Source: Peribacillus frigoritolerans (GTDB taxonomy: Bacteria > Bacillota > Bacilli > Bacillales > DSM-1321). Taken from it: DNA of 64,000 nucleotides. Within the stretch, counting starts at the first letter, position 1, and each line of letters starts with the position of its first letter. Under the pieces are notes generated by a model. That model saw only the letters and a list, made by a program, of their open reading frames with translations, was not told the origin of the DNA and did no database searches. Where the stretch lies: positions 3,194,001 to 3,258,000 of the forward strand of contig NZ_CP158190.1 in assembly GCF_040250305.1 (NCBI RefSeq). The letters run 5' to 3'. Positions 1 to 64,000 of the stretch are shown piece after piece. The translations under genes and the position numbers were made by a program.

Positions 1-631
1 AAGCTTCTATGGACTGGCCGGCAAGTGTCGTGCCCATCGGTTCGATTGTTCCTGATATGATGACAGGCACATCTTTTCCCGTTTTTGCGAATGCTGCTTT
101 GATTCCAGAAAAGGCAGCCTTGACATTAAGCATATCCTGACAGGTTTCCACCAACAGCAAGTCTACACCGCCATCCAAGAGACCCAGTGCCTGTTCTTCA
201 TAAGAATCGGTTAAAATGTCAAAAGTCGTTCCGCCCGTTACGGATAGCGTTTTTGTAGTGGGGCCCATCGAGCCAGCTACATACCTTGGCCACTCCTCAT
301 TGGAATACTTTTCACAAGCTTTAACGGCAAGCTCAGCTGAAATTTTATTTAGCTTGTAGGCAATCGTGCTTATTTGGTATTCCTCAAGAACGATGCTGGT
401 CGCTCCAAAGGTATTTGTTTCAATGATATCTGCGCCCGCTGCTAAATATTTTTCATGAATGGTTTGGATGATTTCCGGTTGCGTCAGTGATAAATATTCA
501 TTGCAGCCCTCGAATTGTTCCCCGCCAAAATCGTCTGCTGTCAAATTCTCCGCTTGAAGCATGGTTCCCATCGCCCCATCAAGTAGGAGAATCTTAGAAT
601 TTAACTGATCTTGAATCGCTTTTTTATTCAT
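1..631 (-). CDS. metH: Methionine synthase, N-terminal part (truncated by window edge)
   Basis: Cobalamin-dependent methionine synthase transfers the methyl group of 5-methyltetrahydrofolate to homocysteine. Only about the first 210 residues are in the window. They form the homocysteine-binding barrel, with DGAMGT at about residues 18-23 and the ETNTFGA motif near residue 70. The start ATG at 631 overlaps the yitJ stop by 8 bases (ATGAATAA), so the two genes are translationally coupled in one operon and share the upstream SAM riboswitch. The reading frame stays open to base 1, so the folate, B12 and reactivation domains should lie outside. A B12-independent enzyme is unlikely, because MetE does not begin with this domain. 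Confidence 0.93.
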
Positions 632-2474
632 GTACTGCCACCTCTGATGTCTGTTTACTATCGACTTTTCTAATATATTTCGTAAGTTCCGCCGTCATTT
701 CATAGCGAAGGAACGGAGTGATTAAATATATGCCCTTGAATTTTTCCCTTGCCGCGTCCACCAGTTCCCGCGCGATATTAACCCCTTCCATCCTAGACTT
801 TACAGGGTCATCCCCCGCTAAAGCCATGGCCCTTCTTACGTTATCGGGCAATTTAATGCCTGGGATCTCATTATGGATGAATTCTGCGTTCCGGGTGCTT
901 GTCAAAGGCATGATACCGATGAAAATCGGGGTTTCTAAATGTTTTGTAGCTTCATGTACTTCTTCGATTTGCTCCACCGAATAAATTGGCTGTGTCAAAA
1001 AGGATTGAGCACCGCAGGAAATCTTCTTTTCCATTCTCAGTACGGCTTTATCCAGATATTTCACATTGGGATTAAACGCTGCCGCAATTTTAAAATTCGC
1101 CCGTTGACCCAAACTTTGACCGGAATAGGAAAGACCTTCATTAAATTGTTTGACCATGCTTATAAGGTCAAAGGAAGATAAATCATAAACCGAAGTGGCA
1201 CCAGGGAAGTCCCCTATTTTTGAAGGATCTCCGGTGATGATCAATAATTCATTCAGCCCCACCGTCTGCAGACCCATTAAATGTGACTGCAGGCCAATCA
1301 AATTTCGATCACGGCATGTTATATGCACCATCGGATTAATATTCAATTGGTTCTTTAGTAAGTTAGCCAGTGCATCATTCGATATCCTTGGTGAGGCAAG
1401 TGAATTATCCGCTAATGTAATGGAATCGACCCCTGCTTTTTTCAAAACCTCAGCACCGGTCATGAAGCTCTCTATTCCCAGCTTTTTCGGTGGATCAAGT
1501 TCAACTAGGATCGTCCTTTCCGTCTTGGCCTTTTCGTACAGTGGAAGTTCCAATTCTCTTTCGTTCACTTCAATTATTTCTATTTCACGGGGTTTCGTAA
1601 TTTTCTCTTTTACAGGAGCAAAACTTCCAATTGCATTCTTTACAGCTTGAATATGCAGTGGAGTCGTTCCACAGCACCCACCTATGATAGCGGCACCTTG
1701 CTCACGAAGTTCCAGGGCACTTGAACCGAAATATTCCGGCACAGCTTTATAGACGAGCCTTCCATCCACATAATCCGGGAGGCTGGCATTAGGGTATATG
1801 GCAATCGATGCATCCTTCGGCAAGCTCACTTCTTCCAAGGCCCGGATCATATGATGTGGACCGAGACGGCAATTCACCCCAACAACATCGGCACCCAATT
1901 GCTCGAGTTTTTGAAAGGCTTCATTTAAATGGATTCCATTTTGAAGATTACCCAGTTCATGCATCGAAACATTTGCGATGATCGGCAATCCGGTTTCATT
2001 TTTTACGATTTGCAGGACGGTTTCCAGCTCTTCCAGGTCATAAAATGTTTCCAAGAGAATCCCATCAGGGTTTTCCATCAACAGACTGTATAGCTGTTCA
2101 CGAAACCCCCGTTTAATCTCTTCCATGCTTAAATCCGATTTCCTGATACTCCGCTGTGCCCCTATGGTACCGAAGACATACGCATTTCCTTTTGCCGCTT
2201 TTTTAGCAAGAATGACTCCCTGGCGGTTGATTCTGCTAACTTCATCTTCAAGTCCATACCGTTTCAATTTGTTGAAATTGGCTCCGTATGTATTTGATTG
2301 AAGGATATCTGCACCAGCTTCGAGATAGGCACGGTGGATGGACTCTATTTGATTTGGATTCGTGCAGTTTAATTCCTCATAACATTGATCGATGCCATTT
2401 GAGTACAATAAGGTCCCCATTGCCCCTTCCCCAACCAACATTCTTTCTTTCACTTCTTTACGAAAATTCATCAT
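624..2474 (-). CDS. yitJ: Bifunctional homocysteine S-methyltransferase / 5,10-methylenetetrahydrofolate reductase
   Basis: About 616 aa, close to the family length. The N-terminal half is a homocysteine methyltransferase barrel with GEGAMGT near the start and the zinc-binding cysteines in GVNCRLGP (about residue 200) and GGCCGT (about residue 270). The C-terminal 300 residues are a MetF-type reductase ([23 protein letters not shown]) that makes 5-methyl-THF for the MetH encoded next. The start is ATG 2474 or the adjacent ATG 2471, just after GAGAGGG; an upstream TTG in frame overlaps that site and is less likely. Regulation is by the S-box leader directly upstream. The overlap with metH and the shared pathway mark a methionine biosynthesis operon. 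Confidence 0.95.
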
Positions 2475-2534
2475 TACACCCTCTCTCAAAAACAGTCCTG
2501 TTTTTGTCGTATTTTATGAGTATGAGAGAAAAGG

Positions 2535-2561
2535 AAAAAAACCTTCTCAAAGAAGAAGGTT
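2535..2561 (-). terminator. Intrinsic terminator of the yitJ S-box leader
   Basis: On the minus strand AACCTTCT pairs with AGAAGGTT around a 6-nt loop and is followed by a run of T. It lies between the SAM aptamer and the yitJ ribosome site, as expected for the expression platform of a transcription-attenuating S box. Confidence 0.85.
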
Positions 2562-2576
2562 TTTTGAAACATTCTC

Positions 2577-2674
2577 CTCATCTATCAAGCTCTGCTTGCT
2601 GGATTTAGCACCTTTGCCTAAGCTGGTTGCTGAGGTTTCTTCGGGCCAGTCCCTCCACCTCTCTCGATAAGATC
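2577..2674 (-). promoter_or_regulatory. SAM-I riboswitch (S box) controlling yitJ-metH
   Basis: Read on the minus strand, the conserved S-box blocks are present in order: CTTATC, AGAGAGGTGGAGGGA, the CTGGCCC block, GAAACCTCAGCAACC, a variable P3 arm, GTGCTAAATCC, and a closing GATAG. SAM binding would stabilise the aptamer and allow the terminator at 2535-2561 to form, switching off methionine synthesis. Confidence 0.95.
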
Positions 2675-2708
2675 CATTTATATAATTTTCACAAGATTTC
2701 AAAATTAG

Positions 2709-2740
2709 ATTATATTTAATTTACATTAATAATCTGTCAA
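2709..2740 (-). promoter_or_regulatory. Probable sigma-A promoter of yitJ-metH
   Basis: Minus strand TTGACA (2740-2735), then a 20-bp spacer to TATAAT (2714-2709). TAAATA, slightly upstream, would give better spacing. It lies about 35 bp before the riboswitch. Confidence 0.5.
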
Positions 2741-2784
2741 TTTCAATACCTGATCGACATTTTTTTCACTTTTGCAAAAATGAT

Positions 2785-3438
2785 TCAATCTTTTGCGGCT
2801 TTAACCCTCTTCAATATTCTTTGTTTCCAGTCTTCCGCTAACGAGTCTAGAGTAAGTAAAGCCTTAGCGCCTTCCAGGCCATCTCGTTTATGAAGGATTA
2901 CCTCTGCTGCATAATGAACTGAAATTTTTTCTTGCAAACGATCTATCAGCACGATTTCGTTTTGCTTATTTATCGTTCCTTCTTGAAGTACTCTTGCAAA
3001 ATATCCAGTGAAACTCGTTTTCAGCACGAGTTCCAAAAACTTAGGTTCTTGATTGAAGTGGGAAATGGTCGAACAAGGTATCCTTCCCTGGTTAATTTGA
3101 ACAATCACTTCGCCTATTTGATAAATATCGCCGATATACGTGGCTTCTTCCCTCATCCCCGCTACAGTTAAATTTTCACCGAATGCTGGGATATCCATCT
3201 TTTTAGAGAATTTTTCATTCCATAATGAATAATGCTCAAAGGGGTAAAAGCACAAAGCCCTATCAGGACCTCCATGGAACTTTACATTACCTACCCCATC
3301 ACCAATTATGCCTGATTTAGTCACTGTCACATTATCATGTGCTTGTTTATCCATGGCAGAAAAGATATCGACATTCGAAAAAATTTCCTGTTTCGGCTTT
3401 CCGGCATGAAGTGATTTGATTTTTCCATTTTTCATTTT
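2785..3438 (-). CDS. MOSC domain protein (YiiM-like)
   Basis: MOSC domains bind sulfur-carrying molybdenum cofactor or handle N-hydroxylated and sulfur compounds; no substrate can be given here. About 217 aa. The MOSC core has GDGVGNVKFHGGPDRAL, PFEHY, FGENLTV, and the conserved cysteine in GRIPCST. It is followed by a C-terminal helical segment as in YiiM-type proteins. The start at 3438 is chosen because GGAAG lies 8 nt upstream; an earlier in-frame ATG at 3453 has no ribosome site. It is a single gene, separated from yitJ by that gene's leader. No molybdenum cofactor synthesis genes are nearby. Confidence 0.8.
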   Translation of the reverse strand, partial: KMKNGKIKSLHAGKPKQEIFSNVDIFSAMDKQAHDNVTVTKSGIIGDGVGNVKFHGGPDRALCFYPFEHYSLWNEKFSKKMDIPAFGENLTVAGMREEATYIGDIYQIGEVIVQINQGRIPCSTISHFNQEPKFLELVLKTSFTGYFARVLQEGTINKQNEIVLIDRLQEKISVHYAAEVILHKRDGLEGAKALLTLDSLAEDWKQRILKRVKAAKD

Positions 3439-3612
3439 GCATCTTCCATTCATATTTAATTTATATCATCCTATATGTATAAATTATACTAAAAATCCAT
3501 TTATTCTGTAGCTTTTTATAAGTATATGAAGTGAAAAAGCCACATGAGCCGTTAAATGGGCGAAATATCATTGATTTCCAGAAAAATTCATAGGATAGTT
3601 TCAGTAATTTTG

Positions 3613-3745
3613 TTGCTATTTCAGAATTAAATATGGTAGAATATGAACACAATATATAGTCGAAAACTACAACCGTTCGCCTATATGTTGATTTTCACGA
3701 TTGAATTCCTCATTGTCGCTCTTTAGGGAGCGAATTTTTTTTGCT
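3613..3745 (+). ncRNA. Candidate small RNA with its own promoter and terminator
   Basis: TTGCTA (3613-3618), an 18-bp spacer and TAGAAT (3637-3642) form a promoter. The predicted start is near 3649. About 70 bases later a hairpin (TCGCTC/GAGCGA, 3716-3732) is followed by eight T. No start codon with a ribosome site lies between them, so the expected product is an untranslated RNA of roughly 85-90 nt. It contains an unpaired-looking CCGTTCGCC stretch that could seed targets. It may belong to a known Bacillus small RNA family (for instance sporulation RNA CsfG); I could not verify this from memory. The rest of 3440-3927 shows nothing convincing. Confidence 0.45.
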
Positions 3746-3880
3746 TTCATTAATATCCACTAATTCCCTGTAATTCCATTCAGTTTCTTGCATCGTGATC
3801 GACTTACCTATTTGTACTTTCTTCCCTCCTTATCAAGTCCCTTTCATTTCCTTATTAGAAGCCTGATTCCTTGCAAAAAC

Positions 3881-3922
3881 AAGCAGAAAGCCGAGCGACA
3901 TCATGCGTCTTCCGCTCAGCTT
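3881..3922 (-). terminator. Terminator after ku
   Basis: Minus strand AAGCTGAGCG pairs with CGCTCGGCTT (one G-U pair) and is followed by TCTGCTTGTTTTTG, directly downstream of the ku stop. Confidence 0.7.
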
Positions 3923-3927
3923 CCTGT

Positions 3928-4770
3928 TTACGCTTGTTTCTTTTTTTTCGGTGCCGCTTTCTTTCGGGTCGTCTTTTTCTTTTCCGGTTCATCATGTTTT
4001 GTACGGTCTATGGATGCCTGTAATGCCTCCATTAAATCGGTTACATTGTTGGAAACTGGTTCTTTTGTTTTCGCTGTAATCGTCGTCTGTCCCGTTTTCT
4101 TTGATTCAATCAATTCTAGTAACGCGGTTCGATAGTCATCGGTGTATTTTGTCGGATCGAAAGTAGTCGTTAATTGATCTATCAATAATACGGCAGTATC
4201 GATTTCTTTTTTTACAATGGTATCATTGGCAGGGATATTCGGAACATCCGCTGTGGAGCGGACTTCATCCGGATAATGAATCGTTTCCATCACCAAGGTA
4301 TTATCAACGACTCGGATAACCGCCATTTGTTCTTTAGAGCGAATGATGATTTTTGCCAACCCCACCTTATTCGATTCCTTGAGGGCCTGCCTCAAAAGGG
4401 AATAAGCTTTTATCCCCCCGTCATTAGGGGACATGTAATAACTCCGGTTAAAATAAATGGGATCTATTTCTTCAATTTTAACGAAATCCACGATTTCCAC
4501 GGCTTTTTCTTCGTTTTGTTTTTTCAGTTGCTCCAGTTCATTGTCTTCCAATACAACAAACTTTCCCTTTGTATACTCAAAAGCGCGGACTATATCATCC
4601 TTCCCCACTTCTTTCTCGCATACCGGACAAACCTTTTCGTATTTAATCGGTGAATGACATTCCTTATGCAACGTCCTTAAAGATATATCCTTATCCTCCG
4701 TTGCAGCATGAAGTTTAATCGGAATGTTCACCAAACCGAATGATATGCTCCCCTTCCACATCGTATGCAT
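3928..4770 (-). CDS. ku: Non-homologous end joining protein Ku
   Basis: Ku binds broken DNA ends as a homodimer and recruits LigD. It is 280 aa, usual for bacterial Ku. The N-terminus MHTMWKGSISFGLVNIPIKL is the family signature. VCPVCEKEVGKDDIV and the beta-barrel/bridge region follow, and the tail is lysine-rich (KKKTTRKKAAPKKKKQA), typical of C-termini that bind DNA. ATG 4770 has GAGGTG 7 nt upstream, whereas upstream in-frame codons do not. It is divergent from ligD across 150 bp, the same pairing as ykoV/ykoU in B. subtilis, where NHEJ protects spores. Forespore control would be expected from that homology, but I see no clear sigma-G promoter. Confidence 0.95.
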   Translation of the reverse strand: MHTMWKGSISFGLVNIPIKLHAATEDKDISLRTLHKECHSPIKYEKVCPVCEKEVGKDDIVRAFEYTKGKFVVLEDNELEQLKKQNEEKAVEIVDFVKIEEIDPIYFNRSYYMSPNDGGIKAYSLLRQALKESNKVGLAKIIIRSKEQMAVIRVVDNTLVMETIHYPDEVRSTADVPNIPANDTIVKKEIDTAVLLIDQLTTTFDPTKYTDDYRTALLELIESKKTGQTTITAKTKEPVSNNVTDLMEALQASIDRTKHDEPEKKKTTRKKAAPKKKKQA

Positions 4771-4920
4771 ATTCGTCACCTCATAACTTATTTTTAATGA
4801 GAAGAACAATTTTATTATTCCCCTTTGTTCAAAAAAAACCGAAAAAACAATTGCCAACTCTAACACTTCGTTTTTTTGGCAAAATAATGTTATCAATTAT
4901 TTGCGGAGGTAAATACAAAA

Positions 4921-6768
4921 ATGAAACCGATGCTGCCTACCTATTACCCTGAAGCCCCCAACTCCAAGGATTGGCGTTATGAAGTCAAATATGACGGCTT
5001 TAGGGCTATATTAACGATAGACTCCGATACCATAAGCATTTCGAGTCGGAATGAGAAGGAATTATCACCACAATTCCCAGAAATCATTGCTTACATCAAA
5101 GACCTGGGCCTGGAAGATTATCTCCCGCTTCAGTTAGATGGAGAATTGGTCTGGCTCACCAATCAGGCGAAAGCAGACTTTTTTCAAATACAGTGGCGAG
5201 GACGCCTTGGGAAACAATCCTTAATTTCAGAAAATGCCCGCTTTTCCCCATGTCGGTTTATAGCGTTTGACCTGCTTCGCATCAGCGGAAAAGACGTAGC
5301 AGCTAAACCTATGGTGGAACGAAGGGAATTGATGTTGAATATGGGGGAAAAACTCGGTCTTCCCATGCCTCCTAATCCCAACGATAAGGCTTTGATACAA
5401 TTAATAGAGAGTTTTGACGTTTTGGATAATGCCTTGAATAAGGTCACCCTGTTAGATGGCGAAGGGGTTGTCGCCAAGGAAATTCGGGGTGCTTGGCAAG
5501 AAGGAAGACGTACAACAGCTTGGATTAAGGTGAAAAATTGGAAGACCGTTTCTTGTTTCATTACAGCATTGCACAAAGAAAATGGTTACGTTTCCCTCGC
5601 AGTTTTCAAAGAAGGTGCCGTAACGAAAATCGGAAGTGTCAAAAATGGACTGAGTGCTCGAGATAAAAGTATATTGCATCAATTGATCAAGCAAAATGCA
5701 TCAGATGAAGATGCACAATTTTTTTATATCCATCCATCCATTTGCATCGAAGTTCAATTCTTACACGTATATGAGGAAAATGAATTGCGTGAACCTCAGT
5801 TTTCGCAATGGCTCTTGCAAACGACTCCCGATGAATGTACCTGGGAGAAATTTGTGCTAGGCCAATACACATTTCCAGATACGGTACAAATAACTTCCAG
5901 AGATAAACCGCTTTGGATAACAGAAGGTAAACAGGTGGTGAAAGTTGAATACCTTCATTATTTACGGGAGGTTTCAGCTTTCTTCTTACCATTCTTGAAG
6001 GATAAACTGCTTACGACGATCCGCTATCCACATGGCACTTTGGATAAAGAAAGATTTTTCCAGAAAAACAAACCTGATTATGCGCCGGCCTTTATTAAAA
6101 CGTTCATGGATGAGGATATCGAATACATGCTGTGTAACGATATTGAAACGCTTCTTTGGTTTGGTAATCAGCTTGCATTGGAATTCCATGCCCCCTTTCA
6201 GAAAGCGGGTAAAACAAGACCCGACGAAATCGTCCTGGACTTAGATCCCCCTTCCATCGAATTTTTCTCCTTTGCGATAAAGGCCGCACAGGAAATTAAA
6301 AAAGTGATGGAATCATTAAGGATTAAAGCTTTTGTAAAAACTTCAGGTAACAAAGGACTGCAAATTCACATTCCATTGCCTGAAGACAGATTTACTTATC
6401 AGGAGACACGCATATTCACCGACTTTCTTGGTGACTACTTAACAAGTTCCAACCCAAATGATTTTACAACGGAAAGAATGAAAATAAATCGGCACAATCG
6501 ACTTTACTTGGACTTTGTGCAGCATAGTGAAGGAAAAACCATCATCCAGCCTTATTCCCCACGGGGAAATTCTTTCGCGGGTGTGGCTACACCTTTGTTT
6601 TGGGAGGAAGTCGACGAAAATCTCCAGTTAAAGAACTATACGATTGAAACCATCCCAAACAGAATAAAAAGGGATGGATGTGCTTTTATGGATTATAGAC
6701 TTGTCGATAATGGACCAGCCTTTTTGGAAGTTTTGTCGTTCCTAAAACAAAAAAAGACCAACAACTGA
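4921..6768 (+). CDS. ligD: ATP-dependent DNA ligase LigD (ligase-polymerase)
   Basis: LigD seals double-strand breaks held by Ku. 615 aa with the Bacillus domain order: ATP-dependent ligase first (residues 1 to about 300; nucleotidyl lysine K23 in EVKYDGFRA, and EGVVAKE), then an archaeo-eukaryotic primase-type polymerase domain (about 330-610; DEIVLDLDPP metal-binding aspartates, KTSGNKGLQIHIPL). The 3'-phosphoesterase domain of Pseudomonas-type LigD is absent, as is normal in Bacillus. ATG 4921 follows GGAGGT by 9 nt. It is divergent from ku, and the spacer must hold both promoters. Downstream lies the repeat-filled 6.8-7.8 kb gap. Confidence 0.95.
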   Translation: MKPMLPTYYPEAPNSKDWRYEVKYDGFRAILTIDSDTISISSRNEKELSPQFPEIIAYIKDLGLEDYLPLQLDGELVWLTNQAKADFFQIQWRGRLGKQSLISENARFSPCRFIAFDLLRISGKDVAAKPMVERRELMLNMGEKLGLPMPPNPNDKALIQLIESFDVLDNALNKVTLLDGEGVVAKEIRGAWQEGRRTTAWIKVKNWKTVSCFITALHKENGYVSLAVFKEGAVTKIGSVKNGLSARDKSILHQLIKQNASDEDAQFFYIHPSICIEVQFLHVYEENELREPQFSQWLLQTTPDECTWEKFVLGQYTFPDTVQITSRDKPLWITEGKQVVKVEYLHYLREVSAFFLPFLKDKLLTTIRYPHGTLDKERFFQKNKPDYAPAFIKTFMDEDIEYMLCNDIETLLWFGNQLALEFHAPFQKAGKTRPDEIVLDLDPPSIEFFSFAIKAAQEIKKVMESLRIKAFVKTSGNKGLQIHIPLPEDRFTYQETRIFTDFLGDYLTSSNPNDFTTERMKINRHNRLYLDFVQHSEGKTIIQPYSPRGNSFAGVATPLFWEEVDENLQLKNYTIETIPNRIKRDGCAFMDYRLVDNGPAFLEVLSFLKQKKTNN

Positions 6769-6829
6769 AGTAAACCCAAAGCGTTAGAAGTCGCTTTATT
6801 TTATTAGGCAACCTTGAGGGAGTGTTATA

Positions 6830-7060
6830 TGGCGTTGATTGGAACGTAGGGCACTCGCTTTCCGAGGACGATCCGTACCGAGGGGATATTTTTTTTAATA
6901 CGGGACTTGTTACACTCTTTTTTCTTTTTTTATATAGGATGAATCAGAGACACTACTGCCGAATAACTGGCTAGCGGAGATCCTTCTAGATGCTTGCTTT
7001 GATGAGGCTTGTCCAGACGGCGGAAAGGATCGAATTCAACGTGTACCTTAAATGAATGCT
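6830..7060. repeat. Decayed fragments of the IS1182-related repeat family
   Basis: Two degenerate pieces. Bases 6834-6880 resemble the left leader of the IS1182 remnant at 18.5 kb (TTGATTGGAACG, GGCACTCGCTTTCCG). Bases 6945-7050 resemble the core of the 12-kb and 29-kb elements (GACACT.CTGCCGAATAACTGGCTAGC..GAG, then CCAGACGGCGGAAAGGATC). No open reading frame or terminal repeat survives. Confidence 0.55.
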
Positions 7061-7104
7061 CCGGAATGCGAATAGTGAGGCGAAAATCGAAAAAATTTGT
7101 GAAC

Positions 7105-7645
7105 GTCGAATAAATTGCATTGAAGGTCGAATAAAATCGTCAACGGCCTGATAATTTGCGGTGAAGGTCGAATAAAATCGTCAACGGCCTGATAAAGTGC
7201 AGTGAAGGTCCTGATAATTTGCGGTGAAGGTCGGATAAAATCGTCATCGGCCTGATAATTTGCGGTGAAGGTCGAATAAAATCGTCATCGGCCTGATAAT
7301 TTGCGGTGAAGGTCGGATAAAATCGTCAACGGCCTGATAAATGGCGGTGAAGGTCGAATAAAATCGTTATCGGCCTGATAATTTGCGGTGAAGGTCGAAT
7401 AAAATCGTCAACGGCCTGATAATTTGCAGTGAAGGTCGAATAAAATCGTCAACGGCCTGATAATTTGCGGTGAAGGTCGAATAAAATCGTCATCAGCCTG
7501 ATAATTTGCGGTGAAGGTCGAATAAAATCGTCAACGGCCTGATAATTTGCGGTGAAGGTTGAATAAAAACGTCAACGGCCTGATAATTTGCGGCGAAGGT
7601 CGGATAAAATCGTCAACGGCCTGATAATTTGCGGTGAAGGTAAAA
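7105..7645. repeat. 41-bp tandem repeat array (minisatellite), about 12-13 units
   Basis: Successive copies of the block starting GGTCGAATAAAATCG recur at 41-bp steps: anchor base C at 7128, 7169, 7210, then 7232, 7273, 7314, 7355, 7396, 7437, 7478, 7519, 7560, 7601. There is one short 22-bp step (7210 to 7232), exactly about half a unit. Each unit has two related halves: GGTCGAATAAAATCGTCAAC (20 nt) and one beginning GGCCTGATAATTTGCGGTGA (21 nt). Copies differ by few substitutions (GAATAA/GGATAA, GTCAAC/GTCATC). The unit length is not a multiple of three and no protein spans the array. Each unit can form an imperfect hairpin, AAATCGTCA with TGATAATTT. Confidence 0.95.
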
Positions 7646-7689
7646 ATAACTGGGTGGATTATCGAGAAAAAGCTCCGGAAAGGTACGGC

Positions 7690-7790
7690 GAAGGACGAAA
7701 AAAGTGCTCCGGCTGAAATCAACTGCAACTTATTTAATAAGAAAACTGCAGGCAAACTCGCTTTTTTTCGAGTTCGCCTGCAGTTTAAAA
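7690..7790 (-). terminator. Long hairpin end of a decayed repeat, probable dapF terminator
   Basis: AAACTGCAGGCAAACTCG (from 7743) pairs with CGAGTTCGCCTGCAGTTT (to 7787). The preceding 40 bp (CTGAAATCAACTGCA..TTATTTAATAAG) match the end of the 29-kb elements, so this is a leftover element terminus. It lies 10 bp past the dapF stop and is likely used as its terminator. Confidence 0.65.
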
Positions 7791-7796
7791 ATTTCA

Positions 7797-8783
7797 TTAT
7801 AATTTTGTATTCAAATAACTTTGCACTTCATCCTGAAGCTTGGCATATAAGCTTGTTTCGAATTCAAAATCCTCTTTTTCAAGCATTTCAAATTTTTCAG
7901 GCTGATCTAAGTCTATTTCAATCGATACCTTGAATTCATAGGTTGCATTCCCGATTAAATCAATTGAATACTTTTGGCTTTCTTCATCATGATGGACAAC
8001 GCATTTAACTTTTCCGCCGTTATTGTAGACAGATATTTCACTTTCCAATGCGTTTAAACCAACAGAGCATGTTACAAGGCTTGAAGCAGACATCGCCGTT
8101 CCACATGCATTCGTGAAGCCTACTCCCCGTTCGAATGTCCGCACATAAATGCTCCCTGGTTCCAGCTCTTTCACAAAGCTGACATTGACACCATCAGGGA
8201 AAAGTTCATTCGGTTGATTGACCTTTGTTGAAAGTTCTTCCTGCAAATCACTTTGTAAAACGTCACTATCAACGAGAGTGATCAAATGTGGATTAGGAAC
8301 CGCCAATGCCGAAAATATCAGGGTATCATGAAGTTCCGGCATTGGTTCGTTTTGCAGCTGTTCTTTAGCCAATACAAGAGGTAGATCCTTCACATTAAAA
8401 CTTACTGGTGAAATTTCCACCTTGAAAGTCGGAATGCCCTCATAAATATCTTCCGTTTTTTCCACGAGTAGATCCGCCTTCATGGTTTCCACGATCATTT
8501 TATCTAGCCCTAAAACGTCGTTCGCGTAACGTGCAACACAACGAAGTCCATTGCCGCACATCGAGGCTTCCGAACCATCCGCATTAAAGACACGCATCCG
8601 GCAATCAGCATGTTCACTTTTCATTACAAACAAAATACCATCCGCTCCAAGCTTCTCCCTATTGCATAGGGCCTTCGCGAAATTTTTCCGCTGTTCTTCA
8701 GTAAACGTCAGGGTTGTAGTCAATTCATCAATGATCAAGAAATCATTTCCTGAACCATGGCTTTTTAAACCTTCAATAATCAT
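7797..8783 (-). CDS. dapF: Diaminopimelate epimerase (divergent DapF)
   Basis: Interconverts LL- and meso-diaminopimelate for peptidoglycan and lysine synthesis. 328 aa, longer than the roughly 285 aa typical of B. subtilis DapF. Both catalytic cysteines are present, C76 in SMCGNGLRC and C227 in TNACGTAMS, and the N-terminus HGSGNDFLIID and GADG motif are intact. The extra length is mainly an acidic C-terminal tail after about residue 290. Start ATG 8783 follows AGAGGATG; an in-frame ATG further up has no site. It is monocistronic. It may be a second DapF-like enzyme beside a shorter housekeeping one elsewhere; the alternative is an epimerase for a related amino acid. Confidence 0.85.
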   Translation of the reverse strand: MIIEGLKSHGSGNDFLIIDELTTTLTFTEEQRKNFAKALCNREKLGADGILFVMKSEHADCRMRVFNADGSEASMCGNGLRCVARYANDVLGLDKMIVETMKADLLVEKTEDIYEGIPTFKVEISPVSFNVKDLPLVLAKEQLQNEPMPELHDTLIFSALAVPNPHLITLVDSDVLQSDLQEELSTKVNQPNELFPDGVNVSFVKELEPGSIYVRTFERGVGFTNACGTAMSASSLVTCSVGLNALESEISVYNNGGKVKCVVHHDEESQKYSIDLIGNATYEFKVSIEIDLDQPEKFEMLEKEDFEFETSLYAKLQDEVQSYLNTKL

Positions 8784-8911
8784 CCTGTCACATCCTCTAA
8801 TATGCTGCTTGTCATTTATCATTTTTTTAATATTCTATATCATAGCATTTTAAAGATGGATGTGTCATCGCGTAAATCACAATAAATCCTTTTTTCGACG
8901 AAAAACCCAAT

Positions 8912-8955
8912 AAGAAAAGCGGTTGGAATAAGAATTAACTCATACTCCAACCGCT
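8912..8955 (-). terminator. Terminator after the AzgA permease
   Basis: AGCGGTTGGA (8918-8927) and TCCAACCGCT (8946-8955) form a perfect 10-bp stem, with a T-rich tail on the minus strand. Confidence 0.8.
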
Positions 8956-8966
8956 CTTTTGAATTA

Positions 8967-10268
8967 TTAACCGATCATACCGATGATGAAATAGACGATA
9001 AACATTCCGGCACTCACATACATCGGGGCTGACACTTCTCTCGCTTTTCCGGTTACAAGCTTCAAGAACGGGTACAGGATGAAACCGAATGCCATTCCAT
9101 CGGCAATACTGTAAGTGAAAGGAATGATCGTGATGATCATGATTGCAGGTATGCTCTCGGTTAAATCGCTGAAATCCAGCTTTTTTATATTTCCGAGCAT
9201 CAAAATGCCAATGATAATCAAGATGGGGGCAATGGCGCTATCAGGGATTACTTTAATCACCGGTATAAATAACAGTGATAAAATGAATAGCACGCCTGTC
9301 ACCACTGAAGTAAAACCAGTCCTGCCTCCTGATGCGATTCCAGCTGCCGTTTCTACTGTAGCAACGGTAGGACTCGAACCGAATAAGCCTGATAATAGAA
9401 CGGACACACTTGTCGCCTGGAGCGACTTTTTATAGGCATCCTGGCGGTTGATACTGTCTACATGCCCGTGTACAAGACCAATATTCTCAAAAACAAGAAC
9501 CATCGTCATCGCAAATACACTTATCCAGAATTCAATCCGGTTTGCTTCCAGGAACGATAATGAAAAGAAAAGATCGCCGTAGGAAGCTGTGTCTATGCCT
9601 GAAAAATGGATATCCGATAGTTGAACCGTCCCAAACCAATAGGCAATGAGGCTGCCTGCCAGGATGGTAATCATGAAATTACCGGGGACATTCTTGATGA
9701 ACAGCGTGATTGCCAGTAAAAAGGTCAACACCGTTGCACACACCGCTGGATCGCTTAAATCTCCGAGTGCGACGATTGATGATGAACCTCCTGTGATTAT
9801 CCCGCCCTTTTCAAGACCGATTAGCATCAAGAATAAGCCAAGACCGACAGATATGGCTTCTTTTATCGAACTTGGAATCGAATCACTGATTAACTTAGAG
9901 TATTTTGTAAAAGCGATGATTACAAAAATTACCCCTGAGATAAACACAGCACCAAGAGCCGATTGCCAAGATAGACCCATTCCTTGAACCATGGTATAAG
10001 CAAATAGGGCATTTACGCCCATTCCTGGAACGAGGAGGATTGGGACATTCGCCCAAAGTCCAATCATGACACAGCTTAAAGCAGATAAAAGAATCGTGGC
10101 AATCACTGCACCATTAATCGGTATGCCCGCTTCCGATAATATCAGGGAATTCACGATGAGAATATAGACTATCGTAAAATAGCCGACCACTCCAGCAAGG
10201 ATTTCACGTTTTCCATTCGTTCCATAATCGGAAAAATGAAAAAACGTTTCCAAGTTTAATTTCTTCAT
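8967..10268 (-). CDS. NCS2/AzgA-family purine permease
   Basis: Proton-driven uptake of hypoxanthine, guanine or adenine across the membrane, judged from family. 433 aa with about 12-13 hydrophobic segments. AzgA signatures include VPGMGVNALFAYTMV, GLGLFLMLIGL, FENIGLVHGH and GLFGSSPTVATVETAAGIASGGRTG. It is nearest in type to PbuG/PbuO of B. subtilis. ATG 10268 has AAGGAT 6 nt upstream. It is a single gene with its own terminator. I looked for a purine riboswitch in the 150-bp leader and saw none, unlike B. subtilis pbuG. Confidence 0.88.
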   Translation of the reverse strand: MKKLNLETFFHFSDYGTNGKREILAGVVGYFTIVYILIVNSLILSEAGIPINGAVIATILLSALSCVMIGLWANVPILLVPGMGVNALFAYTMVQGMGLSWQSALGAVFISGVIFVIIAFTKYSKLISDSIPSSIKEAISVGLGLFLMLIGLEKGGIITGGSSSIVALGDLSDPAVCATVLTFLLAITLFIKNVPGNFMITILAGSLIAYWFGTVQLSDIHFSGIDTASYGDLFFSLSFLEANRIEFWISVFAMTMVLVFENIGLVHGHVDSINRQDAYKKSLQATSVSVLLSGLFGSSPTVATVETAAGIASGGRTGFTSVVTGVLFILSLLFIPVIKVIPDSAIAPILIIIGILMLGNIKKLDFSDLTESIPAIMIITIIPFTYSIADGMAFGFILYPFLKLVTGKAREVSAPMYVSAGMFIVYFIIGMIG

Positions 10269-10388
10269 GTTGTATCCTTATTAAATTTATCCCTCGCCCA
10301 CCCGTTTGTATTAGTGACAAACTACACTTGGCGATTTTAACAAAAAAAAGGATAAAAATAAATAGTAATGATAAAAATTTGAAAAAAA

Positions 10389-10410
10389 CTGTCGGAAATG
10401 ATCCCGACAG
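10389..10410 (-). terminator. Terminator after carbonic anhydrase
   Basis: Minus strand CTGTCGG, 8-nt loop, CCGACAG, then seven T. Confidence 0.88.
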
Positions 10411-10424
10411 CCTCGATGAATATA

Positions 10425-10997
10425 TTATTTTTGTTCTTGTGAATACCCATCGACTACCAATTCCAGCTTCCCTGTATCAGGCGAAATGATTAGACCATGT
10501 ACAGGAATATTTTTAGGGATCAAAGGATGTCCTTTAATCACTTCGACGCTGTTCTTACAACTTTCATAAACATCATCAAATCCGCGAAGCCAACTGCGGA
10601 TATCGATTCCTGCAGCTCCCAGTGTATCGATGGTGCTCTTTGGTATATCACGTTCGATCATCTTGTCCATTACAGACTCGGCATCGACTGATGCCATCCC
10701 GCAGTCATGGTGAGGTATGACCAATACTTCATCTGCCTTTAGCTCATAAATAGCAACAAGGATACTCCGCATGACACTTCCGAATGGGTGGGAGACGATT
10801 GCCCCGGCAGTCTTCAGGATTTTGACATCGCCATTTTTGACATTCAAGGATTTTGGCAATAGTTCAACGAGCCGAGTGTCCATACAGCTTATGATGACCA
10901 TACGTTTCTCAGGAAACTTATCCGTTCTATACTTAACATATTCACCTTTTTCTACAAACTGTTCATTATAATCCAGAATCTCATTAAGTAAACTCAT
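10425..10997 (-). CDS. ytiB: Beta-class carbonic anhydrase (YtiB-like)
   Basis: Hydrates CO2 to bicarbonate in the cytoplasm. 190 aa. Zinc ligands are visible: C38 with the D40/R42 dyad in CMDTR, then H96 and C99 in HHDC. KTAGAIVSHPFGSVMRSI and VPVHGLIISPDTGKLELVVDGY match the YtiB subgroup over the whole length. ATG 10997 follows AAAGGTGG. It lies on its own between two terminators. Confidence 0.92.
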   Translation of the reverse strand: MSLLNEILDYNEQFVEKGEYVKYRTDKFPEKRMVIISCMDTRLVELLPKSLNVKNGDVKILKTAGAIVSHPFGSVMRSILVAIYELKADEVLVIPHHDCGMASVDAESVMDKMIERDIPKSTIDTLGAAGIDIRSWLRGFDDVYESCKNSVEVIKGHPLIPKNIPVHGLIISPDTGKLELVVDGYSQEQK

Positions 10998-11086
10998 AAT
11001 TTACCACCTTTTTATTATGTATTTAATCTATGTATTCCCTATTATTATATCAAATATTTAAAAGATTTGCTAAAGGTTAACCATAG

Positions 11087-11881
11087 TCAATTTGAACGAT
11101 GATTCAGTGTGGCTGCACAGAACCCAAAGACAATGATTTTAGGAATTTCAGCAACATTTGATGAAAAAGAAAGTATGGGTGTATTTGTCTTGAATCGTTT
11201 ACCCCACTCCAAAGGCATCCAGCCTTCTTGGTATGAAGCGATCTTTTCCCCGTCTTTTGTGGCAATCTCGAAAGATTTCACACTTCCCGGCGTTTCAATT
11301 GGCATCCATTCCGTACCGTCTTCCTTATAGATCATTCCATTGATCTTCACGAATGACCGATTTTCTTGATACGATCCAATAATGCCGCCCTGATCATCCA
11401 TGATCGTCATTTTATTGAAAAGGCCCCTTTTGATATGGTACTTAGCCAGCAAACGCCCCTCATGGTCCACCAGTTCATATCGCTTGGTCATGAGCATCGA
11501 CAAGAAATTGGGAATCATCCACATGAACCACTTCATATTCAAATCCCGTATCTCGCCCATTTGTGACCCATCCGGCGCAAAGAGAAGCAGGCGCAATGTC
11601 GGTGCTGGCATAAAAGTCAATAAAACATGTTCATTTTTTAATAACCCGGCATTCGTCCCGATGTGTTCATCAGGCAATTCCTTCATTCTATTTTCATATA
11701 TACGATGACTGACAAATTGGGCAATGCTAAAGAAAATAAAAGGAGACGTTATCAATAATATATTGCCCGGTATCATTGCAAAAATATGGCAAATGAAAAA
11801 GACGACGGCCAAAAGAAGAGATATCCAAGATGCATTAAAATTTGAATTGCTCGTTTTCTGATAATATTCACGTATATTCAT
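11087..11881 (-). CDS. Membrane-anchored protein of unknown function
   Basis: 264 aa, not recognised by name. Residues about 18-58 hold two hydrophobic segments (WISLLLAVVFFICHIFAM; GNILLITSPFIFFSIAQF) with a short extracytoplasmic turn. The rest is hydrophilic beta-rich sequence with repeated phrases such as ELVDHEGRLLAKYHIKRGLFNKM and TIMDDQGGIIGSYQEN. These resemble the strand pattern of tubby-like/LURP-one-related (YxjI) domains; this is a weak inference. The end (FGFCAATLNHRSN) is again partly hydrophobic. No neighbours suggest a role: the upstream gap holds a repeat element. Confidence 0.6.
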   Translation of the reverse strand: MNIREYYQKTSNSNFNASWISLLLAVVFFICHIFAMIPGNILLITSPFIFFSIAQFVSHRIYENRMKELPDEHIGTNAGLLKNEHVLLTFMPAPTLRLLLFAPDGSQMGEIRDLNMKWFMWMIPNFLSMLMTKRYELVDHEGRLLAKYHIKRGLFNKMTIMDDQGGIIGSYQENRSFVKINGMIYKEDGTEWMPIETPGSVKSFEIATKDGEKIASYQEGWMPLEWGKRFKTNTPILSFSSNVAEIPKIIVFGFCAATLNHRSN

Positions 11882-12074
11882 ATCCCGCTCTGCTCCTCAC
11901 TCCTTACAAGAAAGATTACCGCCTTAAGGGCGGCCATTGATTAGCAGTACCACAATCCGCCCGGCATCCGCTTCCTAAAAGTGCATGGAAGTAGTTATCA
12001 TAATACTTTATTCGCTTTAATGTGATCTATTCCCTTTTTAATGAAAGGCAATTCCCAACACGGTCCAAATAAAA

Positions 12075-12099
12075 AAGGACTCCGAATTGAACGGAATCT
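12075..12099. repeat. Left copy of duplicated terminator hairpin
   Basis: AAGGACTCCG, 7-nt loop, CGGAATCTT. The same hairpin recurs on the far side of the element at 12356-12384, so it looks like a 24-25 bp target duplication. Confidence 0.75.
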
Positions 12100-12355
12100 T
12101 ATTGTAGACAAAATGGGTTCCTACCCAATTTTAGAACAAGACTAGATTATTCTTAATGTTTTTCACTGTATTCCTTATTGGATTGAAGAAATTTGCGACA
12201 CTCCTGCCGAATTACTGGCTAGCCGAGACACCGCAGCCGCAAGGCGAGGAGGCTTGGCAGGCAGTCGGTGGAAAGGGAGCGGATTTCTAAAATACGTTTT
12301 CTAAATAAAAAAACTGCAGTCAAACTCGCTTTTCTTCGAGTTTGTCTACAGTCTC
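12100..12355 (-). mobile_element. Non-autonomous IS1182-related element (MITE-like)
   Basis: About 255 bp, no gene. The ends are inverted repeats: ATTGTAGACAAAA on the left, and TTTGTCTACAGT on the right (reverse complement ACTGTAGACAAA). Inside are the family core (TTGAAGAAATTTGCGACACT, CTGGCTAGCCGAGACAC, GGCAGTCGGTGGAAAGGGAG) and a terminal stem-loop (AAACTCGC..GCGAGTTT type, near 12320-12345). It is in the opposite orientation to the three copies at 29.2-30.1 kb. The flanking 24-25 bp terminator hairpin is duplicated. Confidence 0.75.
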
Positions 12356-12384
12356 AAAGGACTCCGAATTGAACGGAATCCTTT
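12356..12384 (-). terminator. Terminator after the DUF4870 gene (right copy of duplicated hairpin)
   Basis: Minus strand AAAGGATTCCG, loop, CGGAGTCCTTT. It lies just after the stop at 12394 and is the second copy of the hairpin at 12075-12099. Confidence 0.75.
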
Positions 12385-12393
12385 TACATCATT

Positions 12394-12714
12394 CTATAAT
12401 ATCCTGAAGATCAACGGGAACCTGTAATCCGTTCCTTCATAAGCCCTAACAGCAGCAATGATGGTGAATACGACTAAAGCTATCCCGATAACCGGCAATA
12501 GCAAGAATCCAACCAATACTATAGTGAGTATCCCTGCGACTATTGAATATACGGTGTAGGAAATGAAAAAATTCAAGTATTCCCTTCCGTGATAATCCAC
12601 AAATTGTGACGAGTCCTTCTTCAATAACCAAATCACCAAAGGACCGATAAATGCTGTAAAAAAGCTGATCACATAAATAAGGGCAGCAAACACTCTTTCA
12701 TCTTTAGTAGGCAT
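12394..12714 (-). CDS. DUF4870 small membrane protein
   Basis: 106 aa with three predicted membrane segments (FAALIYVISFFTAFIGPLVI; FISYTVYSIVAGILTIVLVG; LLPVIGIALVVFTIIAA). WLLKKDSSQFVDYHGREYLNF between the first two is the DUF4870 signature, and AYEGTDYRFPLIFRIL is the usual end. Start ATG 12714 lies 9 nt after GGAGGAG. Function is unknown for the family. It is transcribed toward the inserted repeat element, whose target hairpin is probably its terminator. Confidence 0.85.
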   Translation of the reverse strand: MPTKDERVFAALIYVISFFTAFIGPLVIWLLKKDSSQFVDYHGREYLNFFISYTVYSIVAGILTIVLVGFLLLPVIGIALVVFTIIAAVRAYEGTDYRFPLIFRIL

Positions 12715-12919
12715 AGTGTCTTCTCCTCCTTTCTCATATGAATAATTACGAATCAAATGAAAAATAGTTTCATTTTTCCTTTCATTTTATTCGAAACCAG
12801 GTAAAATTGGACTGCTTTTTCTTGATAAAGACAATAAAATCCGGACATGTTCATCCGTCTTGTGCATACAGTTTAAAAAATGGATTGTCCTATACCTTCT
12901 AGAATGGAGTGATGTTTTT

Positions 12920-13702
12920 TTGCTGAATGAATTTCAAGCCTTCATCCTTGGGATCATTCAAGGCTTGACTGAGTTTTTACCTATTTCAAGTACTGGACAT
13001 TTATATTTAGGACGGCATATTTTCCATCTTGACGAGGCCGGCATTTTTCTGGATACCATGCTCCACATCGGAACATTGCTGGCGTTATTGGTCGTCTATA
13101 AGAATGACATCATCGCCATTTTGAAAAATCCTTTCTCCAAAATGACTCTGCTTCTCATTGCTGGGACGATTCCTGCAGTGATTGCCGGCATTTTACTCGG
13201 AGATTGGTTTGATGGCCTTTCAAAAACAGGTGTCACCATAGGCTGGGAATTTTTAGCGACCGGACTGATTTTATGGGTAGCGGACGGAGTGAAAAAAGGG
13301 GCCAAATCCCTTAATGAAATTTCCATTAAAGATGCCCTGATTATCGGTACCTTCCAAGCTGCTGCCATCATGCCTGCTCTTTCGCGCTCCGGCTTAACGA
13401 TAGCCGCCGGCCTCTTCTGCAGATTGGATAGGGCCACTGCAGCCTATTTTTCCTTTTTGCTTTCAATTCCTGCCATTACGGGGGGGATCGTATTTCAGAT
13501 GAAACCGATTTTTACTGGAGATGTTGAACGGCTTCCACTCACTGCGCTTTTCGTCGGAACCCTGGCCGCAGCAATCTTTGGTTATATAGCCGTAGTATGG
13601 ATGATCGATTTCTTAAAAAAGCGTTCACTGAAAATATTCTCCATTTATGTGTGGGCCCTCGGCGCAATCATTTTATTCATGCAATTCACAGGTGAATTTT
13701 AA
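12920..13702 (+). CDS. uppP: Undecaprenyl-diphosphatase (BacA/UppP family)
   Basis: Dephosphorylates undecaprenyl diphosphate to recycle the lipid carrier of cell-wall synthesis and confers bacitracin tolerance. About 260 aa with eight hydrophobic segments. The catalytic motifs are intact: QGLTEFLPISSTGHL near the N-terminus and PALSRSGLTIAAG in the middle. I prefer the TTG start at 12920, ten bases after GGAGTGA; an earlier ATG at 12860 would add 20 residues that the family lacks and has no ribosome site. It is a single gene. The clinical B. subtilis UppP is somewhat longer, so this is a shorter branch of the same family. Confidence 0.9.
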   Translation: MLNEFQAFILGIIQGLTEFLPISSTGHLYLGRHIFHLDEAGIFLDTMLHIGTLLALLVVYKNDIIAILKNPFSKMTLLLIAGTIPAVIAGILLGDWFDGLSKTGVTIGWEFLATGLILWVADGVKKGAKSLNEISIKDALIIGTFQAAAIMPALSRSGLTIAAGLFCRLDRATAAYFSFLLSIPAITGGIVFQMKPIFTGDVERLPLTALFVGTLAAAIFGYIAVVWMIDFLKKRSLKIFSIYVWALGAIILFMQFTGEF

Positions 13703-13894
13703 AGAAAAAAGCGGGCGGAAAAACCAGTTTTTCAAGGAAAAATGCAGGCGTTTGCATTACGATTTCACCCTTCGAAAAAAAGTTGAAATTTGACGAAAAA
13801 AAAAGGCAAAAAACCTATTCCCAAACCGTTTTTTTTTTAGTATTATACCTTCGTAAGGTTCTTTAGATTTGCATATTTTCTGACAATAAAAATA

Positions 13895-14031
13895 GGGAAG
13901 GCAAATGGTGCGCCACCGGTTTCCGGTTCTAGTGGGTTCGATTCCCACCCCGAAATTTTTTGATGAACGACTTAAAAAATTTCGAGGGTGGGCAGCGACT
14001 ACGCATAAGAACTGCCCTCAAACGGAGGGAC
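13895..14031 (+). promoter_or_regulatory. Structured leader with tRNA T-arm-like hairpin, ahead of GNAT gene
   Basis: Three stems can be drawn. (1) GTGGG-TTCGATT-CCCAC at 13932-13948 has the exact geometry and loop of a tRNA T-arm; it is preceded by ACCGG-TTT-CCGGT. (2) CCCACCC-CGAAATTTTTT (13944-13961) pairs with AAAAAATTTCG-A-GGGTGGG (13974-13992), about 18 bp with one bulge. (3) GGGCAG (13990-13995) pairs with CTGCCC (14012-14017), just before the ribosome site GGAGGG. Stem 2 uses bases of both 1 and 3, so they exclude each other, as in a regulatory switch. No known riboswitch class is recognised. A tRNA-derived attachment-site remnant is the alternative. Confidence 0.5.
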
Positions 14032-14035
14032 GGAA

Positions 14036-14590
14036 ATGTTAAAAAAGAGAGATTTCACAGATTGTTTTTCTCTTTATGAACAAATGACGCATCCAGATGT
14101 CTTCCCTTTCGTGCGCCATAAGGTAGATTCATATGAAGAATATGTTTTCATCACTAAGCAAACGATCGAAGCCGAAGATGCTGGGCAACTCATTTCACGA
14201 ACAATCTTGGATGAATGGGAAAATCCCATCGGTTGTATTTCTTTATATGATATTGAAAATGGTGCAGGTTTCTTAGGCACATGGCTTGGCAAGCCTTATC
14301 ATGGAAAAGGGTATAATGCCATTGCAAAAGACGCTTTCTTCAAAGAGCTTTTTTTCGAGCTCGGTTTGGAAACGGTCTTCATGCGTATTCGCAAAAAAAA
14401 TATCCGCTCTATAAAAGCCGCAGAAAAGCTTCCTTATGCCGTCAATGCCAACGAAACAAGAAAATCCCTTTATGATCAGATCAATCATGAAGGAGATATC
14501 TACGATTTGTATGAAATTCCTAAAGATTTATACACCTTTCATATCCTTAGACAGCATGATGATGACGAACAGCAGTTACTTGAAGCATAA
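14036..14590 (+). CDS. GNAT family N-acetyltransferase
   Basis: 184 aa, single GNAT domain of the RimJ/RimL type. DWENPIGCISLYDIE-like strands lead into the acetyl-CoA loop region GTWLGKPYHGKGYNAIAKDAFF, then the FMRIRKKNIRSIKAAEKL helix that follows the cofactor site in this family. The substrate cannot be told. The C-terminal 40 residues are acidic and may be a lineage extension. ATG 14036 lies 6 nt after GGAGGG, and the preceding 130 bases fold into the mutually exclusive stems described separately, so expression is probably controlled in the leader. A terminator follows at 14641. Confidence 0.82.
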   Translation: MLKKRDFTDCFSLYEQMTHPDVFPFVRHKVDSYEEYVFITKQTIEAEDAGQLISRTILDEWENPIGCISLYDIENGAGFLGTWLGKPYHGKGYNAIAKDAFFKELFFELGLETVFMRIRKKNIRSIKAAEKLPYAVNANETRKSLYDQINHEGDIYDLYEIPKDLYTFHILRQHDDDEQQLLEA

Positions 14591-14640
14591 AGCGAAGAAC
14601 ATTTCAACATGGCTTTGTTTATCTTTTCATATAATGGCCG

Positions 14641-14669
14641 GAGCTTCCAAACCTGGAAAGCTCTTTTTT
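14641..14669 (+). terminator. Terminator after the GNAT gene
   Basis: GAGCTTCC, 6-nt loop, GGAAAGCTC (one bulge), then six T. Confidence 0.85.
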
Positions 14670-14795
14670 CCATTTACATAGGATGTTTAAGATAGATTGC
14701 TGCAAATCCCTATTCTTTTTAGGGATATTTTTTTATAATGAATATAATTGACCAATTCATCAATATATTCAAAGCGTCATTGAAAGGACTTAATC

Positions 14796-15188
14796 ATGAA
14801 AAAAACATTTGCTTTTATCGTGCAGCTTATCTTCCTGCTCATCATTTGCAAGCTCGGCTATTATTTAGCCAATTTACTTCAATTACCCATACCAGGCAAC
14901 GTCATCGGCATGATCCTGTTATTCGGTTTATTACAGACGAAGGTCATAAAAGTCGAATGGATTGAACTTACTTCAGGATTTTTGGTAAAGCACCTAGCCT
15001 TTTTCTTCATCCCCATTTCAATCAGTTTAATGACAATGGGATGGCTTTTCATTAAATTCGGTTTGCCATTGGCACTTACATTGGGAGTCAGCCTGATATT
15101 TGGATTCATAGTTTCAGCTTGGACCGTTCAGAAGCTATCCCATAGAGGAGAGGTTAAGCAGCATGACAGCGCTCATCACAACATATAG
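14796..15188 (+). CDS. cidA: CidA/LrgA family holin-like protein
   Basis: 130 aa with four membrane segments and the family core LGYYLANLLQLPIPGNVIGMILLF, then LAFFFIPISISLM. CidA/LrgA proteins act with CidB/LrgB in the membrane; roles proposed are murein hydrolase control and export or uptake of pyruvate-type metabolites. ATG 14796 follows AAAGGAC. It overlaps the next gene by 26 bp, the usual two-gene arrangement (ywbH-ywbG in B. subtilis). No LysR-type regulator lies alongside. Whether it belongs to the Cid or Lrg branch is not certain from sequence reading. Confidence 0.85.
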   Translation: MKKTFAFIVQLIFLLIICKLGYYLANLLQLPIPGNVIGMILLFGLLQTKVIKVEWIELTSGFLVKHLAFFFIPISISLMTMGWLFIKFGLPLALTLGVSLIFGFIVSAWTVQKLSHRGEVKQHDSAHHNI

Positions 15189-15846
15189 CATCTTGATAAC
15201 CATCCTTGCCTATTTCATTGGAAGGAAAATATATGCTAAACATCCATCACCTTTTACGACGCCCGTATTTTTCAGTACGGTTACAATAATTCTCGTACTG
15301 CTGATCAGCGGTTTGGACTTCGAAGATTATTCACCGGGAAAAGACATAATCACCTATTTCCTGGGACCGGCTACCGTTGCCTTGGCCGTACCACTTTATA
15401 AAAATAGAAAGATAATCGTTAAATATGCAATGCCGGCAATTAGCGGCATGATATTTGGTCTTATGGTTACATTGATCATTGCCTTCGCCATCGCTAAAGC
15501 ATTTTCTCTTCCGCAATTCATACTCCAAGGATTGGCGGTTAAATCCATTACAGTGCCCATCGCTGTTGAAATCACGGAACTTTATGGCGGAAATTCCAAT
15601 ATATCAGCAGCCTTCGTCATTTTGACTGGGGTGCTGGGTACGATGATCGCTCCAAAAATGATGGATAAACTAAACATCACGATGCCCTTCGCTCGCGGTA
15701 TCGCTTATGGTACGATCGCTCATGGTCTCGGAACTGCTCAAGCTGCCCAGGAAAGTGAGTTCACCGGGGCTGTCGCAGGTGCGGCAATGGCTATCGCAGG
15801 TATCCTAATTTCCTGTTTTTTTCCTTTTATAAGTAATTTCCTATAA
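15163..15846 (+). CDS. cidB: CidB/LrgB family membrane protein
   Basis: 227 aa, very hydrophobic, with about 6-7 membrane segments. The LrgB signature stretch is clear: GLAVKSITVPIAVEITE, GVLGTMIAPKMMDKL, and GTIAHGLGTAQAAQESEFTGAVAG. It forms the partner of the CidA-like protein encoded just upstream, with coding regions overlapping by 26 bp; GAGGAGAGG inside the upstream gene serves as its ribosome site. A strong bidirectional terminator follows the stop. Confidence 0.9.
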   Translation: MTALITTYSILITILAYFIGRKIYAKHPSPFTTPVFFSTVTIILVLLISGLDFEDYSPGKDIITYFLGPATVALAVPLYKNRKIIVKYAMPAISGMIFGLMVTLIIAFAIAKAFSLPQFILQGLAVKSITVPIAVEITELYGGNSNISAAFVILTGVLGTMIAPKMMDKLNITMPFARGIAYGTIAHGLGTAQAAQESEFTGAVAGAAMAIAGILISCFFPFISNFL

Positions 15847-15850
15847 AAAG

Positions 15851-15886
15851 AACCGCAACGTCAACGACGTTGCGGTTTCTTTTTTA
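15851..15886. terminator. Bidirectional terminator between cidB and the DUF2639 gene
   Basis: AACCGCAACGTC-AAC-GACGTTGCGGTT is a perfect 12-bp stem with a 3-nt loop, followed by T residues on the plus strand and an A-rich stretch on the other side. It sits between convergent genes. Confidence 0.9.
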
Positions 15887-15890
15887 TGAT

Positions 15891-16034
15891 TTATCTTTTT
15901 TGCAGATCGTCGTATAAACGCCTAAGAATATAGGTTTTATACAGCTCCAACTTTTTTTTCTCAATTGGATGATAGCTTATCCCTGCAGCTTTTAGCTGCT
16001 GAATGAACCATCCTTTGGAATATTCATAAGCCAT
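15891..16034 (-). CDS. Small DUF2639 protein (YflJ-like)
   Basis: 47 aa: SKGWFIQQLKAAGISYHP then KLELYKTYILRRLYDDL. This matches the short Bacillus DUF2639 family (YflJ), whose members carry SKGW..LK..GI..HP...KLE.YKTYV..NLY. ATG 16034 lies after GGAGGGGG, a strong ribosome site. Function is unknown; the family is associated with sporulating Bacillaceae. It is divergent in neither direction from a partner and lies between cidB and the MurG-like gene. Confidence 0.8.
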   Translation of the reverse strand: MAYEYSKGWFIQQLKAAGISYHPIEKKKLELYKTYILRRLYDDLQKR

Positions 16035-16086
16035 TCTACCCCCTCCTCTGTTCGAAAAAGATATGCTGCATAGAGGGGATTGATAC

Positions 16087-17166
16087 TTATTTTTTTGCAG
16101 CCATTACTTGAAGTAATAATTCATACATTTCAGCTGCCGTTTTAAATGGGCGTTTTTGACGCATTTTTTCCTGATATTCATTCGATTGTTCCAATAAATC
16201 CGCTAATGTAGCATTAAAAATCCGGTCATTTAACTCTTCTTCCTGAATGACTTTACAAAAGCCCTGTTTTTCAAAGCTTGACGCATTCAGGATTTGATCT
16301 CCGCGAGATGCATTGGCACTTAGAGGGATAAGCAGCATCGGCTTTTGCAAACCAAGGAATTCAAAGATTGAATTTGAACCTGCCCTTGACACAACGACAT
16401 CAGCAGCCGCCAAAAGATCGAATAATTCTTCATGTACGAATTCAAAAGGAGCATATCCCCTTTGTTTCAATTCCAGTTTCACATTTCCCTTCCCGCAAAT
16501 GTGTATAATCTGGTATTCCTTTAATAAAGCATCAAGGTTATCTGTAATCATATTATTGATTTTAACGGCCCCAAGGCTCCCGCCCATAACGAGTAACACC
16601 GGTTTGTTATTCGTGAATCCACAGAATGCCTTACCAGCAGAAGCGTTTCCCTTAAAAATCCCATCGCGCAATACAGCGCCTAGATACATGGCCTTTTCTT
16701 TCGGAAGGTCTTTTTCTGTTTCCTGGAAAGTAGTGAAAATTTTCGATGCAAGTGGCATGGCAATCTTATTAGCCAGACCAGGCGTATAATCCGATTCATG
16801 TATTGCAATTGGTATTCTTAGCATCCTTCCTGCCAAAACGACTGGAACCGAAACGAATCCACCTTTAGAAAAAATGAAATCCGGCTTGGTCTTTTTTAAT
16901 ATTTTTCGTGCATCAAAAATCCCTTTTATGACCCGGAAAGGGTCTTTCATATTTTCAACAGATAGATAACGTCGGAATTTACCAACGGAAATCGTTTCAT
17001 AACGGACCTCGGGAAATTCCGTTTCGATGATATTTTTTTCAATGCCTTTTTTTGAACCAATATAAGTAACATCCCAATCATGCTTTAAAAATTCCGGGAT
17101 GATTGCTGCATTAACAGATACATGACCGGCAGAACCGCCTCCGGTAAATACTATTTTCTTAGTCAA
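16087..17166 (-). CDS. MurG-like UDP-GlcNAc transferase (extra copy outside the dcw cluster)
   Basis: About 359 aa GT28 glycosyltransferase. The N-terminal domain starts [16 protein letters not shown], the MurG glycine-rich loop; [16 protein letters not shown] and [14 protein letters not shown] match the lipid I-binding face. The C-terminal domain has [12 protein letters not shown] and [25 protein letters not shown] for UDP-GlcNAc. MurG adds GlcNAc to lipid I to make lipid II. No murD, ftsW or divIB lies beside it, so it is a second or stand-alone copy, as in the B. cereus group. The start is TTG 17166 after GGAAGGTGG; a GTG at 17172 overlaps that site. The acceptor may differ from lipid I. 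Confidence 0.85.
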
Positions 17167-17368
17167 TATTTCCACCTTCCAAACTTAAAAAATCACTTTG
17201 CATCCATATTACCATATATCCTTGCCATTAATAACTTGAAAAAGTATTCAGTGAACCGCAAAATCCCCGTGAGGAAAGTAATCATCGATTATTTTTCCTT
17301 TTTCAGCATGAATATATTATAATCTTAGTATTCTACAATACTACAAGATACATTGGAGGAGTAATACA

Positions 17369-18481
17369 TTGCAAGAAGTTTCTGAATCACTCAATCAATT
17401 TGATGGGATCGAAGCCTGGACCAAATTAGGAATTTCCATTGGCATTTTTCTAATCTTCCTTTTGCTTCGGAAAGTATTTACTACATATATATTCAAGTTC
17501 TTTCTACGAATTGCAGAAAAACGCAAAGTAGAATTTGCAGCCAACTTAATGCTCGCAATAGAACAGCCGGTAAGATGGCTTATCGTTTTAATTGGTGTTA
17601 TCATTTCACTGCACTATTTTCCGATCGACTCACCTTTGGTTGAATTAAGATCGAAAATATACAGATCGTTTTTTGTCTTCTTATTCTTTTGGACGATTTT
17701 CAATATCAGTTCAATCTTAACCATTTTATTTCCGAAATTAGTAGGTAAATTCGGGCTTGAAGTCGATCAAATCGTCATGCCGTTCTTTACGAAAATCATA
17801 AACATAATCATCATTGCTTTTGGTGCCTCCATCATTGCGGAAGAATGGGGATTTAATGTCGATGGATTCGTTGCAGGGCTTGGTTTGGGTGGGTTGGCTT
17901 TCGCTCTTGCCGCTAAAGATACAGTCAGCAATTTCTTTGGAGGAATCGTCATCGTTACCGAAAAACCTTTTACCATAGGAGATTGGATCAAAACTCCAAG
18001 CGTGGAGGGAACCATTGAAGACATCACATTCAGAAGCACCAAAGTTCGGACTTTTGCCCAAGCTTTAGTTACAGTCCCAAATGCGACCCTTTCGAATGAA
18101 CCGATCATCAACTGGTCCAAGATGGGAAAAAGACAGATTGCCTTCCATCTAGGTGTGAATGTCACGACACCAAAAGAAAAATTGGAAAATGTCATTAAAG
18201 ACATAGAAAGAATGCTGATTGATCATCCTGAAGTCCATCCGGAAACAATTTTGGTTAAATTTGATGAGTTCAGTCATTCCGGTTTCAATCTTTACCTTTA
18301 TTTCTTCACGAAAGCGACGGACTTTGGAGGATATTTATCAATCAAAGAAGATGTGAACTTTAAAATAATGGAGATATTGGAACAGGAAGATGTACAAATT
18401 GCCATTCCGTCCCAAGCCTTCATTCTTCAAAAAGACTCAAATATGGAAGCCATGAATGATTTTGAATCCATGCGCGACTGA
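17369..18481 (+). CDS. Mechanosensitive ion channel, MscS family
   Basis: 370 aa. Four to five hydrophobic N-terminal segments precede the pore helix region FVAGLGLGGLAFALAAKDTVSNFFGG, the MscS TM3 signature. The beta domain follows (IVTEKPFTIGDWIKTPSVEGTIEDITFRSTKVRT, VTVPNATLSNEPIINWS), then an alpha-beta C-terminal domain. Such channels open on hypo-osmotic shock to release solutes. It begins with TTG 17369, after GGAGGAG by 8 nt. A TATAAT lies at 17318 with a weak -35. Its terminator hairpin at 18489 has been split from its T-run by the inserted IS remnant. Confidence 0.92.
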   Translation: MQEVSESLNQFDGIEAWTKLGISIGIFLIFLLLRKVFTTYIFKFFLRIAEKRKVEFAANLMLAIEQPVRWLIVLIGVIISLHYFPIDSPLVELRSKIYRSFFVFLFFWTIFNISSILTILFPKLVGKFGLEVDQIVMPFFTKIINIIIIAFGASIIAEEWGFNVDGFVAGLGLGGLAFALAAKDTVSNFFGGIVIVTEKPFTIGDWIKTPSVEGTIEDITFRSTKVRTFAQALVTVPNATLSNEPIINWSKMGKRQIAFHLGVNVTTPKEKLENVIKDIERMLIDHPEVHPETILVKFDEFSHSGFNLYLYFFTKATDFGGYLSIKEDVNFKIMEILEQEDVQIAIPSQAFILQKDSNMEAMNDFESMRD

Positions 18482-18488
18482 CAAAAGG

Positions 18489-18510
18489 ACTTGCCCAAAA
18501 CGGCAAGTCT
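18489..18510 (+). repeat. Left copy of the mscS terminator hairpin
   Basis: ACTTGCCC-AAAA-CGGCAAGTCT, an imperfect hairpin 7 bp after the mscS stop, now without a T-run. The same hairpin with T-run is found at 19321-19350, across the IS remnant: a 22-24 bp duplication. Confidence 0.8.
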
Positions 18511-19320
18511 CAGACTGTAGACAACTTCGATGAAAATCGAGGTTGTCTATTTTTATGGCTTGTACAATTTGGACGTTGATTTCCACTTCAGGCACTCGCT
18601 TTCCGCGGGCGGTCGGGGAGCCTCCTCGGCTTTCGCCTGCGGGGTCTCCCCTAGACGCGCTTTTCCCGCAGGAGTCTCGTACCTTCCGTTCCAATCAACT
18701 TTGTCTTACCTTTTAGATCGAACACTTTTGCCTAGAGTCATTTTTGTTTTAAAATAGAAGTATTAAAACTTGAGGTGATGAGGATGCTTTCTAAACATGA
18801 TTCTATTCAGCGAGATCAACTTGAAATGATTACTTTAGATCAACTGGTGCCAGCAAACCATTTGGTTCGTAAAATGGAAGCTGCCATTGACTTCTCTTTC
18901 ATTAAGATTTGGTGAAAGATAGTATTCAGAGGTAGGACGCCCAAGTATTGATCCAGCTAAATAAGTTAAACTGACCTTCATTCAATATACCTTCAGTATT
19001 CGTTCAAGCGTAAAACAATTGAATTGAAAGAAGGTTGAAACAAATACGGCTTACAGTTAGTTCTTTGGCAAAGCAGCTGTCATTAAGATAGATAGAAATC
19101 TGTTCAAACAAGTCTGTATCTTTAAAGCGTCGTTTAATTTTCCCCGAACATTGAGATATGAGGCACTTTATCATGGAAACCATATCGCACTGACTTTCAC
19201 ATGTGTGGAATCCACGTATACTTGCTCTGCACTTATTAACTTAAATAAGCGAAAATTCAAAGGGAATTTCAAAAGGGGTTCGAGATTTTTTAATTCCGTA
19301 CCCCTTTTGTCTACAAACTG
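18511..19320 (+). mobile_element. Degenerate IS1182-family insertion sequence
   Basis: 810 bp bounded by inverted repeats CAGACTGTAGACAA (left) and the complement of CAGTTTGTAGACAA (right), and by a duplicated terminator hairpin. After the left end come a stem-loop (GACAACTTCGATG..ATCGAGGTTGTC) and a GC-rich leader (18590-18700: GGCACTCGCTTTCCGCGGGC .. CGCAGGAGTCTCG), then the remains of the transposase. A full element should be roughly twice this size, so more than half has been lost. Confidence 0.85.
18784..19260 (+). pseudogene. IS1182-family transposase remnant, rearranged
   Basis: The plus strand from ATG 18784 (ribosome site GAGGTGATGAGG) reads MLSKHDSIQRDQLEMI, LDQLVPANHLVRKMEAAIDF, a stop, then in another frame VGRPSIDPAK-stop-VKLTFIQYTFSIRS. 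These are the start of IS1182-type DDE transposases. From about 19085 to 19198 the match switches to the minus strand (YGFHDKVPHISMFGEN, RRFKDTDLFEQI). A second minus-strand piece at 19188-19235 reads SAEQVYVDSTHVKVSA, and at about 19244 the plus strand resumes with NKRKFK. The four pieces lie in normal protein order, but the middle two are inverted in place. Confidence 0.85.
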
Positions 19321-19350
19321 AGACTTGCCCTAAACGGCAAGTCTTTTTTA
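19321..19350 (+). terminator. Right copy of the mscS terminator, with T-run
   Basis: GACTTGCC, loop CTAAAC, GGCAAGTC followed by six T. It is the second copy of the hairpin at 18489-18510, and is now upstream of the MATE gene. Confidence 0.82.
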
Positions 19351-19444
19351 GCTTTAAATAAAAACTCTTAAAACATCACATGCTTATGTGATATAATTCT
19401 TTCATTGTGTTGAAAATTCCAAATATTGATATTGAGGTACTTTA

Positions 19445-20800
19445 ATGAATCAGACTTATACTAAATCACAAAAGATCCGCCTGTTATTTTATATATTGAT
19501 ACCTATCCTGATAACCCAAATCAGCATGTATGCCATGACCTTTTTTGATGTGATGATGTCGGGACAATACAGCACCCAGGACGTTGCTGGCGTCTCCATC
19601 GGCAGTTCGCTATGGACACCCGTGTACACGGGGCTGAGCGGGATATTGATTGCCTTAACGCCGGTGGTTTCACAGCTGGTCGGTTCCAGGCAGTCTAAAT
19701 CCGTTTCCTATTCCGTGATGCAGGCCATTTATTTAGCTATCACTTTAGCCTTGTTCATATTAATCATTGGGGCGTTTTCTTTGAACCCCGTATTGAATGC
19801 CATGGACCTTGAAGATAGTGTCCACATGGTTGCTCATGATTATTTGATTGCACTTTCACTCGGTATCATTCCTTTATTCGTTTATAATGCGTTAAGGGCC
19901 TTCATTGATGCTCTGGGGCAGACCAGAATCTCCATGATCATCACCTTATGTGCACTTCCGGTAAATGTCCTTTTTAATTACCTGTTAATCTACGGGAAGT
20001 TTGGATTCCCCGAACTTGGCGGTGTCGGTTCCGGGTACGCAACTGCCATTACTTATTGGTTAATTGCCCTGGTGGCCATCCTTGTTGTAATAAAAATCAA
20101 CCCGTTTTCGACATATAAGGTTTTCAATGAATTTTTCCGGGTTTCCTGGAAAGAATGGCGGGCTTTATTATTGATTGGGGTACCCATCGGGCTGGCTATC
20201 TTTTTTGAGACAAGCATTTTCTCGGCCGTCACCCTTTTGATGAGTAAGTATGATACCGTGACAATTGCATCGCATCAGATTGCCATGAATTTTGCGTCCC
20301 TGCTTTATATGATACCGCTAAGTATATCCATGGCTTTGACGATCGTCATTGGATTTGAAATTGGGGCAACCCGTTATAAAGATGCAAAAGTGTATAGCTG
20401 GATTGGCATATCGATGGCCTTGACGATGTCGCTCGTTTTGTCGACCATCCTATTCCTCTTCCGTGAACCTGTGGCTTCTTTATACACTAAAGATCATGAG
20501 GTAATGATGCTGACTTCACATTTTTTAATATATGCCATTTTCTTTCAGATATCGGATGCCCTCCAGGCACCCATTCAGGGTATATTGCGTGGATATAAAG
20601 ATGTTAATGTCACATTTGCGATGTCACTGGTCTCCTACTGGATTCTCGGGCTTCCCATTGGCTATTTTTTTGCAAAGTATACCGATATGGGAGCCTTTGG
20701 GTATTGGATCGGCTTAATAACCGGCTTGGCTCTCGGAGCTATAGGCTTGGCGGCTCGCTTACGGTTCATACAGCAAGTGAAATATAAAAAAATGGCGTAA
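19445..20800 (+). CDS. MATE family multidrug efflux transporter
   Basis: 451 aa, twelve membrane segments, NorM/DinF-type. ILITQISMYAMTFFDVMMSGQYS at the first helix, GLSGILIALTPVVSQLVGS and RAFIDALGQTRISM are typical MATE motifs; the second half repeats the pattern. Such pumps exchange Na+ or H+ for cationic drugs and metabolites. ATG 19445 follows GAGGTAC. It is a single gene between two terminators. The closest B. subtilis type is probably YojI. The substrate is unknown. Confidence 0.92.
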   Translation: MNQTYTKSQKIRLLFYILIPILITQISMYAMTFFDVMMSGQYSTQDVAGVSIGSSLWTPVYTGLSGILIALTPVVSQLVGSRQSKSVSYSVMQAIYLAITLALFILIIGAFSLNPVLNAMDLEDSVHMVAHDYLIALSLGIIPLFVYNALRAFIDALGQTRISMIITLCALPVNVLFNYLLIYGKFGFPELGGVGSGYATAITYWLIALVAILVVIKINPFSTYKVFNEFFRVSWKEWRALLLIGVPIGLAIFFETSIFSAVTLLMSKYDTVTIASHQIAMNFASLLYMIPLSISMALTIVIGFEIGATRYKDAKVYSWIGISMALTMSLVLSTILFLFREPVASLYTKDHEVMMLTSHFLIYAIFFQISDALQAPIQGILRGYKDVNVTFAMSLVSYWILGLPIGYFFAKYTDMGAFGYWIGLITGLALGAIGLAARLRFIQQVKYKKMA

Positions 20801-20838
20801 AAAAAGTGGGGCTGGATTACACCGGCCTCACTTTTTTT
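20801..20838. terminator. Bidirectional terminator between MATE and SDR genes
   Basis: GTGGGGCTGG (20806) and CCGGCCTCAC (to 20831) flank ATTACA. There is an A-run before and a T-run after, so it can serve both convergent genes. Confidence 0.88.
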
Positions 20839-20863
20839 CATTCTGAATTCAAATTCTAAACCA

Positions 20864-21637
20864 CTAGGCTTTATATATTTTCCCAAGAACATCCTTACCG
20901 CCTGTTACCGGTATGATGCTCCCGGTAATGAAATCTGATTTTTCATCACAAAGGAACGTGATGACCCTCGCTATATCTTCCCCCGTACCCGGTCTGCCAA
21001 CTGGAACCGTATCATCCTTTTCTGCTCTCGCGACCCTAATTTCCTCCTCTTTCCAATCCCCTATGATATCACCAGGACAAACCATATTCACGGTGATTCC
21101 ATGTGTAGCTTCTTCCGCAGCTAAAGTTCTTGTCAAGGAAGTCAAGCCGCTCTTTGCAGCGGCAAAAGCAGAACGATAGATCCAACCTGGTGCAGTTTCA
21201 CACCGTTCAAACCCTAATGTAATGACTCTACCCCAGTTTCTACTGCGCATTTGTGGAATAAGTTCCTTCGCAAAAAAGAAAAAACCATTTAAATTCCCGT
21301 CCATGATGTACTTCCATTCATCGCTGCCATATTCAGTCATGGGTTTACGATCATGCATATATGGCCCTGCGTTATGAATGAATATATCAACATGGCCAAA
21401 TGCCTCCAAAATCTTTTGCAAAATATTCCGGCAATCTTCCTCACTTGACGAGTCACCTTGAATCGCAAGTGCCTTAACATGATACATTTCCTGTAATTCA
21501 TCCACTAATGCTAAAGCTGCCTTTTTACTTTTTCGATAAGTAATGATAATGGACATTCCATTATCCGCGAGTGAAAATGCCATCCTTTTGCCGATACCCG
21601 TTGCTCCACCAGTAATAAAAGCTACTTTTTCATCCAC
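20864..21637 (-). CDS. Short-chain dehydrogenase/reductase with atypical active site
   Basis: 257 aa, classical SDR fold. The cofactor loop TGGATGIGKR, the NAG motif (IHNAGPY), and VNMVCPGDI are present. The catalytic YxxxK position reads F158-AAA-K162, so the tyrosine is phenylalanine; the nearest tyrosine is Y154. The usual catalytic serine region is VITLGFERCE, with no serine. Either chemistry is altered, Y154 substitutes, or the protein has a non-enzymatic role. ATG 21637 precedes DEKVAFITGG; the upstream site AAAGAGGGTAAGC fits. It resembles YtkK-type SDRs of Bacillus. It is convergent with the MATE gene. Confidence 0.85.
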   Translation of the reverse strand: MDEKVAFITGGATGIGKRMAFSLADNGMSIIITYRKSKKAALALVDELQEMYHVKALAIQGDSSSEEDCRNILQKILEAFGHVDIFIHNAGPYMHDRKPMTEYGSDEWKYIMDGNLNGFFFFAKELIPQMRSRNWGRVITLGFERCETAPGWIYRSAFAAAKSGLTSLTRTLAAEEATHGITVNMVCPGDIIGDWKEEEIRVARAEKDDTVPVGRPGTGEDIARVITFLCDEKSDFITGSIIPVTGGKDVLGKIYKA

Positions 21638-21795
21638 AGGCTTACCCTCTTTATCTAATGGATTTTACTTAATTATACATAAGTTTATTCCATTTTCTAT
21701 AATTTAGTAATTATAAAAAAGAACCTCTGGGCTTTAGCTGCATAAAATATAACAAATAAACCTGTCAGACCAAAAGCAGGAGAGAGGAATTCAAT

Positions 21796-22263
21796 ATGTT
21801 TCCCTGGAATTCACTTTTTTCTTTTAAGAATAACCCGAACCAAAAGGAATTCATGAAAAATATGCAGCAAAGTGACGTTCAATCGTTCATTGAAAAGGTA
21901 TTTTCACAAGTGATCCCTGACAATATGCAAGGTATGATGAACCAAAATGATGGCGGCTCACAAAAAGTAAATGCCAGATCTGAACATCCTTTACATGCCG
22001 AAGTATTTGAAACCCACTTATATGTCTTCGTAAGAATTCCAATAGACGATGAATCTTGGCTAAAGAAAATGAAACTTTACCATACATCTAACCAATCCAT
22101 CATCGAGGGGATTCCTGAAGAGTCAGATCGGCATGTCATAACACTCCCCGCACCTGTAAAGAAAAAAGGGGCATCGGCCCAATATAAAGAATCAACATTG
22201 GAAATACGTCTTCAAAAAAGTTTCAATACACAGTATTCAGAAATCGATGTATCCGAGATTTAA
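21796..22263 (+). CDS. Hsp20-like spore protein (CotP/GerT type)
   Basis: 155 aa. The first 50 residues are Asn/Gln-rich and include VQSFIEKVFSQVIPDNMQGMM. From about residue 65 onward the sequence follows an alpha-crystallin-like beta sandwich (EVFETHLYVFVRIPIDD, LKLYHTSNQSIIEGIP, STLEIRLQKSF). The MFPWN opening and overall length fit the Hsp20-related coat/germination proteins of Bacillus (GerT, CotP), which affect spore germination. ATG 21796 is preceded by AGGAGAGAGG. Assignment rests on pattern similarity, so a general small heat-shock protein remains possible. A terminator-like hairpin shared with the CAP gene follows 150 bp downstream. Confidence 0.65.
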   Translation: MFPWNSLFSFKNNPNQKEFMKNMQQSDVQSFIEKVFSQVIPDNMQGMMNQNDGGSQKVNARSEHPLHAEVFETHLYVFVRIPIDDESWLKKMKLYHTSNQSIIEGIPEESDRHVITLPAPVKKKGASAQYKESTLEIRLQKSFNTQYSEIDVSEI

Positions 22264-22405
22264 GCGGCTTCACCGGGACCTCACTGATGTTAAGGTGCGG
22301 TTCCATTTATTTCTTGGTTCAATTCTTTTTAGATTTGGGTACATTATAGAGAACCAATCGATGTCACCATTGATTTTTTCCATGGAATGGAATGATCTAT
22401 TCTCG

Positions 22406-22444
22406 CAAAAAAAAGCGCACCCCATGTAAATGGGATGCACTTTT
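22406..22444. terminator. Terminator after the CAP-domain gene
   Basis: AGTGCATCCCAT-TTAC-ATGGGGTGCGCT on the minus strand, followed by eight T. On the plus strand it ends in TTTT and may also stop the Hsp20-like gene. Confidence 0.85.
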
Positions 22445-22455
22445 CTATTAATCTA

Positions 22456-23193
22456 TTATTTTCCGATGAATTGTTGAGTCCAGTAGTTACCAGATTCTAC
22501 GTAACCTACTCCAATATGAGTAAAGCTAGAATTCATGATGTTTTCACGGTGTCCTTGGCTATTCATCCAAGCTTGTACCACTTCTTCAGGTGTTTGTTGA
22601 CCTTGTGCGATGTTTTCGCCAGCTGTTTTATAGCTGATTCCGAATTGTTTCATCATATCGAATGGTGAGCCGTAAGTTGGGCTATTGTGATCAAAGTAGT
22701 TTTTATCTTTCATGTCCTGAGACTTGATACGTGCAACTTTGCTCAACTCAGTGTCGATTTTAAGAGCTGACAAACCTTGTTTTTCACGTTCTGCATTAGT
22801 TAATTTAACAACTTCTTGTTCAAAAGCACTTAATTCAGAGCTTGTCTCTTGTTTTTCATCAGTTGATTTATCAGGTGTCACTTCCGGTGCTTCAGGTTTT
22901 GCTTCAGCTTCAGGTTTTGCTTCAGGTTTTGCTTGGTTCGCTGCTCCAGCTTCTTGACCTGGTGTTTGAACTGGTTTTTGAACTGGTTTTTGTTGTGCCT
23001 GCGCTGCAGGTAAAGTGATATTGTATTTAGCTAGGTATTGGTCAAGGACTTTTTGCATATCCTCTTTATTCATAGATTTGTAAGTTACTTGTTTAACAGT
23101 ATCACAGTTGGCTGCTTCAGCTTGGTTAGCTCCTACTCCTGTGAATATAATAGCTGCAGCCGCTGCTGCTGACATAAACATTTTCTTTTTCAT
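22456..23193 (-). CDS. Secreted CAP-domain (SCP/PR-1-like) protein
   Basis: 245 aa. Signal peptide MKKKMFMSAAAAAAIIFTGVGANQAEA with AxA cleavage near residue 27. Next is a SafA-associated-like segment (VTYKSMNKEDMQKVLDQYL), then a low-complexity linker of Pro/Glu/Ala/Lys repeats (KPEAKPEAEAKPEAPE), then the CAP domain from about residue 120: LTNAEREKQGLSAL, HNSPTYGSPFDMM, AGENIAQG, WMNSQGHRENIMNSSFTHIGVG. This is the YkwD-type layout; function in Bacillus is not settled. ATG 23193 follows AGGAGGAA; the in-frame ATGs upstream lack a site and would hide the signal peptide. The 450 bp upstream hold no gene that I can support. Confidence 0.9.
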   Translation of the reverse strand: MKKKMFMSAAAAAAIIFTGVGANQAEAANCDTVKQVTYKSMNKEDMQKVLDQYLAKYNITLPAAQAQQKPVQKPVQTPGQEAGAANQAKPEAKPEAEAKPEAPEVTPDKSTDEKQETSSELSAFEQEVVKLTNAEREKQGLSALKIDTELSKVARIKSQDMKDKNYFDHNSPTYGSPFDMMKQFGISYKTAGENIAQGQQTPEEVVQAWMNSQGHRENIMNSSFTHIGVGYVESGNYWTQQFIGK

Positions 23194-23599
23194 TCGTATT
23201 TCCTCCTGTGATGTTCGTTTTGTGTTGTGCTTTGCTTCTGGAATTATCATAACATGCACTTTTTGTAATAAATGCACCATCAATTTCCATCGAATTTAAC
23301 AGGATACGAAAGAGAAAATATTATTATCCTAGTTTCAGAGAAAGCTTGCAAGAATCCTTTACCTATCTATGTTTCTTTTAGTGGTATATATACTCATATT
23401 TTTCCAGCCCTTACTTGTCAATGGTAGTTACATAGAACCATTTCCATTGAATACTAATAACTTTTTGTTGACATATCGTATTTAACCAACATAATATGAC
23501 TTTCTTTACTTTTATGTTACAAATTTTTCGATTCAACTTCAACACGCCGTCTTTTGTCCTGATTATTTCTACCCTATTGCCTTGACCATTTTTCAAATA

Positions 23600-23634
23600 A
23601 AAAAACAATCCGGATTCACTCCCGAATTGTTTTG
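23600..23634 (-). terminator. Terminator after the FixH-like lipoprotein operon
   Basis: Minus strand AAACAATTCGG, loop GAGTGAAT, CCGGATTGTTT, then T residues. It closes the four-gene operon at 23.6-27.2 kb. Confidence 0.8.
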
Positions 23635-23651
23635 GTTTTGATAGTCATTCA

Positions 23652-24089
23652 TCATTTCATTTCTTCATCATCCATTTCGTCCATTTCCTTTTTCCCACCA
23701 TTTTGTTCAGGAGTGCTTGGTTTCCCTATGACGAATTCTTTCTTTGGCATGTTGTGCATATCCCTTGCCGTTACATGGGCGTATACATAATAGGTTCCTT
23801 CTTCATCAAAAGTCTTTTCCAATTCATATATGCCGTTTCTTTTATGTTTTACTGCAATTTTGTCATGGTCATCGCTATTCGCAAGCCAAATTTCAAAACT
23901 GACATCATCTGCATCTGTCACAACTTCGTCCCCATAAGTCACTTTTGCCTGAAATTTCACAGGCTCATTCACTTTACCCTGAATTGGATCGACAGCTAAA
24001 TCGACATTTAACATTTTCGGAATTTCCTCTTCCTTGCCGCATCCGGCCAAAAAAATTAACGTCATGCAAAATAACACGATTTTTTTCAT
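23652..24089 (-). CDS. FixH/YtkA-like lipoprotein
   Basis: 145 aa. Lipoprotein signal peptide with lipobox LAGC (C17). The mature part is a YtkA/FixH-like Ig fold: VDPIQGKVNEPVKFQAKVTYG, FEIWLANSDDHDKI, GIYELEKTFDEEGTYYVYAHVTARDMHNMP. The domain occurs in proteins near copper/oxidase functions, and the tail is acidic and Met-rich (EMDEMDDEEMK), which could bind metal. It is the last gene of the operon, 20 bp after the kinase. It probably sits on the outer face of the membrane near the sensor domain of the kinase; this is inferred from the operon. Confidence 0.8.
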   Translation of the reverse strand: MKKIVLFCMTLIFLAGCGKEEEIPKMLNVDLAVDPIQGKVNEPVKFQAKVTYGDEVVTDADDVSFEIWLANSDDHDKIAVKHKRNGIYELEKTFDEEGTYYVYAHVTARDMHNMPKKEFVIGKPSTPEQNGGKKEMDEMDDEEMK

Positions 24090-24108
24090 TTTTGAACGTA
24101 TCCCCTTT

Positions 24109-25524
24109 TTATGAATTCCATTCTTCTTTTATAACCGGTAGGATGACCCTGACTTTTGTTCCCCTTTTTTCCTTGCTTTCTATTTCGATTTTACCATTTT
24201 GCAATTCCACCAATTTTTTGACAATGGACAGTCCAAGCCCTGAACCGCCATCAAAACGGCTTCGTGCTTTGTTCACTCGGTAAAAACGATTCATGATATG
24301 TGGCAGATCCGCTTCCGGGATCCCGTTACCCGTGTCAGTAATCAGCAGTTCGCAATCATCTTTATGCTGAATTAGGGTAATATGGATCGACCCTCCAGGA
24401 TCCGTGTACTGAATGGCATTATCAAAAATGTTATGCAGGATCTGTTCCATCCTTCCTTCATCCCCAAAAATAATCGGATCTGGATCCAGATCCAGCTGCA
24501 AGTCCAATTGCTTTTCTTTTATTATCGGTTCATATTTCACAAGTACGTCTTCAATGAATTGGGCATAGGCAATCGGGATTTTATTTAACAAGAATGGATC
24601 ACTATCCATTTTTGTTAAGTCCATCAGATCTCCCACAAGCCGCTGCAGCCTAAGTGCCTCCCTTGAAATGAGATGAAGGTATTTCCGTTGTTCTTCATCA
24701 TTTTTCACGACACCATCCAATATGGCCTGTGTGTATCCCTTTACGTAACTAAGCGGGGTTCTGAGCTCGTGTGCTACATTTTCTAGAAATTCTTTTTTTC
24801 TTTCTTCTTCCAAATGGATGGAATTGGCCATATCATTAAAGGCTATTGCCAATTTACCTATTTCATCATGGCTCCTTACATGGACCTGTATGTCATAATT
24901 CCCCTCTGAAACACGATGGGCTGCAGTCTCTATTTCCTTAATCGGACTGATTAGCCTTTTCAACCATTTTGTAGTAAAAAATATCGCGACTATCAAGAAT
25001 AATAGGACCGCTGCCAACCATTTTGCAGCAAATTCCTTAAGTAAGACCGTAATGGAATCTACTGGAATATATGTATAGATGATACCTTCGAGGCGATCTT
25101 CGTCAATCAGGGGTATGATCGCCGCTACAATGTTCTTTTCAAACCTTTTCTCATATCCCTCTTTTTCAACGGCTTTCCCATCTAAAAGCATTTGCCGTTC
25201 TTCTTCAGAAATAAGGGTATCATAATTGATTTCAAAAGGCAGACAGGCACTCAATTCCCTGGGATTGTTGACGACAAAGACCTCGCTGTCATTCTTACTG
25301 TTAAACCATTCAACTTTTTCCTTAAAGTCATCACTGATTTCACCGCCGGTATAATCCGCCCCTAGCAATGACGCTTCATTGACTAAATCTGTTTTTAGCT
25401 TCTCCACATATAGATTTTTATAATAATATTGAGAAAGTGAGTAAGCGAACAGTACGGAAAGGATGATGGCGGTGATGATGGTGAGCCATAATTTAAATGA
25501 GAGGGTTCGCCATTTATTGATCAT
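24109..25524 (-). CDS. Sensor histidine kinase (HAMP-HisKA-HATPase)
   Basis: 471 aa. Two membrane helices (about 11-33 and 167-187) bracket an extracytoplasmic sensor region of roughly 130 residues. HAMP follows (about 188-240), then the dimerisation helix with H252 in AHELRTPLSYVKGY, then the ATPase boxes NIFDNAIQY, DTGNGIPE and GSGLGLSIVKK. It is coupled by a 4-bp ATGA overlap with the response regulator gene upstream and is followed by the FixH-like lipoprotein. The signal is unknown; the two lipoproteins in the operon suggest cell-envelope, redox or metal sensing (inference). Confidence 0.92.
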   Translation of the reverse strand: MINKWRTLSFKLWLTIITAIILSVLFAYSLSQYYYKNLYVEKLKTDLVNEASLLGADYTGGEISDDFKEKVEWFNSKNDSEVFVVNNPRELSACLPFEINYDTLISEEERQMLLDGKAVEKEGYEKRFEKNIVAAIIPLIDEDRLEGIIYTYIPVDSITVLLKEFAAKWLAAVLLFLIVAIFFTTKWLKRLISPIKEIETAAHRVSEGNYDIQVHVRSHDEIGKLAIAFNDMANSIHLEEERKKEFLENVAHELRTPLSYVKGYTQAILDGVVKNDEEQRKYLHLISREALRLQRLVGDLMDLTKMDSDPFLLNKIPIAYAQFIEDVLVKYEPIIKEKQLDLQLDLDPDPIIFGDEGRMEQILHNIFDNAIQYTDPGGSIHITLIQHKDDCELLITDTGNGIPEADLPHIMNRFYRVNKARSRFDGGSGLGLSIVKKLVELQNGKIEIESKEKRGTKVRVILPVIKEEWNS

Positions 25525-26207
25525 TTCTTTTCCTCTATCTTATAACCGATTCCCCAGACGGTTTGAATGTAATCGGCCGCTCTTAATTTCATTCGTAACG
25601 TTTTGATATGGGTATCCACGGTACGTAAAGATCCTCCATATTCCCCGCTCCATACATTTTCAAGCAGTTGTTCACGGCTGAGTGCCTGGCTTTTATGCCG
25701 CATGAGAAATAACAGCAATTCGAATTCTTTCAAGGTTAAATTGATTGCCTTCCCTTCAACCAAAACCGTTCTGGATTGTAAGTTCAAGCTAATTTTACCG
25801 AATCGGACATGGTTTTGATTCTCTTCATTCAATGATAATTTCCCTGTCCTTCGCAATACAGCTTCCACTCTTGCGACCAATTCTCCTGGATTGAACGGCT
25901 TGACGATATAATCGTCGCCGCCAAGCTTCAGCCCTTTCACCTTATCCCATTCTTCACCTTTCGCACTGACAAAGATCACAGGGATCTCCCAATTTTCACG
26001 AATTTCTTCACAAACGGAGAAACCGTCCATACCTGGCATCATGATATCCAATAGGATTAAATCCACTTCCTCTGTTTCAACCATCCTTATAGCTTCTCTT
26101 CCATTCGCAGCTTGAAGGCATCGATAACCTGAGTTCAGCAAATACATTTCAACTAGATTTCGCATATCTTCTTCATCATCCACGACTAAAATGGTGTAAG
26201 CATGCAT
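25521..26207 (-). CDS. OmpR/PhoB-family response regulator
   Basis: 228 aa. Receiver domain with acidic pocket D10/D11 and phospho-acceptor D54 (LILLDIMMPGMDG), K near residue 103 (YIVKPFNPGELVARV). The winged-helix DNA-binding domain occupies the last 100 residues (LTLKEFELLLFLMRH, VDTHIKTLRMKL, WGIGYKIEE). The ribosome site GAGGGAGTAG contains the stop of the preceding propeller lipoprotein gene, and its own end overlaps the kinase start by 4 bp. It forms a two-component pair with that kinase. Confidence 0.93.
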   Translation of the reverse strand: MHAYTILVVDDEEDMRNLVEMYLLNSGYRCLQAANGREAIRMVETEEVDLILLDIMMPGMDGFSVCEEIRENWEIPVIFVSAKGEEWDKVKGLKLGGDDYIVKPFNPGELVARVEAVLRRTGKLSLNEENQNHVRFGKISLNLQSRTVLVEGKAINLTLKEFELLLFLMRHKSQALSREQLLENVWSGEYGGSLRTVDTHIKTLRMKLRAADYIQTVWGIGYKIEEKK

Positions 26208-26212
26208 GTCAT

Positions 26213-27175
26213 CTACTCCCTCAACATCAATTGGAACGGACCTTCGCCGACTTTTATCGTTTTTTTAACATCGACTGTTTCAGCATCCATTACATACACT
26301 TCATCACTATCATATCCCGCCACGACCACATCTTCATTGAAGTTCGCCATTTCAAAGGGGTTGACGCCGACCACTTTGCTTTTCACTTCCTCATATTGAT
26401 CATTCAATTTATATAAGGAGCTTGTACCATGACTAAGGACAAATATGCCTTCAGCATTCTCCAGGAACTTTATCGGCATGGTGGGGGCCTTCAGCTTCTT
26501 CTTCAACTCTCCTGTTTTTGCCGAATAAATATATAGATCTTCTTCCACTTGGTCCCCATCACCGTGTCCTCCGATCCATATTTCATCCTTTTCTTCCCTT
26601 AATAATGTGCCAGTGCTGGAACTATGTACGGGAAATTCGAAATCGACCTTTTTCGTTTCAAGATTTATCACTGAACATTTGGTATCACCAAAATTAATAA
26701 CATACAAACGATTCGCTTGCTCTCCTTGAAGAACGGTCAAGGGGCTTTTACCAACCTTGACAATATCCTGTTCCTCCCCATCAGCATTTAAAAAATAAAT
26801 GGAATGATTCGCTTGATTGACCGCCACGATGCTTTTTCCATCACGTAACAACTGCATATTGACGATTCCTTTCCCAATTTCCCAACTGTTTATCAGTTTT
26901 CCTGCTGATAATGAGTAAACTTGGACTTTTTTCATCTCTTTTCCATAAAGCAGGATAGTATCTTTGTCTGCCAGGAGCAGGGCTCCGGTAAATGGTTCTG
27001 AAATATCCCATTTTGCAAATGGATGATAGTTTTCATCTATAAAAGTCAGAGAAGTATCCTTGATATTGACAGTTGCCAGGAAAGGTTCACTTTTATTGAT
27101 TTTAGTAAATGCATTACCGCTATTACACCCAGTAAGCAGTACGATGGCAAGAAAAAGCCCAATGCCCCACTTCAT
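26213..27175 (-). CDS. Lipoprotein with YncE-like beta-propeller
   Basis: 320 aa. Signal peptide with lipobox LTGC (C17). The mature protein is made of repeated four-stranded blades, each with hydrophobic strand pairs: DTSLTFIDENYHPFAKWDI, NSWEIGKGIVNMQLLRDG, ANHSIYFLNADGE, EQANRLYVINFG, ATVDVKK-type ends. YncE/YVTN-type propellers are extracellular scaffolds or binding proteins with no fixed activity. It is the first gene of an operon with a response regulator, kinase and FixH-like lipoprotein, so a role as ligand binder for the sensor is plausible. ATG 27175 follows AAGGAGCTT. Confidence 0.82.
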   Translation of the reverse strand: MKWGIGLFLAIVLLTGCNSGNAFTKINKSEPFLATVNIKDTSLTFIDENYHPFAKWDISEPFTGALLLADKDTILLYGKEMKKVQVYSLSAGKLINSWEIGKGIVNMQLLRDGKSIVAVNQANHSIYFLNADGEEQDIVKVGKSPLTVLQGEQANRLYVINFGDTKCSVINLETKKVDFEFPVHSSSTGTLLREEKDEIWIGGHGDGDQVEEDLYIYSAKTGELKKKLKAPTMPIKFLENAEGIFVLSHGTSSLYKLNDQYEEVKSKVVGVNPFEMANFNEDVVVAGYDSDEVYVMDAETVDVKKTIKVGEGPFQLMLRE

Positions 27176-27293
27176 ATTTTAAGCTCCTTATTCATTAAAT
27201 ATCTATTTTTTAAAAATTTTAACAATGATTTGTGAAAAAAGTATGAAGCGGATAAGAATATTTGCTTACAAGCATCCGTATCACACTCGGAAA

Positions 27294-27560
27294 TCATAAT
27301 CTTTCCAATTCAGTGATATAGAGCATGACGATCGCATTTTTCATTTCTTCTGAAAGCGTAGATTCCATCACGCGTTTAATGCAGAGGTAAAATTTCTCCA
27401 ATACTGGTTTTCGGGCACGGGGATGGGCATTTTCATCCAAAAGCTCACGGCGGATGAGTTCCGACAAAACTTCCCTTCCACCTCCATCGGTCACCTTACG
27501 ATTGTTCCATATGCTTAAATAAGCCACCAGTAATTCTTCTTGCCTGATATTTTCTTTCAT
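27294..27560 (-). CDS. Small hypothetical protein
   Basis: 88 aa, not recognised. Predicted all-helical: IRQEELLVAYLSIWNN, REVLSELIRRELLDE, PVLEKFYLCIKRVMESTLS, EMKNAIVMLYITELERL. It has no signal peptide or membrane segment. ATG 27560 lies after GAAGGGAT and is preferred over longer in-frame starts that lack a site and would run into the divergent zinc-ribbon gene. It is divergent from that gene with about 110 bp between starts. The helical pattern could fit a small DNA- or protein-binding regulator, but nothing shows this directly. Confidence 0.6.
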   Translation of the reverse strand: MKENIRQEELLVAYLSIWNNRKVTDGGGREVLSELIRRELLDENAHPRARKPVLEKFYLCIKRVMESTLSEEMKNAIVMLYITELERL

Positions 27561-27670
27561 AGTATCCCTTCCATCCATTACTAATTCATACATATTATTG
27601 ATCAAGTTCGTAAAGACTATCTTAATAATACGATCACGCTTTTTAAAATTCAAAAAAAGGAGTGAGTACA

Positions 27671-27913
27671 GTGTCTCAAGTATACCGCTGTCCGAATTGC
27701 CGGACAAATAAATCTCGCTTCAATCTCATTCAGCAAGTAGCAACCCCCGTTAAAAAGGATCCGCAATCCGGTGAGATTGTTGAACAATATTCGAACGATT
27801 CCCTTCAGCCGTTCCATCTAGCATATAATGGTCCTGAAGTTCGGGTGCAATGTGCTGCGTGCGGATTAATAGAAGACGAAAAGACATTTGCCGCCTTTGG
27901 AATGCAAGAATAA
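27671..27913 (+). CDS. Small zinc-ribbon-like protein
   Basis: 80 aa. Two CxxC knuckles, CPNC near residue 8 and CAAC near residue 63, separated by about 50 residues, suggest one zinc site. The middle segment [29 protein letters not shown] is well formed but unfamiliar. GTG 27671 lies 8 nt after GGAG; a GTG at 27662 would overlap that site. A strong terminator follows directly. Function is unknown. Confidence 0.7.
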
Positions 27914-27915
27914 AA

Positions 27916-27950
27916 ATGGTCAGACCCACAAATGGGTCTGACCATTTTTT
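27916..27950. terminator. Terminator after the zinc-ribbon gene
   Basis: ATGGTCAGACCCA and TGGGTCTGACCAT form a perfect 13-bp stem, followed by six T. It lies between convergent genes. Confidence 0.92.
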
Positions 27951-28117
27951 CAATCTTTTCCCACCGACATCTTAGCCCGGTCTATGGCAATTGGAATGGC
28001 TTTTCCATCCTCATATCCTTCATCCAATAATGCATTCGCGATTTCTATAGCCTTTTCCCTGACATCTTTATCTAGATTCTTCATCGAATTTGGGTAATCG
28101 TTCTTATTCCATGGCAT
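27950..28117 (-). CDS. YdaT-like small protein
   Basis: 55 aa: MPWNKNDYPNSMKNLDKDVR, KAIEIANALLDEGYEDGKAI, PIAIDRAKMSVGKD. The pattern MPW..NDYP.S.KNL....R.KAI.IANA...EGYE.G.AIPIA is that of YdaT in B. subtilis, a general stress protein; this copy is shorter and stops soon after the core. ATG 28117 follows AAGGAGGCGG. It is convergent with the zinc-ribbon gene, sharing its terminator region. Confidence 0.8.
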   Translation of the reverse strand: MPWNKNDYPNSMKNLDKDVREKAIEIANALLDEGYEDGKAIPIAIDRAKMSVGKD

Positions 28118-28182
28118 TAATACCGCCTCCTTGATAAGAAAGTCTTCTTATATGTTTCCCTTCTTTTATGGGCGGTAAACGT

Positions 28183-29109
28183 TTATCGGGCCGCTCTCGC
28201 TTCCAAAGCTTGCAACTGACCGATCAACATTTCCTTATCCAACTTTTCCCCGATTATGACGATATTCAATGGCATTTTCATCATTTCATTCATATACATC
28301 GGCATTCCGTAGGAGTATTGAAATAAATGGGGGTATTGTGAATGTGTAAAGGAAATGTATCCTTTCATTCTATATACCGTTTCCGGCAGGGACCTAAGCC
28401 ACTCTTCAAAGTCGGTTTGTGCCACGGCACCTTCAAATGTATGAACGACTGCAGTTAAATGCAAATGGTCATGTACATCAAGCTTTTGATGGCCATTTTG
28501 CCGATTTCTTTGCATCCCTTGCAATGATTTCAAGGAAACGTCCGCATACTCCGTCAATAAACATACAGCATCCGTATTCAGCGCCTGTATCGTATATATC
28601 AGCTGTGCGGCCTCCATCTCACTTACTAAATCCGCTTTATTCAATAGTATGAAATCGGCATGGTGGATTTGCTCGGCAAGCAACTGTCGAAGCTGCGGAG
28701 ACAGTTCCTCGCGATCGCGCCACCTTAATAAATCGACCACCGTGATAATCCCTTTATACTCCAGCCTTTTGGCGAAAATCGGTGACATGATGCCGTCCAA
28801 TACTTCAACTGGATGAGCAGCGCCCGTCGTTTCAATATAAACCGCATCCAGGTCATTTTCGGTTAGCAATTCATGAAGCTGAACCTCCAGTTTATCTTGA
28901 ATTGTGCAGCAGATGCACCCGTCAAACAACTCCTTCAGAGGCACCCCATCACCAATGAGTCCGCTGTCAACCGATACACTGCCGAGCTCATTTAAAAGCA
29001 CGGCCACTTTTCTGCCCGCGTCACTTTCCTGCTTTAATATATTTCGAAGAAGCGTCGTTTTCCCGCTGCCGAGAAAGCCGCCCAATATGTACACTTCGGT
29101 TGTTTTCAT
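28183..29109 (-). CDS. COG0523 (G3E family) GTPase, metal chaperone-like
   Basis: 308 aa. Walker A GGFLGSGKTT (residues 10-19), the COG0523 metal-binding CxCC motif at C65-I-C67-C68, Walker B-like ETTGAAHP, and NKADL for guanine recognition. The C-terminal CobW domain follows (HLHLTAVVHTFEG, SLPETVYRMKGYISF). COG0523 proteins deliver metals such as zinc, cobalt or iron using GTP. A His-rich stretch seen in many zinc members is only short here (DVHDHLHL). No zinc uptake genes are adjacent. ATG 29109 follows AGGAGCAG. Confidence 0.88.
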   Translation of the reverse strand: MKTTEVYILGGFLGSGKTTLLRNILKQESDAGRKVAVLLNELGSVSVDSGLIGDGVPLKELFDGCICCTIQDKLEVQLHELLTENDLDAVYIETTGAAHPVEVLDGIMSPIFAKRLEYKGIITVVDLLRWRDREELSPQLRQLLAEQIHHADFILLNKADLVSEMEAAQLIYTIQALNTDAVCLLTEYADVSLKSLQGMQRNRQNGHQKLDVHDHLHLTAVVHTFEGAVAQTDFEEWLRSLPETVYRMKGYISFTHSQYPHLFQYSYGMPMYMNEMMKMPLNIVIIGEKLDKEMLIGQLQALEARAAR

Positions 29110-29199
29110 TCTTATCTGCTCCTATGATCCGGTTAAATTCGATTCGGTTAAATTTTATCATACTTATCTTACTAAAGCACTTGCCGGATTCACAAAAAA

Positions 29200-29219
29200 A
29201 ACAGCCCGTAAGCTGGTTT
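29200..29219. repeat. Hairpin flank 1 of the triple insertion
   Basis: AACAGCCCGTAAGCTGGTTT, an imperfect hairpin related to those at 29826-29847 and 30134-30155. Confidence 0.7.
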
Positions 29220-29517
29220 CAGACATAGACAAAGTCGAAGAAAAGCGAGTTCGACTGAGGTTTTTTATTTAAAAACGTCCAGTCGATTTCAGAAATCCGC
29301 TCCCTTTCCGCCGACTGTCTGCCGAGCCTCCTCGACGAAAGCGTCTGTGGGGTCTCGGCTAGCCAGTTATTCGGCAGGAGTGTCGCAAATTTCTTCAATC
29401 CAATGAGGATTAGAGTATAAAACTATTAAGACCGGAGTACTATATTCGAGCGTTCGCGAGATTTTTTGACCTTCATCTCACTATTCGGACTCCGAACACC
29501 ATTTTGTTGCCAAACTG
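29220..29517 (+). mobile_element. Non-autonomous IS1182-related element, copy A
   Basis: 298 bp, no gene. Left end CAGACATAGACAAAG with a stem-loop (GTCGAAGAAAAGCGAGTTCGAC); core GATTTCAGAAATCCGCTCCC, TCTCGGCTAGCCAGTTATTC, GGCAGGAGTGTCGCAAATTT; right end GTTGCCAAACTG. The ends match the IS1182 remnant at 18.5 kb, but the transposase is replaced by about 100 bp. It abuts copies B and C in the same orientation. Confidence 0.8.
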
Positions 29518-29544
29518 AAATCACGGAGTCCATCTTCGTGGTTA
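29518..29544. repeat. Hairpin flank 2 (between copies A and B)
   Basis: AATCACG and CGTGGTT form the ends of a 27-bp hairpin-like spacer; it has diverged from the other three flanks. Confidence 0.6.
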
Positions 29545-29825
29545 CAGACTGTAGGCAAACTCTATGAAAACTCAGTTTGCCTACAGTGTTTTATTTAAAA
29601 AGTTCAGTTGATTTCAGAAATCTGCTCTCTTTCCGCCGACTGTCTGACACGCCTCATCGGCGCAAGCTCCTATGGTGTCTCGGCTAGCCAGTTATTCGGC
29701 AGGAGTGTCGCAAATTTCTTCAATCCAATGAAGATTAGAGGAAAAAACCATTAAGGATAATCTGGTCTTGTTTTAAAATCATGGTTCGAGATGAGACCAT
29801 TCCGAACGCTTTTGACTGCAAAATG
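29545..29825 (+). mobile_element. Non-autonomous IS1182-related element, copy B
   Basis: 281 bp. Left end CAGACTGTAGGCAAAC with a long stem-loop to GTTTGCCTACAGTG; the core is as in copy A with point changes (TCTGCTCTCTTTCCGCCGAC, CTCGGCTAGCCAGTTATTC); right end GACTGCAAAATG. The segment GGATAATCTGGTCTTGTTTT is shared with copy C. Confidence 0.8.
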
Positions 29826-29847
29826 AAACAAGCCGGATGGCTTGTTT
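29826..29847. repeat. Hairpin flank 3 (between copies B and C)
   Basis: AAACAAGCC-GGATGG-CTTGTTT, a near-perfect 22-bp hairpin related to flanks 1 and 4. Confidence 0.75.
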
Positions 29848-30133
29848 CAGAATGAAGATAAACTCGAAGAAAAGCGAGTTCGACTGCAGTTTTTTATTTA
29901 ATAATGTCCAGTCGATTTCAGAAATCCGCTCCCTTTCCGCCGACTGTCTGCCAAGCCTCTTCGGCGCAAGCGCCTGTGGTGTCTCGGCTAGCCAGTTATT
30001 CGGCAGGAGTGTCGCAAATTTCTTCAATCCAATAAGGATTACAGGAAAAAACCATTAAGGATAATCTGGTCTTGTTTTTTAAAATCCTGGTTAGGGATGA
30101 GACCATTCCGACTTCCCTTTTGTCGACAAATTG
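29848..30133 (+). mobile_element. Non-autonomous IS1182-related element, copy C
   Basis: 286 bp. Left end CAGAATGAAGATAAACTCG with stem-loop GAAGAAAAGCGAGTTCGACTG; core as in A and B (GCAAGCGCCTGTGGTGTCTC, GCTAGCCAGTTATTCGGC); right end TTTTGTCGACAAATTG, very close to the right end of the 18.5-kb IS (TTTTGTCTACAAACTG). Confidence 0.8.
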
Positions 30134-30155
30134 AACCAAGCCCGTAAACTGGTTT
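30134..30155 (-). terminator. mtnD terminator, hairpin flank 4
   Basis: Minus strand AAACCAGTTTACGGGCTTGGTT lies 12 bp past the mtnD stop. It is the likely original terminator into which the three elements were inserted. Confidence 0.65.
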
Positions 30156-30167
30156 TTCAACACTGAT

Positions 30168-30701
30168 TCATGCTTGAACTTCGTCTTTTTCGTAAATCGG
30201 CACCCATCCTGCCGCTGTAACGAAAATGCGGACAGCAACAGTTTTCCTATCTTCTGCAAGCGTAAAATAATGTCTTGTTGATTCTGGTACACTAATAAGA
30301 TCACCTGGATTAAGGCGCACATCAAACCACTGTTTATCCTTGCCTTCGATGGCAAAGATACTCGTTCCGCCTGCTATGAAACGCACTTCATCATCTTCAT
30401 GGTGATGTTCCTGCTTAAAGTTTTCAAGCATTTGATCCAAGTTCGGATTCGCATCGGATAATGTGATGATATCATGCGCTTTATAGCCTCTTCTTTCGGA
30501 GATTTCCGCTATCTCTGATTGGAATGCTACTAGGATTTCCTCCTTGTCAGCATCTGTTAGATCGTATTTTTCCACGAGATGGGCCGGTAATTTAGAAATG
30601 TCCCACTGCTCATAAATAACCCCTTGTGTTTCTAAAAATCCTTTTACCTGTTCACCGTTTTCAATAACCTCGTTTGTTTCATGGAATCTGATCGTCGCCA
30701 T
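30168..30701 (-). CDS. mtnD: Acireductone dioxygenase
   Basis: Oxidises acireductone to 4-methylthio-2-oxobutanoate and formate (iron form), the last ring step of methionine salvage. 177 aa cupin. Metal ligands are visible in EHHHEDDEVRF (three histidine/glutamate positions) and the distal histidine in PESTRHYFTL. The N-terminus ATIRFHETNEVIENGEQV and VIYEQWDI match MtnD. Start ATG 30701 (or the ATG just before it, 30704) after AGGAGG. It is the last gene of mtnW-X-B-D, 21 bp after mtnB. Confidence 0.95.
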   Translation of the reverse strand: MATIRFHETNEVIENGEQVKGFLETQGVIYEQWDISKLPAHLVEKYDLTDADKEEILVAFQSEIAEISERRGYKAHDIITLSDANPNLDQMLENFKQEHHHEDDEVRFIAGGTSIFAIEGKDKQWFDVRLNPGDLISVPESTRHYFTLAEDRKTVAVRIFVTAAGWVPIYEKDEVQA

Positions 30702-30725
30702 CATTCATTCCTCCTCTATGAGTGT

Positions 30726-31355
30726 TTATCTTAAAGAACCCGCAAACGCCTTTTGTTGATTAAGCAACAGTTGATATTGAAATAAAAATTCGCAAGCTTC
30801 AAGTATTCTCTTTGCTTCGAGTCCGCTTTTACCCCAAACCGTAATACCATGATTGCGGATCAGCACGGCGCCAGAGTCTTCTTCGACATGTGGCTCGAAC
30901 TTATCGGATAACAGCGGAATGTCAGCATGATTATATATGATTGGAATCCGAAGTTCCGAATCTTCATCCCACCGACCGGTTGCTTTAATGATTTCATGAT
31001 TACGAAAAGAAACTTGGCCTTCATCTCCGTACAATTCGGATATCACATTATTTTCAACTGTATGGACATGGAGTACACAGTTCGCATTCGTTTTCCGGTA
31101 AATGACTGTATGAAGTAAAGTTTCGGCCGATGGTCTTAGGTTCGTTTCTTCAACTGGCTTTCCTTTTAAATCCACCAGTAAAAAGTCCGAATCCGATTGC
31201 TTCCTTTTATCCTTACCGCTTGCCGTAATATAAAAGAAAGGGCTTTTGGGCTCCCGAATGGACAAGTTCCCGCTAGTTCCCATAAACCAATCCCTTTCGG
31301 CCAGTTCAGCTTTAATGTCTGCCAGCTCCTGCCATTCTTTAGAATGATTGTTCAC
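30726..31355 (-). CDS. mtnB: Methylthioribulose-1-phosphate dehydratase
   Basis: Dehydrates methylthioribulose-1-phosphate to diketo-methylthiopentyl phosphate. 209 aa class II aldolase/adducin fold; the zinc histidines lie in VLHVHTVEN and [10 protein letters not shown], and GTSGNLSIR and [11 protein letters not shown] are the substrate-side motifs. It begins with GTG 31355, overlapping the mtnX stop by 4 bp (GTGA), so the genes are coupled. Confidence 0.95.
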
Positions 31356-32011
31356 GCTTTAACCACCTTCTGCTGCTTTAAAATATCAATTACATCAAAA
31401 AACGTTTCAAATCCTTGATGTGGAATCCCTTCCCTATCGCATTTTTCAAGCAGTATGTCACGGGCTATGACAAAATCGGCCTGTTTTGCAGCTTCAAAAT
31501 CCGTTACCGAATCTCCAATAACGAATTTAAAATCTTCCGCACCCGTAATTTCCCTCATAATGGATGGCTTGCAGCAACCGCAATCATTATTACATTGATC
31601 ATCACAAGTATGTGGCCACTCAATATAAATCTTTTCCTTATCAAAAAATGCATGGTTGCAATAAACGGACTCTGTTGGCAAGATATCATTTAAAAGCGGT
31701 GCAATGAAAAAATCCATGCCCCCGCTTACAATATATAAAGGGATGTTGGCTTGTTTCGTATACTCAACGAATTCATAAAACCCTGGACGAATGCCGGCCG
31801 TCTTTCTTACATATTGGATGATGTCATCCTTCAAGCCGCTATCAAGCAGGGAAAACATATCCCCTACTCCTGAAGATATACTGATTTTTTGCTGAAGGAC
31901 ACCGTCTTTCAACGCTTCCCATTCCGGAGGCGCAAATTTCTTCATGATGGAAATGATATTATCCGTGTTGGTGATCGTTCCGTCAAAATCACAAAAGATG
32001 ATCGGTTTCAT
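31352..32011 (-). CDS. mtnX: 2-hydroxy-3-keto-5-methylthiopentenyl-1-phosphate phosphatase
   Basis: HAD-type phosphatase that makes acireductone for MtnD. 219 aa. Nucleophile motif [10 protein letters not shown] (D8, D10), motif [10 protein letters not shown], motif [13 protein letters not shown] cysteine-rich insertion, [12 protein letters not shown] near residues 135-147, is as in Bacillus MtnX. It follows mtnW by only 6 bp and overlaps mtnB. Confidence 0.95.
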
Positions 32012-32017
32012 TATTTC

Positions 32018-33250
32018 TTATAGGCCTCCCCATAACACAAGAGCTTTTTTTAGTGTTTCATTCTCGAGCGCCGCTTCAGATAGGTCCTTTCCTGCCAGTA
32101 CGGCTTCTACAGCAGAACGGAAAGCCTTTGCCCCGCCCTCTGCTCCATCAGGATGCCCATGAATTCCACCTCCGGCATTAATCACACTATCGATTCCAAA
32201 ATCCTTGATTAGGTCCGGAACCATGCCCGGATGAATGCCAGCAGAAGGAACAGGGAAGGCTTTTTTCCATGAAAGTTCATCTTTTGTCAGAGCTTCAGCA
32301 ATCGCCAAGGTTTCCTTTTTTTCAAGTGCGACACTTCCATAAGGGGATGGGAACAAGGATAAATCCGCACCTGATAACCTTACTAATTTACCAAGCAATA
32401 ATGGATAGCCGACCCCATAAAATGATGAAGCTGCCAATGCCCCGCTATATGCGGGGTGCGCCATGATCGGCAGCTTGATACGATCATGTTCACTCAAGGC
32501 CTGCAATACATCCAAACCATATGTATGAACGTTGAACAACAAGGCATCTGCCCCTGCATCAGCCGCTTGCTCTGCTTTATCCAATAATTCAAATGTTTTC
32601 CCTGATAGATTGACAGCATATAAAGTTCGGTGGCCAGTGGTTTCATAGACTTCATTCAATATTCTTTTTCCCGTTTTTATTCTATCGAAAAATGGAGTCA
32701 GGTCCTGGTCGAAGAGGATCTCATCATCTTTAACTAGGTCGACACCTCCTAATGCTTGTTGCCTCAGTTGCTCATTATGGAATGTTAGGTCTCTTCCTAA
32801 TACACCTTTAAAGATGCTCATCACCAGGGGCCGGTTATATACGCCAACCTTTTCCCTAATGCCTTCAATGCCAAATTGCGGCCCTGGAAAGGCTTTTTGA
32901 ATATCACCGACAAAATCCAAGTCGATAAGTTTTATTTCTCCATCCAATGAAAGTTTGCCGAAGACCGTCGTGAGGATTGCAGGTAAATCATTGGAGAAAT
33001 TCCTTGCCGGATAGGCAATTTTAATAAGCGAACGGTATGCTTTACGATTAAAGTAGCTGTTTGCCCTCTCTTCTTCAGAAAGTGGTGTCACCGATACGAC
33101 GCGTCCCTTATGTTTTTCCAGTTGTTTCTGGACCAAATGGGGCAGGTCCGTCCATGTTCCGACAGTCAATCCCAAGGCAATGCTCTCTGCTTTTTTCTCA
33201 TGATTTCCCTTAGAATCATGAATTAAATAAGTAGCGACTATCTCGCTCAT
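32018..33250 (-). CDS. mtnW: 2,3-diketo-5-methylthiopentyl-1-phosphate enolase (RuBisCO-like)
   Basis: Enolises DK-MTP-1-P ahead of MtnX. 410 aa form IV RuBisCO-like protein. [15 protein letters not shown] contains the lysine that is carbamylated and the metal-binding acidic pair; AHPAYSGAL and [16 protein letters not shown] are the phosphate-binding loops. The RuBisCO loop-6 lysine is not conserved in this class. It is the first gene of the leftward operon mtnW-X-B-D, behind SAM riboswitch 33353-33508. ATG 33250 follows AGGAGTG. Confidence 0.95.
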
Positions 33251-33318
33251 TTGATCACTCCTATATCACGTTAGTAAACTCTCGATGTCATTAACCTGAA
33301 CTGGTCTCAAAATGGCAA

Positions 33319-33343
33319 AAGCCCCTTCATAAAGAAGAGGCTT
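33319..33343 (-). terminator. Terminator of the mtnW S-box leader
   Basis: Minus strand AAGCCTCTTC, loop TTTAT, GAAGGGGCTTTTGCC. It forms the off state of the leader. Confidence 0.85.
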
Positions 33344-33352
33344 AAAAAGCCA

Positions 33353-33508
33353 TCTTCTTATCTCCCAGCCATTGGCTGCAAGAATTAGCACCGTGCCTTG
33401 TGGATTTCAAGAAAAATCCGGCGAAGAATTCCGCCCCATTTTACAATGGAATTACGGTCGGTTGCTGGGCTTCATAGGGCTAGTCCCTCCACCTGCTCAA
33501 AATAAGAA
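33353..33508 (-). promoter_or_regulatory. SAM-I riboswitch upstream of mtnW
   Basis: Minus strand order: TTCTTAT (P1), GAGCAGGTGGAGGGACTAGC, CCTATGAAGCCCAGCAACCG, extended P3, GGCACGGTGCTAATTC, GGGAGATAAGAA closing P1. It carries the longer P3 arm also seen in the mtnK leader. Confidence 0.95.
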
Positions 33509-33563
33509 AACGCTGATATATAAATTTGCATCCAAGTATCGAAAGATTAAGAATTTATTTTGT

Positions 33564-33592
33564 ATTCTGACAGGTAATCCCTACTTTGTCAA
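33564..33592 (-). promoter_or_regulatory. Sigma-A promoter of mtnW-X-B-D
   Basis: Minus strand TTGACA (33592-33587), 17-bp spacer, CAGAAT (33569-33564). Confidence 0.7.
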
Positions 33593-33639
33593 TAAGTTTT
33601 AACTATTTAAGGGTGAATTAATCGGATATATCATTGTGG

Positions 33640-34812
33640 TTAAAATAATTTTAATCTACTTATCCGTTCCACAGCCTCTTTCAGCCGATCTTCCGAAGTC
33701 AGCAGCCCTACCCTGACGTATCCTTCGCCAAATTCACCGAATCCATTTCCTGCAGCAACAGCAACGTGGGCATGCGTTAATAAATAGTCTGCAAAACGCT
33801 CGGACGTAAAACCTTTAGGTACTTTGAGCCAGGCAAAAAATGATGCCGCAGGAGCTTTGACATCCCAGCCGATTGCCCTCAATCCCTCAATGAAAACATT
33901 CCTTCGCCCCTCGTACATCTGCACTAACTGCTCTACACAGCTCTGCGAGTCAAGCAAAGCGCTTGCCGCAGCTTCTTGTATCGCAGGGAAGAGACTCACA
34001 TAAAGATGGTCTTGTAATAGTTCAAGAGCTTCTATGACACTCTTATTCCCCACTGCGAAGCCGACTCTCCACCCTGCCATATTGTATGTTTTCGATAGTG
34101 TGTATATTTCTATTCCTATTTCCTTCGCTCCCTCTGACTGGAGAAAGCTTACCGGTTTTTTACCGTCGAATCCTATCGCTCCATAAGCGAAGTCGTGGAC
34201 CACACAAATTGAATGCTCTTTTGCAAAAGAGACGGTCTCATCAAAGAAACTTTCAGTTGCAGAAGCACCTGTGGGATTGTTCGGATAGTTCAAGAACATC
34301 ATTTTCGCTTTATCAAGTACTTCTTTATGTATGTCACTGTATTTTGGAAGGAAAACATTTTCTTCTGTCAAGGGCATGAACTCGGTCTTTGCCTGGGCTA
34401 AAACAACACCGGAAAGATAATCCGGATAGCCGGGATCCGGAACAAGGATCGTATCACCCGGATTCAATAAACACTGCGGCAGTTCGACAAGACCTGCCTT
34501 TCCCCCGAAGAGAATCGCCACTTCACTTTTCGGATCCAGCTTGACACCGTATTCACGTTCATAAAAGACGGCAGCAGCATCTTTTAAATATTGATGCCCC
34601 CGGAATGGCGAATATTTATGATTAATCGTTTTTTCAGCGGCAGACTGCAAGCTTTTTACGATATGGTCTGGTGTTGGCTGATCAGGGTTTCCCTGACCTA
34701 AATTAATGACATCATGTCCTTGCTCCGTGATGGCATTGACTTTTGCGACTAGTGAGGCAAAAAACTGCTTAGGCAGGTCCTGAAGCTGTCTGGATTTTTC
34801 GAATTGCACCAT
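33640..34812 (-). CDS. mtnE: Methionine salvage aminotransferase MtnE
   Basis: Transaminates 4-methylthio-2-oxobutanoate to methionine. 390 aa class I PLP aminotransferase. NPDQPTPDHI, FGGKAGLVELPQ, NYPNNPTG, the PLP lysine in TLSKTYNMAGWRVGF and the carboxylate-binding arginine in YVRVGLL are present. It is monocistronic and divergent from mtnU; the 100-bp spacer must hold both promoters. The neighbouring mtn genes fix its role among several similar aminotransferases. Confidence 0.93.
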   Translation of the reverse strand: MVQFEKSRQLQDLPKQFFASLVAKVNAITEQGHDVINLGQGNPDQPTPDHIVKSLQSAAEKTINHKYSPFRGHQYLKDAAAVFYEREYGVKLDPKSEVAILFGGKAGLVELPQCLLNPGDTILVPDPGYPDYLSGVVLAQAKTEFMPLTEENVFLPKYSDIHKEVLDKAKMMFLNYPNNPTGASATESFFDETVSFAKEHSICVVHDFAYGAIGFDGKKPVSFLQSEGAKEIGIEIYTLSKTYNMAGWRVGFAVGNKSVIEALELLQDHLYVSLFPAIQEAAASALLDSQSCVEQLVQMYEGRRNVFIEGLRAIGWDVKAPAASFFAWLKVPKGFTSERFADYLLTHAHVAVAAGNGFGEFGEGYVRVGLLTSEDRLKEAVERISRLKLF

Positions 34813-34911
34813 TTATACACCTTCTCTGAAATTTCTTGAAATTCTAGTCACAAATGATATATGTTTATCATAGTCTTGTAAAGCATTTTTTACATATGGG
34901 GGTTTTAAACG

Positions 34912-35694
34912 ATGAAGTGGAAAATAGCTTGTATTCAAATGGATATAGCATTCGGGCAACCGGATATCAATTTTCAGGTTGCCAAACAATGGTTGGAAAA
35001 AGCAGCACGGTCGGAACCCGATATCGTCATTTTACCAGAGCTTTGGACAACCGGATACGACTTAAGCAGGTTAAATGAGATTGCTGATCAAGAGGCCGAA
35101 AAAACGATTGAATTTCTTAAAACACAGGCAAGGAAACACGAGATTCACATCGTAGGCGGTTCCATTGCGAAAAAAACGAGCAAGGGAATCTATAACACCA
35201 TGATCATCATCGATAAACAGGGAAATCTCATAAAAGAATATGATAAGCTTCACTTATTTCAGTTAATGGATGAACATCATTTCCTGAAGCCAGGAGAAAA
35301 GGATGGTTTATTTACTCTTGATGAAAAAATATGTGCTGGTTTCATTTGTTATGACATCCGTTTCCCTGAATGGCAGCGAGCCCATACCGCTAAAGGCGCC
35401 GAAGTTCTATTCGTTACGGCTGAATGGCCAAAGCCGAGACTCGATCACTGGAGAGCCTTATTGATTAGCCGTGCCATCGAGAACCAAGCCTATGTTGTAG
35501 CCGTTAATCGCTCAGGCTCTGATGTCAATAATATATTTGCCGGTCATTCCTTGATAATTGATCCTTGGGGAAATATCATAAGTGAAGCCGGAGAAGGAAA
35601 CGAACTCCTGACAGGCACCTTGGACTTCAATAGAGTTTCGGATGCACGTAACAAAATACCTGTATTCGAAGATCGCCGTCCTGATTTTTATTAA
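34912..35694 (+). CDS. mtnU: Omega-amidase (carbon-nitrogen hydrolase) MtnU
   Basis: Probably hydrolyses 2-oxoglutaramate formed when glutamine donates the amino group in the MtnE step. 260 aa nitrilase superfamily with the catalytic triad E43 (LPELW), K112 (YDKLHLF) and C146 (FICYDIRFPE). ATG 34912 follows GGGGG. It is divergent from mtnE, upstream of the mtnK riboswitch, and ends 8 bp before the mtnK promoter. Confidence 0.92.
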   Translation: MKWKIACIQMDIAFGQPDINFQVAKQWLEKAARSEPDIVILPELWTTGYDLSRLNEIADQEAEKTIEFLKTQARKHEIHIVGGSIAKKTSKGIYNTMIIIDKQGNLIKEYDKLHLFQLMDEHHFLKPGEKDGLFTLDEKICAGFICYDIRFPEWQRAHTAKGAEVLFVTAEWPKPRLDHWRALLISRAIENQAYVVAVNRSGSDVNNIFAGHSLIIDPWGNIISEAGEGNELLTGTLDFNRVSDARNKIPVFEDRRPDFY

Positions 35695-35702
35695 TTTACC
35701 CA

Positions 35703-35732
35703 TTGACAAACTATTTAAAAAGTTGATATTAT
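35703..35732 (+). promoter_or_regulatory. Sigma-A promoter of mtnK-mtnA
   Basis: TTGACA (35703-35708), 18-bp spacer, TATTAT (35727-35732), 34 bp before the aptamer. Confidence 0.75.
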
Positions 35733-35765
35733 TTTCCCGAAGATTAAAATTTCAGAAAACATTTA

Positions 35766-35919
35766 CTCTTATCAAGAGCAGGCTGAGGGATAAAGGCCCT
35801 ATGAAGCCCAGCAACCGACTGTAATACCATTGTGAAATGGGGCGGATTCACCGCCGGATTATAAAATCCACAGAGCACGGTGCTAATTCCACCAGAATTC
35901 ATATTCTGGAAGATAAGAG
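35766..35919 (+). promoter_or_regulatory. SAM-I riboswitch upstream of mtnK-mtnA
   Basis: CTCTTATCAAGAGCAGGCTG, AGGGATAAAGGCCC, TATGAAGCCCAGCAACCG, long P3 with GGCGGATTCACCGCC, GAGCACGGTGCTAATTCCA, P4 hairpin, GATAAGAG closing P1. Confidence 0.95.
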
Positions 35920-35938
35920 GTCCGAAGCCAAAACTTCT

Positions 35939-35968
35939 GCCTCTTTCTATATGAAAGAGGCTTTTTTA
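35939..35968 (+). terminator. Terminator of the mtnK S-box leader
   Basis: GCCTCTTT, loop CTATATG, AAAGAGGC, then six T. Confidence 0.9.
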
Positions 35969-35997
35969 TTCTTATTTTGAATCCGGAGGGGAAAAGA

Positions 35998-37200
35998 ATG
36001 ACTCAAAACCATTCAAATTTTAAGAGATTGACAAACGAAACAGCTATAACCCTTGCAAAAAAACTTGGGTTGGTCAATGCGGATGCAAGTTTAACATGTA
36101 AAGAAATCGGCGATGGAAACTTAAATTATGTTTTTCATATTACAGACACAGTCACAAATAAAGGAATTATAATTAAACAAGCGGTCCCTTATGCCAAGGT
36201 ACTTGGCGAAAGCTGGCCGCTGACATTGAAAAGAGCTGCGATTGAGGCGAATGCGTTGATTCATTTCAGAAGTTATTGCCCAGAATTCGTACCGCAAGTC
36301 TATTATTCTGATGAACAGCTTGCCATCACGGTCATGGAGGATTTATCGCACTTGAAAATCGTTAGAACAGGATTGATCGAAGGAGATTCATATCCATTGC
36401 TTTCTCAGCATATTGGTGAATATGTTGCGAAAACGGCATTTTATACATCCGATTATCATTTAGAACCCTCTGCGAAAAAGGAAGTGGCCCGACATTTCAC
36501 GAATCCCGAACTCTGCAAAATCACTGAGGTCTTTATTTTCACGGATCCATTTTTTGAGGAACTCCCGGGAGATTTCGAGGTGGAATTGACAGATGCCGCC
36601 AAAAATATATGGAATGATAAAGAAGTGATCCTTGAGGTCGCTAAGCTGAAACAAAGCTTTGAAACCGAGCAGGAAGCCTTGCTTCATGGTGATTTACATA
36701 CTGGAAGTATATTTGCAAGTGAAACTGAAACAAAGGTTATCGATCCGGAATTCGCTTTTTATGGTCCAGTTGGTTTTGACCTTGGTCAATACACCGCCAA
36801 CCTTCTCTTTCAGGCAGTCACACGTAATAGCGCTGGAAAGGAAGAGATTTTCACACACCTTAATGAATTTTGGAATGCCTTTGAAGAAACTTATTCCGAA
36901 TTATGGGAAGGCCAAAATAAAAGCCCATTTCGCCATGTGAAAGGTTATCTGCCTTATTTACTGACAAAATTCAAAAAAGATGCATTCGGCTTTGCCGGCT
37001 GTGAAATGATTCGGCGAACCATCGGACTTTCCCATGTTGCCGATTTGAATGTCATTGAAGATAAAGAAACAAGGATCGCTGCCAAAACGGCTACATTGGA
37101 AATTGGTGCTTTATTAATTAAAAAACGAGAAGAATTGGATGTTCCAGCTGTCATTGAAGCGTTGAAGCATCGTACACTGCCATCTTATTCAACCATTTAA
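35998..37200 (+). CDS. mtnK: Methylthioribose kinase
   Basis: Phosphorylates 5-methylthioribose at O-1, the entry step of salvage after nucleosidase action. 400 aa, protein-kinase-like phosphotransferase fold. [21 protein letters not shown] is the nucleotide loop, the catalytic loop is [12 protein letters not shown] and the metal motif is [18 protein letters not shown] 35998 lies 8 nt after GGAGGGG; the in-frame ATG at 35977 lacks a site. It is co-transcribed with mtnA, 15 bp apart. Confidence 0.95.
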
Positions 37201-37214
37201 AAGGAGACCTGCAC

Positions 37215-38261
37215 ATGACAAAGCTAGCACCATTACCTTATTCGGTACAATGGGCTGATTCCCATATTACATTATTAAATCAACAAGCCCTGCCTTCCAT
37301 AACTGAATTTATTGAACTTCATTCTGTTGATGATGTATATGACAGCATTTTGACATTAAAAGTTCGCGGTGCCCCAGCAATTGGACTGACGGCAGCATTT
37401 GGTGTTGCACTTGGTGCCAAACAGGAAACAACCGCTGAATTAGCGGAATTCAAGAAAAATGTAGCGAGGCATATTGAAAAACTCGCCTCTTCACGGCCAA
37501 CTGCTGTCAACCTTTTTTGGGCGTTAAGGAGGATGGAAAATACCCTGCAAGCTGCGCAAAGCATTTCAACTGCCAAGGAAGCACTTGTATCGGAGGCTAA
37601 AGCCATCTTTGCTGAAGATGAAGAAATGTGCAGGAAAATCGGGGAACATGGTTTATCCTTATTCACTAGAGGAGATTCCATTCTAACGCATTGCAACGCT
37701 GGGGGAATTGCCACGGCTCGGTATGGCACAGCCTTGGCTCCCTTCCACCTGGCTAAAGAAAAGGACTTTCCGCTAAAAGTGTATGCATGTGAAACAAGGC
37801 CTGTCCTGCAAGGGGCGCGTTTGACTGCTTGGGAATTGATGCAAGCGGGGGTGGATGTCACATTAATTTCTGATAATATGGCTGCCCATACGATTCACCA
37901 GAAAGGAATAAATGGAATCATCGTCGGTGCCGACAGAATTGCGGCTAATGGAGATACAGCCAATAAAATCGGGACATTGGGATTGGCCATATTAGCCAAG
38001 CACTTTGGTATCCCTTTTTACGTGGCCGCACCATCAACTACATTCGACCTTACTCTCGAGTCCGGTACTTCCATCCCGATCGAAGAACGGAATGAAGCGG
38101 AAATCACCTTTATTCAAGGTGTTAGGATTGCTCCTGAAAACGTGAAGACTTTCAATCCAGCCTTTGACGTTACACCGAATCATCTAATTACCAGCATCAT
38201 TACCGAAAATGGCATCATAACACCGGATTTCATTAAAAACATCCCGCTTTTTGTTAAATGA
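37215..38261 (+). CDS. mtnA: Methylthioribose-1-phosphate isomerase
   Basis: Converts methylthioribose-1-phosphate to methylthioribulose-1-phosphate, feeding MtnB. 348 aa, eIF2B-like fold. Family motifs are [36 protein letters not shown], the catalytic cysteine region and aspartate in [18 protein letters not shown], and [19 protein letters not shown] 37215 follows AAGGAGACC. It is the last gene of the mtnK-mtnA operon, and a terminator follows. Confidence 0.95.
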
Positions 38262-38284
38262 TCCAGGTTGCTTTATTGATGATA

Positions 38285-38319
38285 AAAAACGAGAAGGATT
38301 TCGTATCTCTCTCGTTTTT
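38285..38319 (+). terminator. Terminator after mtnA
   Basis: AAAAACGAGA and TCTCGTTTTT with a 15-nt loop. Confidence 0.8.
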
Positions 38320-38352
38320 GTGATTATTCTTGCGAGGTCCACAATACAATTT

Positions 38353-39243
38353 TTATTTTTTGGAAAAGAACTCCTGAAGTGCCTTCTTATTTTTAGTGTA
38401 GTCTATTTCCAAAACGGCTCCGGACTGGGGATATATTTCATCATTAAAGCTTCCTTCCACTGGAACCCTTAAGGTTTCGACGGTGTCCGGTGAATGGAAG
38501 ACGGCTTTTGGACCCATTTCCATTATTGTTTTCAGTCCAATATCTGTATCCAAGTACGAGAGTCCTTGTTCGATTATACTAGGAAGGGCTGCCATCCCTT
38601 CGAAGGATGAGATTTGATTTATAAACGCTGTTTTTAATTGAACCATTACTTCTTGTTGACGCTCAACCCTTCCAAAATCACTTTCATCGTCATGTCTAAA
38701 ACGGACATATTTCAATATTTCCTCCCCATGTAAAACATTTTTACCGACGCTTGCTTGAATGCTCATATCATCAATGATTTCCTGGTCCACATTCACCGCT
38801 AGCCCCTCAGGTGCAAGTAAATCGACCATCTTCACGAATCCCTGAAAGTCAATTACCGCTACATGATCGACCTTGACACCAAAGTTTTCCTGTATGGTTT
38901 TCTTGAGAAGTTCCCTTCCACCATAATAATAAGCTGCATTTATTTTGTTATATCCTGATTTATTCCCGGGGATTTTCACATAACTATCACGCATAATCGA
39001 AGCCAGCTTCAGTTTTTCCTGCTCAGGAAAGTATTTTGCCAGTATAATCGCATCTGATCGAGATTTTTCCTCTCCCCTTGTATCAACACCAATTAACAGA
39101 AATGTTTTCACACTTTCCTGGTTCTCTTCTTTGGTTAGTTTTTTTTCCGTACCTGCATTTCCATTTTGTTTGGGTAAAGGGGCATAAGTGCAGCCTGCCA
39201 GAATCAAGATCAATAGATATATGAACAATACCTTTTCTTTCAT
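38353..39243 (-). CDS. LytR-CpsA-Psr (LCP) family protein with lipobox
   Basis: LCP enzymes transfer undecaprenyl-linked teichoic acids or polysaccharides to peptidoglycan. 296 aa. The LCP core is clear: FLLIGVDTRGEEKSRSDAIIL (the first Arg/Asp cluster), SIMRDSYVKIPG, NKINAAYYYGG, LKYVRFRHDDESDFGRVERQQ. Unlike most LCP proteins, which have a plain membrane anchor, the N-terminus LLILILAGC reads as a lipoprotein signal with C18. The carrier and polymer are unknown. ATG 39243 follows GAGGTAATG. Confidence 0.88.
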   Translation of the reverse strand: MKEKVLFIYLLILILAGCTYAPLPKQNGNAGTEKKLTKEENQESVKTFLLIGVDTRGEEKSRSDAIILAKYFPEQEKLKLASIMRDSYVKIPGNKSGYNKINAAYYYGGRELLKKTIQENFGVKVDHVAVIDFQGFVKMVDLLAPEGLAVNVDQEIIDDMSIQASVGKNVLHGEEILKYVRFRHDDESDFGRVERQQEVMVQLKTAFINQISSFEGMAALPSIIEQGLSYLDTDIGLKTIMEMGPKAVFHSPDTVETLRVPVEGSFNDEIYPQSGAVLEIDYTKNKKALQEFFSKK

Positions 39244-39310
39244 TACCTCACCTCATCGGAAAATTACCCCTATTCTCTGCCTAATATTGGAATCCTATGC
39301 ATTAAACGAC

Positions 39311-39345
39311 AAAAAAAGCCTGCCAACGATAATCGCTGACAGGCT
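39311..39345 (-). terminator. Terminator after the CtpB-like protease
   Basis: Minus strand AGCCTGTCAGCGAT/ATCGTTGGCAGGCT around a short loop, followed by seven T. Confidence 0.9.
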
Positions 39346-39357
39346 ATTCGGGCAAAA

Positions 39358-40845
39358 TCATTTATTGATTTCTTTCTTTAATACTTCTACCGCCTTTTTC
39401 ACTTGTGTGTCATTCTTAAGGATTTTCTCCTGGATGACCTGCATCAATTTCACGGTAGTATCATCTTTAATGGTGCCAGTTTCTTTAATTTTTTGTTCCC
39501 TTTGGAATGCTGTGACCGCATTCGTTGTTGCTTCATCAAAGAATCCATCTACCTTACCCGGATCATGTCCCGCTTCCTTCAGCATCTCTTCAGCAGCTTT
39601 CACTTCACTCGAAGAATCAGATGCTTTCAATTCCTTATCGGGCGAAATGTACGGAAGGCTGGCATAACCAGGAAGCTTCACAGTAATATCCGGCTTGATC
39701 CCTTTTTTATGAATCCAATTGCCTTCAGGAGTCAACCATTTAGCTGCCGTATATTTGAAGTTAGATCCATCTTCAAAGTCTTCGGCAGTCTGCACTGTCC
39801 CTTTCCCAAATGACTTGACACCAATCAATGGAATGTCCGCAGATTCACTGACAGCCGCTGCAACGATTTCAGAAGCACTGGCACTTCCGTCATCAATCAA
39901 CACGACTACCGGGATTTTCAGTTCTCCATCATTCTCCGATTTATAGACTTGTTTTTTCCCGCTGCGCTCCTCAACTTGAAGAACCACTTCCCCATTAGGT
40001 ATGAACAGGCTTGCCATTTCTATTGCTTGATCAAGCAGTCCCCCCGGGTTTCCCCGCAAATCCAATACGAGACCCTTCATATCCTTCTTCGACATTTCTT
40101 CAAGCGCCGTTTTCAGCTCTTGGACTGTATGTTCGGAAAAACTGGTCACTTGAATCTTGGCAACTCCATCATCAAGCATTTCCGCATAAACCGTCTCAAT
40201 CGGAATTGTGTCCCGTTTAATGGTGAGCTCAATCGGTTCCGACTCACCAGCTCTTGAGATGGATAGATCCACTTTCGTACCCTTCTCGCCCCTGATTTTC
40301 AGGACAGCTTCAGAAGAGCTTAGCCCTTCAACGCTTTTACCGTCCACACTTAAAATGATATCATTCGGCTTTACCCCCGCTTTTTCTGCTGGGGACCCTT
40401 TTATCGGTGAGACGACCATGATTTGTCCATCCTGCTCCTGAATCTCGGCACCGATTCCTTCAAAAGATGAAGAGATGCTTTCATGGAAACTCGATGCTTC
40501 CTTTTTATCCATGTAAGCAGAGTAGGGATCATCCAATGATTTGATCATTCCATTAATTGCGCCGTCAACCAGCTTTTCTTCATCAACCTCTTCATAATAG
40601 TTATCTTTTATCTTATCGTATGTAGTATACAGCTTTTCAAATTCCGCATGCTTATCCGGTGCTAATGACTCTACTTTTTCATCTCCAAAGGTCAAGGCTA
40701 TTGTAGTAATCCCTGCAGTTAGAAATATGACTAAGAAAATCCCCATAATGAACGTAAACTTCTTTATTTTAATGAATTTCCCTGCCTCTTTTGGCTGTTC
40801 TTGATTTTCTTCTTCCACTGAAGCCTCACCACTTTCATTCTTCAT
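39358..40845 (-). CDS. Carboxyl-terminal processing protease (S41, CtpA/CtpB-like)
   Basis: 495 aa. Cytoplasmic acidic N-terminus, one membrane helix (about 30-52), an S41 N-terminal helical region, a PDZ domain (about 125-210; GIGAEIQEQDGQIMVVSPIKG), and the protease core with predicted nucleophile S323 (GSASASEI) and general-base K348 (FGKGTVQ). A C-terminal peptidoglycan-binding domain occupies about 410-480 (EEMLKEAGHDPGKVDGFFDE). B. subtilis CtpB cleaves SpoIVFA to trigger sigma-K; which paralogue this is cannot be decided. ATG 40845 follows GAAAGAAATCG, a weak site. Monocistronic. Confidence 0.9.
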   Translation of the reverse strand: MKNESGEASVEEENQEQPKEAGKFIKIKKFTFIMGIFLVIFLTAGITTIALTFGDEKVESLAPDKHAEFEKLYTTYDKIKDNYYEEVDEEKLVDGAINGMIKSLDDPYSAYMDKKEASSFHESISSSFEGIGAEIQEQDGQIMVVSPIKGSPAEKAGVKPNDIILSVDGKSVEGLSSSEAVLKIRGEKGTKVDLSISRAGESEPIELTIKRDTIPIETVYAEMLDDGVAKIQVTSFSEHTVQELKTALEEMSKKDMKGLVLDLRGNPGGLLDQAIEMASLFIPNGEVVLQVEERSGKKQVYKSENDGELKIPVVVLIDDGSASASEIVAAAVSESADIPLIGVKSFGKGTVQTAEDFEDGSNFKYTAAKWLTPEGNWIHKKGIKPDITVKLPGYASLPYISPDKELKASDSSSEVKAAEEMLKEAGHDPGKVDGFFDEATTNAVTAFQREQKIKETGTIKDDTTVKLMQVIQEKILKNDTQVKKAVEVLKKEINK

Positions 40846-41019
40846 GACGATATAAACGATTTCTTTCTATTTTAACAGCTTTCATGACAATCGAAAAATA
40901 ATTGTTATCAAAAATAACAACTTATGACCATATGTATTTTTTTACGCCTCGCAAACGTTAAAACATAGAGAAAACTCCCTGGACTACAGGCATCTATTGA
41001 CATTACAAAAATGGGGCTA

Positions 41020-41076
41020 CCAAGGAATAACTGAGCCTGTATCCAACTGTCATTATACAGCTTCACTTATTCCTGG
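41020..41076 (-). terminator. Long imperfect hairpin after deoD
   Basis: An outer stem CCAGGAATAAGTGA/TCAGTTATTCCTTGG encloses an inner stem GCTGTAT/ATACAGGC, 57 bp in all, beginning 28 bp past the deoD stop. The T-run after it is weak (CATTTTTG), so termination is probable, not certain. Confidence 0.5.
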
Positions 41077-41104
41077 TCACCCGCCTGTCATTTACATCCA
41101 ATTA

Positions 41105-41809
41105 TCAGTCCTGGATAGCTGCTTCCAATGCCACTTCAACCATTTCGTTAAAGGTTGACTGGCGCTCATCCGCCGACGTTTCCTCACCGGTTAAAATGTG
41201 ATCGGAAATGGTTAATACAGATAATGCTTGGCGGCCAAATTTAGCAGCAAGCGTATAAAGCGCTGCTGATTCCATTTCTATTGCAAGGATTTGGTATTTT
41301 GCCCATTTTTCCAAATCACTATTATCGTTATAAAACTGATCGGCCGTAAAAACATTACCGACCTTCAATTGCAAGCCCTTAGCTGTGCCGGCGTCATAAG
41401 CTTTTCTTAGTAATTCGAAATCCGCCGTTGGGGCAAAGTCCACCCCGCCGAAAGTCATGCGGTTCATTTGGGAATCGGTGGAAGCACTCATTGCAAGGAT
41501 CACATCCCTGACTTTTACATCCTTCTGAATCGCTCCTGCAGTTCCCACACGAATCAGCTTCTGGACATTATAGCTATTCATCAATTCATTCACGTAAATC
41601 GAAATGGATGGGACACCCATGCCTGTACCTTGTACAGAAATTCGTTTCCCTTTATATGTCCCTGTATATCCAAACATGTTACGAACTTCATTATAAAGTT
41701 TAGCATCCTCTAAAAATGTTTCAGCAATATATTTTGCACGCAACGGGTCCCCAGGAAGTAAGACCGTTTCCGCAATTTCATTTTCTTTTGCACCAATATG
41801 TACGCTCAT
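41105..41809 (-). CDS. deoD: Purine nucleoside phosphorylase, DeoD type
   Basis: Phosphorolysis of purine (deoxy)nucleosides in salvage. 234 aa, hexameric PNP-I family. [17 protein letters not shown] binds phosphate, [25 protein letters not shown], and [11 protein letters not shown] recognises the ribose; the catalytic aspartate lies in TISDHI. ATG 41809 follows AGGAGGACAT. Gene order deoD then yozD and yodN is that of B. subtilis. Confidence 0.96.
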
Positions 41810-41973
41810 ACGACTATGTCCTCCTTAACTTGTGATTGAAATGATATTCAAAAACTACTATACCATATCAACCACAAGTTAGGAAAATCGAACCTTATCC
41901 TAGAACTTGAAAAAGATAAGGAAACTGGAAGTCATGAAAAGACTTTGACACCCTTCCTTTAAACCGCAACAAA

Positions 41974-41991
41974 ACGGCGGAGGTCCGCCGT
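41974..41991 (-). terminator. Terminator after yozD
   Basis: ACGGCGG-ACCT-CCGCCGT with T-rich sequence on both sides. Confidence 0.85.
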
Positions 41992-42049
41992 CTTTTTTTA
42001 AGGTTAATAAAATTAAGGGATAGGAAGCTGTTAACCGTCTTATGACAGG

Positions 42050-42220
42050 TTACTCATCGACTTCTTCATCAATTATGCACTTTTCAAGAAGATATTCGAA
42101 TGTGATGTCAGCAAGATCTTCAACTTCAGCTTCTGTTGGAAGATAGCCCCGTCTTATCAATTCTTGAAAAAAGAATTCCGCTATCTCTTCTGTATCAATA
42201 AAAACCTCAATTTCTCGCAA
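42050..42220 (-). CDS. yozD: YozD family small protein
   Basis: 56 aa: REIEVFIDTEEIAEFFFQEL, IRRGYLPTEAEVEDLADITF, EYLLEKCIIDEEVDE. This is the conserved Bacillus YozD sequence. Only a TTG start (42220) is in frame, 7 nt after AAGGGGG; an ATG three bases upstream is in another frame. Function is unknown. It lies between deoD and yodN as in B. subtilis. Confidence 0.85.
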   Translation of the reverse strand: MREIEVFIDTEEIAEFFFQELIRRGYLPTEAEVEDLADITFEYLLEKCIIDEEVDE

Positions 42221-42398
42221 ATCATCGCCCCCTTATTTAAAGGTCTATGAATGTGTAGAGACAAATATACCAGTAAGGCATCCCATTATGGAAAATCATT
42301 TGAAGGGCTTATATTTATCATGATCCATCCGTGTTCAATTTGAATGGAAGCTTCTATAGGGAATTTTGAAATTGCCCTTTAAAAATTCAGGATACCTT

Positions 42399-43106
42399 TC
42401 ACTTCGTTTGCTTCTTTTTATGATCTGGATAAATTTCCTCTGCCGCCTTTTCAATTTTAGCAAGGGCGATCTTCATGATGTGACGATATTCATCATCGCC
42501 AAAATGTTCGTAGAGCTTACAATAATCATTATATAAATCCAACAGTCCATCAATCATTTCCTTTTTTTCATTTTTTGTCATTGTCATTTCTCGCTCACCT
42601 TTACCAGGGTTGTTTTGTTTAGCAATGATAGCAAGCTCATTTTTCTTTTTAGGAAGTAGCAGACCCAACTTTTTAATGATTCCATCTGCACGTTTAGCAT
42701 CGGCTATCAAAGTTAGTTCTTCCTCATGCGCTTCAAGCCATTCACCATCAGAGATTCTGGATAACTCATAGATTACATCCTCCCAGGCATTTTCCTTATA
42801 GCGCCAAATTTCCGTTCGATAGCCGATAATCTTGAAATAATCCTGTTCATACCCATCCACCTGGACCAAGTCACCTAATAAATATTTATATTCAATATCG
42901 ATTTGTTCTTTTTGATAAAGGATTTCACCTTCATATTCATTTATCGATTGCAATGTTTTTTCGATATAAAGACCTTCACTATAGTTCACTTCATACACAT
43001 AAGCACCATCGAGAAATTTTACATCGGTTATATTCCCGACTGTCCCATACATTGTTATTACGACTGTATCGCCTAATTTAAATTTCGGCTGTTTTTTTTT
43101 GCCCAT
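42399..43106 (-). CDS. yodN: YodN family protein
   Basis: 235 aa, cytoplasmic. The N-terminal half has two repeated SH3-like stretches: FKLGDTVVITMYGTVGNITD and YLLGDLVQVDGYEQDYFKII. The C-terminal half is helical and charged (DLYNDYCKLYEHFGDDEYRH, LAKIEKAAEEIYPDHKK). It matches YodN by position and length; no function is known. Start ATG 43106 follows GGGGG by 9 nt. Confidence 0.75.
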   Translation of the reverse strand: MGKKKQPKFKLGDTVVITMYGTVGNITDVKFLDGAYVYEVNYSEGLYIEKTLQSINEYEGEILYQKEQIDIEYKYLLGDLVQVDGYEQDYFKIIGYRTEIWRYKENAWEDVIYELSRISDGEWLEAHEEELTLIADAKRADGIIKKLGLLLPKKKNELAIIAKQNNPGKGEREMTMTKNEKKEMIDGLLDLYNDYCKLYEHFGDDEYRHIMKIALAKIEKAAEEIYPDHKKKQTK

Positions 43107-43248
43107 AAGAGACATCCCCCAATATGGTCCTTATCGTTTGATTAGTAAATTATATGCACAAACAAACATGGAGGTTAATGGAAAAGAGAGGGCATTTTGC
43201 TCATTTAGCTAAGTAACCGGCCCATTTATTAAACGGCACTACAACCAA

Positions 43249-43273
43249 AAACCGCCTCATTTAATGAGACGGT
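43249..43273 (-). terminator. Terminator overlapping the sensor kinase stop
   Basis: ACCGTCTCAT-TAA-ATGAGGCGGT on the minus strand followed by TTTTTGG; it includes the last codons of the gene. Confidence 0.75.
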
Positions 43274-45023
43274 TCGTAGTGGGAATGATGAGCGTCACTT
43301 TCGTTCCTTCGTCGCGGACGCTTTCAATTTGAAATTTCCCTTTTAATTCCTCCATTATCTGAATGCACGTCGCCACACCTAATCCGTTTCCATCCGGTTT
43401 GGTGGTATAAAAGGGCATGCCGATATTTTTTAAATTCTCGGGACTGATGCCTTTCCCATCATCGCTGATCACTAATCTTACATAATGGGACTCGGAAGTA
43501 TGATGCAATTCAATCTGCCCCCTTGCTTCGATGGCTTCACAAGAATTATTCAAGACATTCAAGAGAACCTGCCTTAACCGGTTCCTGTCTGAATAAACAA
43601 CGACAGAGTGTGTCACTTCATTTATTAGTCTTACATGAGAACTCGGAATTGAAGGGATATAGGTATCTATTATTTCTTCAAGGAAATCCATTAAATCGAT
43701 TTTCTCCCATTCCAGTTGATGCGGTTTTGCCAAATCAAGAAGTTGTGTCACGAATACATTAACCCGATCCACTTCATGAAGCATGACATCACTATATTTT
43801 TCTATTAATGTTTTATCATGATCCTGGCTCTTCAATAATTGGAAAAAGCCCTTTATTGTCGTCAGCGGGTTCCTGATTTCATGTGCGACACCGGCAGCAA
43901 GCTGGCCGACATATTTCAATTTTTCCGTACGGACGATTTCCTTCTCACGATCTTCTATCGTTTCCATCATTCTTAGAAAGGCTAGGTTCAATTTTTCCAT
44001 TTCCTCGAAGCTTCTTTTATCGGAAATGATGAATTCCTTTCCTCCAATGAAATCCTCTGTCGCTTCGACAAGTTCTTGAACTGGCCGCACAAGGGTCTTT
44101 GTTAGTAAATAGACAGCCAGAATGATAGAAACAAAAACGATGCTGTAGATTGTCAAATACCGTGTTAAAAGGTCATTCAAAGGCTGAAAGACTTGTTTCT
44201 TATCTGCACCCACAACAACAAACCATTTATTCTCCGTTTTTGCAATCGTATGAACAGGCTGGATGGAATATATTTTTTCCCCGTTCTCTGCGCTGTACAA
44301 TTCATCCGATAACGAAGCTTCCATCAGCTTACCTTTCGTTAATCCCATTTCTTTCAATGCAGAATCCTGCATGACTCCATGCGGGTCTTTTTTCGAAATC
44401 ATGATGCCTTCTTGATTGATCATGAAAAAGTTCACTGGGTATTTATCGCTAATTTCATTAGCCTTTTTCTCCATCAGCTCCCAAAGTCCTTCCAATCGGA
44501 AAGCTGGAGATACGACACCGATCATTTTCCCTGCATTATCATAAACCGGCGCACTCAGAGCAATTATGGGTTCTGGGAAAGCACGGGTTTTATAAACGTC
44601 AGAAAGGAATTCACGACCTTCTATGGCCTCTTTGAACCATATTCTCTGCGCGAGGTTGTCCCCGATCATTTTATTGGATGTATCTGCAATGACATTGCCT
44701 TCCATATCCAAATGCAAGACACCGTAATAATATCCTTTTGCATCGATAAACTTTTTTAGTTCCTCTGACTTCTCTTCTTTTGAATGGCCAGGATTGATGA
44801 TTACCGAATTTGCACTCATTAACCTCACATCACTGATCCGTTCGTTCAAATAGCTATATGTTTCATTTACAATATTCAGTGAACCTGCATTCAGGGCATT
44901 TTTTGCTTCCTTCTCAAGCAGGGACCGTTGTGATCCATAGGATATGATCCCCAATATCAGAAGAGGAACACTTGCAATAAGTAATGAATAAAGCAAAATT
45001 CGGGTTTGAAGGCTTTTAAGCAT
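43257..45023 (-). CDS. Sensor histidine kinase with extracellular dCache domain (sporulation-kinase type)
   Basis: 588 aa. Membrane helix at 9-30, large extracytoplasmic double-Cache domain (about 35-280; YYYGVLHLDMEGNVIADTSN, FFMINQEGIMIS), second helix about 290-308, HAMP (309-365), then H381 in GVAHEIRNPLTTIKGFF, NVLNNSCEAI, DDGKGISPENL, GNGLGVATCIQIM. The kinase core is the NtrB/KinA-like type used by Bacillus sporulation kinases; the dCache sensor recalls KinD. No response regulator is adjacent, consistent with an orphan phosphorelay kinase. ATG 45023 lies 9 nt after GGGAGG. It sits between yodN and yozE, genes that are neighbours in B. subtilis. Confidence 0.88.
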   Translation of the reverse strand: MLKSLQTRILLYSLLIASVPLLILGIISYGSQRSLLEKEAKNALNAGSLNIVNETYSYLNERISDVRLMSANSVIINPGHSKEEKSEELKKFIDAKGYYYGVLHLDMEGNVIADTSNKMIGDNLAQRIWFKEAIEGREFLSDVYKTRAFPEPIIALSAPVYDNAGKMIGVVSPAFRLEGLWELMEKKANEISDKYPVNFFMINQEGIMISKKDPHGVMQDSALKEMGLTKGKLMEASLSDELYSAENGEKIYSIQPVHTIAKTENKWFVVVGADKKQVFQPLNDLLTRYLTIYSIVFVSIILAVYLLTKTLVRPVQELVEATEDFIGGKEFIISDKRSFEEMEKLNLAFLRMMETIEDREKEIVRTEKLKYVGQLAAGVAHEIRNPLTTIKGFFQLLKSQDHDKTLIEKYSDVMLHEVDRVNVFVTQLLDLAKPHQLEWEKIDLMDFLEEIIDTYIPSIPSSHVRLINEVTHSVVVYSDRNRLRQVLLNVLNNSCEAIEARGQIELHHTSESHYVRLVISDDGKGISPENLKNIGMPFYTTKPDGNGLGVATCIQIMEELKGKFQIESVRDEGTKVTLIIPTTNRLIK

Positions 45024-45037
45024 CCTTCCGATCCTCC

Positions 45038-45280
45038 CTATTCCTGATCTCCTAATAAGAGCCCTTCTTCTATTTGGACATACTGCTCCCATGCTTGATC
45101 GAATAGTGACATACTATCGAGATAGTATGCATTCAATTCCAAATAACTGCTCAGTTCATTATAATCAGTCGATTGTTTTGGGAAGCCATGATCCTCATAG
45201 GCATGATTGGCAAATTTAGTGATTGCATCAATTTCCTTTGGTTGTCGAAATTTCATTAAATATAAATAAAATGGTCTCAT
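45038..45280 (-). CDS. yozE: YozE family protein (UPF0346)
   Basis: 80 aa: FYLYLMKFRQPKEIDAITKF, ANHAYEDHGFPKQSTDYNEL, SSYLELNAYYLDSMSLFDQA, W. This is the SAM-domain-like YozE family. ATG 45280 follows a G-rich site (GGGGGG, 10 nt). Function is unknown. The 425-bp gap upstream (45281-45705) holds no supported gene, only AATGAAG-TG-CTTCATT, a small dyad at 45522-45537 of unknown meaning. Confidence 0.88.
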   Translation of the reverse strand: MRPFYLYLMKFRQPKEIDAITKFANHAYEDHGFPKQSTDYNELSSYLELNAYYLDSMSLFDQAWEQYVQIEEGLLLGDQE

Positions 45281-45705
45281 GATGTTGAGCCCCCCCTAAA
45301 ATAACTATGATTTCTGCTTTAATATATCGGAAACTTTCGCTTCCGTCCACTTTTTTAAAGATGAATTTGGTCTATTCTTCCTCACTTTATAGATTTCCAC
45401 GATTTTTCATCAAAAAATGCATTCATTTTCTTACGGAATTACACTTAAATATCGTACTCCCATCCTTTTAAGACGGAAAAACTTTTTTATTTATACGACT
45501 TGGTTCATGAATCGATAAAGGAATGAAGTGCTTCATTCTTGCTTAGCCCAATCTTTCAATCAAATGCACTTCAAAAACCTTATTATTTTCATTATCTGAA
45601 AAGGAAAATCCCCTTCATCTAAGATGGAAATAGTGGTTTGCACTAATTCTGTCCAAATGGGGGGATTTATTCATTCATATATGGAAATGTAAATGCATCA
45701 TGCCG

Positions 45706-45981
45706 CTAAAAGTCAAAGTAATTACGTTTCAACAGCCTTTTCATGTTCATTAGCTCACTGTACGTCGTTTGTTTTTCAAGCTGTTTCGTATCAATTAAAA
45801 ACAGTTGATTTTCGATTTCCTTCACTATTTCATCACTTTGAAAAAGAGCATCGCAGCTCTCACATCGAGATGAAGGGGTCTCCGTAATTTCAACTGCCCT
45901 CGTACCATCCGGCAGTTCCCAATACACAGTCCCATTTACTGAAGCAAGCTTCCCTTTCTCACACCAAGGACACGTCTCCAT
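45706..45981 (-). CDS. yokU: YokU family zinc-ribbon protein
   Basis: 91 aa with two CxxC knuckles (CPWC at the N-terminus; CESC about 35 residues later), VYWELPDGTRAVEITETPS between them, and a helical tail ending KRLLKRNYFDF. It matches the YokU family, always next to kamA in Bacillus. Start ATG 45981 is 9 nt after AAGGGAG; the earlier ATG 45990 touches that site. Function is unknown; its position directly after kamA implies a role with the aminomutase or its pathway. Confidence 0.85.
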   Translation of the reverse strand: METCPWCEKGKLASVNGTVYWELPDGTRAVEITETPSSRCESCDALFQSDEIVKEIENQLFLIDTKQLEKQTTYSELMNMKRLLKRNYFDF

Positions 45982-45982
45982 G

Positions 45983-47386
45983 CTATTCATCTCCCTTAGG
46001 TGTGCTCTTTTTTTGCTGTGCCTGGAATTTCTTTTCTTTTAACAAATCCCGCTTTTCACGTTGGTTTTTCAATGAAGCATGCTCTGGGTTGGTCACGTAA
46101 TTTTCCCGTCGATTCATTCGCTTCAGTCCTTCAGGCACTAAATTGAATTGCTTGTCGTTCATTAAACCAGATACACCTATATCTGATTGTCTTTCTTCCA
46201 TATCAGGATATACCCCTTTGAAGTAATCATCTGCAAGTCCTGGTGTATATTGCTCAGGTTCCGGATATGTGGTTATCACACCTTCAAAATTGCGCAGCAC
46301 CGTTTTTGTTGGAGATTGTGAAAGGATATAATTCGGCTGCAGCGTGATTTTCCCTCCCCCTCCAGGAGCATCGACGACGAAGGTAGGTACAGCATACCCG
46401 GATGTATGGCCTCGGAGCCCCTCAATGATTTCAATGCCTTTTGAAATGGGAGCCCTGAAGTGACCGATGCCTTCCGACAGATCGCACTGATAAATATAGT
46501 AAGGGCGGACACGAATCTTAACAAGGTCATGCATCAGCTTTTTCATGATTGCGACACTGTCATTGATCCCTGCTAAAATAACTGCCTGGTTGCCCACAGG
46601 TACACCTGCATCGGCAAGCATCTCACATGCTTTCTTTGATTCCTCTGTAATTTCTATCGAGGTATTGAAATGAGTATTCAGCCAAACCGGATGATATTTT
46701 TTTAAAATGGTGCATAAATTTTCAGTGATTCTTTGAGGAAAAACAACCGGAGCCCGCGTTCCTATCCTGATTATCTCAACATGAGGAATTTCCCTTAAGT
46801 TCTTGAGGATATATTCAAGGATCGTATCATTGATCAATAATCCGTCCCCGCCTGAAATAAGGACATCCCGAACTGCCGGTGTGTCACGTATATAACCGAT
46901 TGCAGCGTCCAATTGTTTTTTGGGCACGCCCATGCCAATTTGTCCTGAAAAGCGTCTTCTCGTACAATAACGGCAGTACATGGAGCACTGATTCGTCACC
47001 AAAAAAAGAACGCGATCCGGATATCTATGGGTTAGTCCCGGCACTGGGGAGTCCTCATCCTCATGAAGAGGGTCTTCCATGTCATATTTGGTTTTATGCA
47101 TTTCTTCCGAGATTGGGACCGATTGCATTCTGATTGGACACCTTGGGTCATCTTTATTCATTAACGAAGCATAGTATGGGGTGATATTCAATGGAATGGT
47201 TTTTGTGGAAATCCTCACACCTTCCTCTTCATCCGGAGTCAGGTTTATCACTTTCTTCAAATCATCGACAGTTCGGATCGTATTCGTAAGCTGCCACAGC
47301 CAGTTGTTCCATTGTTCTTCGGTTACATCTTTCCATAGCTCTATATCTTTCCAATTGCGATCTGGCTTATATAAGTCAAATAACAT
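45983..47386 (-). CDS. kamA: L-lysine 2,3-aminomutase
   Basis: Radical SAM, PLP-dependent conversion of L-lysine to L-beta-lysine. 467 aa. The 4Fe-4S ligands are C134, C138 and C141 in CSMYCRYC; GGDGLL and APGGGGKITLQPNY match the SAM- and PLP-side motifs of KamA. ATG 47386 follows AGGAGGTATAACC. It is preceded by a sigma-54 promoter at 47421-47438, followed by yokU. Product beta-lysine is the substrate of AblB encoded upstream. Confidence 0.95.
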   Translation of the reverse strand: MLFDLYKPDRNWKDIELWKDVTEEQWNNWLWQLTNTIRTVDDLKKVINLTPDEEEGVRISTKTIPLNITPYYASLMNKDDPRCPIRMQSVPISEEMHKTKYDMEDPLHEDEDSPVPGLTHRYPDRVLFLVTNQCSMYCRYCTRRRFSGQIGMGVPKKQLDAAIGYIRDTPAVRDVLISGGDGLLINDTILEYILKNLREIPHVEIIRIGTRAPVVFPQRITENLCTILKKYHPVWLNTHFNTSIEITEESKKACEMLADAGVPVGNQAVILAGINDSVAIMKKLMHDLVKIRVRPYYIYQCDLSEGIGHFRAPISKGIEIIEGLRGHTSGYAVPTFVVDAPGGGGKITLQPNYILSQSPTKTVLRNFEGVITTYPEPEQYTPGLADDYFKGVYPDMEERQSDIGVSGLMNDKQFNLVPEGLKRMNRRENYVTNPEHASLKNQREKRDLLKEKKFQAQQKKSTPKGDE

Positions 47387-47420
47387 GGTTATACCTCCTG
47401 AGTTATGATAGTAGTATTAA

Positions 47421-47438
47421 ATGCAAGAAGGGTGCCAA
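47421..47438 (-). promoter_or_regulatory. Sigma-54 (SigL) promoter of kamA
   Basis: Minus strand TTGGCACCCTTCTTGCAT: TGGCAC at -24 and TTGCAT at -12 with the correct five-base gap, 35 bp before the kamA start. This matches the activator encoded just upstream. Confidence 0.9.
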
Positions 47439-47470
47439 AATGACCCAATAATTCGAAGGCCCATAAAAAA

Positions 47471-47498
47471 AACCGGACTGCAGGCTGCATCCGGATTT
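47471..47498 (-). terminator. Terminator between kamR and kamA
   Basis: Minus strand AATCCGGA, 12-nt loop, TCCGGTT, followed by eight T. It separates kamR from the kamA transcript. Confidence 0.88.
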
Positions 47499-47505
47499 TT
47501 TCCAT

Positions 47506-48885
47506 TCAAATATGCTTTTTAATTTTATATTGCAAGGTCTGCCTTGGAATCTGCAATAGCTTCGATGCCTGGAAAACGTTACCGTTCGTTTGAAGAAGGG
47601 CCTCGGTAATCAATTTTGTTTCCATTTCAATCATGGCCTCACGAAGCGGAAGTATTTTTTCAGATGGGGTGCGCTTTTTTAAAGACTGGGGCAAATCTGC
47701 AAGGTTCAAAACATCATTCTCCGTATGGTTCATCATGAATTCTACTGTATGTTTAAGCTCCCTTACATTTCCAGGCCAATGATATTCCCGAAAAAAAACC
47801 TTTGTCTGCTCATCCATGCCTTTAATGGACAATCCTAATTTACTGTTAAATATTGATATGAAATGTTCAGTAAGAAGCTCTATATCATCAATCCGCTCCC
47901 TTAGCGGAGGCAGCTCGTAGCTCAATACGTTCAATCGGTAAAATAAATCGGGCCTTAGCCTGTTATCCGATACCGCCTTTTCCGGATCTATATTCATCGC
48001 TGCCATGATCCTCACATCCACCTGTACACTCTTTGTACCTCCTATCCTCCTTATGAACCCATCTTCGAGCACACGCAGAAGCTTTGCCTGCAAGTCAATC
48101 GGCATCGATTGCAATTCATCCAAAAACAAGGTTCCACCATTGGCCAATTCAAACAGTCCCTGGCGTTCCACAGCACCAGTGTAGCTTCCTTTAGCCGTAC
48201 CGAAGAGAAGCGATTCCAATAAATTTTCCGGTAAGGCCGCACAATTTTGCGCGATGAATGGTTCTTTACTGCGGCTCGAACCCTGGTGTATGCTTTGAAC
48301 AAAAAGCTCTTTTCCTACACCGCTTTCCCCATAAACCAACACCGATGAGGAGGAGCGGGCAGCCTTTTTCCCTTGTGAGATCAGACCTTTAAATCCAGCA
48401 TCAATAGTCAGGATTTCAATGAAAGAATATAATCCATCGGTTCCGGGCGTTTTCCTTTCAGGACTTTTGATCGTCTTGAGCGAGCTTTCCAGGTCAGCTA
48501 ACCTTTCAGATAATTGCTTCAAGCTTGAATAATCCTTGGCAATCTCTATAGCGCCTATCATAAACCCATCTACATATATGGGGAGCGTCGTGTTTAACGT
48601 CTCAATGATTCGCCCATGTGCATTTACATACGATTGGCTATAGTTGTAGATTGGTTTTTCAGATTTAATGACCCGCAGCAATGTCGATGATTTGTGATTC
48701 AAAGAAGGGAAGGCTTCAAGCAACGGTTTCCCAAGCACCTCACTTCTTTTCATCCCATCATGATTGGCCGCCACTTCGTTATAAAAGATGGTCTGTCCTT
48801 TTGGATCTATCACATGAATGCCTTCATCAATGGTTTGTAATATTGCTTCCAATACTTCACTTGTATTAAAAAATTCACTTGGCAA
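47506..48885 (-). CDS. kamR: Sigma-54-dependent activator (PAS-AAA+-Fis), KamR type
   Basis: 459 aa. N-terminal PAS sensor (about 5-115), then the AAA+ domain with Walker A GESGVGKE, the sigma-54 contact loop GSYTGA (a variant of GAFTGA), GGTLFLDEL, and the second-region FYRLNVLSYELPPLRERIDDI. It ends in a Fis-type helix-turn-helix (NVFQASKLLQIPRQTLQYKIK). Start TTG 48885 lies 6 nt after GGAGG. It resembles RocR/KamR regulators; it probably drives kamA from the adjacent -24/-12 promoter in response to lysine or a related signal, as reported for the kam locus of B. thuringiensis. Confidence 0.88.
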   Translation of the reverse strand: MPSEFFNTSEVLEAILQTIDEGIHVIDPKGQTIFYNEVAANHDGMKRSEVLGKPLLEAFPSLNHKSSTLLRVIKSEKPIYNYSQSYVNAHGRIIETLNTTLPIYVDGFMIGAIEIAKDYSSLKQLSERLADLESSLKTIKSPERKTPGTDGLYSFIEILTIDAGFKGLISQGKKAARSSSSVLVYGESGVGKELFVQSIHQGSSRSKEPFIAQNCAALPENLLESLLFGTAKGSYTGAVERQGLFELANGGTLFLDELQSMPIDLQAKLLRVLEDGFIRRIGGTKSVQVDVRIMAAMNIDPEKAVSDNRLRPDLFYRLNVLSYELPPLRERIDDIELLTEHFISIFNSKLGLSIKGMDEQTKVFFREYHWPGNVRELKHTVEFMMNHTENDVLNLADLPQSLKKRTPSEKILPLREAMIEMETKLITEALLQTNGNVFQASKLLQIPRQTLQYKIKKHI

Positions 48886-48967
48886 GATATCCCTCCTCAA
48901 GACCTTCTTGCTAGATGTATATGAGGAAATGCCAAAAACTTGTCATGTACCGCCTAAAATTGAGCAT

Positions 48968-49816
48968 TCAAGTGAAATTTTTCACCCAAAGGTTCATGTC
49001 TTCCAGTTTATCGTAAATGTAACAGTTATTGGCCAAACGTCCGCGGTACGAGTATCCATGCTGATGCAATGCAGCATTCATGCCGAATGAGAGCGACCTG
49101 GCAATCGAATAAATACAATAAATTCCATGTGAAATAAGATATTCTTCAAGCGCGGAAATCAAGTGTTTCATCAAGCCGTACTGCCGATGTTCCGGCAATG
49201 TCGCACAATCGGTGATTTCTGCGTTATGGTAAAAGGAATCAATTTCTGCTGAAGCAGCACTGACAATCCTGTCTTCATGGACATAAATATAAAAAACCGT
49301 TCCCTTTTCCATGCACTTTTTCACATATACCGGATCATTCATCGGTGTGGGATACACTTCGAAAACCTCCCCATACAATTGGGCCAGCTGAGGTGCATCG
49401 GTAACTTCCGCTTTACGGCCTTGATAGGCTGAAGGCGGATTATCTAATCCGGATTTTATCGGCAGCCTCTGTACATCGGTAAGGATTTGATCTTCCTTTT
49501 CCCATTCTGCACTGTTGCGCCTTGCATTCCGGTTATATTTAACAAGGAAGAAACAATCGCTTCCCAAAAAGAATTTATCGATGCTTCCTTCATATAGAAA
49601 ACCCTGAGCAAGCAATGCCAGAACGTTTTCCTTGCGTGACTTGAAGATGATTTTTTCTGCTGAAATGTCTTTAGCCACCTTTAAAGATTCCTCCACGCAT
49701 TCTTGAAAATGGCCTAAATAATCATCAATCCTGATTCGCTTATTAAAATGGTCAATCGTAATATGTATGGTGCACCTTGGCTTTTGAATCCTTTTTCCAA
49801 TGATTCCAGCCTCCAT
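48968..49816 (-). CDS. ablB: Beta-lysine N6-acetyltransferase
   Basis: Acetylates beta-lysine to N-epsilon-acetyl-beta-lysine. 282 aa. The N-terminal half is specific to AblB/YodP (CTIHITIDHFNKRIRIDDYL, EKIIFKSRKENVLALL, GFLYEGSIDKFFLGSDCFFL). The C-terminal half is a GNAT domain (YVHEDRIVSAASAEID, AEITDCATLPEHRQYGLMKHLI). The acetyl-CoA loop reads PEHRQYGL, a loose form of the usual Q/RxxGxG/A. ATG 49816 follows GGGAG. With KamA it makes an acetylated beta-amino acid known as a compatible solute in archaea. Confidence 0.9.
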   Translation of the reverse strand: MEAGIIGKRIQKPRCTIHITIDHFNKRIRIDDYLGHFQECVEESLKVAKDISAEKIIFKSRKENVLALLAQGFLYEGSIDKFFLGSDCFFLVKYNRNARRNSAEWEKEDQILTDVQRLPIKSGLDNPPSAYQGRKAEVTDAPQLAQLYGEVFEVYPTPMNDPVYVKKCMEKGTVFYIYVHEDRIVSAASAEIDSFYHNAEITDCATLPEHRQYGLMKHLISALEEYLISHGIYCIYSIARSLSFGMNAALHQHGYSYRGRLANNCYIYDKLEDMNLWVKNFT

Positions 49817-49894
49817 TTGTCCCGCTCCCTTCAAAACTTCGAAATTGTTGCGAAAGGCCTGACCCTTCCTGGAATCAGACCTCCGGAAAAATGA

Positions 49895-51166
49895 TTATTC
49901 CTGGTCCACCCCACACCATTCTATCATGGTCAATGCAATGATTTCCGCAACCTCCATCATTTTATCCACCTCTATATATTCGTTCGAATCATGGGCCATC
50001 TTCGTTTCCCCTGGTCCAAACACAACTACGGGGGTAGAGCCCACCGATGAAAGATACCCTCCGTCCGTCGCCCAAGGTGACGCTTCGACAAGCGGTTCCT
50101 CCCCTACCACTTTTTCATAATATGTGCCAATTGTCTTCATGAGCGGATGATCTATTTCGAGATTGCCAGGCAGCCATCTGGCCCCAAACCATTCTAATTC
50201 AATCGGTTTTTCTTTAAACCATGCATCACTCTCATTTAAAGCATCTATTCGCTCCATCAGCGATTTTTGTGCTTCTTCCATGGTTTCTGTCGGGGCGATG
50301 CCGAATCTACCTTCCAGAACGGCTGTATCCGGCACGGAGGAAGGCCAATTCCCGCTTTGAATGCTACCTATGTTGATTGGAATGGGGATAGGGACATTTT
50401 TATAGAGTGAATGACGGAGTGACTCATTCCGTTCTTGTTCGAGCAACTTGATTTCTTTCATTACACTAACCGCTTTATCTATTGCACTGATCCCTTCATA
50501 CCTCGTGCCCCCATGTGCAGACTTGCCTTTTATTTTCAGTCGAAACCACATCGAACCTTGCTGTAAAGGGAATAGTTTCATATTTGTAGGCTCCGGAATG
50601 ATTGCACCATCAGCTTTGTACCCCCGTATGACTGCCGCAAGTGTGCCGGCACCACCGCTTTCCTCTTCAATCACACTCTGGAATATCACATCCCCCTTCA
50701 ATTTGATTCCGGATTCGACGATCGCTTCAATGGCCAGTAATAAAGATACATTGCCGCCCTTCATGTCCGTCGTTCCCCGCCCGAAAACTTTCCCGTCCAT
50801 TAACTTGCCGCTATACGGTTCATCGTGCCATGCTGCAAGATCTCCTTCAGGAACTACATCAATATGTCCGTTTAAAATAAGGGATTTCCCCTGGCCCGTT
50901 CCTCTTTTAATAGCCACAAGATTCGGATTTCCTTTAAAATCCCGGCGGTTGCAATAAAAATGGGGATGTTTTCTTAATTGTTCATCCCCGATTTCCCAAA
51001 GATCTATTTCTAGACCAAGTTGTCTGCACTTCTCGACCACTATGGCTTGTGCACTTCCTTCTTGCCCCCTTTTGCTCGGTTCCTGAACCAGTTTTTGCAA
51101 AAGCTGAACCCCATTCATCCGATGTTCATTCAACCATGTTTTTATTTTTTCCTCATACATATCCAT
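49895..51166 (-). CDS. yodQ: M20-family deacetylase YodQ
   Basis: 423 aa ArgE/DapE-type metallohydrolase. Metal ligands: NGHIDVVPEGD (His/Asp), GRGTTDMKGG (bridging Asp), EEESGG (catalytic Glu and ligand), and the distal ligands near EPTN and GETKMAHDSNEY. The dimerisation domain KSAHGGTRYEGISAI is intact. Substrate by context is an acylated beta-lysine derivative, but this is inferred from the operon with ablB and yodRST. ATG 51166 follows GAGAGGAGA. Nine bases separate it from yodR. Confidence 0.9.
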   Translation of the reverse strand: MDMYEEKIKTWLNEHRMNGVQLLQKLVQEPSKRGQEGSAQAIVVEKCRQLGLEIDLWEIGDEQLRKHPHFYCNRRDFKGNPNLVAIKRGTGQGKSLILNGHIDVVPEGDLAAWHDEPYSGKLMDGKVFGRGTTDMKGGNVSLLLAIEAIVESGIKLKGDVIFQSVIEEESGGAGTLAAVIRGYKADGAIIPEPTNMKLFPLQQGSMWFRLKIKGKSAHGGTRYEGISAIDKAVSVMKEIKLLEQERNESLRHSLYKNVPIPIPINIGSIQSGNWPSSVPDTAVLEGRFGIAPTETMEEAQKSLMERIDALNESDAWFKEKPIELEWFGARWLPGNLEIDHPLMKTIGTYYEKVVGEEPLVEASPWATDGGYLSSVGSTPVVVFGPGETKMAHDSNEYIEVDKMMEVAEIIALTMIEWCGVDQE

Positions 51167-51175
51167 TCTCCTCTC

Positions 51176-51841
51176 TCATTCTTTTAAAATATGGATATTT
51201 TCAGAGACGGTAAACGAGGCTTCGGTCCGATTCCTGATTTCCTGAATGCTGGACGTATCAAATACATCAGTTAATAGGAGGCCCTCCGAAGTTACGGAAA
51301 ACACGCCTAATTCAGTGATGATCATATGTACGCATTTCTTGGCAGTTAACGGTAACGTACATTTTTTGACTAATTTAGACATGCCCGCTTTATCATTATG
51401 TTCCATCAAGACAATGACCTTTTTTGCCTTTGCCGCCAGCTCCATGGCACCGCCCATGCCTGGCACCCGCTTTCCCGGGACAATCCAATTAGCGAGATCC
51501 CCCGCTTGACTTACTTGAAGGGCTCCCAGAATCGTGATATCCACCCTGCCACGCCGTATCATCCCAAATGCAACAGTACTGTCGCAGTAGGAGGCCCCGG
51601 CTCTAATGGTGATCGGCAGTCCGCCTGCATTGCAAAGATGCGCATCTTCCTTCCCCGTTTCAGGAGTATTGCCAATTCCCACAAGGCCATTTTCCGCATG
51701 AAACATAACTTTATGGTCATTCAAAAGATGATTTGGAACAAGTGATGGAATGCCAATTCCCAAATTGACCAGCATCCCATCGCTTATTTCTGCTGCTGCG
51801 CGTTTCGCTATTCTATTTCTATCTTCTGTTCCCAAACCCAT
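51176..51841 (-). CDS. yodR: CoA-transferase, beta subunit YodR
   Basis: 221 aa CoA-transferase family I beta chain. GIGIPSLVPNHL, the catalytic glutamate in HAENGLVG, GGLPITIRAGASYCDS and the GAMELAAKAKKVIV core are present. It acts as a heteromer with the YodS product; the acid and CoA donor are not known, a beta-amino or keto acid from lysine being a fair guess. Start ATG 51841 (10 nt after GGAG) or TTG 51847; the gene overlaps yodS. Confidence 0.9.
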   Translation of the reverse strand: MGLGTEDRNRIAKRAAAEISDGMLVNLGIGIPSLVPNHLLNDHKVMFHAENGLVGIGNTPETGKEDAHLCNAGGLPITIRAGASYCDSTVAFGMIRRGRVDITILGALQVSQAGDLANWIVPGKRVPGMGGAMELAAKAKKVIVLMEHNDKAGMSKLVKKCTLPLTAKKCVHMIITELGVFSVTSEGLLLTDVFDTSSIQEIRNRTEASFTVSENIHILKE

Positions 51842-52521
51842 TTCCAATCGACTCCTTTTGATGGAATGATATAATCCACAAAGGCACCCGGAACAATGAT
51901 GTCCTCTGGATCCAAAGAGCCAAGCGGAACGATTTGCATGGCTTCGACTATAGTGATTTGTCCAGCGGCAGCAACGATTGGATTCGTGTTCCGGGCGCTT
52001 TTATCAAATATAAGATTTCCATAAGGATCTGCCATTTCTGCGTAAACAATGGCGATATCTGCAGTTAAAGCCGGTTCCACCAGATAATTTTTCTTCCCTA
52101 GTTTTACGGTTTGCTTGCCGTCCCGGACGATATCGGCCTCAATTCCAATATCAGTCAATATACCGCCTAGCCCCATTCCTCCGGCCCGGATGCGTTCGAC
52201 AAGTGTCCCTTGCGGAGAGAACTCCACTTCGAGTTCTCCATTGTTCATTAATAGTCCTGCATTAGGATTGGAACCGATATGGGATACGATGATCTTTTTC
52301 GCCCGGCGTTGCGTGACCAGTTTTCCGATTCCGATATCGGGGAAACCTGTATCGTTCCCAATCAAGGTTAAATCCTTAATGCCTGATTCCAAAATCAGAT
52401 TGATCAATCCCGGTGGCGTCCCTATGCCACCGAATCCCCCATACATGATGGACTGATGATCTTTAAAGTGATGGCGCACATCCTCCAAACGACAAATCTT
52501 CCGGAATGTATTTTCCACCAC
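51808..52521 (-). CDS. yodS: CoA-transferase, alpha subunit YodS
   Basis: 237 aa alpha chain, pairing with YodR. MYGGFGGIGTPPGLINLIL contains the glycine loop GGFGxxGxP of family I alpha subunits; LTLIGNDTGFPDIGIGKL and ARNTNPIVAAAG follow. GTG start near 52521, touching the yodT stop (TAGTG), with AAGGAAGTGAG upstream, so yodT-yodS-yodR are translationally linked. Confidence 0.9.
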   Translation of the reverse strand: MVENTFRKICRLEDVRHHFKDHQSIMYGGFGGIGTPPGLINLILESGIKDLTLIGNDTGFPDIGIGKLVTQRRAKKIIVSHIGSNPNAGLLMNNGELEVEFSPQGTLVERIRAGGMGLGGILTDIGIEADIVRDGKQTVKLGKKNYLVEPALTADIAIVYAEMADPYGNLIFDKSARNTNPIVAAAGQITIVEAMQIVPLGSLDPEDIIVPGAFVDYIIPSKGVDWKWVWEQKIEIE

Positions 52522-53885
52522 TATGACTCACTTCCTTGTTGTGATGAACGTTTACCTATCGATTCATTGAATTGCCTAAAAGTTATATCGACCCTCATTA
52601 ACAATTCAGCACACTCCTCTTCCGATATCGTTAACGGCGGGGAGATGATGATGGCTGCCCCGGTTACACCGTCAAGGCCTGCGGCTGCGGGATAAAGAAG
52701 TATTCCATTTCTCATTCCCAATTCAATGATTTCATTGGTCACGTCTGCCTCCTTCGGAAATGGGGCCGATGTTGCTTTATCTTGGACAAACTCGATGCCA
52801 ATCAATAAACCTTTCCCGCGTATATCACCGATAAAGGAATACTTCCCTGCCAAATTTTTCAGGCCCCTAATCAGGTAATTCCCTCTGTCGGCTGATTTTT
52901 CGACAAGTTCATTCCTTTCGACATATTCCAAAACGGCCAAAGATACCGCACACGATAACGGATTAGCACTAAGCGTATGACCTCCTATAATTGATTTCGA
53001 GCCTTTCATTATGGGCTCCATCACGTTTTTGGTCATTACTGCGGCTGCTATCGGGGTATACCCTCCACTCATGCCTTTACCAAATGTTACAATATCAGGT
53101 TCCACATCCCAATATTCGGAAGCAAGCATCTTTCCGGTACGTCCAAATCCGGTCATTACTTCATCCGCAATGAATAAAATATCATTCTCTTCGCATATTT
53201 TCTTGAGTTTTCGAAAATAACCATCAGGAGGAACGATGGCCCCTCCTGCAGCGCCGATAACAGGTTCAGCAATGAATGCAGCTATATTTTCACTGCCAAT
53301 ACGACGAATTGATGCTTCCAATTCCGAAGCACAGGCCATTCCGCACGAATGTGAATCAAGTTGAAGTGGACATCGGTAACAATATGGAGGAGATACAGAA
53401 GGATATGATTCAAGCATAGGAGTAAATCGTTCCCGACGAATCGGATGTCCGGACATTGAAAGTGCTCCCATCGTGATGCCATGGTAGCTCATCCATCTCG
53501 ATATGATTTTCTGTTTCTTTGGCTTCCCTTTTTCCTGCCAATGCTGAATGGCAATTTTCAATGCCGTTTCAGTCGCTTCGGAGCCGCTGTTTACAAAAAA
53601 GCTGTAGGTCAGTTCCCCTTTGGTCAATTCTGCAATTTTTCCGGCAAGTTTCTCTGCAGCATCGCTGGTAAATTGGGAACGATACACGAATGAAACCTGT
53701 TTAGCCTGTTTGACCATCGCCTCAATGACTTCCTGGACTCCATGGCCAATATTGGCTGTAACAGCACCGGAAGAAGCATCTAGGTAATCCTTTCCATCTT
53801 TATCGTACAAAAAAACTCCCTGACCATGACTGATAGTCGGGTAGGCTCCTCCCAGGACCGGTTTGATCAATGAAGACTGCTCCAT
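52521..53885 (-). CDS. yodT: Class III aminotransferase YodT
   Basis: 454 aa PLP enzyme of the omega-amino acid transaminase group. YDKDGKDYLDASSGAVTANIGHG, FVNSGSEATETALKIA, FIADEVMTGFGRTGKML and the PLP lysine in VTFGKGMSGGYTP are present. First gene of the leftward cluster yodT-S-R-Q-ablB. By context it transaminates a lysine-derived omega- or beta-amino acid. ATG 53885 lies 11 nt after GGAG; a GTG at 53897 overlaps that site. Confidence 0.9.
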   Translation of the reverse strand: MEQSSLIKPVLGGAYPTISHGQGVFLYDKDGKDYLDASSGAVTANIGHGVQEVIEAMVKQAKQVSFVYRSQFTSDAAEKLAGKIAELTKGELTYSFFVNSGSEATETALKIAIQHWQEKGKPKKQKIISRWMSYHGITMGALSMSGHPIRRERFTPMLESYPSVSPPYCYRCPLQLDSHSCGMACASELEASIRRIGSENIAAFIAEPVIGAAGGAIVPPDGYFRKLKKICEENDILFIADEVMTGFGRTGKMLASEYWDVEPDIVTFGKGMSGGYTPIAAAVMTKNVMEPIMKGSKSIIGGHTLSANPLSCAVSLAVLEYVERNELVEKSADRGNYLIRGLKNLAGKYSFIGDIRGKGLLIGIEFVQDKATSAPFPKEADVTNEIIELGMRNGILLYPAAAGLDGVTGAAIIISPPLTISEEECAELLMRVDITFRQFNESIGKRSSQQGSES

Positions 53886-53911
53886 AAGCCTGCACACTCC
53901 TTCTCTTTAAA

Positions 53912-53960
53912 AACAAAGCAATATAATAAAGTGTATGTCCAGGTGAAGGCAATCTTGCTA
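53912..53960 (-). promoter_or_regulatory. Possible sigma-E-type promoter of yodT
   Basis: Minus strand CATACACTTT (about 53937-53928) fits the mother-cell sigma-E -10 (CATACAxT); the -35 (AAGATTG) is weak. The homologous B. subtilis operon is sigma-E controlled. Confidence 0.35.
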
Positions 53961-54031
53961 AGGAAATTGGCCTAGGCATGTAATCGGATAAGTTTCTTGG
54001 TTTCATGAGAGATTGTCAAAAAAATGGCGAC

Positions 54032-54066
54032 AAAAAAAGTGTATCCGCAAGAGATACACTTTTTTC
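54032..54066 (-). terminator. Terminator after the 54-kb hypothetical gene
   Basis: AAAAAAGTGTATC, loop TCTTGCG, GATACACTTTTTTT, adjoining the stop codon. Confidence 0.92.
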
Positions 54067-54396
54067 TTACAATACGCTATTTAGTTTTTCTTCACGAATT
54101 GACTCCAAAAAACTTTCATCCTTTAAAACAGCCAGCACATTTTTATAAAAAGCAGTTTTATCGATAACTGAAGTATGTACATATTCATACTCTTTTAAAG
54201 ACGGATGACGCAAAACATTTTTCATGCAGGAATGACAAACTTTTTTAGTTCCTAACTTATAGTAGTTCAAGTTACTTGCATCCCCATTAGAAGTGTCTTC
54301 GTTACATACGAAACATGTATGGCTCACTCGGCCTTTTTTATTATACTCGGCCAAAGCCCCTTCTAAACGAATGGATGCTGGAATTGTTAATAACAC
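54067..54396 (-). CDS. Small protein with two CxxC motifs
   Basis: 109 aa, not recognised. CFVC (residues 28-31) and CHSC (54-57) are spaced for a single zinc site; the C-terminal 45 residues look helical (DKTAFYKNVLAVLKDESFLE). It starts with GTG 54396 after AAAGGTG. It has a strong terminator, no operon partner, and ordinary Bacillus codon use. It could be a small regulatory or RNA-binding zinc protein, but nothing decides this. Confidence 0.65.
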   Translation of the reverse strand: MLLTIPASIRLEGALAEYNKKGRVSHTCFVCNEDTSNGDASNLNYYKLGTKKVCHSCMKNVLRHPSLKEYEYVHTSVIDKTAFYKNVLAVLKDESFLESIREEKLNSVL

Positions 54397-54577
54397 ATAA
54401 TCACCTTTTCTATTTTAAATCTCTTAGTATTATATCAGAAAAATAAAGAATTTGAACTATTAGACTCATATTCCCTAATAATGCTTGTAAAATAGGACAA
54501 TTTCCAGGGCTTACAAGAGGAAAGATTCCTAAAATACACCAGAATGCAAAATATATTCATACATATCCGAACAGATT

Positions 54578-54608
54578 AAGACACCGTCCACTTTTTGAAC
54601 GGCGTCTT
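54578..54608 (-). terminator. Possible terminator after the LD-carboxypeptidase gene
   Basis: AAGACGCCGT and ACGGTGTCTT form a 10-bp stem right after the stop; no clear T-run follows. Confidence 0.4.
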
Positions 54609-54617
54609 CATAATATG

Positions 54618-55592
54618 TCATGAAAGGATCTGGATCGTCGCTTTTCCGTTCTTCACCTTCATTACTGCTTTTGAACCAACCGGCACCGTTACAAATGGAT
54701 GGACATGACCGAAGTTGGCATTTGCGATCACAGGTATGCCATTTATCTCCTTTTTGGAGGTGATGATTTCCTGCAAGGCATATTCAGTCATTCCTGAATC
54801 CTTTTGGAAACGGCCGATGACGATTCCTTTAATCCCACTTGCACCTGGCTGATGGAGCAAGGATTGTAAATCCCGGTCAAAACTGAATGGGTGGCTTTCT
54901 TCGTCATCTTCTATGAAAAGGATACTGTCCTTTAAAGATGGCATGAACTCTGTCCCTTGTAATAGATTGAGTGTACAAAGATTACCTCCAATGATTGTCC
55001 CAGCCGCTTCACCTTCCTGAATGACCATATATCCACCATTCGGGTGGAAAGTTCGGTCATCCTGTTCTAAATGCCAGGAATCATCACTCCACGTTTCACT
55101 TGGCTCAAGATAAAAGCCTGCACTTTCAATTACAGCCTTTTTAAAATATTCCATCGTATATTCCAGACCAGCCTTCATCCCGAACGTCGAGAAATGAGGA
55201 CCTGAATATGTAGTTAAACCTGTTTTATTATAAATGGCCAATAAAATTGCGGTTATATCACTATAACCCATCAACACTTTTGGATTTTCCTTAATCAAAT
55301 CATAGTCGATATACCGTAACAATTGGTTAGCGTTATACCCCCCGATGGCTGTAAAAATCCCCTTCACATTTGGATCCCTGAACGCCTCATGCAAATCCTC
55401 GATCCGGTCTTCGATCGAATTCGAGAAAAAGTCATCATGGAACAAAGCCGTTTCACCATATGTCACTTTAAAACCAAGGTCAGTCAACCTTTCTTCTGCC
55501 AATCTGCGTTGTTCCCCTTTGACAATCGCCAAGCTTCTTGAAGGAGCAATTACGCGAATTTCATCCCCTGCTTGTAAACGGGAAGGTTTCAT
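54618..55592 (-). CDS. LD-carboxypeptidase / MccF-like peptidase (S66)
   Basis: 324 aa S66 family, which cleaves L,D bonds in muropeptides or inactivates microcin-type peptide nucleotides. The nucleophile serine lies in MGYSDITAI, the catalytic glutamate in FIEDDEESHPF and the histidine in FGHVHPFVTVP. GGYNANQLLRYIDYDLI and the N-terminus GDEIRVIAPSRSLA are typical of the MccF-like branch. Cytoplasmic, no signal peptide. ATG 55592 follows GGGGGATAA. Monocistronic. Confidence 0.88.
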   Translation of the reverse strand: MKPSRLQAGDEIRVIAPSRSLAIVKGEQRRLAEERLTDLGFKVTYGETALFHDDFFSNSIEDRIEDLHEAFRDPNVKGIFTAIGGYNANQLLRYIDYDLIKENPKVLMGYSDITAILLAIYNKTGLTTYSGPHFSTFGMKAGLEYTMEYFKKAVIESAGFYLEPSETWSDDSWHLEQDDRTFHPNGGYMVIQEGEAAGTIIGGNLCTLNLLQGTEFMPSLKDSILFIEDDEESHPFSFDRDLQSLLHQPGASGIKGIVIGRFQKDSGMTEYALQEIITSKKEINGIPVIANANFGHVHPFVTVPVGSKAVMKVKNGKATIQILS

Positions 55593-55835
55593 ATCTTTAT
55601 CCCCCTAAATTAATTACATTCTGTCGTTATTTTAGCAGAAATGGTGAACAAAGAAAAACCCAGAACCTTTATGGTATGTCCTTCACACAAGTTATTTTCT
55701 TGCAAATTGGCCATGCCGGTATCAGGATTGGAAATAAGATTGGTTATGTATCGCCTGTCCAACTTGGATTTAACCTGCCTTTTCAGTCGACAACCATGGA
55801 ATTTAAAAAGGTCCACCCACATTCCTTACATAAAG

Positions 55836-55863
55836 AAAAAACCAGCTTTATCAGCTGGTCTTT
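55836..55863 (-). terminator. Terminator after the YjcZ-like gene
   Basis: Minus strand GACCAGC, loop TGATAAA, GCTGGTT then six T. Confidence 0.88.
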
Positions 55864-55874
55864 AGGTTATTGTA

Positions 55875-56033
55875 TTAGCAGCAGAATGAAGCGCCGATGA
55901 TAATCAAAAGAATGAACAAGACAACGATTAATGCGAAGCCTGATCCAAATCCGCAGCAACCGCCGCCGCCGCCGTATCCACCGCCACCATAACCGAATCC
56001 TGGTCCTGCAACATTTCCACCATATCCGTACAT
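55875..56033 (-). CDS. YjcZ-type sporulation peptide
   Basis: 52 aa. Gly/Tyr-rich N-terminus (MYGYGGNVAGPGFGYGGGGY), two cysteines (GCCGFG), then a membrane-like tail FALIVVLFILLIIIGASFCC. This is the YjcZ/YrpA-like family of small spore-associated proteins, with the hydrophobic VLFILLIIIGA signature. ATG 56033 follows AAGGAG. Its own terminator and strong site suggest high expression, likely in sporulation (inference). Confidence 0.9.
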   Translation of the reverse strand: MYGYGGNVAGPGFGYGGGGYGGGGGCCGFGSGFALIVVLFILLIIIGASFCC

Positions 56034-56232
56034 TAAGTTTCACTCCTTTTAGAATTCTTATTTCTCTTTACACCTTACCATATGTCAATACGCCCGCCTT
56101 GGTCTGTGCATTTGCCTATTTTTCTGAATTTAAGAAAAAACTTCAAGCAACACCATCTTCACCGTTATTCATTCAATGGCTGTAATACCGCAAGTAACCA
56201 TGAAAAATGTCAAAAAAAACGTTTCATATTTA

Positions 56233-56260
56233 TTGTGTTACGTTAAAATTGGGATATAAT
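56233..56260 (+). promoter_or_regulatory. Promoter of the SGNH hydrolase gene
   Basis: TTGTGT, 16-bp spacer, TATAAT; leader of about 70 nt with no evident regulator. Confidence 0.65.
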
Positions 56261-56338
56261 AAGGAAAAACAATTCTTAGCCTCTTTAAGCTATCTCATAC
56301 CTACATGGATACATAAAAGGCAATACGGGGGAACATAA

Positions 56339-57427
56339 TTGAAAACGAACGCAAAATCCTTCATCCCTTTCGCTGCAATCGCCACGATCCTTCTAATCAG
56401 CTATATCCTTCAAAAAGTCCCTAAAACATATGGATCAGATGATTCTATAAATGTTTATCAAAAATTCCAATCAGGCCAGCCCATTCAATATCTCGTCATT
56501 GGTGACAGTATCGGAAGAGGGTCGGGAGCTGAAAAGCCTGATCTAACATGGTTCAACCAGTTAGAAAATAAGATGAATGAAGCCAATGATATTTCTTTAC
56601 ACGGTGACTACGTGGTCCAAAGCGGAGCCACTGCTTTTGAAGGCCTATTCAAGCTTTCCCAAAAAAGGGAGCATGATCACAAAGATCTGATTTTCTTCGT
56701 TTTTGGTGAGAATGATCGCAAATATATGAATGTCGATGATTTTACCATGACATATGAAGCATTAATGAGAAAGGCGAAACGGCTCCACCCTAATGCTGAA
56801 TTATTCACAATAACAGAGAGTTCCTTGAAATATGATGAATTTGCGTCAGCCATCGGACTTTTATCCAAACATTACGGTGCAACCAATGTGGATATGCGAC
56901 CTATATTCAAGGATTCAGGATATACGGAAAAACAGCTGACAAGAGATTTGATTCATCCAAATGGGCTGGGTTATAAATTATATGCTGATGCAATTTATGA
57001 ACGGTTCCTGGATAACATCAAACGGGAAAAGACTGTAGCAGGCCTTCCATCTAAGCTGCATGCCCGTTCTGGATTTGAATTATCTGAAATTGACCACTAT
57101 GGAAAAATGAGCGGTTTCCGTCCAAGGGGTGGCTATTTCACTAGCAGTGAAAAGGGCAGTGTGATTGAATATAGCTTCAAAGGAAGTATGCTTGGTGTGA
57201 AACTGCTTAGAAGTCCTGATGGCGGGGAAGTGAATGTATGGATTGACGGAAATGAAATCACGACTTTAAATACGTGGTGGCCATTTGCCCGTGAAAGATA
57301 TTTATTTATCACAAATGGGCTCCGTCCCGGTTCACATACTGTCCGTTTTGAGGTGACTGGCAGGACTAAAGCAATGGAACTTACCACCATTCCATATGTC
57401 CGGATCGCGTCCATCATCACAGATTGA
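56339..57427 (+). CDS. Membrane-anchored SGNH/GDSL hydrolase with C-terminal carbohydrate-binding-like domain
   Basis: 362 aa. An N-terminal signal anchor (about 8-25) precedes an SGNH esterase domain: GDS at 55-57 (VIGDSIGRGSG), glycine block AFEGLFKL, GENDR (block III, Asn-Asp), and the DLIHPNG Asp-His pair near residue 218. The last 120 residues form a beta-sandwich (FRPRGGYFTSSEKGSVIEYS, EVNVWIDGNEI), often found as a carbohydrate-binding module. It may deacetylate or de-esterify a cell-surface polysaccharide. It starts with TTG 56339 after GGGGGAA. Confidence 0.82.
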   Translation: MKTNAKSFIPFAAIATILLISYILQKVPKTYGSDDSINVYQKFQSGQPIQYLVIGDSIGRGSGAEKPDLTWFNQLENKMNEANDISLHGDYVVQSGATAFEGLFKLSQKREHDHKDLIFFVFGENDRKYMNVDDFTMTYEALMRKAKRLHPNAELFTITESSLKYDEFASAIGLLSKHYGATNVDMRPIFKDSGYTEKQLTRDLIHPNGLGYKLYADAIYERFLDNIKREKTVAGLPSKLHARSGFELSEIDHYGKMSGFRPRGGYFTSSEKGSVIEYSFKGSMLGVKLLRSPDGGEVNVWIDGNEITTLNTWWPFARERYLFITNGLRPGSHTVRFEVTGRTKAMELTTIPYVRIASIITD

Positions 57428-57445
57428 ATATTACCCAATAAATAA

Positions 57446-57474
57446 CCCCCTATCATTAGCTGATAGGGGGTTTT
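57446..57474. terminator. Terminator between SGNH gene and msrB
   Basis: CCCCCTATCA-TTAGC-TGATAGGGGG followed by TTTT; it lies between convergent genes. Confidence 0.9.
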
Positions 57475-57478
57475 GCAT

Positions 57479-57907
57479 TCAATCAAACAGCTTTTTGTAT
57501 TCTCCGTATCCTTCTTTTTCAAGATCTTGGAGCGGGATGAACCTTAATGATGCAGAATTGATGCAATAGCGTAATCCCGACGGTCCCGGCCCATCATTGA
57601 AAACATGACCCAGATGAGAATCGGCAGTTTTTGAGCGAACCTCTATCCTTCTCATACCATAACTCGTATCGAGGTTTTCCACTACTTCCTCTTCTTTAAG
57701 CGGTTTAGTGAAGCTTGGCCAACCGCAGCCTGAATCGAACTTTTCCTTTGAAGTGAAAAGAGGATTTCCTGAAACGATATCCACATATAATCCTTCCTCC
57801 TTCAAGTTCCAATATTCATTGTTAAAGGCTGGTTCCGTTCCATTATTTTGTGTGACTTCATATTGAATCGGAGTGAGTTTCTGTTTTAATTCTTCTTTAC
57901 TTTTCAT
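57479..57907 (-). CDS. msrB: Peptide methionine (R)-S-oxide reductase
   Basis: Reduces the R-sulfoxide of methionine. 142 aa. [21 protein letters not shown] and the catalytic C115 in [12 protein letters not shown] are intact. The zinc CxxC pairs seen in many MsrB proteins are absent, as in B. subtilis MsrB. Start ATG 57907 after GGGGGG. It overlaps the msrA end by 11 bp. Confidence 0.95.
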
Positions 57908-58439
57908 TTTTTTCCCCCCAGTGATGTTGTATAAATGCTTTCCTTCCTGAACCAATCGAATATCTTTCATAATGCTCAGGTTGCTTTTTATAATAATGCT
58001 GGTGGTATGTCTCGGCTGGATAAAACGTTTTGGCCGGTATAATCGGCGTTACGATCGGTCTTGAAAATTTCCCGCTTGCCTGCAGCTTAGCTTTGGATGC
58101 TTCTGCAATTTCACGTTGGTTTTCGTCATGATAAAAAATGGCCGTTTGATAAGAACTTCCCCGGTCATAAAATTGCCCGCCAGCATCTGTCGGGTCAATT
58201 TGCTGCCAGAATAACTCGATTATCTCCTCATATGGATATACGCTTGGATCAAAGGTTATTTGAACTGCTTCATAATGGCCAGTGGTTTCAGAGCAAACTT
58301 CTTTGTACGTAGGGTTTTCCGTAGTCCCGCCCGTATAGCCGGAGATAACGGATTCGATGCCAGGCTGTTCATCGAACGGTTTCACCATGCACCAGAAACA
58401 TCCGCCTGCGAATGTTGCCTTCTCTAACTGCTTTGTCAA
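57897..58439 (-). CDS. msrA: Peptide methionine (S)-S-oxide reductase
   Basis: Reduces the S-sulfoxide. 180 aa. GCFWC (C14, C17) carries the catalytic cysteine; [20 protein letters not shown] and AETYHQHYY follow. TTG start at 58439 is 8 nt after AAGGAGG; an upstream frame extension has no site. First gene of msrA-msrB. Confidence 0.95.
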
Positions 58440-58627
58440 ATGAAAATCCTCCTTTTTTACAAACAATCCATTGAATGAATTTTAACGCTTTTATATGACC
58501 CTGTAAAATAATATGCCGATCGACCCTTTTTAAGAAAAATCGTCTCTCCTCTTTTTAAACGGGAGACACACGCCCAAGCATGACAACATATAATAATAAC
58601 ATACTGGAAAAATGAGAGGTGTCGGAA

Positions 58628-59377
58628 ATGAGCGATAAACAATCATATTCACAAAAATCTCTAAGATATGATTTACTATCGTCTTATTACAAAAACAGCG
58701 ATCCGCAATTGCATGATTATTATTACCATAAACATTTGAAAAGTCTCGAAAAATCAACACAACAATTGGAATATGAACAAATGAATGCCCTGCTGCCTGC
58801 ACAAGTACGCTTTTTACATGCTGCTCCAACAGCTCCCTCATTTGATGTTTATGTAAATGAAATGCGTATTCTTAAAAATTTCTCATATAAAGAGAACAAT
58901 GGTTATTTACCACTCCCCCCTGGCAAGTACCCATTGGAAATATACTGCAGCGGACAAAGCGCCTTACCCCTTTTAAGCTGTAAAGTGACACTCGAAAGCG
59001 GGACTTTCTATACCATTGCTCTTGCATCTGCCCTGGCTAATGAATCATTGAACATGTTATCTTTCGAAGATGATCCATTTGTTCCTCCAAATGAAGCAAA
59101 GGTACGATTCATCCAGCTTTCACATGATTTACTCTCGGTGGATATTGCCGTCAAAAATGGAGATGTCGTTTTTGATCAACTCCATTTCAGGAAAGCAAGC
59201 GAATATCTTAATATACATCCCATGATAGTAGACTTCGAAGTGCGGATAGCTGGGACAAAAGAGATCGCACTCCCTTTGCCAAACAAAGCCTTCCAAGTAA
59301 ATACTCCCACAACCATTTATTTAATTGGTTCGAATCGGCAGTCATCCTCACTAGAAACCTTAACGCTATCTCCATAA
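58628..59377 (+). CDS. DUF4397 domain protein
   Basis: 249 aa. The first 50 residues are hydrophilic and Tyr-rich (DYYYHKHLKSLEKSTQQLEY). Two Ig-like repeats of the DUF4397 type follow: VRFLHAAPTAPSFDVYVNEM and VRFIQLSHDLLSVDIAVKNG, each with the marker V RF.. A.... D.... N motif. No signal peptide is visible, unlike many DUF4397 surface proteins, so an outer spore-layer or cytoplasmic location is possible. ATG 58628 follows GAGGTG. Confidence 0.85.
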   Translation: MSDKQSYSQKSLRYDLLSSYYKNSDPQLHDYYYHKHLKSLEKSTQQLEYEQMNALLPAQVRFLHAAPTAPSFDVYVNEMRILKNFSYKENNGYLPLPPGKYPLEIYCSGQSALPLLSCKVTLESGTFYTIALASALANESLNMLSFEDDPFVPPNEAKVRFIQLSHDLLSVDIAVKNGDVVFDQLHFRKASEYLNIHPMIVDFEVRIAGTKEIALPLPNKAFQVNTPTTIYLIGSNRQSSSLETLTLSP

Positions 59378-59378
59378 A

Positions 59379-59420
59379 TGGATAAAAAACCAGGATGCAT
59401 CGATCCTGGTTTTTTATCCA
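59379..59420. terminator. Bidirectional terminator between the DUF4397 gene and ypmS
   Basis: A perfect 18-bp inverted repeat (TGGATAAAAAACCAGGAT with its complement) around GCATCG, with A and T runs inside the stem; serves convergent genes. Confidence 0.92.
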
Positions 59421-59431
59421 TCTATTCACTA

Positions 59432-60016
59432 TCACTGTAATGATGATGGGATGGTCAATAAAAATGAAATATCATCATTTTTTAGATCGAATTCATTCGC
59501 CTTAACCCTAATATCGCTTTTCAGTTCCATATCCTGTAATGACACATAAATACTTTCGTCATTGGGACTGATGCTAACCCAATCCGGCATATTATAACGC
59601 TCATTAATTAAATTCATTACATATGAAACAGGAAGGTTCATTTTACCGACTTCAATTGATTTTTGCTTAAGAATCAAATCCCCATTCTTTTGGGCAATTG
59701 GTTCAAAAGTCAATTTCATTTCCACTTCACGGTTGAAAAATGGCATTGTTCCGTATAGCTCCACCTCATCCGTTAAATACACTTCGTAGTGAATGGATCC
59801 CGTCAACCCCTCTTTATCCAGATACTGGTTGATTAATCTTGTCAAATCTTCCCGATTCGTGTGAATTTGAAATTGGATATCTTCTTCATGGCTTACTTTG
59901 GGTATCAGATCTTTATCTTTAGTCGGCAGATTAACTAAAATCGTTACAAACAAGATGACCAGGATGTTTAGGGCTAATAGGGAAATAAACAAAGTCTTCC
60001 ATTTGACATTTGTCAT
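59432..60016 (-). CDS. ypmS: YpmS family membrane-anchored protein (DUF2140)
   Basis: 194 aa. An N-terminal membrane helix (about 8-28) and an extracytoplasmic domain containing QFQIHTNREDLTRLINQYLD, VELYGTMPFFNREVEM and PVSYVMNLINERYNMPDWV, as in YpmS. Its ATG overlaps the ypmR stop by 4 bp. Function is unknown; partner of the YpmR lipase-like protein by operon. Confidence 0.9.
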   Translation of the reverse strand: MTNVKWKTLFISLLALNILVILFVTILVNLPTKDKDLIPKVSHEEDIQFQIHTNREDLTRLINQYLDKEGLTGSIHYEVYLTDEVELYGTMPFFNREVEMKLTFEPIAQKNGDLILKQKSIEVGKMNLPVSYVMNLINERYNMPDWVSISPNDESIYVSLQDMELKSDIRVKANEFDLKNDDISFLLTIPSSLQ

Positions 60017-60855
60017 TCTTGGTCATCATCTCCTTTGGCACTCGCTTCCAATGTGTCCTTTCCGATAGTGGTAATATCCATATCATTATAGATTCTTGTC
60101 GCGATTAATTCATATCCGCGGTCATTTGGGTGAAAATAATCCTCGGCATACAGCAAATCTTCTTCGGAATTCTCGAAAATGTCTGCTATTTCAATAAAAT
60201 AGGCTGAATCATATTCTTCAATGATCTCTTTTCCACTTTCATTCCAATCATTCATGATCATATCAAGTTCATAAAAATCTCCGAACCATTTGGAAAATGG
60301 ATTATAGACGCCTACAAGGTAAATTTGCGCAGAATCATTTTCGGAACGAACCTTATCAAGTATCTGCCTTAATCTTTTTTCATACCCTATTTTTGCCGAT
60401 TCAAACTGATTCAGCTCCAAGTTGGAGAAATTCTGTTTAAAGACCTTCATGATATCATTTCCACCGATTGTGACGACAATCGAGTCAGCTTGCTTTATGT
60501 CTTCTTTAATCCTAGTCTTATCCAGTCTTTTCAATAGTTGGTCGGTCCTATTTCCACGTATGCCATGATTAATCATCTCAACTGAAGTAATCGATGGTTC
60601 TTTTTCCAGCTTATTTTGTAAATAAGGCAGATACCCGCCATTATCTTTACTATCACCGACACCTTGAGTCAAGGAGTCGCCAATCGATACGATTTTCACT
60701 GGGTCCGGAAAAAAGCTGGCAGGAATGGTTTCCTTTTTACTCAGCTCAACTATGCTTTTCTGCTGAACAGATGGCTGATTTGAGGCTGTTTCACTTTGGC
60801 TGCAGCCTGAAATCCAAACTAGGCATATGAAAAGACAGGTGATTTTGTACCTCAT
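60013..60855 (-). CDS. ypmR: SGNH/GDSL lipase-like lipoprotein YpmR
   Basis: 280 aa. Lipoprotein signal with lipobox ISGC (C18). SGNH blocks: SIGDSLTQGVGD (nucleophile S61), GIRGNR, TIGGNDIM, and the DYFHPNDRG Asp-His pair. Likely a surface esterase. ATG 60855 follows GGAAGGTGAGG; coupled to ypmS. Confidence 0.92.
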   Translation of the reverse strand: MRYKITCLFICLVWISGCSQSETASNQPSVQQKSIVELSKKETIPASFFPDPVKIVSIGDSLTQGVGDSKDNGGYLPYLQNKLEKEPSITSVEMINHGIRGNRTDQLLKRLDKTRIKEDIKQADSIVVTIGGNDIMKVFKQNFSNLELNQFESAKIGYEKRLRQILDKVRSENDSAQIYLVGVYNPFSKWFGDFYELDMIMNDWNESGKEIIEEYDSAYFIEIADIFENSEEDLLYAEDYFHPNDRGYELIATRIYNDMDITTIGKDTLEASAKGDDDQE

Positions 60856-61107
60856 GACCCTCACCTTCCTACCCATATATTATATCATGCAGAAAACGAA
60901 AGATTGCAAACAATATACCTTCATTGTACTTCCGGAATTGAGCATTCCTTACTATACAATATGAAAAATGCAGTGAATTAAAGCTAGTCCTATAAAAATT
61001 AGCATGTACTGAGCATGTAAAATCATTCTTTACTACCGCTGTTTCTTCAAAAACTTATTGCTCATTTTCATTAACGTTAAAGCTCTATAATAAAGGATGG
61101 ATGAAAA

Positions 61108-61135
61108 CAGAAAGAACAGGTCATTTAACCTGTTC
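61108..61135 (-). terminator. Terminator overlapping the end of the SCO gene
   Basis: GAACAGGT, loop TAAATG, ACCTGTTC, then TTTCTGTTTTC on the minus strand; the stem includes the stop codon region. Confidence 0.78.
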
Positions 61136-61724
61136 AATAATTCTGTAAAATTTTAATATGCTTAATGATTTCATCAAACGGAATATCCTGCAGACCTGTA
61201 TAATCCATGATGATCTTTCCCTCTTGATCAATCAGAAAAAAACTGGTCCCATGAATCACCTGATCTTCTGCTTCTGGTTTTTTGACAATTGTTTTAAAGT
61301 TATCCAATGCAAACTGCTCGATTTCTTCCTGTCCATAACCGGTCAGAAAGTGCCAGTTGCCGTAATCCACATTAAATTGGTCACCAAACTTTTTTAAAAC
61401 ATCAGGTTTGTCAATTTCCGGGTCCACTGAAAATGAAACGAACTCTACATCTTTAATACCTTCATCTTTCAATTGCTGCTGCAGCTTCGTCATATTCGAA
61501 GTCATTGGGAGACAGACCGTCTCACAGCTTGTGAATATAAAATCAGCTACCCAAACCTTTCCTTTTAGATCGCTTTTTGAGAAAGGTTTCCCCTCCTGAT
61601 CGATATAACTGAAATCTTCAAGGTCCCAATTTTTGGCATCAGGTACTCCAGTGGAACCGCATGCTGTCAACAGCAATAAAATCGATGCTCCCATAGCTGC
61701 CATAAGCAATTGCAGCTTTCTCAT
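61134..61724 (-). CDS. ypmQ: SCO1/SenC family lipoprotein (YpmQ)
   Basis: Copper chaperone-like thioredoxin-fold protein for cytochrome oxidase assembly or redox defence. 196 aa. Lipobox LTAC (C22); copper/redox motif C67-ETV-C71 in FTSCETVCLPM, and the distal histidine in VIHGTSFFL. LWVADFIFT precedes the motif as in SCO proteins. ATG 61724 follows GGGTAGAG. It lies between ypmR and degV as in B. subtilis. Confidence 0.92.
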   Translation of the reverse strand: MRKLQLLMAAMGASILLLLTACGSTGVPDAKNWDLEDFSYIDQEGKPFSKSDLKGKVWVADFIFTSCETVCLPMTSNMTKLQQQLKDEGIKDVEFVSFSVDPEIDKPDVLKKFGDQFNVDYGNWHFLTGYGQEEIEQFALDNFKTIVKKPEAEDQVIHGTSFFLIDQEGKIIMDYTGLQDIPFDEIIKHIKILQNY

Positions 61725-61867
61725 CTCTACCCCGTCCTTTATGTATAAAATATTCTGTTACTTCATTTATTCTAACAGACCATTCGAAATGAGAACAGCA
61801 ACTATTTCTACGAATTAAAGGCAATTGTAAAAGTGACAAAACCGCAGTTTCATATGGTATATCCTTA

Positions 61868-62713
61868 TCAGTCCCAATAATACATGATCGCCATGGCGCC
61901 TTCACCTGTATGGGTACTGACAACGGCAGTCGTTGCTTCTATCTTTATGTCTTGATATCCTGTTAAGTCTGCAATGGCGTGGCGGACTTTATCCGCTATT
62001 TCAAGGCCATTCGCATGTACAAAACCAATGCCTCTAATCTTTTTGCCCTGAGTATCTTCTTTGAATTTCTTGATGATGAACTTCACGACCTGTGACTGGC
62101 TCCTAGCTTTGGATACAGGATTCAGTACACCATCATCAAGAAGTGCAATCGGCTTTATGTGCAGCAATGAACCGATAAAAGCAGAAACTTTGCCAATCCT
62201 TCCACCCTTAACGAGGTTATCAAGTGTTTCTATGACAATGATTAAACTTGACTGCTTTTTAATATGTTCCAGTCGATCAATTATTTCAGCTACGGATTTC
62301 CCTTCCTTCGCCATCTTCGCTGCCTCGATCACCTGGAATGACATCGCTTTTGAAATGAATTTCGAATCAAGAACGGTAACCTTCGTTTCGGACATGGTTG
62401 CTGCGCTTTCCGCTGAGCGAACTGTGCCGCTCATGCCACCTGTCATATGTATGGATATAATCTCGCTGCCGTCTTTTCCTAGTTCATCATATACCTCCAC
62501 AAAGGTACCTACGGCTGGTTGTGAGCTTTTTGGCAGTTCTTTTGACTGGTTCATTCTTTTCAGGAATTCTTCTTGTTCGATTTCAACCTTATCCAAAAAA
62601 GTCTCCCCATCTATAAAAATCGATAAAGGGACCATTGTAATATCATAAAATTCCAGTTCCTCAGGTGTCATATCTACTGTCGAGTCTGTTACTATCTTTA
62701 CTTTATTCATCAT
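61868..62713 (-). CDS. degV: DegV family fatty acid-binding protein
   Basis: 281 aa, FakB-like, binds a fatty acid for phosphorylation by FakA. IVTDSTVDMTPEELEFYDI, SSQPAVGTFVEVYDEL, SIHMTGGMSGTVRSAES, VVIETLDNLVKGGRIGK and HTGEGAMAIMYY are family motifs. Start ATG 62713 or 62710 after AGGGATG. A sigma-A promoter lies 30 bp upstream. Confidence 0.93.
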   Translation of the reverse strand: MMNKVKIVTDSTVDMTPEELEFYDITMVPLSIFIDGETFLDKVEIEQEEFLKRMNQSKELPKSSQPAVGTFVEVYDELGKDGSEIISIHMTGGMSGTVRSAESAATMSETKVTVLDSKFISKAMSFQVIEAAKMAKEGKSVAEIIDRLEHIKKQSSLIIVIETLDNLVKGGRIGKVSAFIGSLLHIKPIALLDDGVLNPVSKARSQSQVVKFIIKKFKEDTQGKKIRGIGFVHANGLEIADKVRHAIADLTGYQDIKIEATTAVVSTHTGEGAMAIMYYWD

Positions 62714-62743
62714 TACACATCCCTAAATTAACATATCTATTGT

Positions 62744-62771
62744 ATTATACCTATTCAAGGTACGCATTCAA
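62744..62771 (-). promoter_or_regulatory. Sigma-A promoter of degV
   Basis: Minus strand TTGAAT, 16-bp spacer, TATAAT (62749-62744), 31 bp before the start. Confidence 0.75.
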
Positions 62772-62827
62772 ACCAAAGGTTTTCTTTTTTTTCAAGTGAA
62801 GTGATACTAGTCTTTTGAAATGATCGC

Positions 62828-62931
62828 AAAAAAAAAGACCGTCCCATGAGCTAACTTGAACACATGCCGATTTATTCGATATTACATGGCATTCGTGTCA
62901 TCTCTTTTAACGGAGAAGTTAGCTATGGAAC
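62828..62931 (-). terminator. Large branched terminator after ypmP
   Basis: Minus strand: a 16-bp closing stem (GTTCCATAGCTAACTT with AAGTTAGCTCATGGGAC) encloses two hairpins (TCTC..GAGA, ATGCC..GGCAT) and is followed by nine T. It begins 9 bp past the ypmP stop. Confidence 0.7.
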
Positions 62932-62939
62932 AATCCGCA

Positions 62940-63185
62940 TTAAGCATTATTTAGTAAACTTCCAAAAAAAAGCTTGTTATAAACGGGCCATTTGAGTACG
63001 GATGCTAAATAATGCTTAAATGAGTAATTTTCTTTATGATCTTTATTGGCAAAAACCTTCTTTACAAATACTTCCAAACGCACGGTCAACATAAAAAAAT
63101 TCGGATCACTAGGCAGTAAGACAGGTATTTCTGAAATTGTGACCTTATGTCCAAAACAATCTTTGAATTCCAAGCATTTGAACAT
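62940..63185 (-). CDS. ypmP: YpmP family protein (DUF2535)
   Basis: 81 aa: FKCLEFKDCFGHKVTISEIP, VLLPSDPNFFMLTVRLEVFV, then YSFKHYLASVLKWPVYNKLF. It matches YpmP of B. subtilis by sequence pattern and position next to degV. ATG 63185 lies 12 nt after GAGG, rather far; an ATG 18 bases upstream in frame overlaps that region. Function is unknown. Confidence 0.85.
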   Translation of the reverse strand: MFKCLEFKDCFGHKVTISEIPVLLPSDPNFFMLTVRLEVFVKKVFANKDHKENYSFKHYLASVLKWPVYNKLFFGSLLNNA

Positions 63186-63294
63186 CAAAATATCAATCCT
63201 CATTTTTCACCGATTGCTTACATTATACACAATAAATCCAAAAGTATAAATATTCAAATGTGTAAAAAAACAGACAAATCAGATTGACTTTCAC

Positions 63295-63337
63295 AAAAAA
63301 AAAGACCCATAAAGGGCAAAATGCCTTTATGGACCTC
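63295..63337 (-). terminator. Terminator after tatC
   Basis: AGGTCCATAAAGG and CCTTTATGGGTCT around TTTTGC, followed by nine T. Confidence 0.9.
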
Positions 63338-63340
63338 TTT

Positions 63341-64000
63341 TTATAAACCTTCCTCGTAGGTGCCTTCCCGCAAGCTTTCACGTTTCACCCTTCGTTTATA
63401 GACGACTTTAGATAAAGAAATACTGATTTCATATAATAACAACAGCGGAACCATCACCATAAAGTCTGACATAAAGTCAGGCGGCGTAATCGATATCGCT
63501 ATGACAACCAGTACAAAGTATGCATACTTCCTTAACTTTTGAAGCACATAAGGATTAATTATGCCAAGGGAGGTCAAAAACATGGTAACGACGGGAAGCT
63601 CGAATAAAACAGCAAAAGGTATCGTCATATTAAATACGAATGAAAAGTACTTATCCGCTGTAAAACTGGTTATGAACATCCCATCGCCCAATTCAATCAA
63701 AAATTGAAGAATGGTCGGGAAGATGACAAAATAACCGAAAGCAAGCCCTCCGATAAAAAGCAGGAAAAGTGCCGGAATATAGGCAAGGGTCGCCCTTACT
63801 TCATTTGGCATCAAAGCGGGTTTAACGAATAACCAGATTTGCAGGGCAATTACCGGTATCGTTGCCGCAATGGCTACGACACCTGCAAGCATAAAGTAAA
63901 TCCAGATTATATCGCTCGGTCCCAATACCATCAGTTCAAAATCGAGATCCTTCACGAACCAATTATAAATCTCCTCAACATAAATAAAACTGGCGATAAA
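63341..64000 (-). CDS. tatC: Twin-arginine translocase subunit TatC (5' end outside window)
   Basis: Core of the Tat pathway that exports folded proteins with RR signal peptides. The last 219 residues are present; the frame is open to base 64000 (FIASFIYVEEIYNWFVKDLD..). PIIALQIWLFVKPALMPNEV-like second helix region, FIGGLAFGYFVIFPTILQFL and YFSFVFNMTIPFAVLFELPV with RKYAYFVLVVIAISITPPDFMSD are TatC signatures; four to five of the six membrane helices are visible. The N-terminal helix and a likely tatA lie to the right. Confidence 0.95.
   Translation of the reverse strand, partial: FIASFIYVEEIYNWFVKDLDFELMVLGPSDIIWIYFMLAGVVAIAATIPVIALQIWLFVKPALMPNEVRATLAYIPALFLLFIGGLAFGYFVIFPTILQFLIELGDGMFITSFTADKYFSFVFNMTIPFAVLFELPVVTMFLTSLGIINPYVLQKLRKYAYFVLVVIAISITPPDFMSDFMVMVPLLLLYEISISLSKVVYKRRVKRESLREGTYEEGL

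Follow-up and report, generated by a model that had tools for sequence, protein, structure and literature searches.

Introduction

Siguier is said to have stated in 2015 that some members of the IS1182 family of insertion sequences (IS) target palindromes. DDE transposases normally produce target site duplications (TSDs) of fixed length; in the usual view such an enzyme cuts the two strands of its target at a constant spacing, and this spacing sets how long the duplication is. Outside the family, group IIC introns insert at terminators; these introns and the IS found in REP palindromes use other enzymes, with a conserved target sequence or one-sided insertion. For IS in REP palindromes, the accessible text of one study describes palindrome targeting (PMC1525189). 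Within the IS1182 family, the accessible parts of two papers report that IS1272 inserts at inverted repeats whose sequences are unrelated, RNA-seq having confirmed several as terminators (PMC4923244, PMC5678879), and the earlier of the two, Furi 2016, that TnSha1 and IS1272 target hairpins and terminators with partial deletion (PMC4923244). The later one, Wan 2017, draws three pathways in its accessible text: pathway a, in which the arm is lost and which is offered for IS1272; pathway b, in which the whole stem-loop is duplicated; and pathway c, in which the loop is duplicated. It also describes the 2015 statement on palindromes as made without detailed data (PMC5678879).

As far as the accessible parts of these sources go, then, hairpin targeting by the IS1182 family is already known, and whole-hairpin duplication has previously been drawn as a possibility. 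What we report as new, although curators of IS databases may know it, is whole-hairpin duplication as the general rule of one clade, with a TSD length that follows the target. We have found no description of whole-hairpin duplication as observed here in the literature covered; ISfinder, TnPedia and subscription papers lay outside this scope, and prior notice there is possible. The analysis started from a stretch of 64,000 nucleotides of Peribacillus frigoritolerans (NZ_CP158190.1, positions 3,194,001 to 3,258,000; hereafter the window), three sites of which are occupied by elements with the ends of the clade that we call group 1. Group 1 and the pair IS1272/TnSha1 belong to the same IS1182 family and have inverted repeats and terminators as targets in common. 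However, insertion of IS1272, in the accessible descriptions, deletes the hairpin wholly or in part without leaving a TSD, whereas group 1 keeps the hairpin twice (TSD in 105/115 copies).

Occupied terminators in the window

The coordinates of the three sites are given in Table 1. At 12.1 kb, the initial annotation had described a 255-bp element bracketed by two copies of a terminator hairpin, and at 18.5 kb an IS1182 remnant between two copies of the mscS terminator; both arrangements are seen directly in the sequence, and relatives with an empty site hold a single hairpin at either place. Comparison of 21 genomes at the 12.1-kb terminator gave one hairpin and no element in 17, the element being present in the genome of the window, G024, G008 and G006. 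Among the 21 genomes listed for the mscS terminator, eight lack the element and show a single hairpin with a T-run behind it, five are occupied (the genome of the window, G024, G007, G001 and G028) and in the remaining eight the region is diverged or rearranged. The copy in G001 is intact, and the loop of its duplicated hairpin differs from that in the genome of the window, where the remnant retains two NF033551 matches (window 18805-18906 and 18917-19069), both under the family cut-off.

Table 1. Features at the three occupied terminators of the window
Feature	Position	Strand	Basis or remark
Left target-hairpin copy	12074..12100	.	terminator of minus-strand gene 12394-12756; single hairpin there in relatives
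255-bp non-autonomous element (MITE), group-1 IS1182 ends	12101..12355	-	sequence
Right target-hairpin copy	12356..12384	.	sequence
Left mscS terminator-hairpin copy, 22 bp	18488..18509	.	GACTTGCCC(A/T)AAACGGCAAGTC
Decayed IS1182 (group 1), 812 bp, ends TCAGACTGTAGACAA...TTGTCTACAAACTGA	18510..19321	+	sequence, ends, profile
Right mscS terminator-hairpin copy, 22 bp	19322..19343	.	GACTTGCCC(A/T)AAACGGCAAGTC
Outer hairpin of array	29199..29219	.	copy of terminator of minus-strand gene 30168-30704
MITE A	29220..29518	+	sequence
Inner hairpin, foreign	29519..29543	.	matches native terminator of another locus in the genus
MITE B	29544..29826	+	sequence
Inner hairpin AACAAGCCGGATGGCTTGTT	29827..29846	.	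unlike local target
MITE C	29847..30134	+	sequence
Other outer hairpin of array	30135..30155	.	mutated copy of local terminator

The third site is an array (29220-30134) in which three related elements, each 283-299 bp long, are separated and flanked by hairpins. Across 21 genomes, the element is absent in 14, where one AACCAGCTTACGGGCTGGTT-type hairpin stands before a T-run; the locus L398 also has one hairpin of this type, with a 46-base weak element match farther off. One element is present in G024 and G001, two in G006, and three in the genome of the window, G020 and G021. The initial annotation had allowed that empty sites in relatives might already contain two hairpins; at all three window sites they hold one. 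Folded as DNA, the three window target hairpins gave z values of -3.5 to -6.1, and the hairpin duplications of the window exceed chance.

The same annotation had taken the hairpins of the array as target duplications. This is correct for the two outer ones, which are copies of the local target, and not for the two inner ones. Since both of these are unlike the local target, and one is the terminator of another locus, not all the hairpins there are TSDs. The source of the latter, CCACGAAGATGGACTCCGTGA, was identified among 15 loci looked at as the terminator of another conserved locus, which is unoccupied in L408, L409, L411, L413, L414, L417 and L420 and has an adjoining element in L412, L418 and L419. 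It seems that a MITE picked up the terminator at one locus and that the MITE-hairpin pair is now at another, either by composite transposition or by recombination between MITEs. In G020 and G021 the unit of MITE plus CCACGAAGATGGACTCCGTGA hairpin is repeated. As neither inner hairpin resembles the local target, we abandoned the view that the array arose solely by repeated insertion into a duplicated hairpin.

Two observations on arrays may be added. At window 29519-29543 and in L408-L428, MITE arrays appear to carry terminators to new loci. The genome of the window (G000) has head-to-tail MITE arrays near 953.2, 2137.5 and 4184.5 kb (L061, L062 and L063), whose inner units, without outer ends and very alike, resemble tandem amplification and not insertion.

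One clade of elements with shared ends

On sequence grounds, these elements can be assigned to one IS1182-family clade, group 1, plus MITEs with the same ends. The group-1 terminal inverted repeats (TCAGACTGTAGACAAA / TTTGTCTACAAACTGA) are present at both ends, and are also found on the window remnant; remnant, MITEs and intact IS have their ends in common, and the MITEs and IS share their target mode as well. We infer that the MITEs would have been moved by the group-1 transposase. PF13751, PF05598 and PF01609 were present in all six transposases of set A1, and among its plasmid-borne relatives those from Peribacillus stand closest to the transposase. The ends of the intact elements form T-tailed hairpins of their own, so that read-through would probably be limited, both into the transposase and outwards from the element. 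A variant of the MITE, seen in L028, L048, L049, L055 and L060, has an internal minisatellite-like stretch of CACTTTATTCGACCGTTCACGCA-kind repeats.

The genome of the window contains at least 58 matches to the MITE (scoring covered 40 of the 122 first-look candidates). It also has 14 IS1182 matches, all of them below the NF033551 family cut-off. These copies are fossils, and fresh copies were therefore sought in relatives. When the old copies were checked for hairpins, as the initial annotation had proposed, a hairpin score of at least 14 was still reached at only 20/55 pattern-matched ends, a set that includes some inner sites which are not true ends, as against 1.6 percent of random positions, while the other ends scored below 14. 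Among the matches listed, all 36 genomes of the genus have an IS1182 match, 18 of them over the NF033551 cut-off, and an order-wide search gave matches, again among those listed, in 163/249 genomes.

Group-1 copies in related genomes

Our first set comprised 100 IS1182 copies from genomes of the genus, 81 of which have ends like TCAGACTGTAGACAAACTCG...CCTTTTGTCTACAAACTGA, as does the window remnant. A TSD of 14-33 bp was present in 75 of the 81, and its centre lies exactly on the axis of a hairpin in 74 of these 75; in L114 it is 2 nt off the axis. The target hairpins, among them AGCATTCTATATTGAATGCT, ATCCCCCTATATAGGGGGAT and AAGAAGTTCACTGTCGTGAACTTCTT, each preceded by an A-run and followed by a T-run, are unrelated in sequence, and structure is what they have in common.

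We then have 115 distinct group-1 copies, made up of the genus copies, further copies, the best order-wide loci and named plasmid copies (before scoring, 9 loci were unclassified and 18 were without both ends; 18 duplicates and one copy with a short flank were then dropped). A TSD of 14-40 bp was scored in 105 of them. In 103/105 its centre is at most 0.5 nt away from the hairpin axis (101 exactly on it), compared with 22/229 random positions within 1 nt, and self-complementarity of at least 0.7 was found in 100/105 TSDs and in only 15/2,100 random flank segments. A length that varies while the TSD stays centred on the hairpin axis indicates that the length of the duplication follows the structure of its target. 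The correlation between TSD length and fitted hairpin length is moderate (r 0.55), in our reading owing to the hairpin fit running on into the A/T tracts.

In the pair L111 and L156, one conserved terminator has been used in G016 (TSD of 21 bp) and in G017 (17 bp), by what we take to be independent insertions. Both TSDs are symmetric about the same axis, and their boundaries differ by two A:T pairs, on the left and the right alike; branch migration of a cruciform would give this, two unlinked cuts would not. With the unrelated hairpins and the axis-centred TSDs, this pair gives strong support to the suggestion of the initial annotation that targets are chosen by secondary structure. Its further suggestion, that the terminator is spared, is only partly right: the left hairpin copy retains the A-tract and the right one the T-tract, and the intact element brings T-tailed hairpins of its own at its ends.

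A set from named genomes (the best 80 loci, with 12 duplicates, 9 copies without ends and 2 cut copies left out) is partly independent of the earlier one, as some species overlap and exact repeats were removed. It provided 57 assessable new copies: 46 with a hairpin TSD, 4 with another TSD and 7 with none. The 46 include copies from Cytobacillus, Neobacillus, Lysinibacillus, Sporosarcina, Ureibacillus, Fictibacillus, Domibacillus, Metabacillus and Priestia. Three of the four other TSDs are hairpins with a shifted boundary or mismatches, and the fourth is an N run. Among the seven copies of this set in which we found no TSD, L475 and L501 are cut by masked N and two are from Thermoanaerobacter; these two assessable Thermoanaerobacter copies lack a TSD, yet have a hairpin after the right end.

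No TSD was scored in 10 of the 115 copies of the larger set. In L068 a nearly identical hairpin is present on both sides, and in L309 the script had misplaced the left end and the hairpin is in fact duplicated. The left and right hairpins differ in L098, L121, L255, L258 and L279, which we read from their sequences as probable products of recombination between copies; such mixed copies possibly mark past genome rearrangements. In L129, L135 and L159 one side is without a matching hairpin, and on that side L135 adjoins a group-3 element.

Sister clades

Two further groups, 2 and 3, have transposases with 23-25 percent identity to that of group 1. When 165 proteins were dereplicated to 43 and placed in a tree, each group came out as one clade with support of 99-100. 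Group 2 has a TSD of 8-9 bp in 21/22 copies. In 14/22 the TSD is centred no more than 0.5 nt from the best hairpin axis (random positions within 1 nt, 3/58), and the duplications of this group lie mostly within the hairpin loop. The clade is represented by L165-L169 and L310-L329, from G017, G263, G213, G102 and others; some of its targets are repeated palindromes and not terminators, those of G263 looking like copies of one with a loop of the GGGACGGWTC type.

Group 3 (L150-L153, L170-L173 and L330-L349), whose relatives include elements annotated ISSau3 and ISSep1, had no TSD in 29/31 copies, and complementarity between its flanks was no higher than the null (4.14 vs 4.13). At one site, L153, inspection by eye places a terminator hairpin behind the gene in 19/24 diverged relatives and the IS there in G032. 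A search for empty group-3 sites with concatenated flanks returned no close empty site for L152. Replacement of the hairpin by group 3 was not upheld beyond the one suggestive site, L153. Three group-3 copies, L151, L170 and L171, lie directly beside a group-1 element, where the target hairpin would be expected.

How the hairpin may be duplicated

We propose, with a probability of roughly 0.7, that the group-1 transposase targets an inverted repeat able to form a hairpin, and that the arm of the extruded cruciform is duplicated by strand transfer at its 5' feet. From the duplication, its symmetry and variable length, the terminator-like context and the single-hairpin empty sites, all of them observed, we infer the cruciform and the points of strand transfer. 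The target would nearly always be an intrinsic terminator at the 3' end of a gene, and would most likely be extruded as a cruciform with the help of its AT-rich flanks. Each of the element's two 3' ends would attack one strand at the 5' foot of the arm, the two feet lying side by side at the four-way junction. Gap repair would then copy the whole arm, giving the order A-tract - hairpin - element - hairpin - T-tract, and the length of the duplication would be that of the extruded arm. Attack at the loop would instead duplicate the loop, and attack at the 3' feet would lose the arm. We found no solved structure related by sequence to the transposase.

The initial annotation had left room for most copies lying outside terminators; what we see is that group-1 copies lie at terminator-like hairpins near gene 3' ends. 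Of the 78 group-1 sites with enough flank, 68 have the 3' end of an ORF no farther than 150 bp away, compared with 242/790 positions drawn at random from these flanks. Thirteen are inside an ORF of at least 80 aa, compared with 525/790 of the random positions. Survival of harmless insertions could account for part of this bias. It is possible, if rather unlikely, that it accounts for the whole of it, any palindrome being a target, which would be compatible with the cruciform. Strong inverted repeats are often terminator-like anyway, an A- or T-run standing beside 16 of the 26 in the window and both runs beside 5; but in comparison with these, a small control, one run stands beside 102/105 used hairpins and both runs beside 73/105.

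We think it improbable that the hairpin is recognised as single-stranded DNA, on the lagging-strand template, or in connection with transcription, through an R-loop or a paused polymerase, instead of as a duplex cruciform. The target hairpins fold readily as single strands, and they are terminator-like and placed at gene 3' ends, where transcription pauses. Against this, a symmetric duplication would require both strands to be attacked at mirror positions, which a four-way junction would offer and a single strand would not, and ORF 3' ends are found on either side of the element (left only at 28 of the 78 sites, right only at 20, both at 20), which gives no clear link to one direction of transcription. 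We think it more likely that the structure read is DNA rather than RNA.

On another reading, transposition is conventional: the enzyme prefers certain sequences near terminators, its staggered cut has a fixed length, and the hairpin is duplicated as a by-product. This reading has a parallel in the fixed TSD of 8-9 bp of group 2, but was rejected as very improbable for group 1, since the TSDs of this one clade range over 14-40 bp, are centred on the axis throughout and fall in targets without evident shared sequence. Equally improbable is the idea that two hairpins pre-existed at the sites or that the element carries them: the foreign hairpin between the array copies does indicate that hairpins can travel, but empty sites have one hairpin at all three window loci (which speaks against the idea for the outer hairpins), each insertion has its own flanking hairpin, differing from site to site, and on these two grounds both versions were rejected.

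Relation to known systems and implications

Set against the pathways drawn in the accessible text of Wan 2017, group 1 supplies pathway b at scale, and group 2 something close to pathway c; its 8-9 bp duplicated mostly in the loop contrast with the loss of the hairpin without TSD described in the accessible sources for IS1272. Among named members of the family, ISEfa7, known from plasmid annotation, is a relative of group 1 (~55 percent identity), and in L259 it stands between two copies of a terminator-like hairpin, with a TSD of 21 bp. For ISPse1, a Paracoccus member, a table in the accessible part of the source gives a duplication of 4 (PMC3281130), and long hairpin duplication is therefore not a trait of the whole IS1182 family, as far as this entry shows.

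The length of the group-1 TSD varies nearly threefold (14-40 bp) with its symmetry kept. Since it follows the target in this way, the genomic copies would record DNA hairpins as they were at the time of insertion. If our reading is true: (i) these copies would testify to the extrusion of cruciforms at terminators in vivo; (ii) they would show how an element can multiply at gene ends with little harm; and (iii) the choice of attack point by the transposases of the three clades can be compared in a directly testable manner. A wider proposal, to which we would give even odds, is that the group-1 transposase is a junction-directed DDE integrase acting at the branch point of the cruciform, with target structure setting the length of the TSD; that its sister clades use other points (the loop, and perhaps the 3' feet, with deletion), so that the three drawn outcomes would occur within one family; and that MITEs copy terminators to new loci.

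As a minor observation, the leader of intact group-1 copies (L094, for example) contains a GC-rich palindromic stretch, GCTTTCCGCGGGCGG...GCCTCCTCGGC, which resembles the repeats that harbour the group-2 elements of G213 (targets L315-L319).
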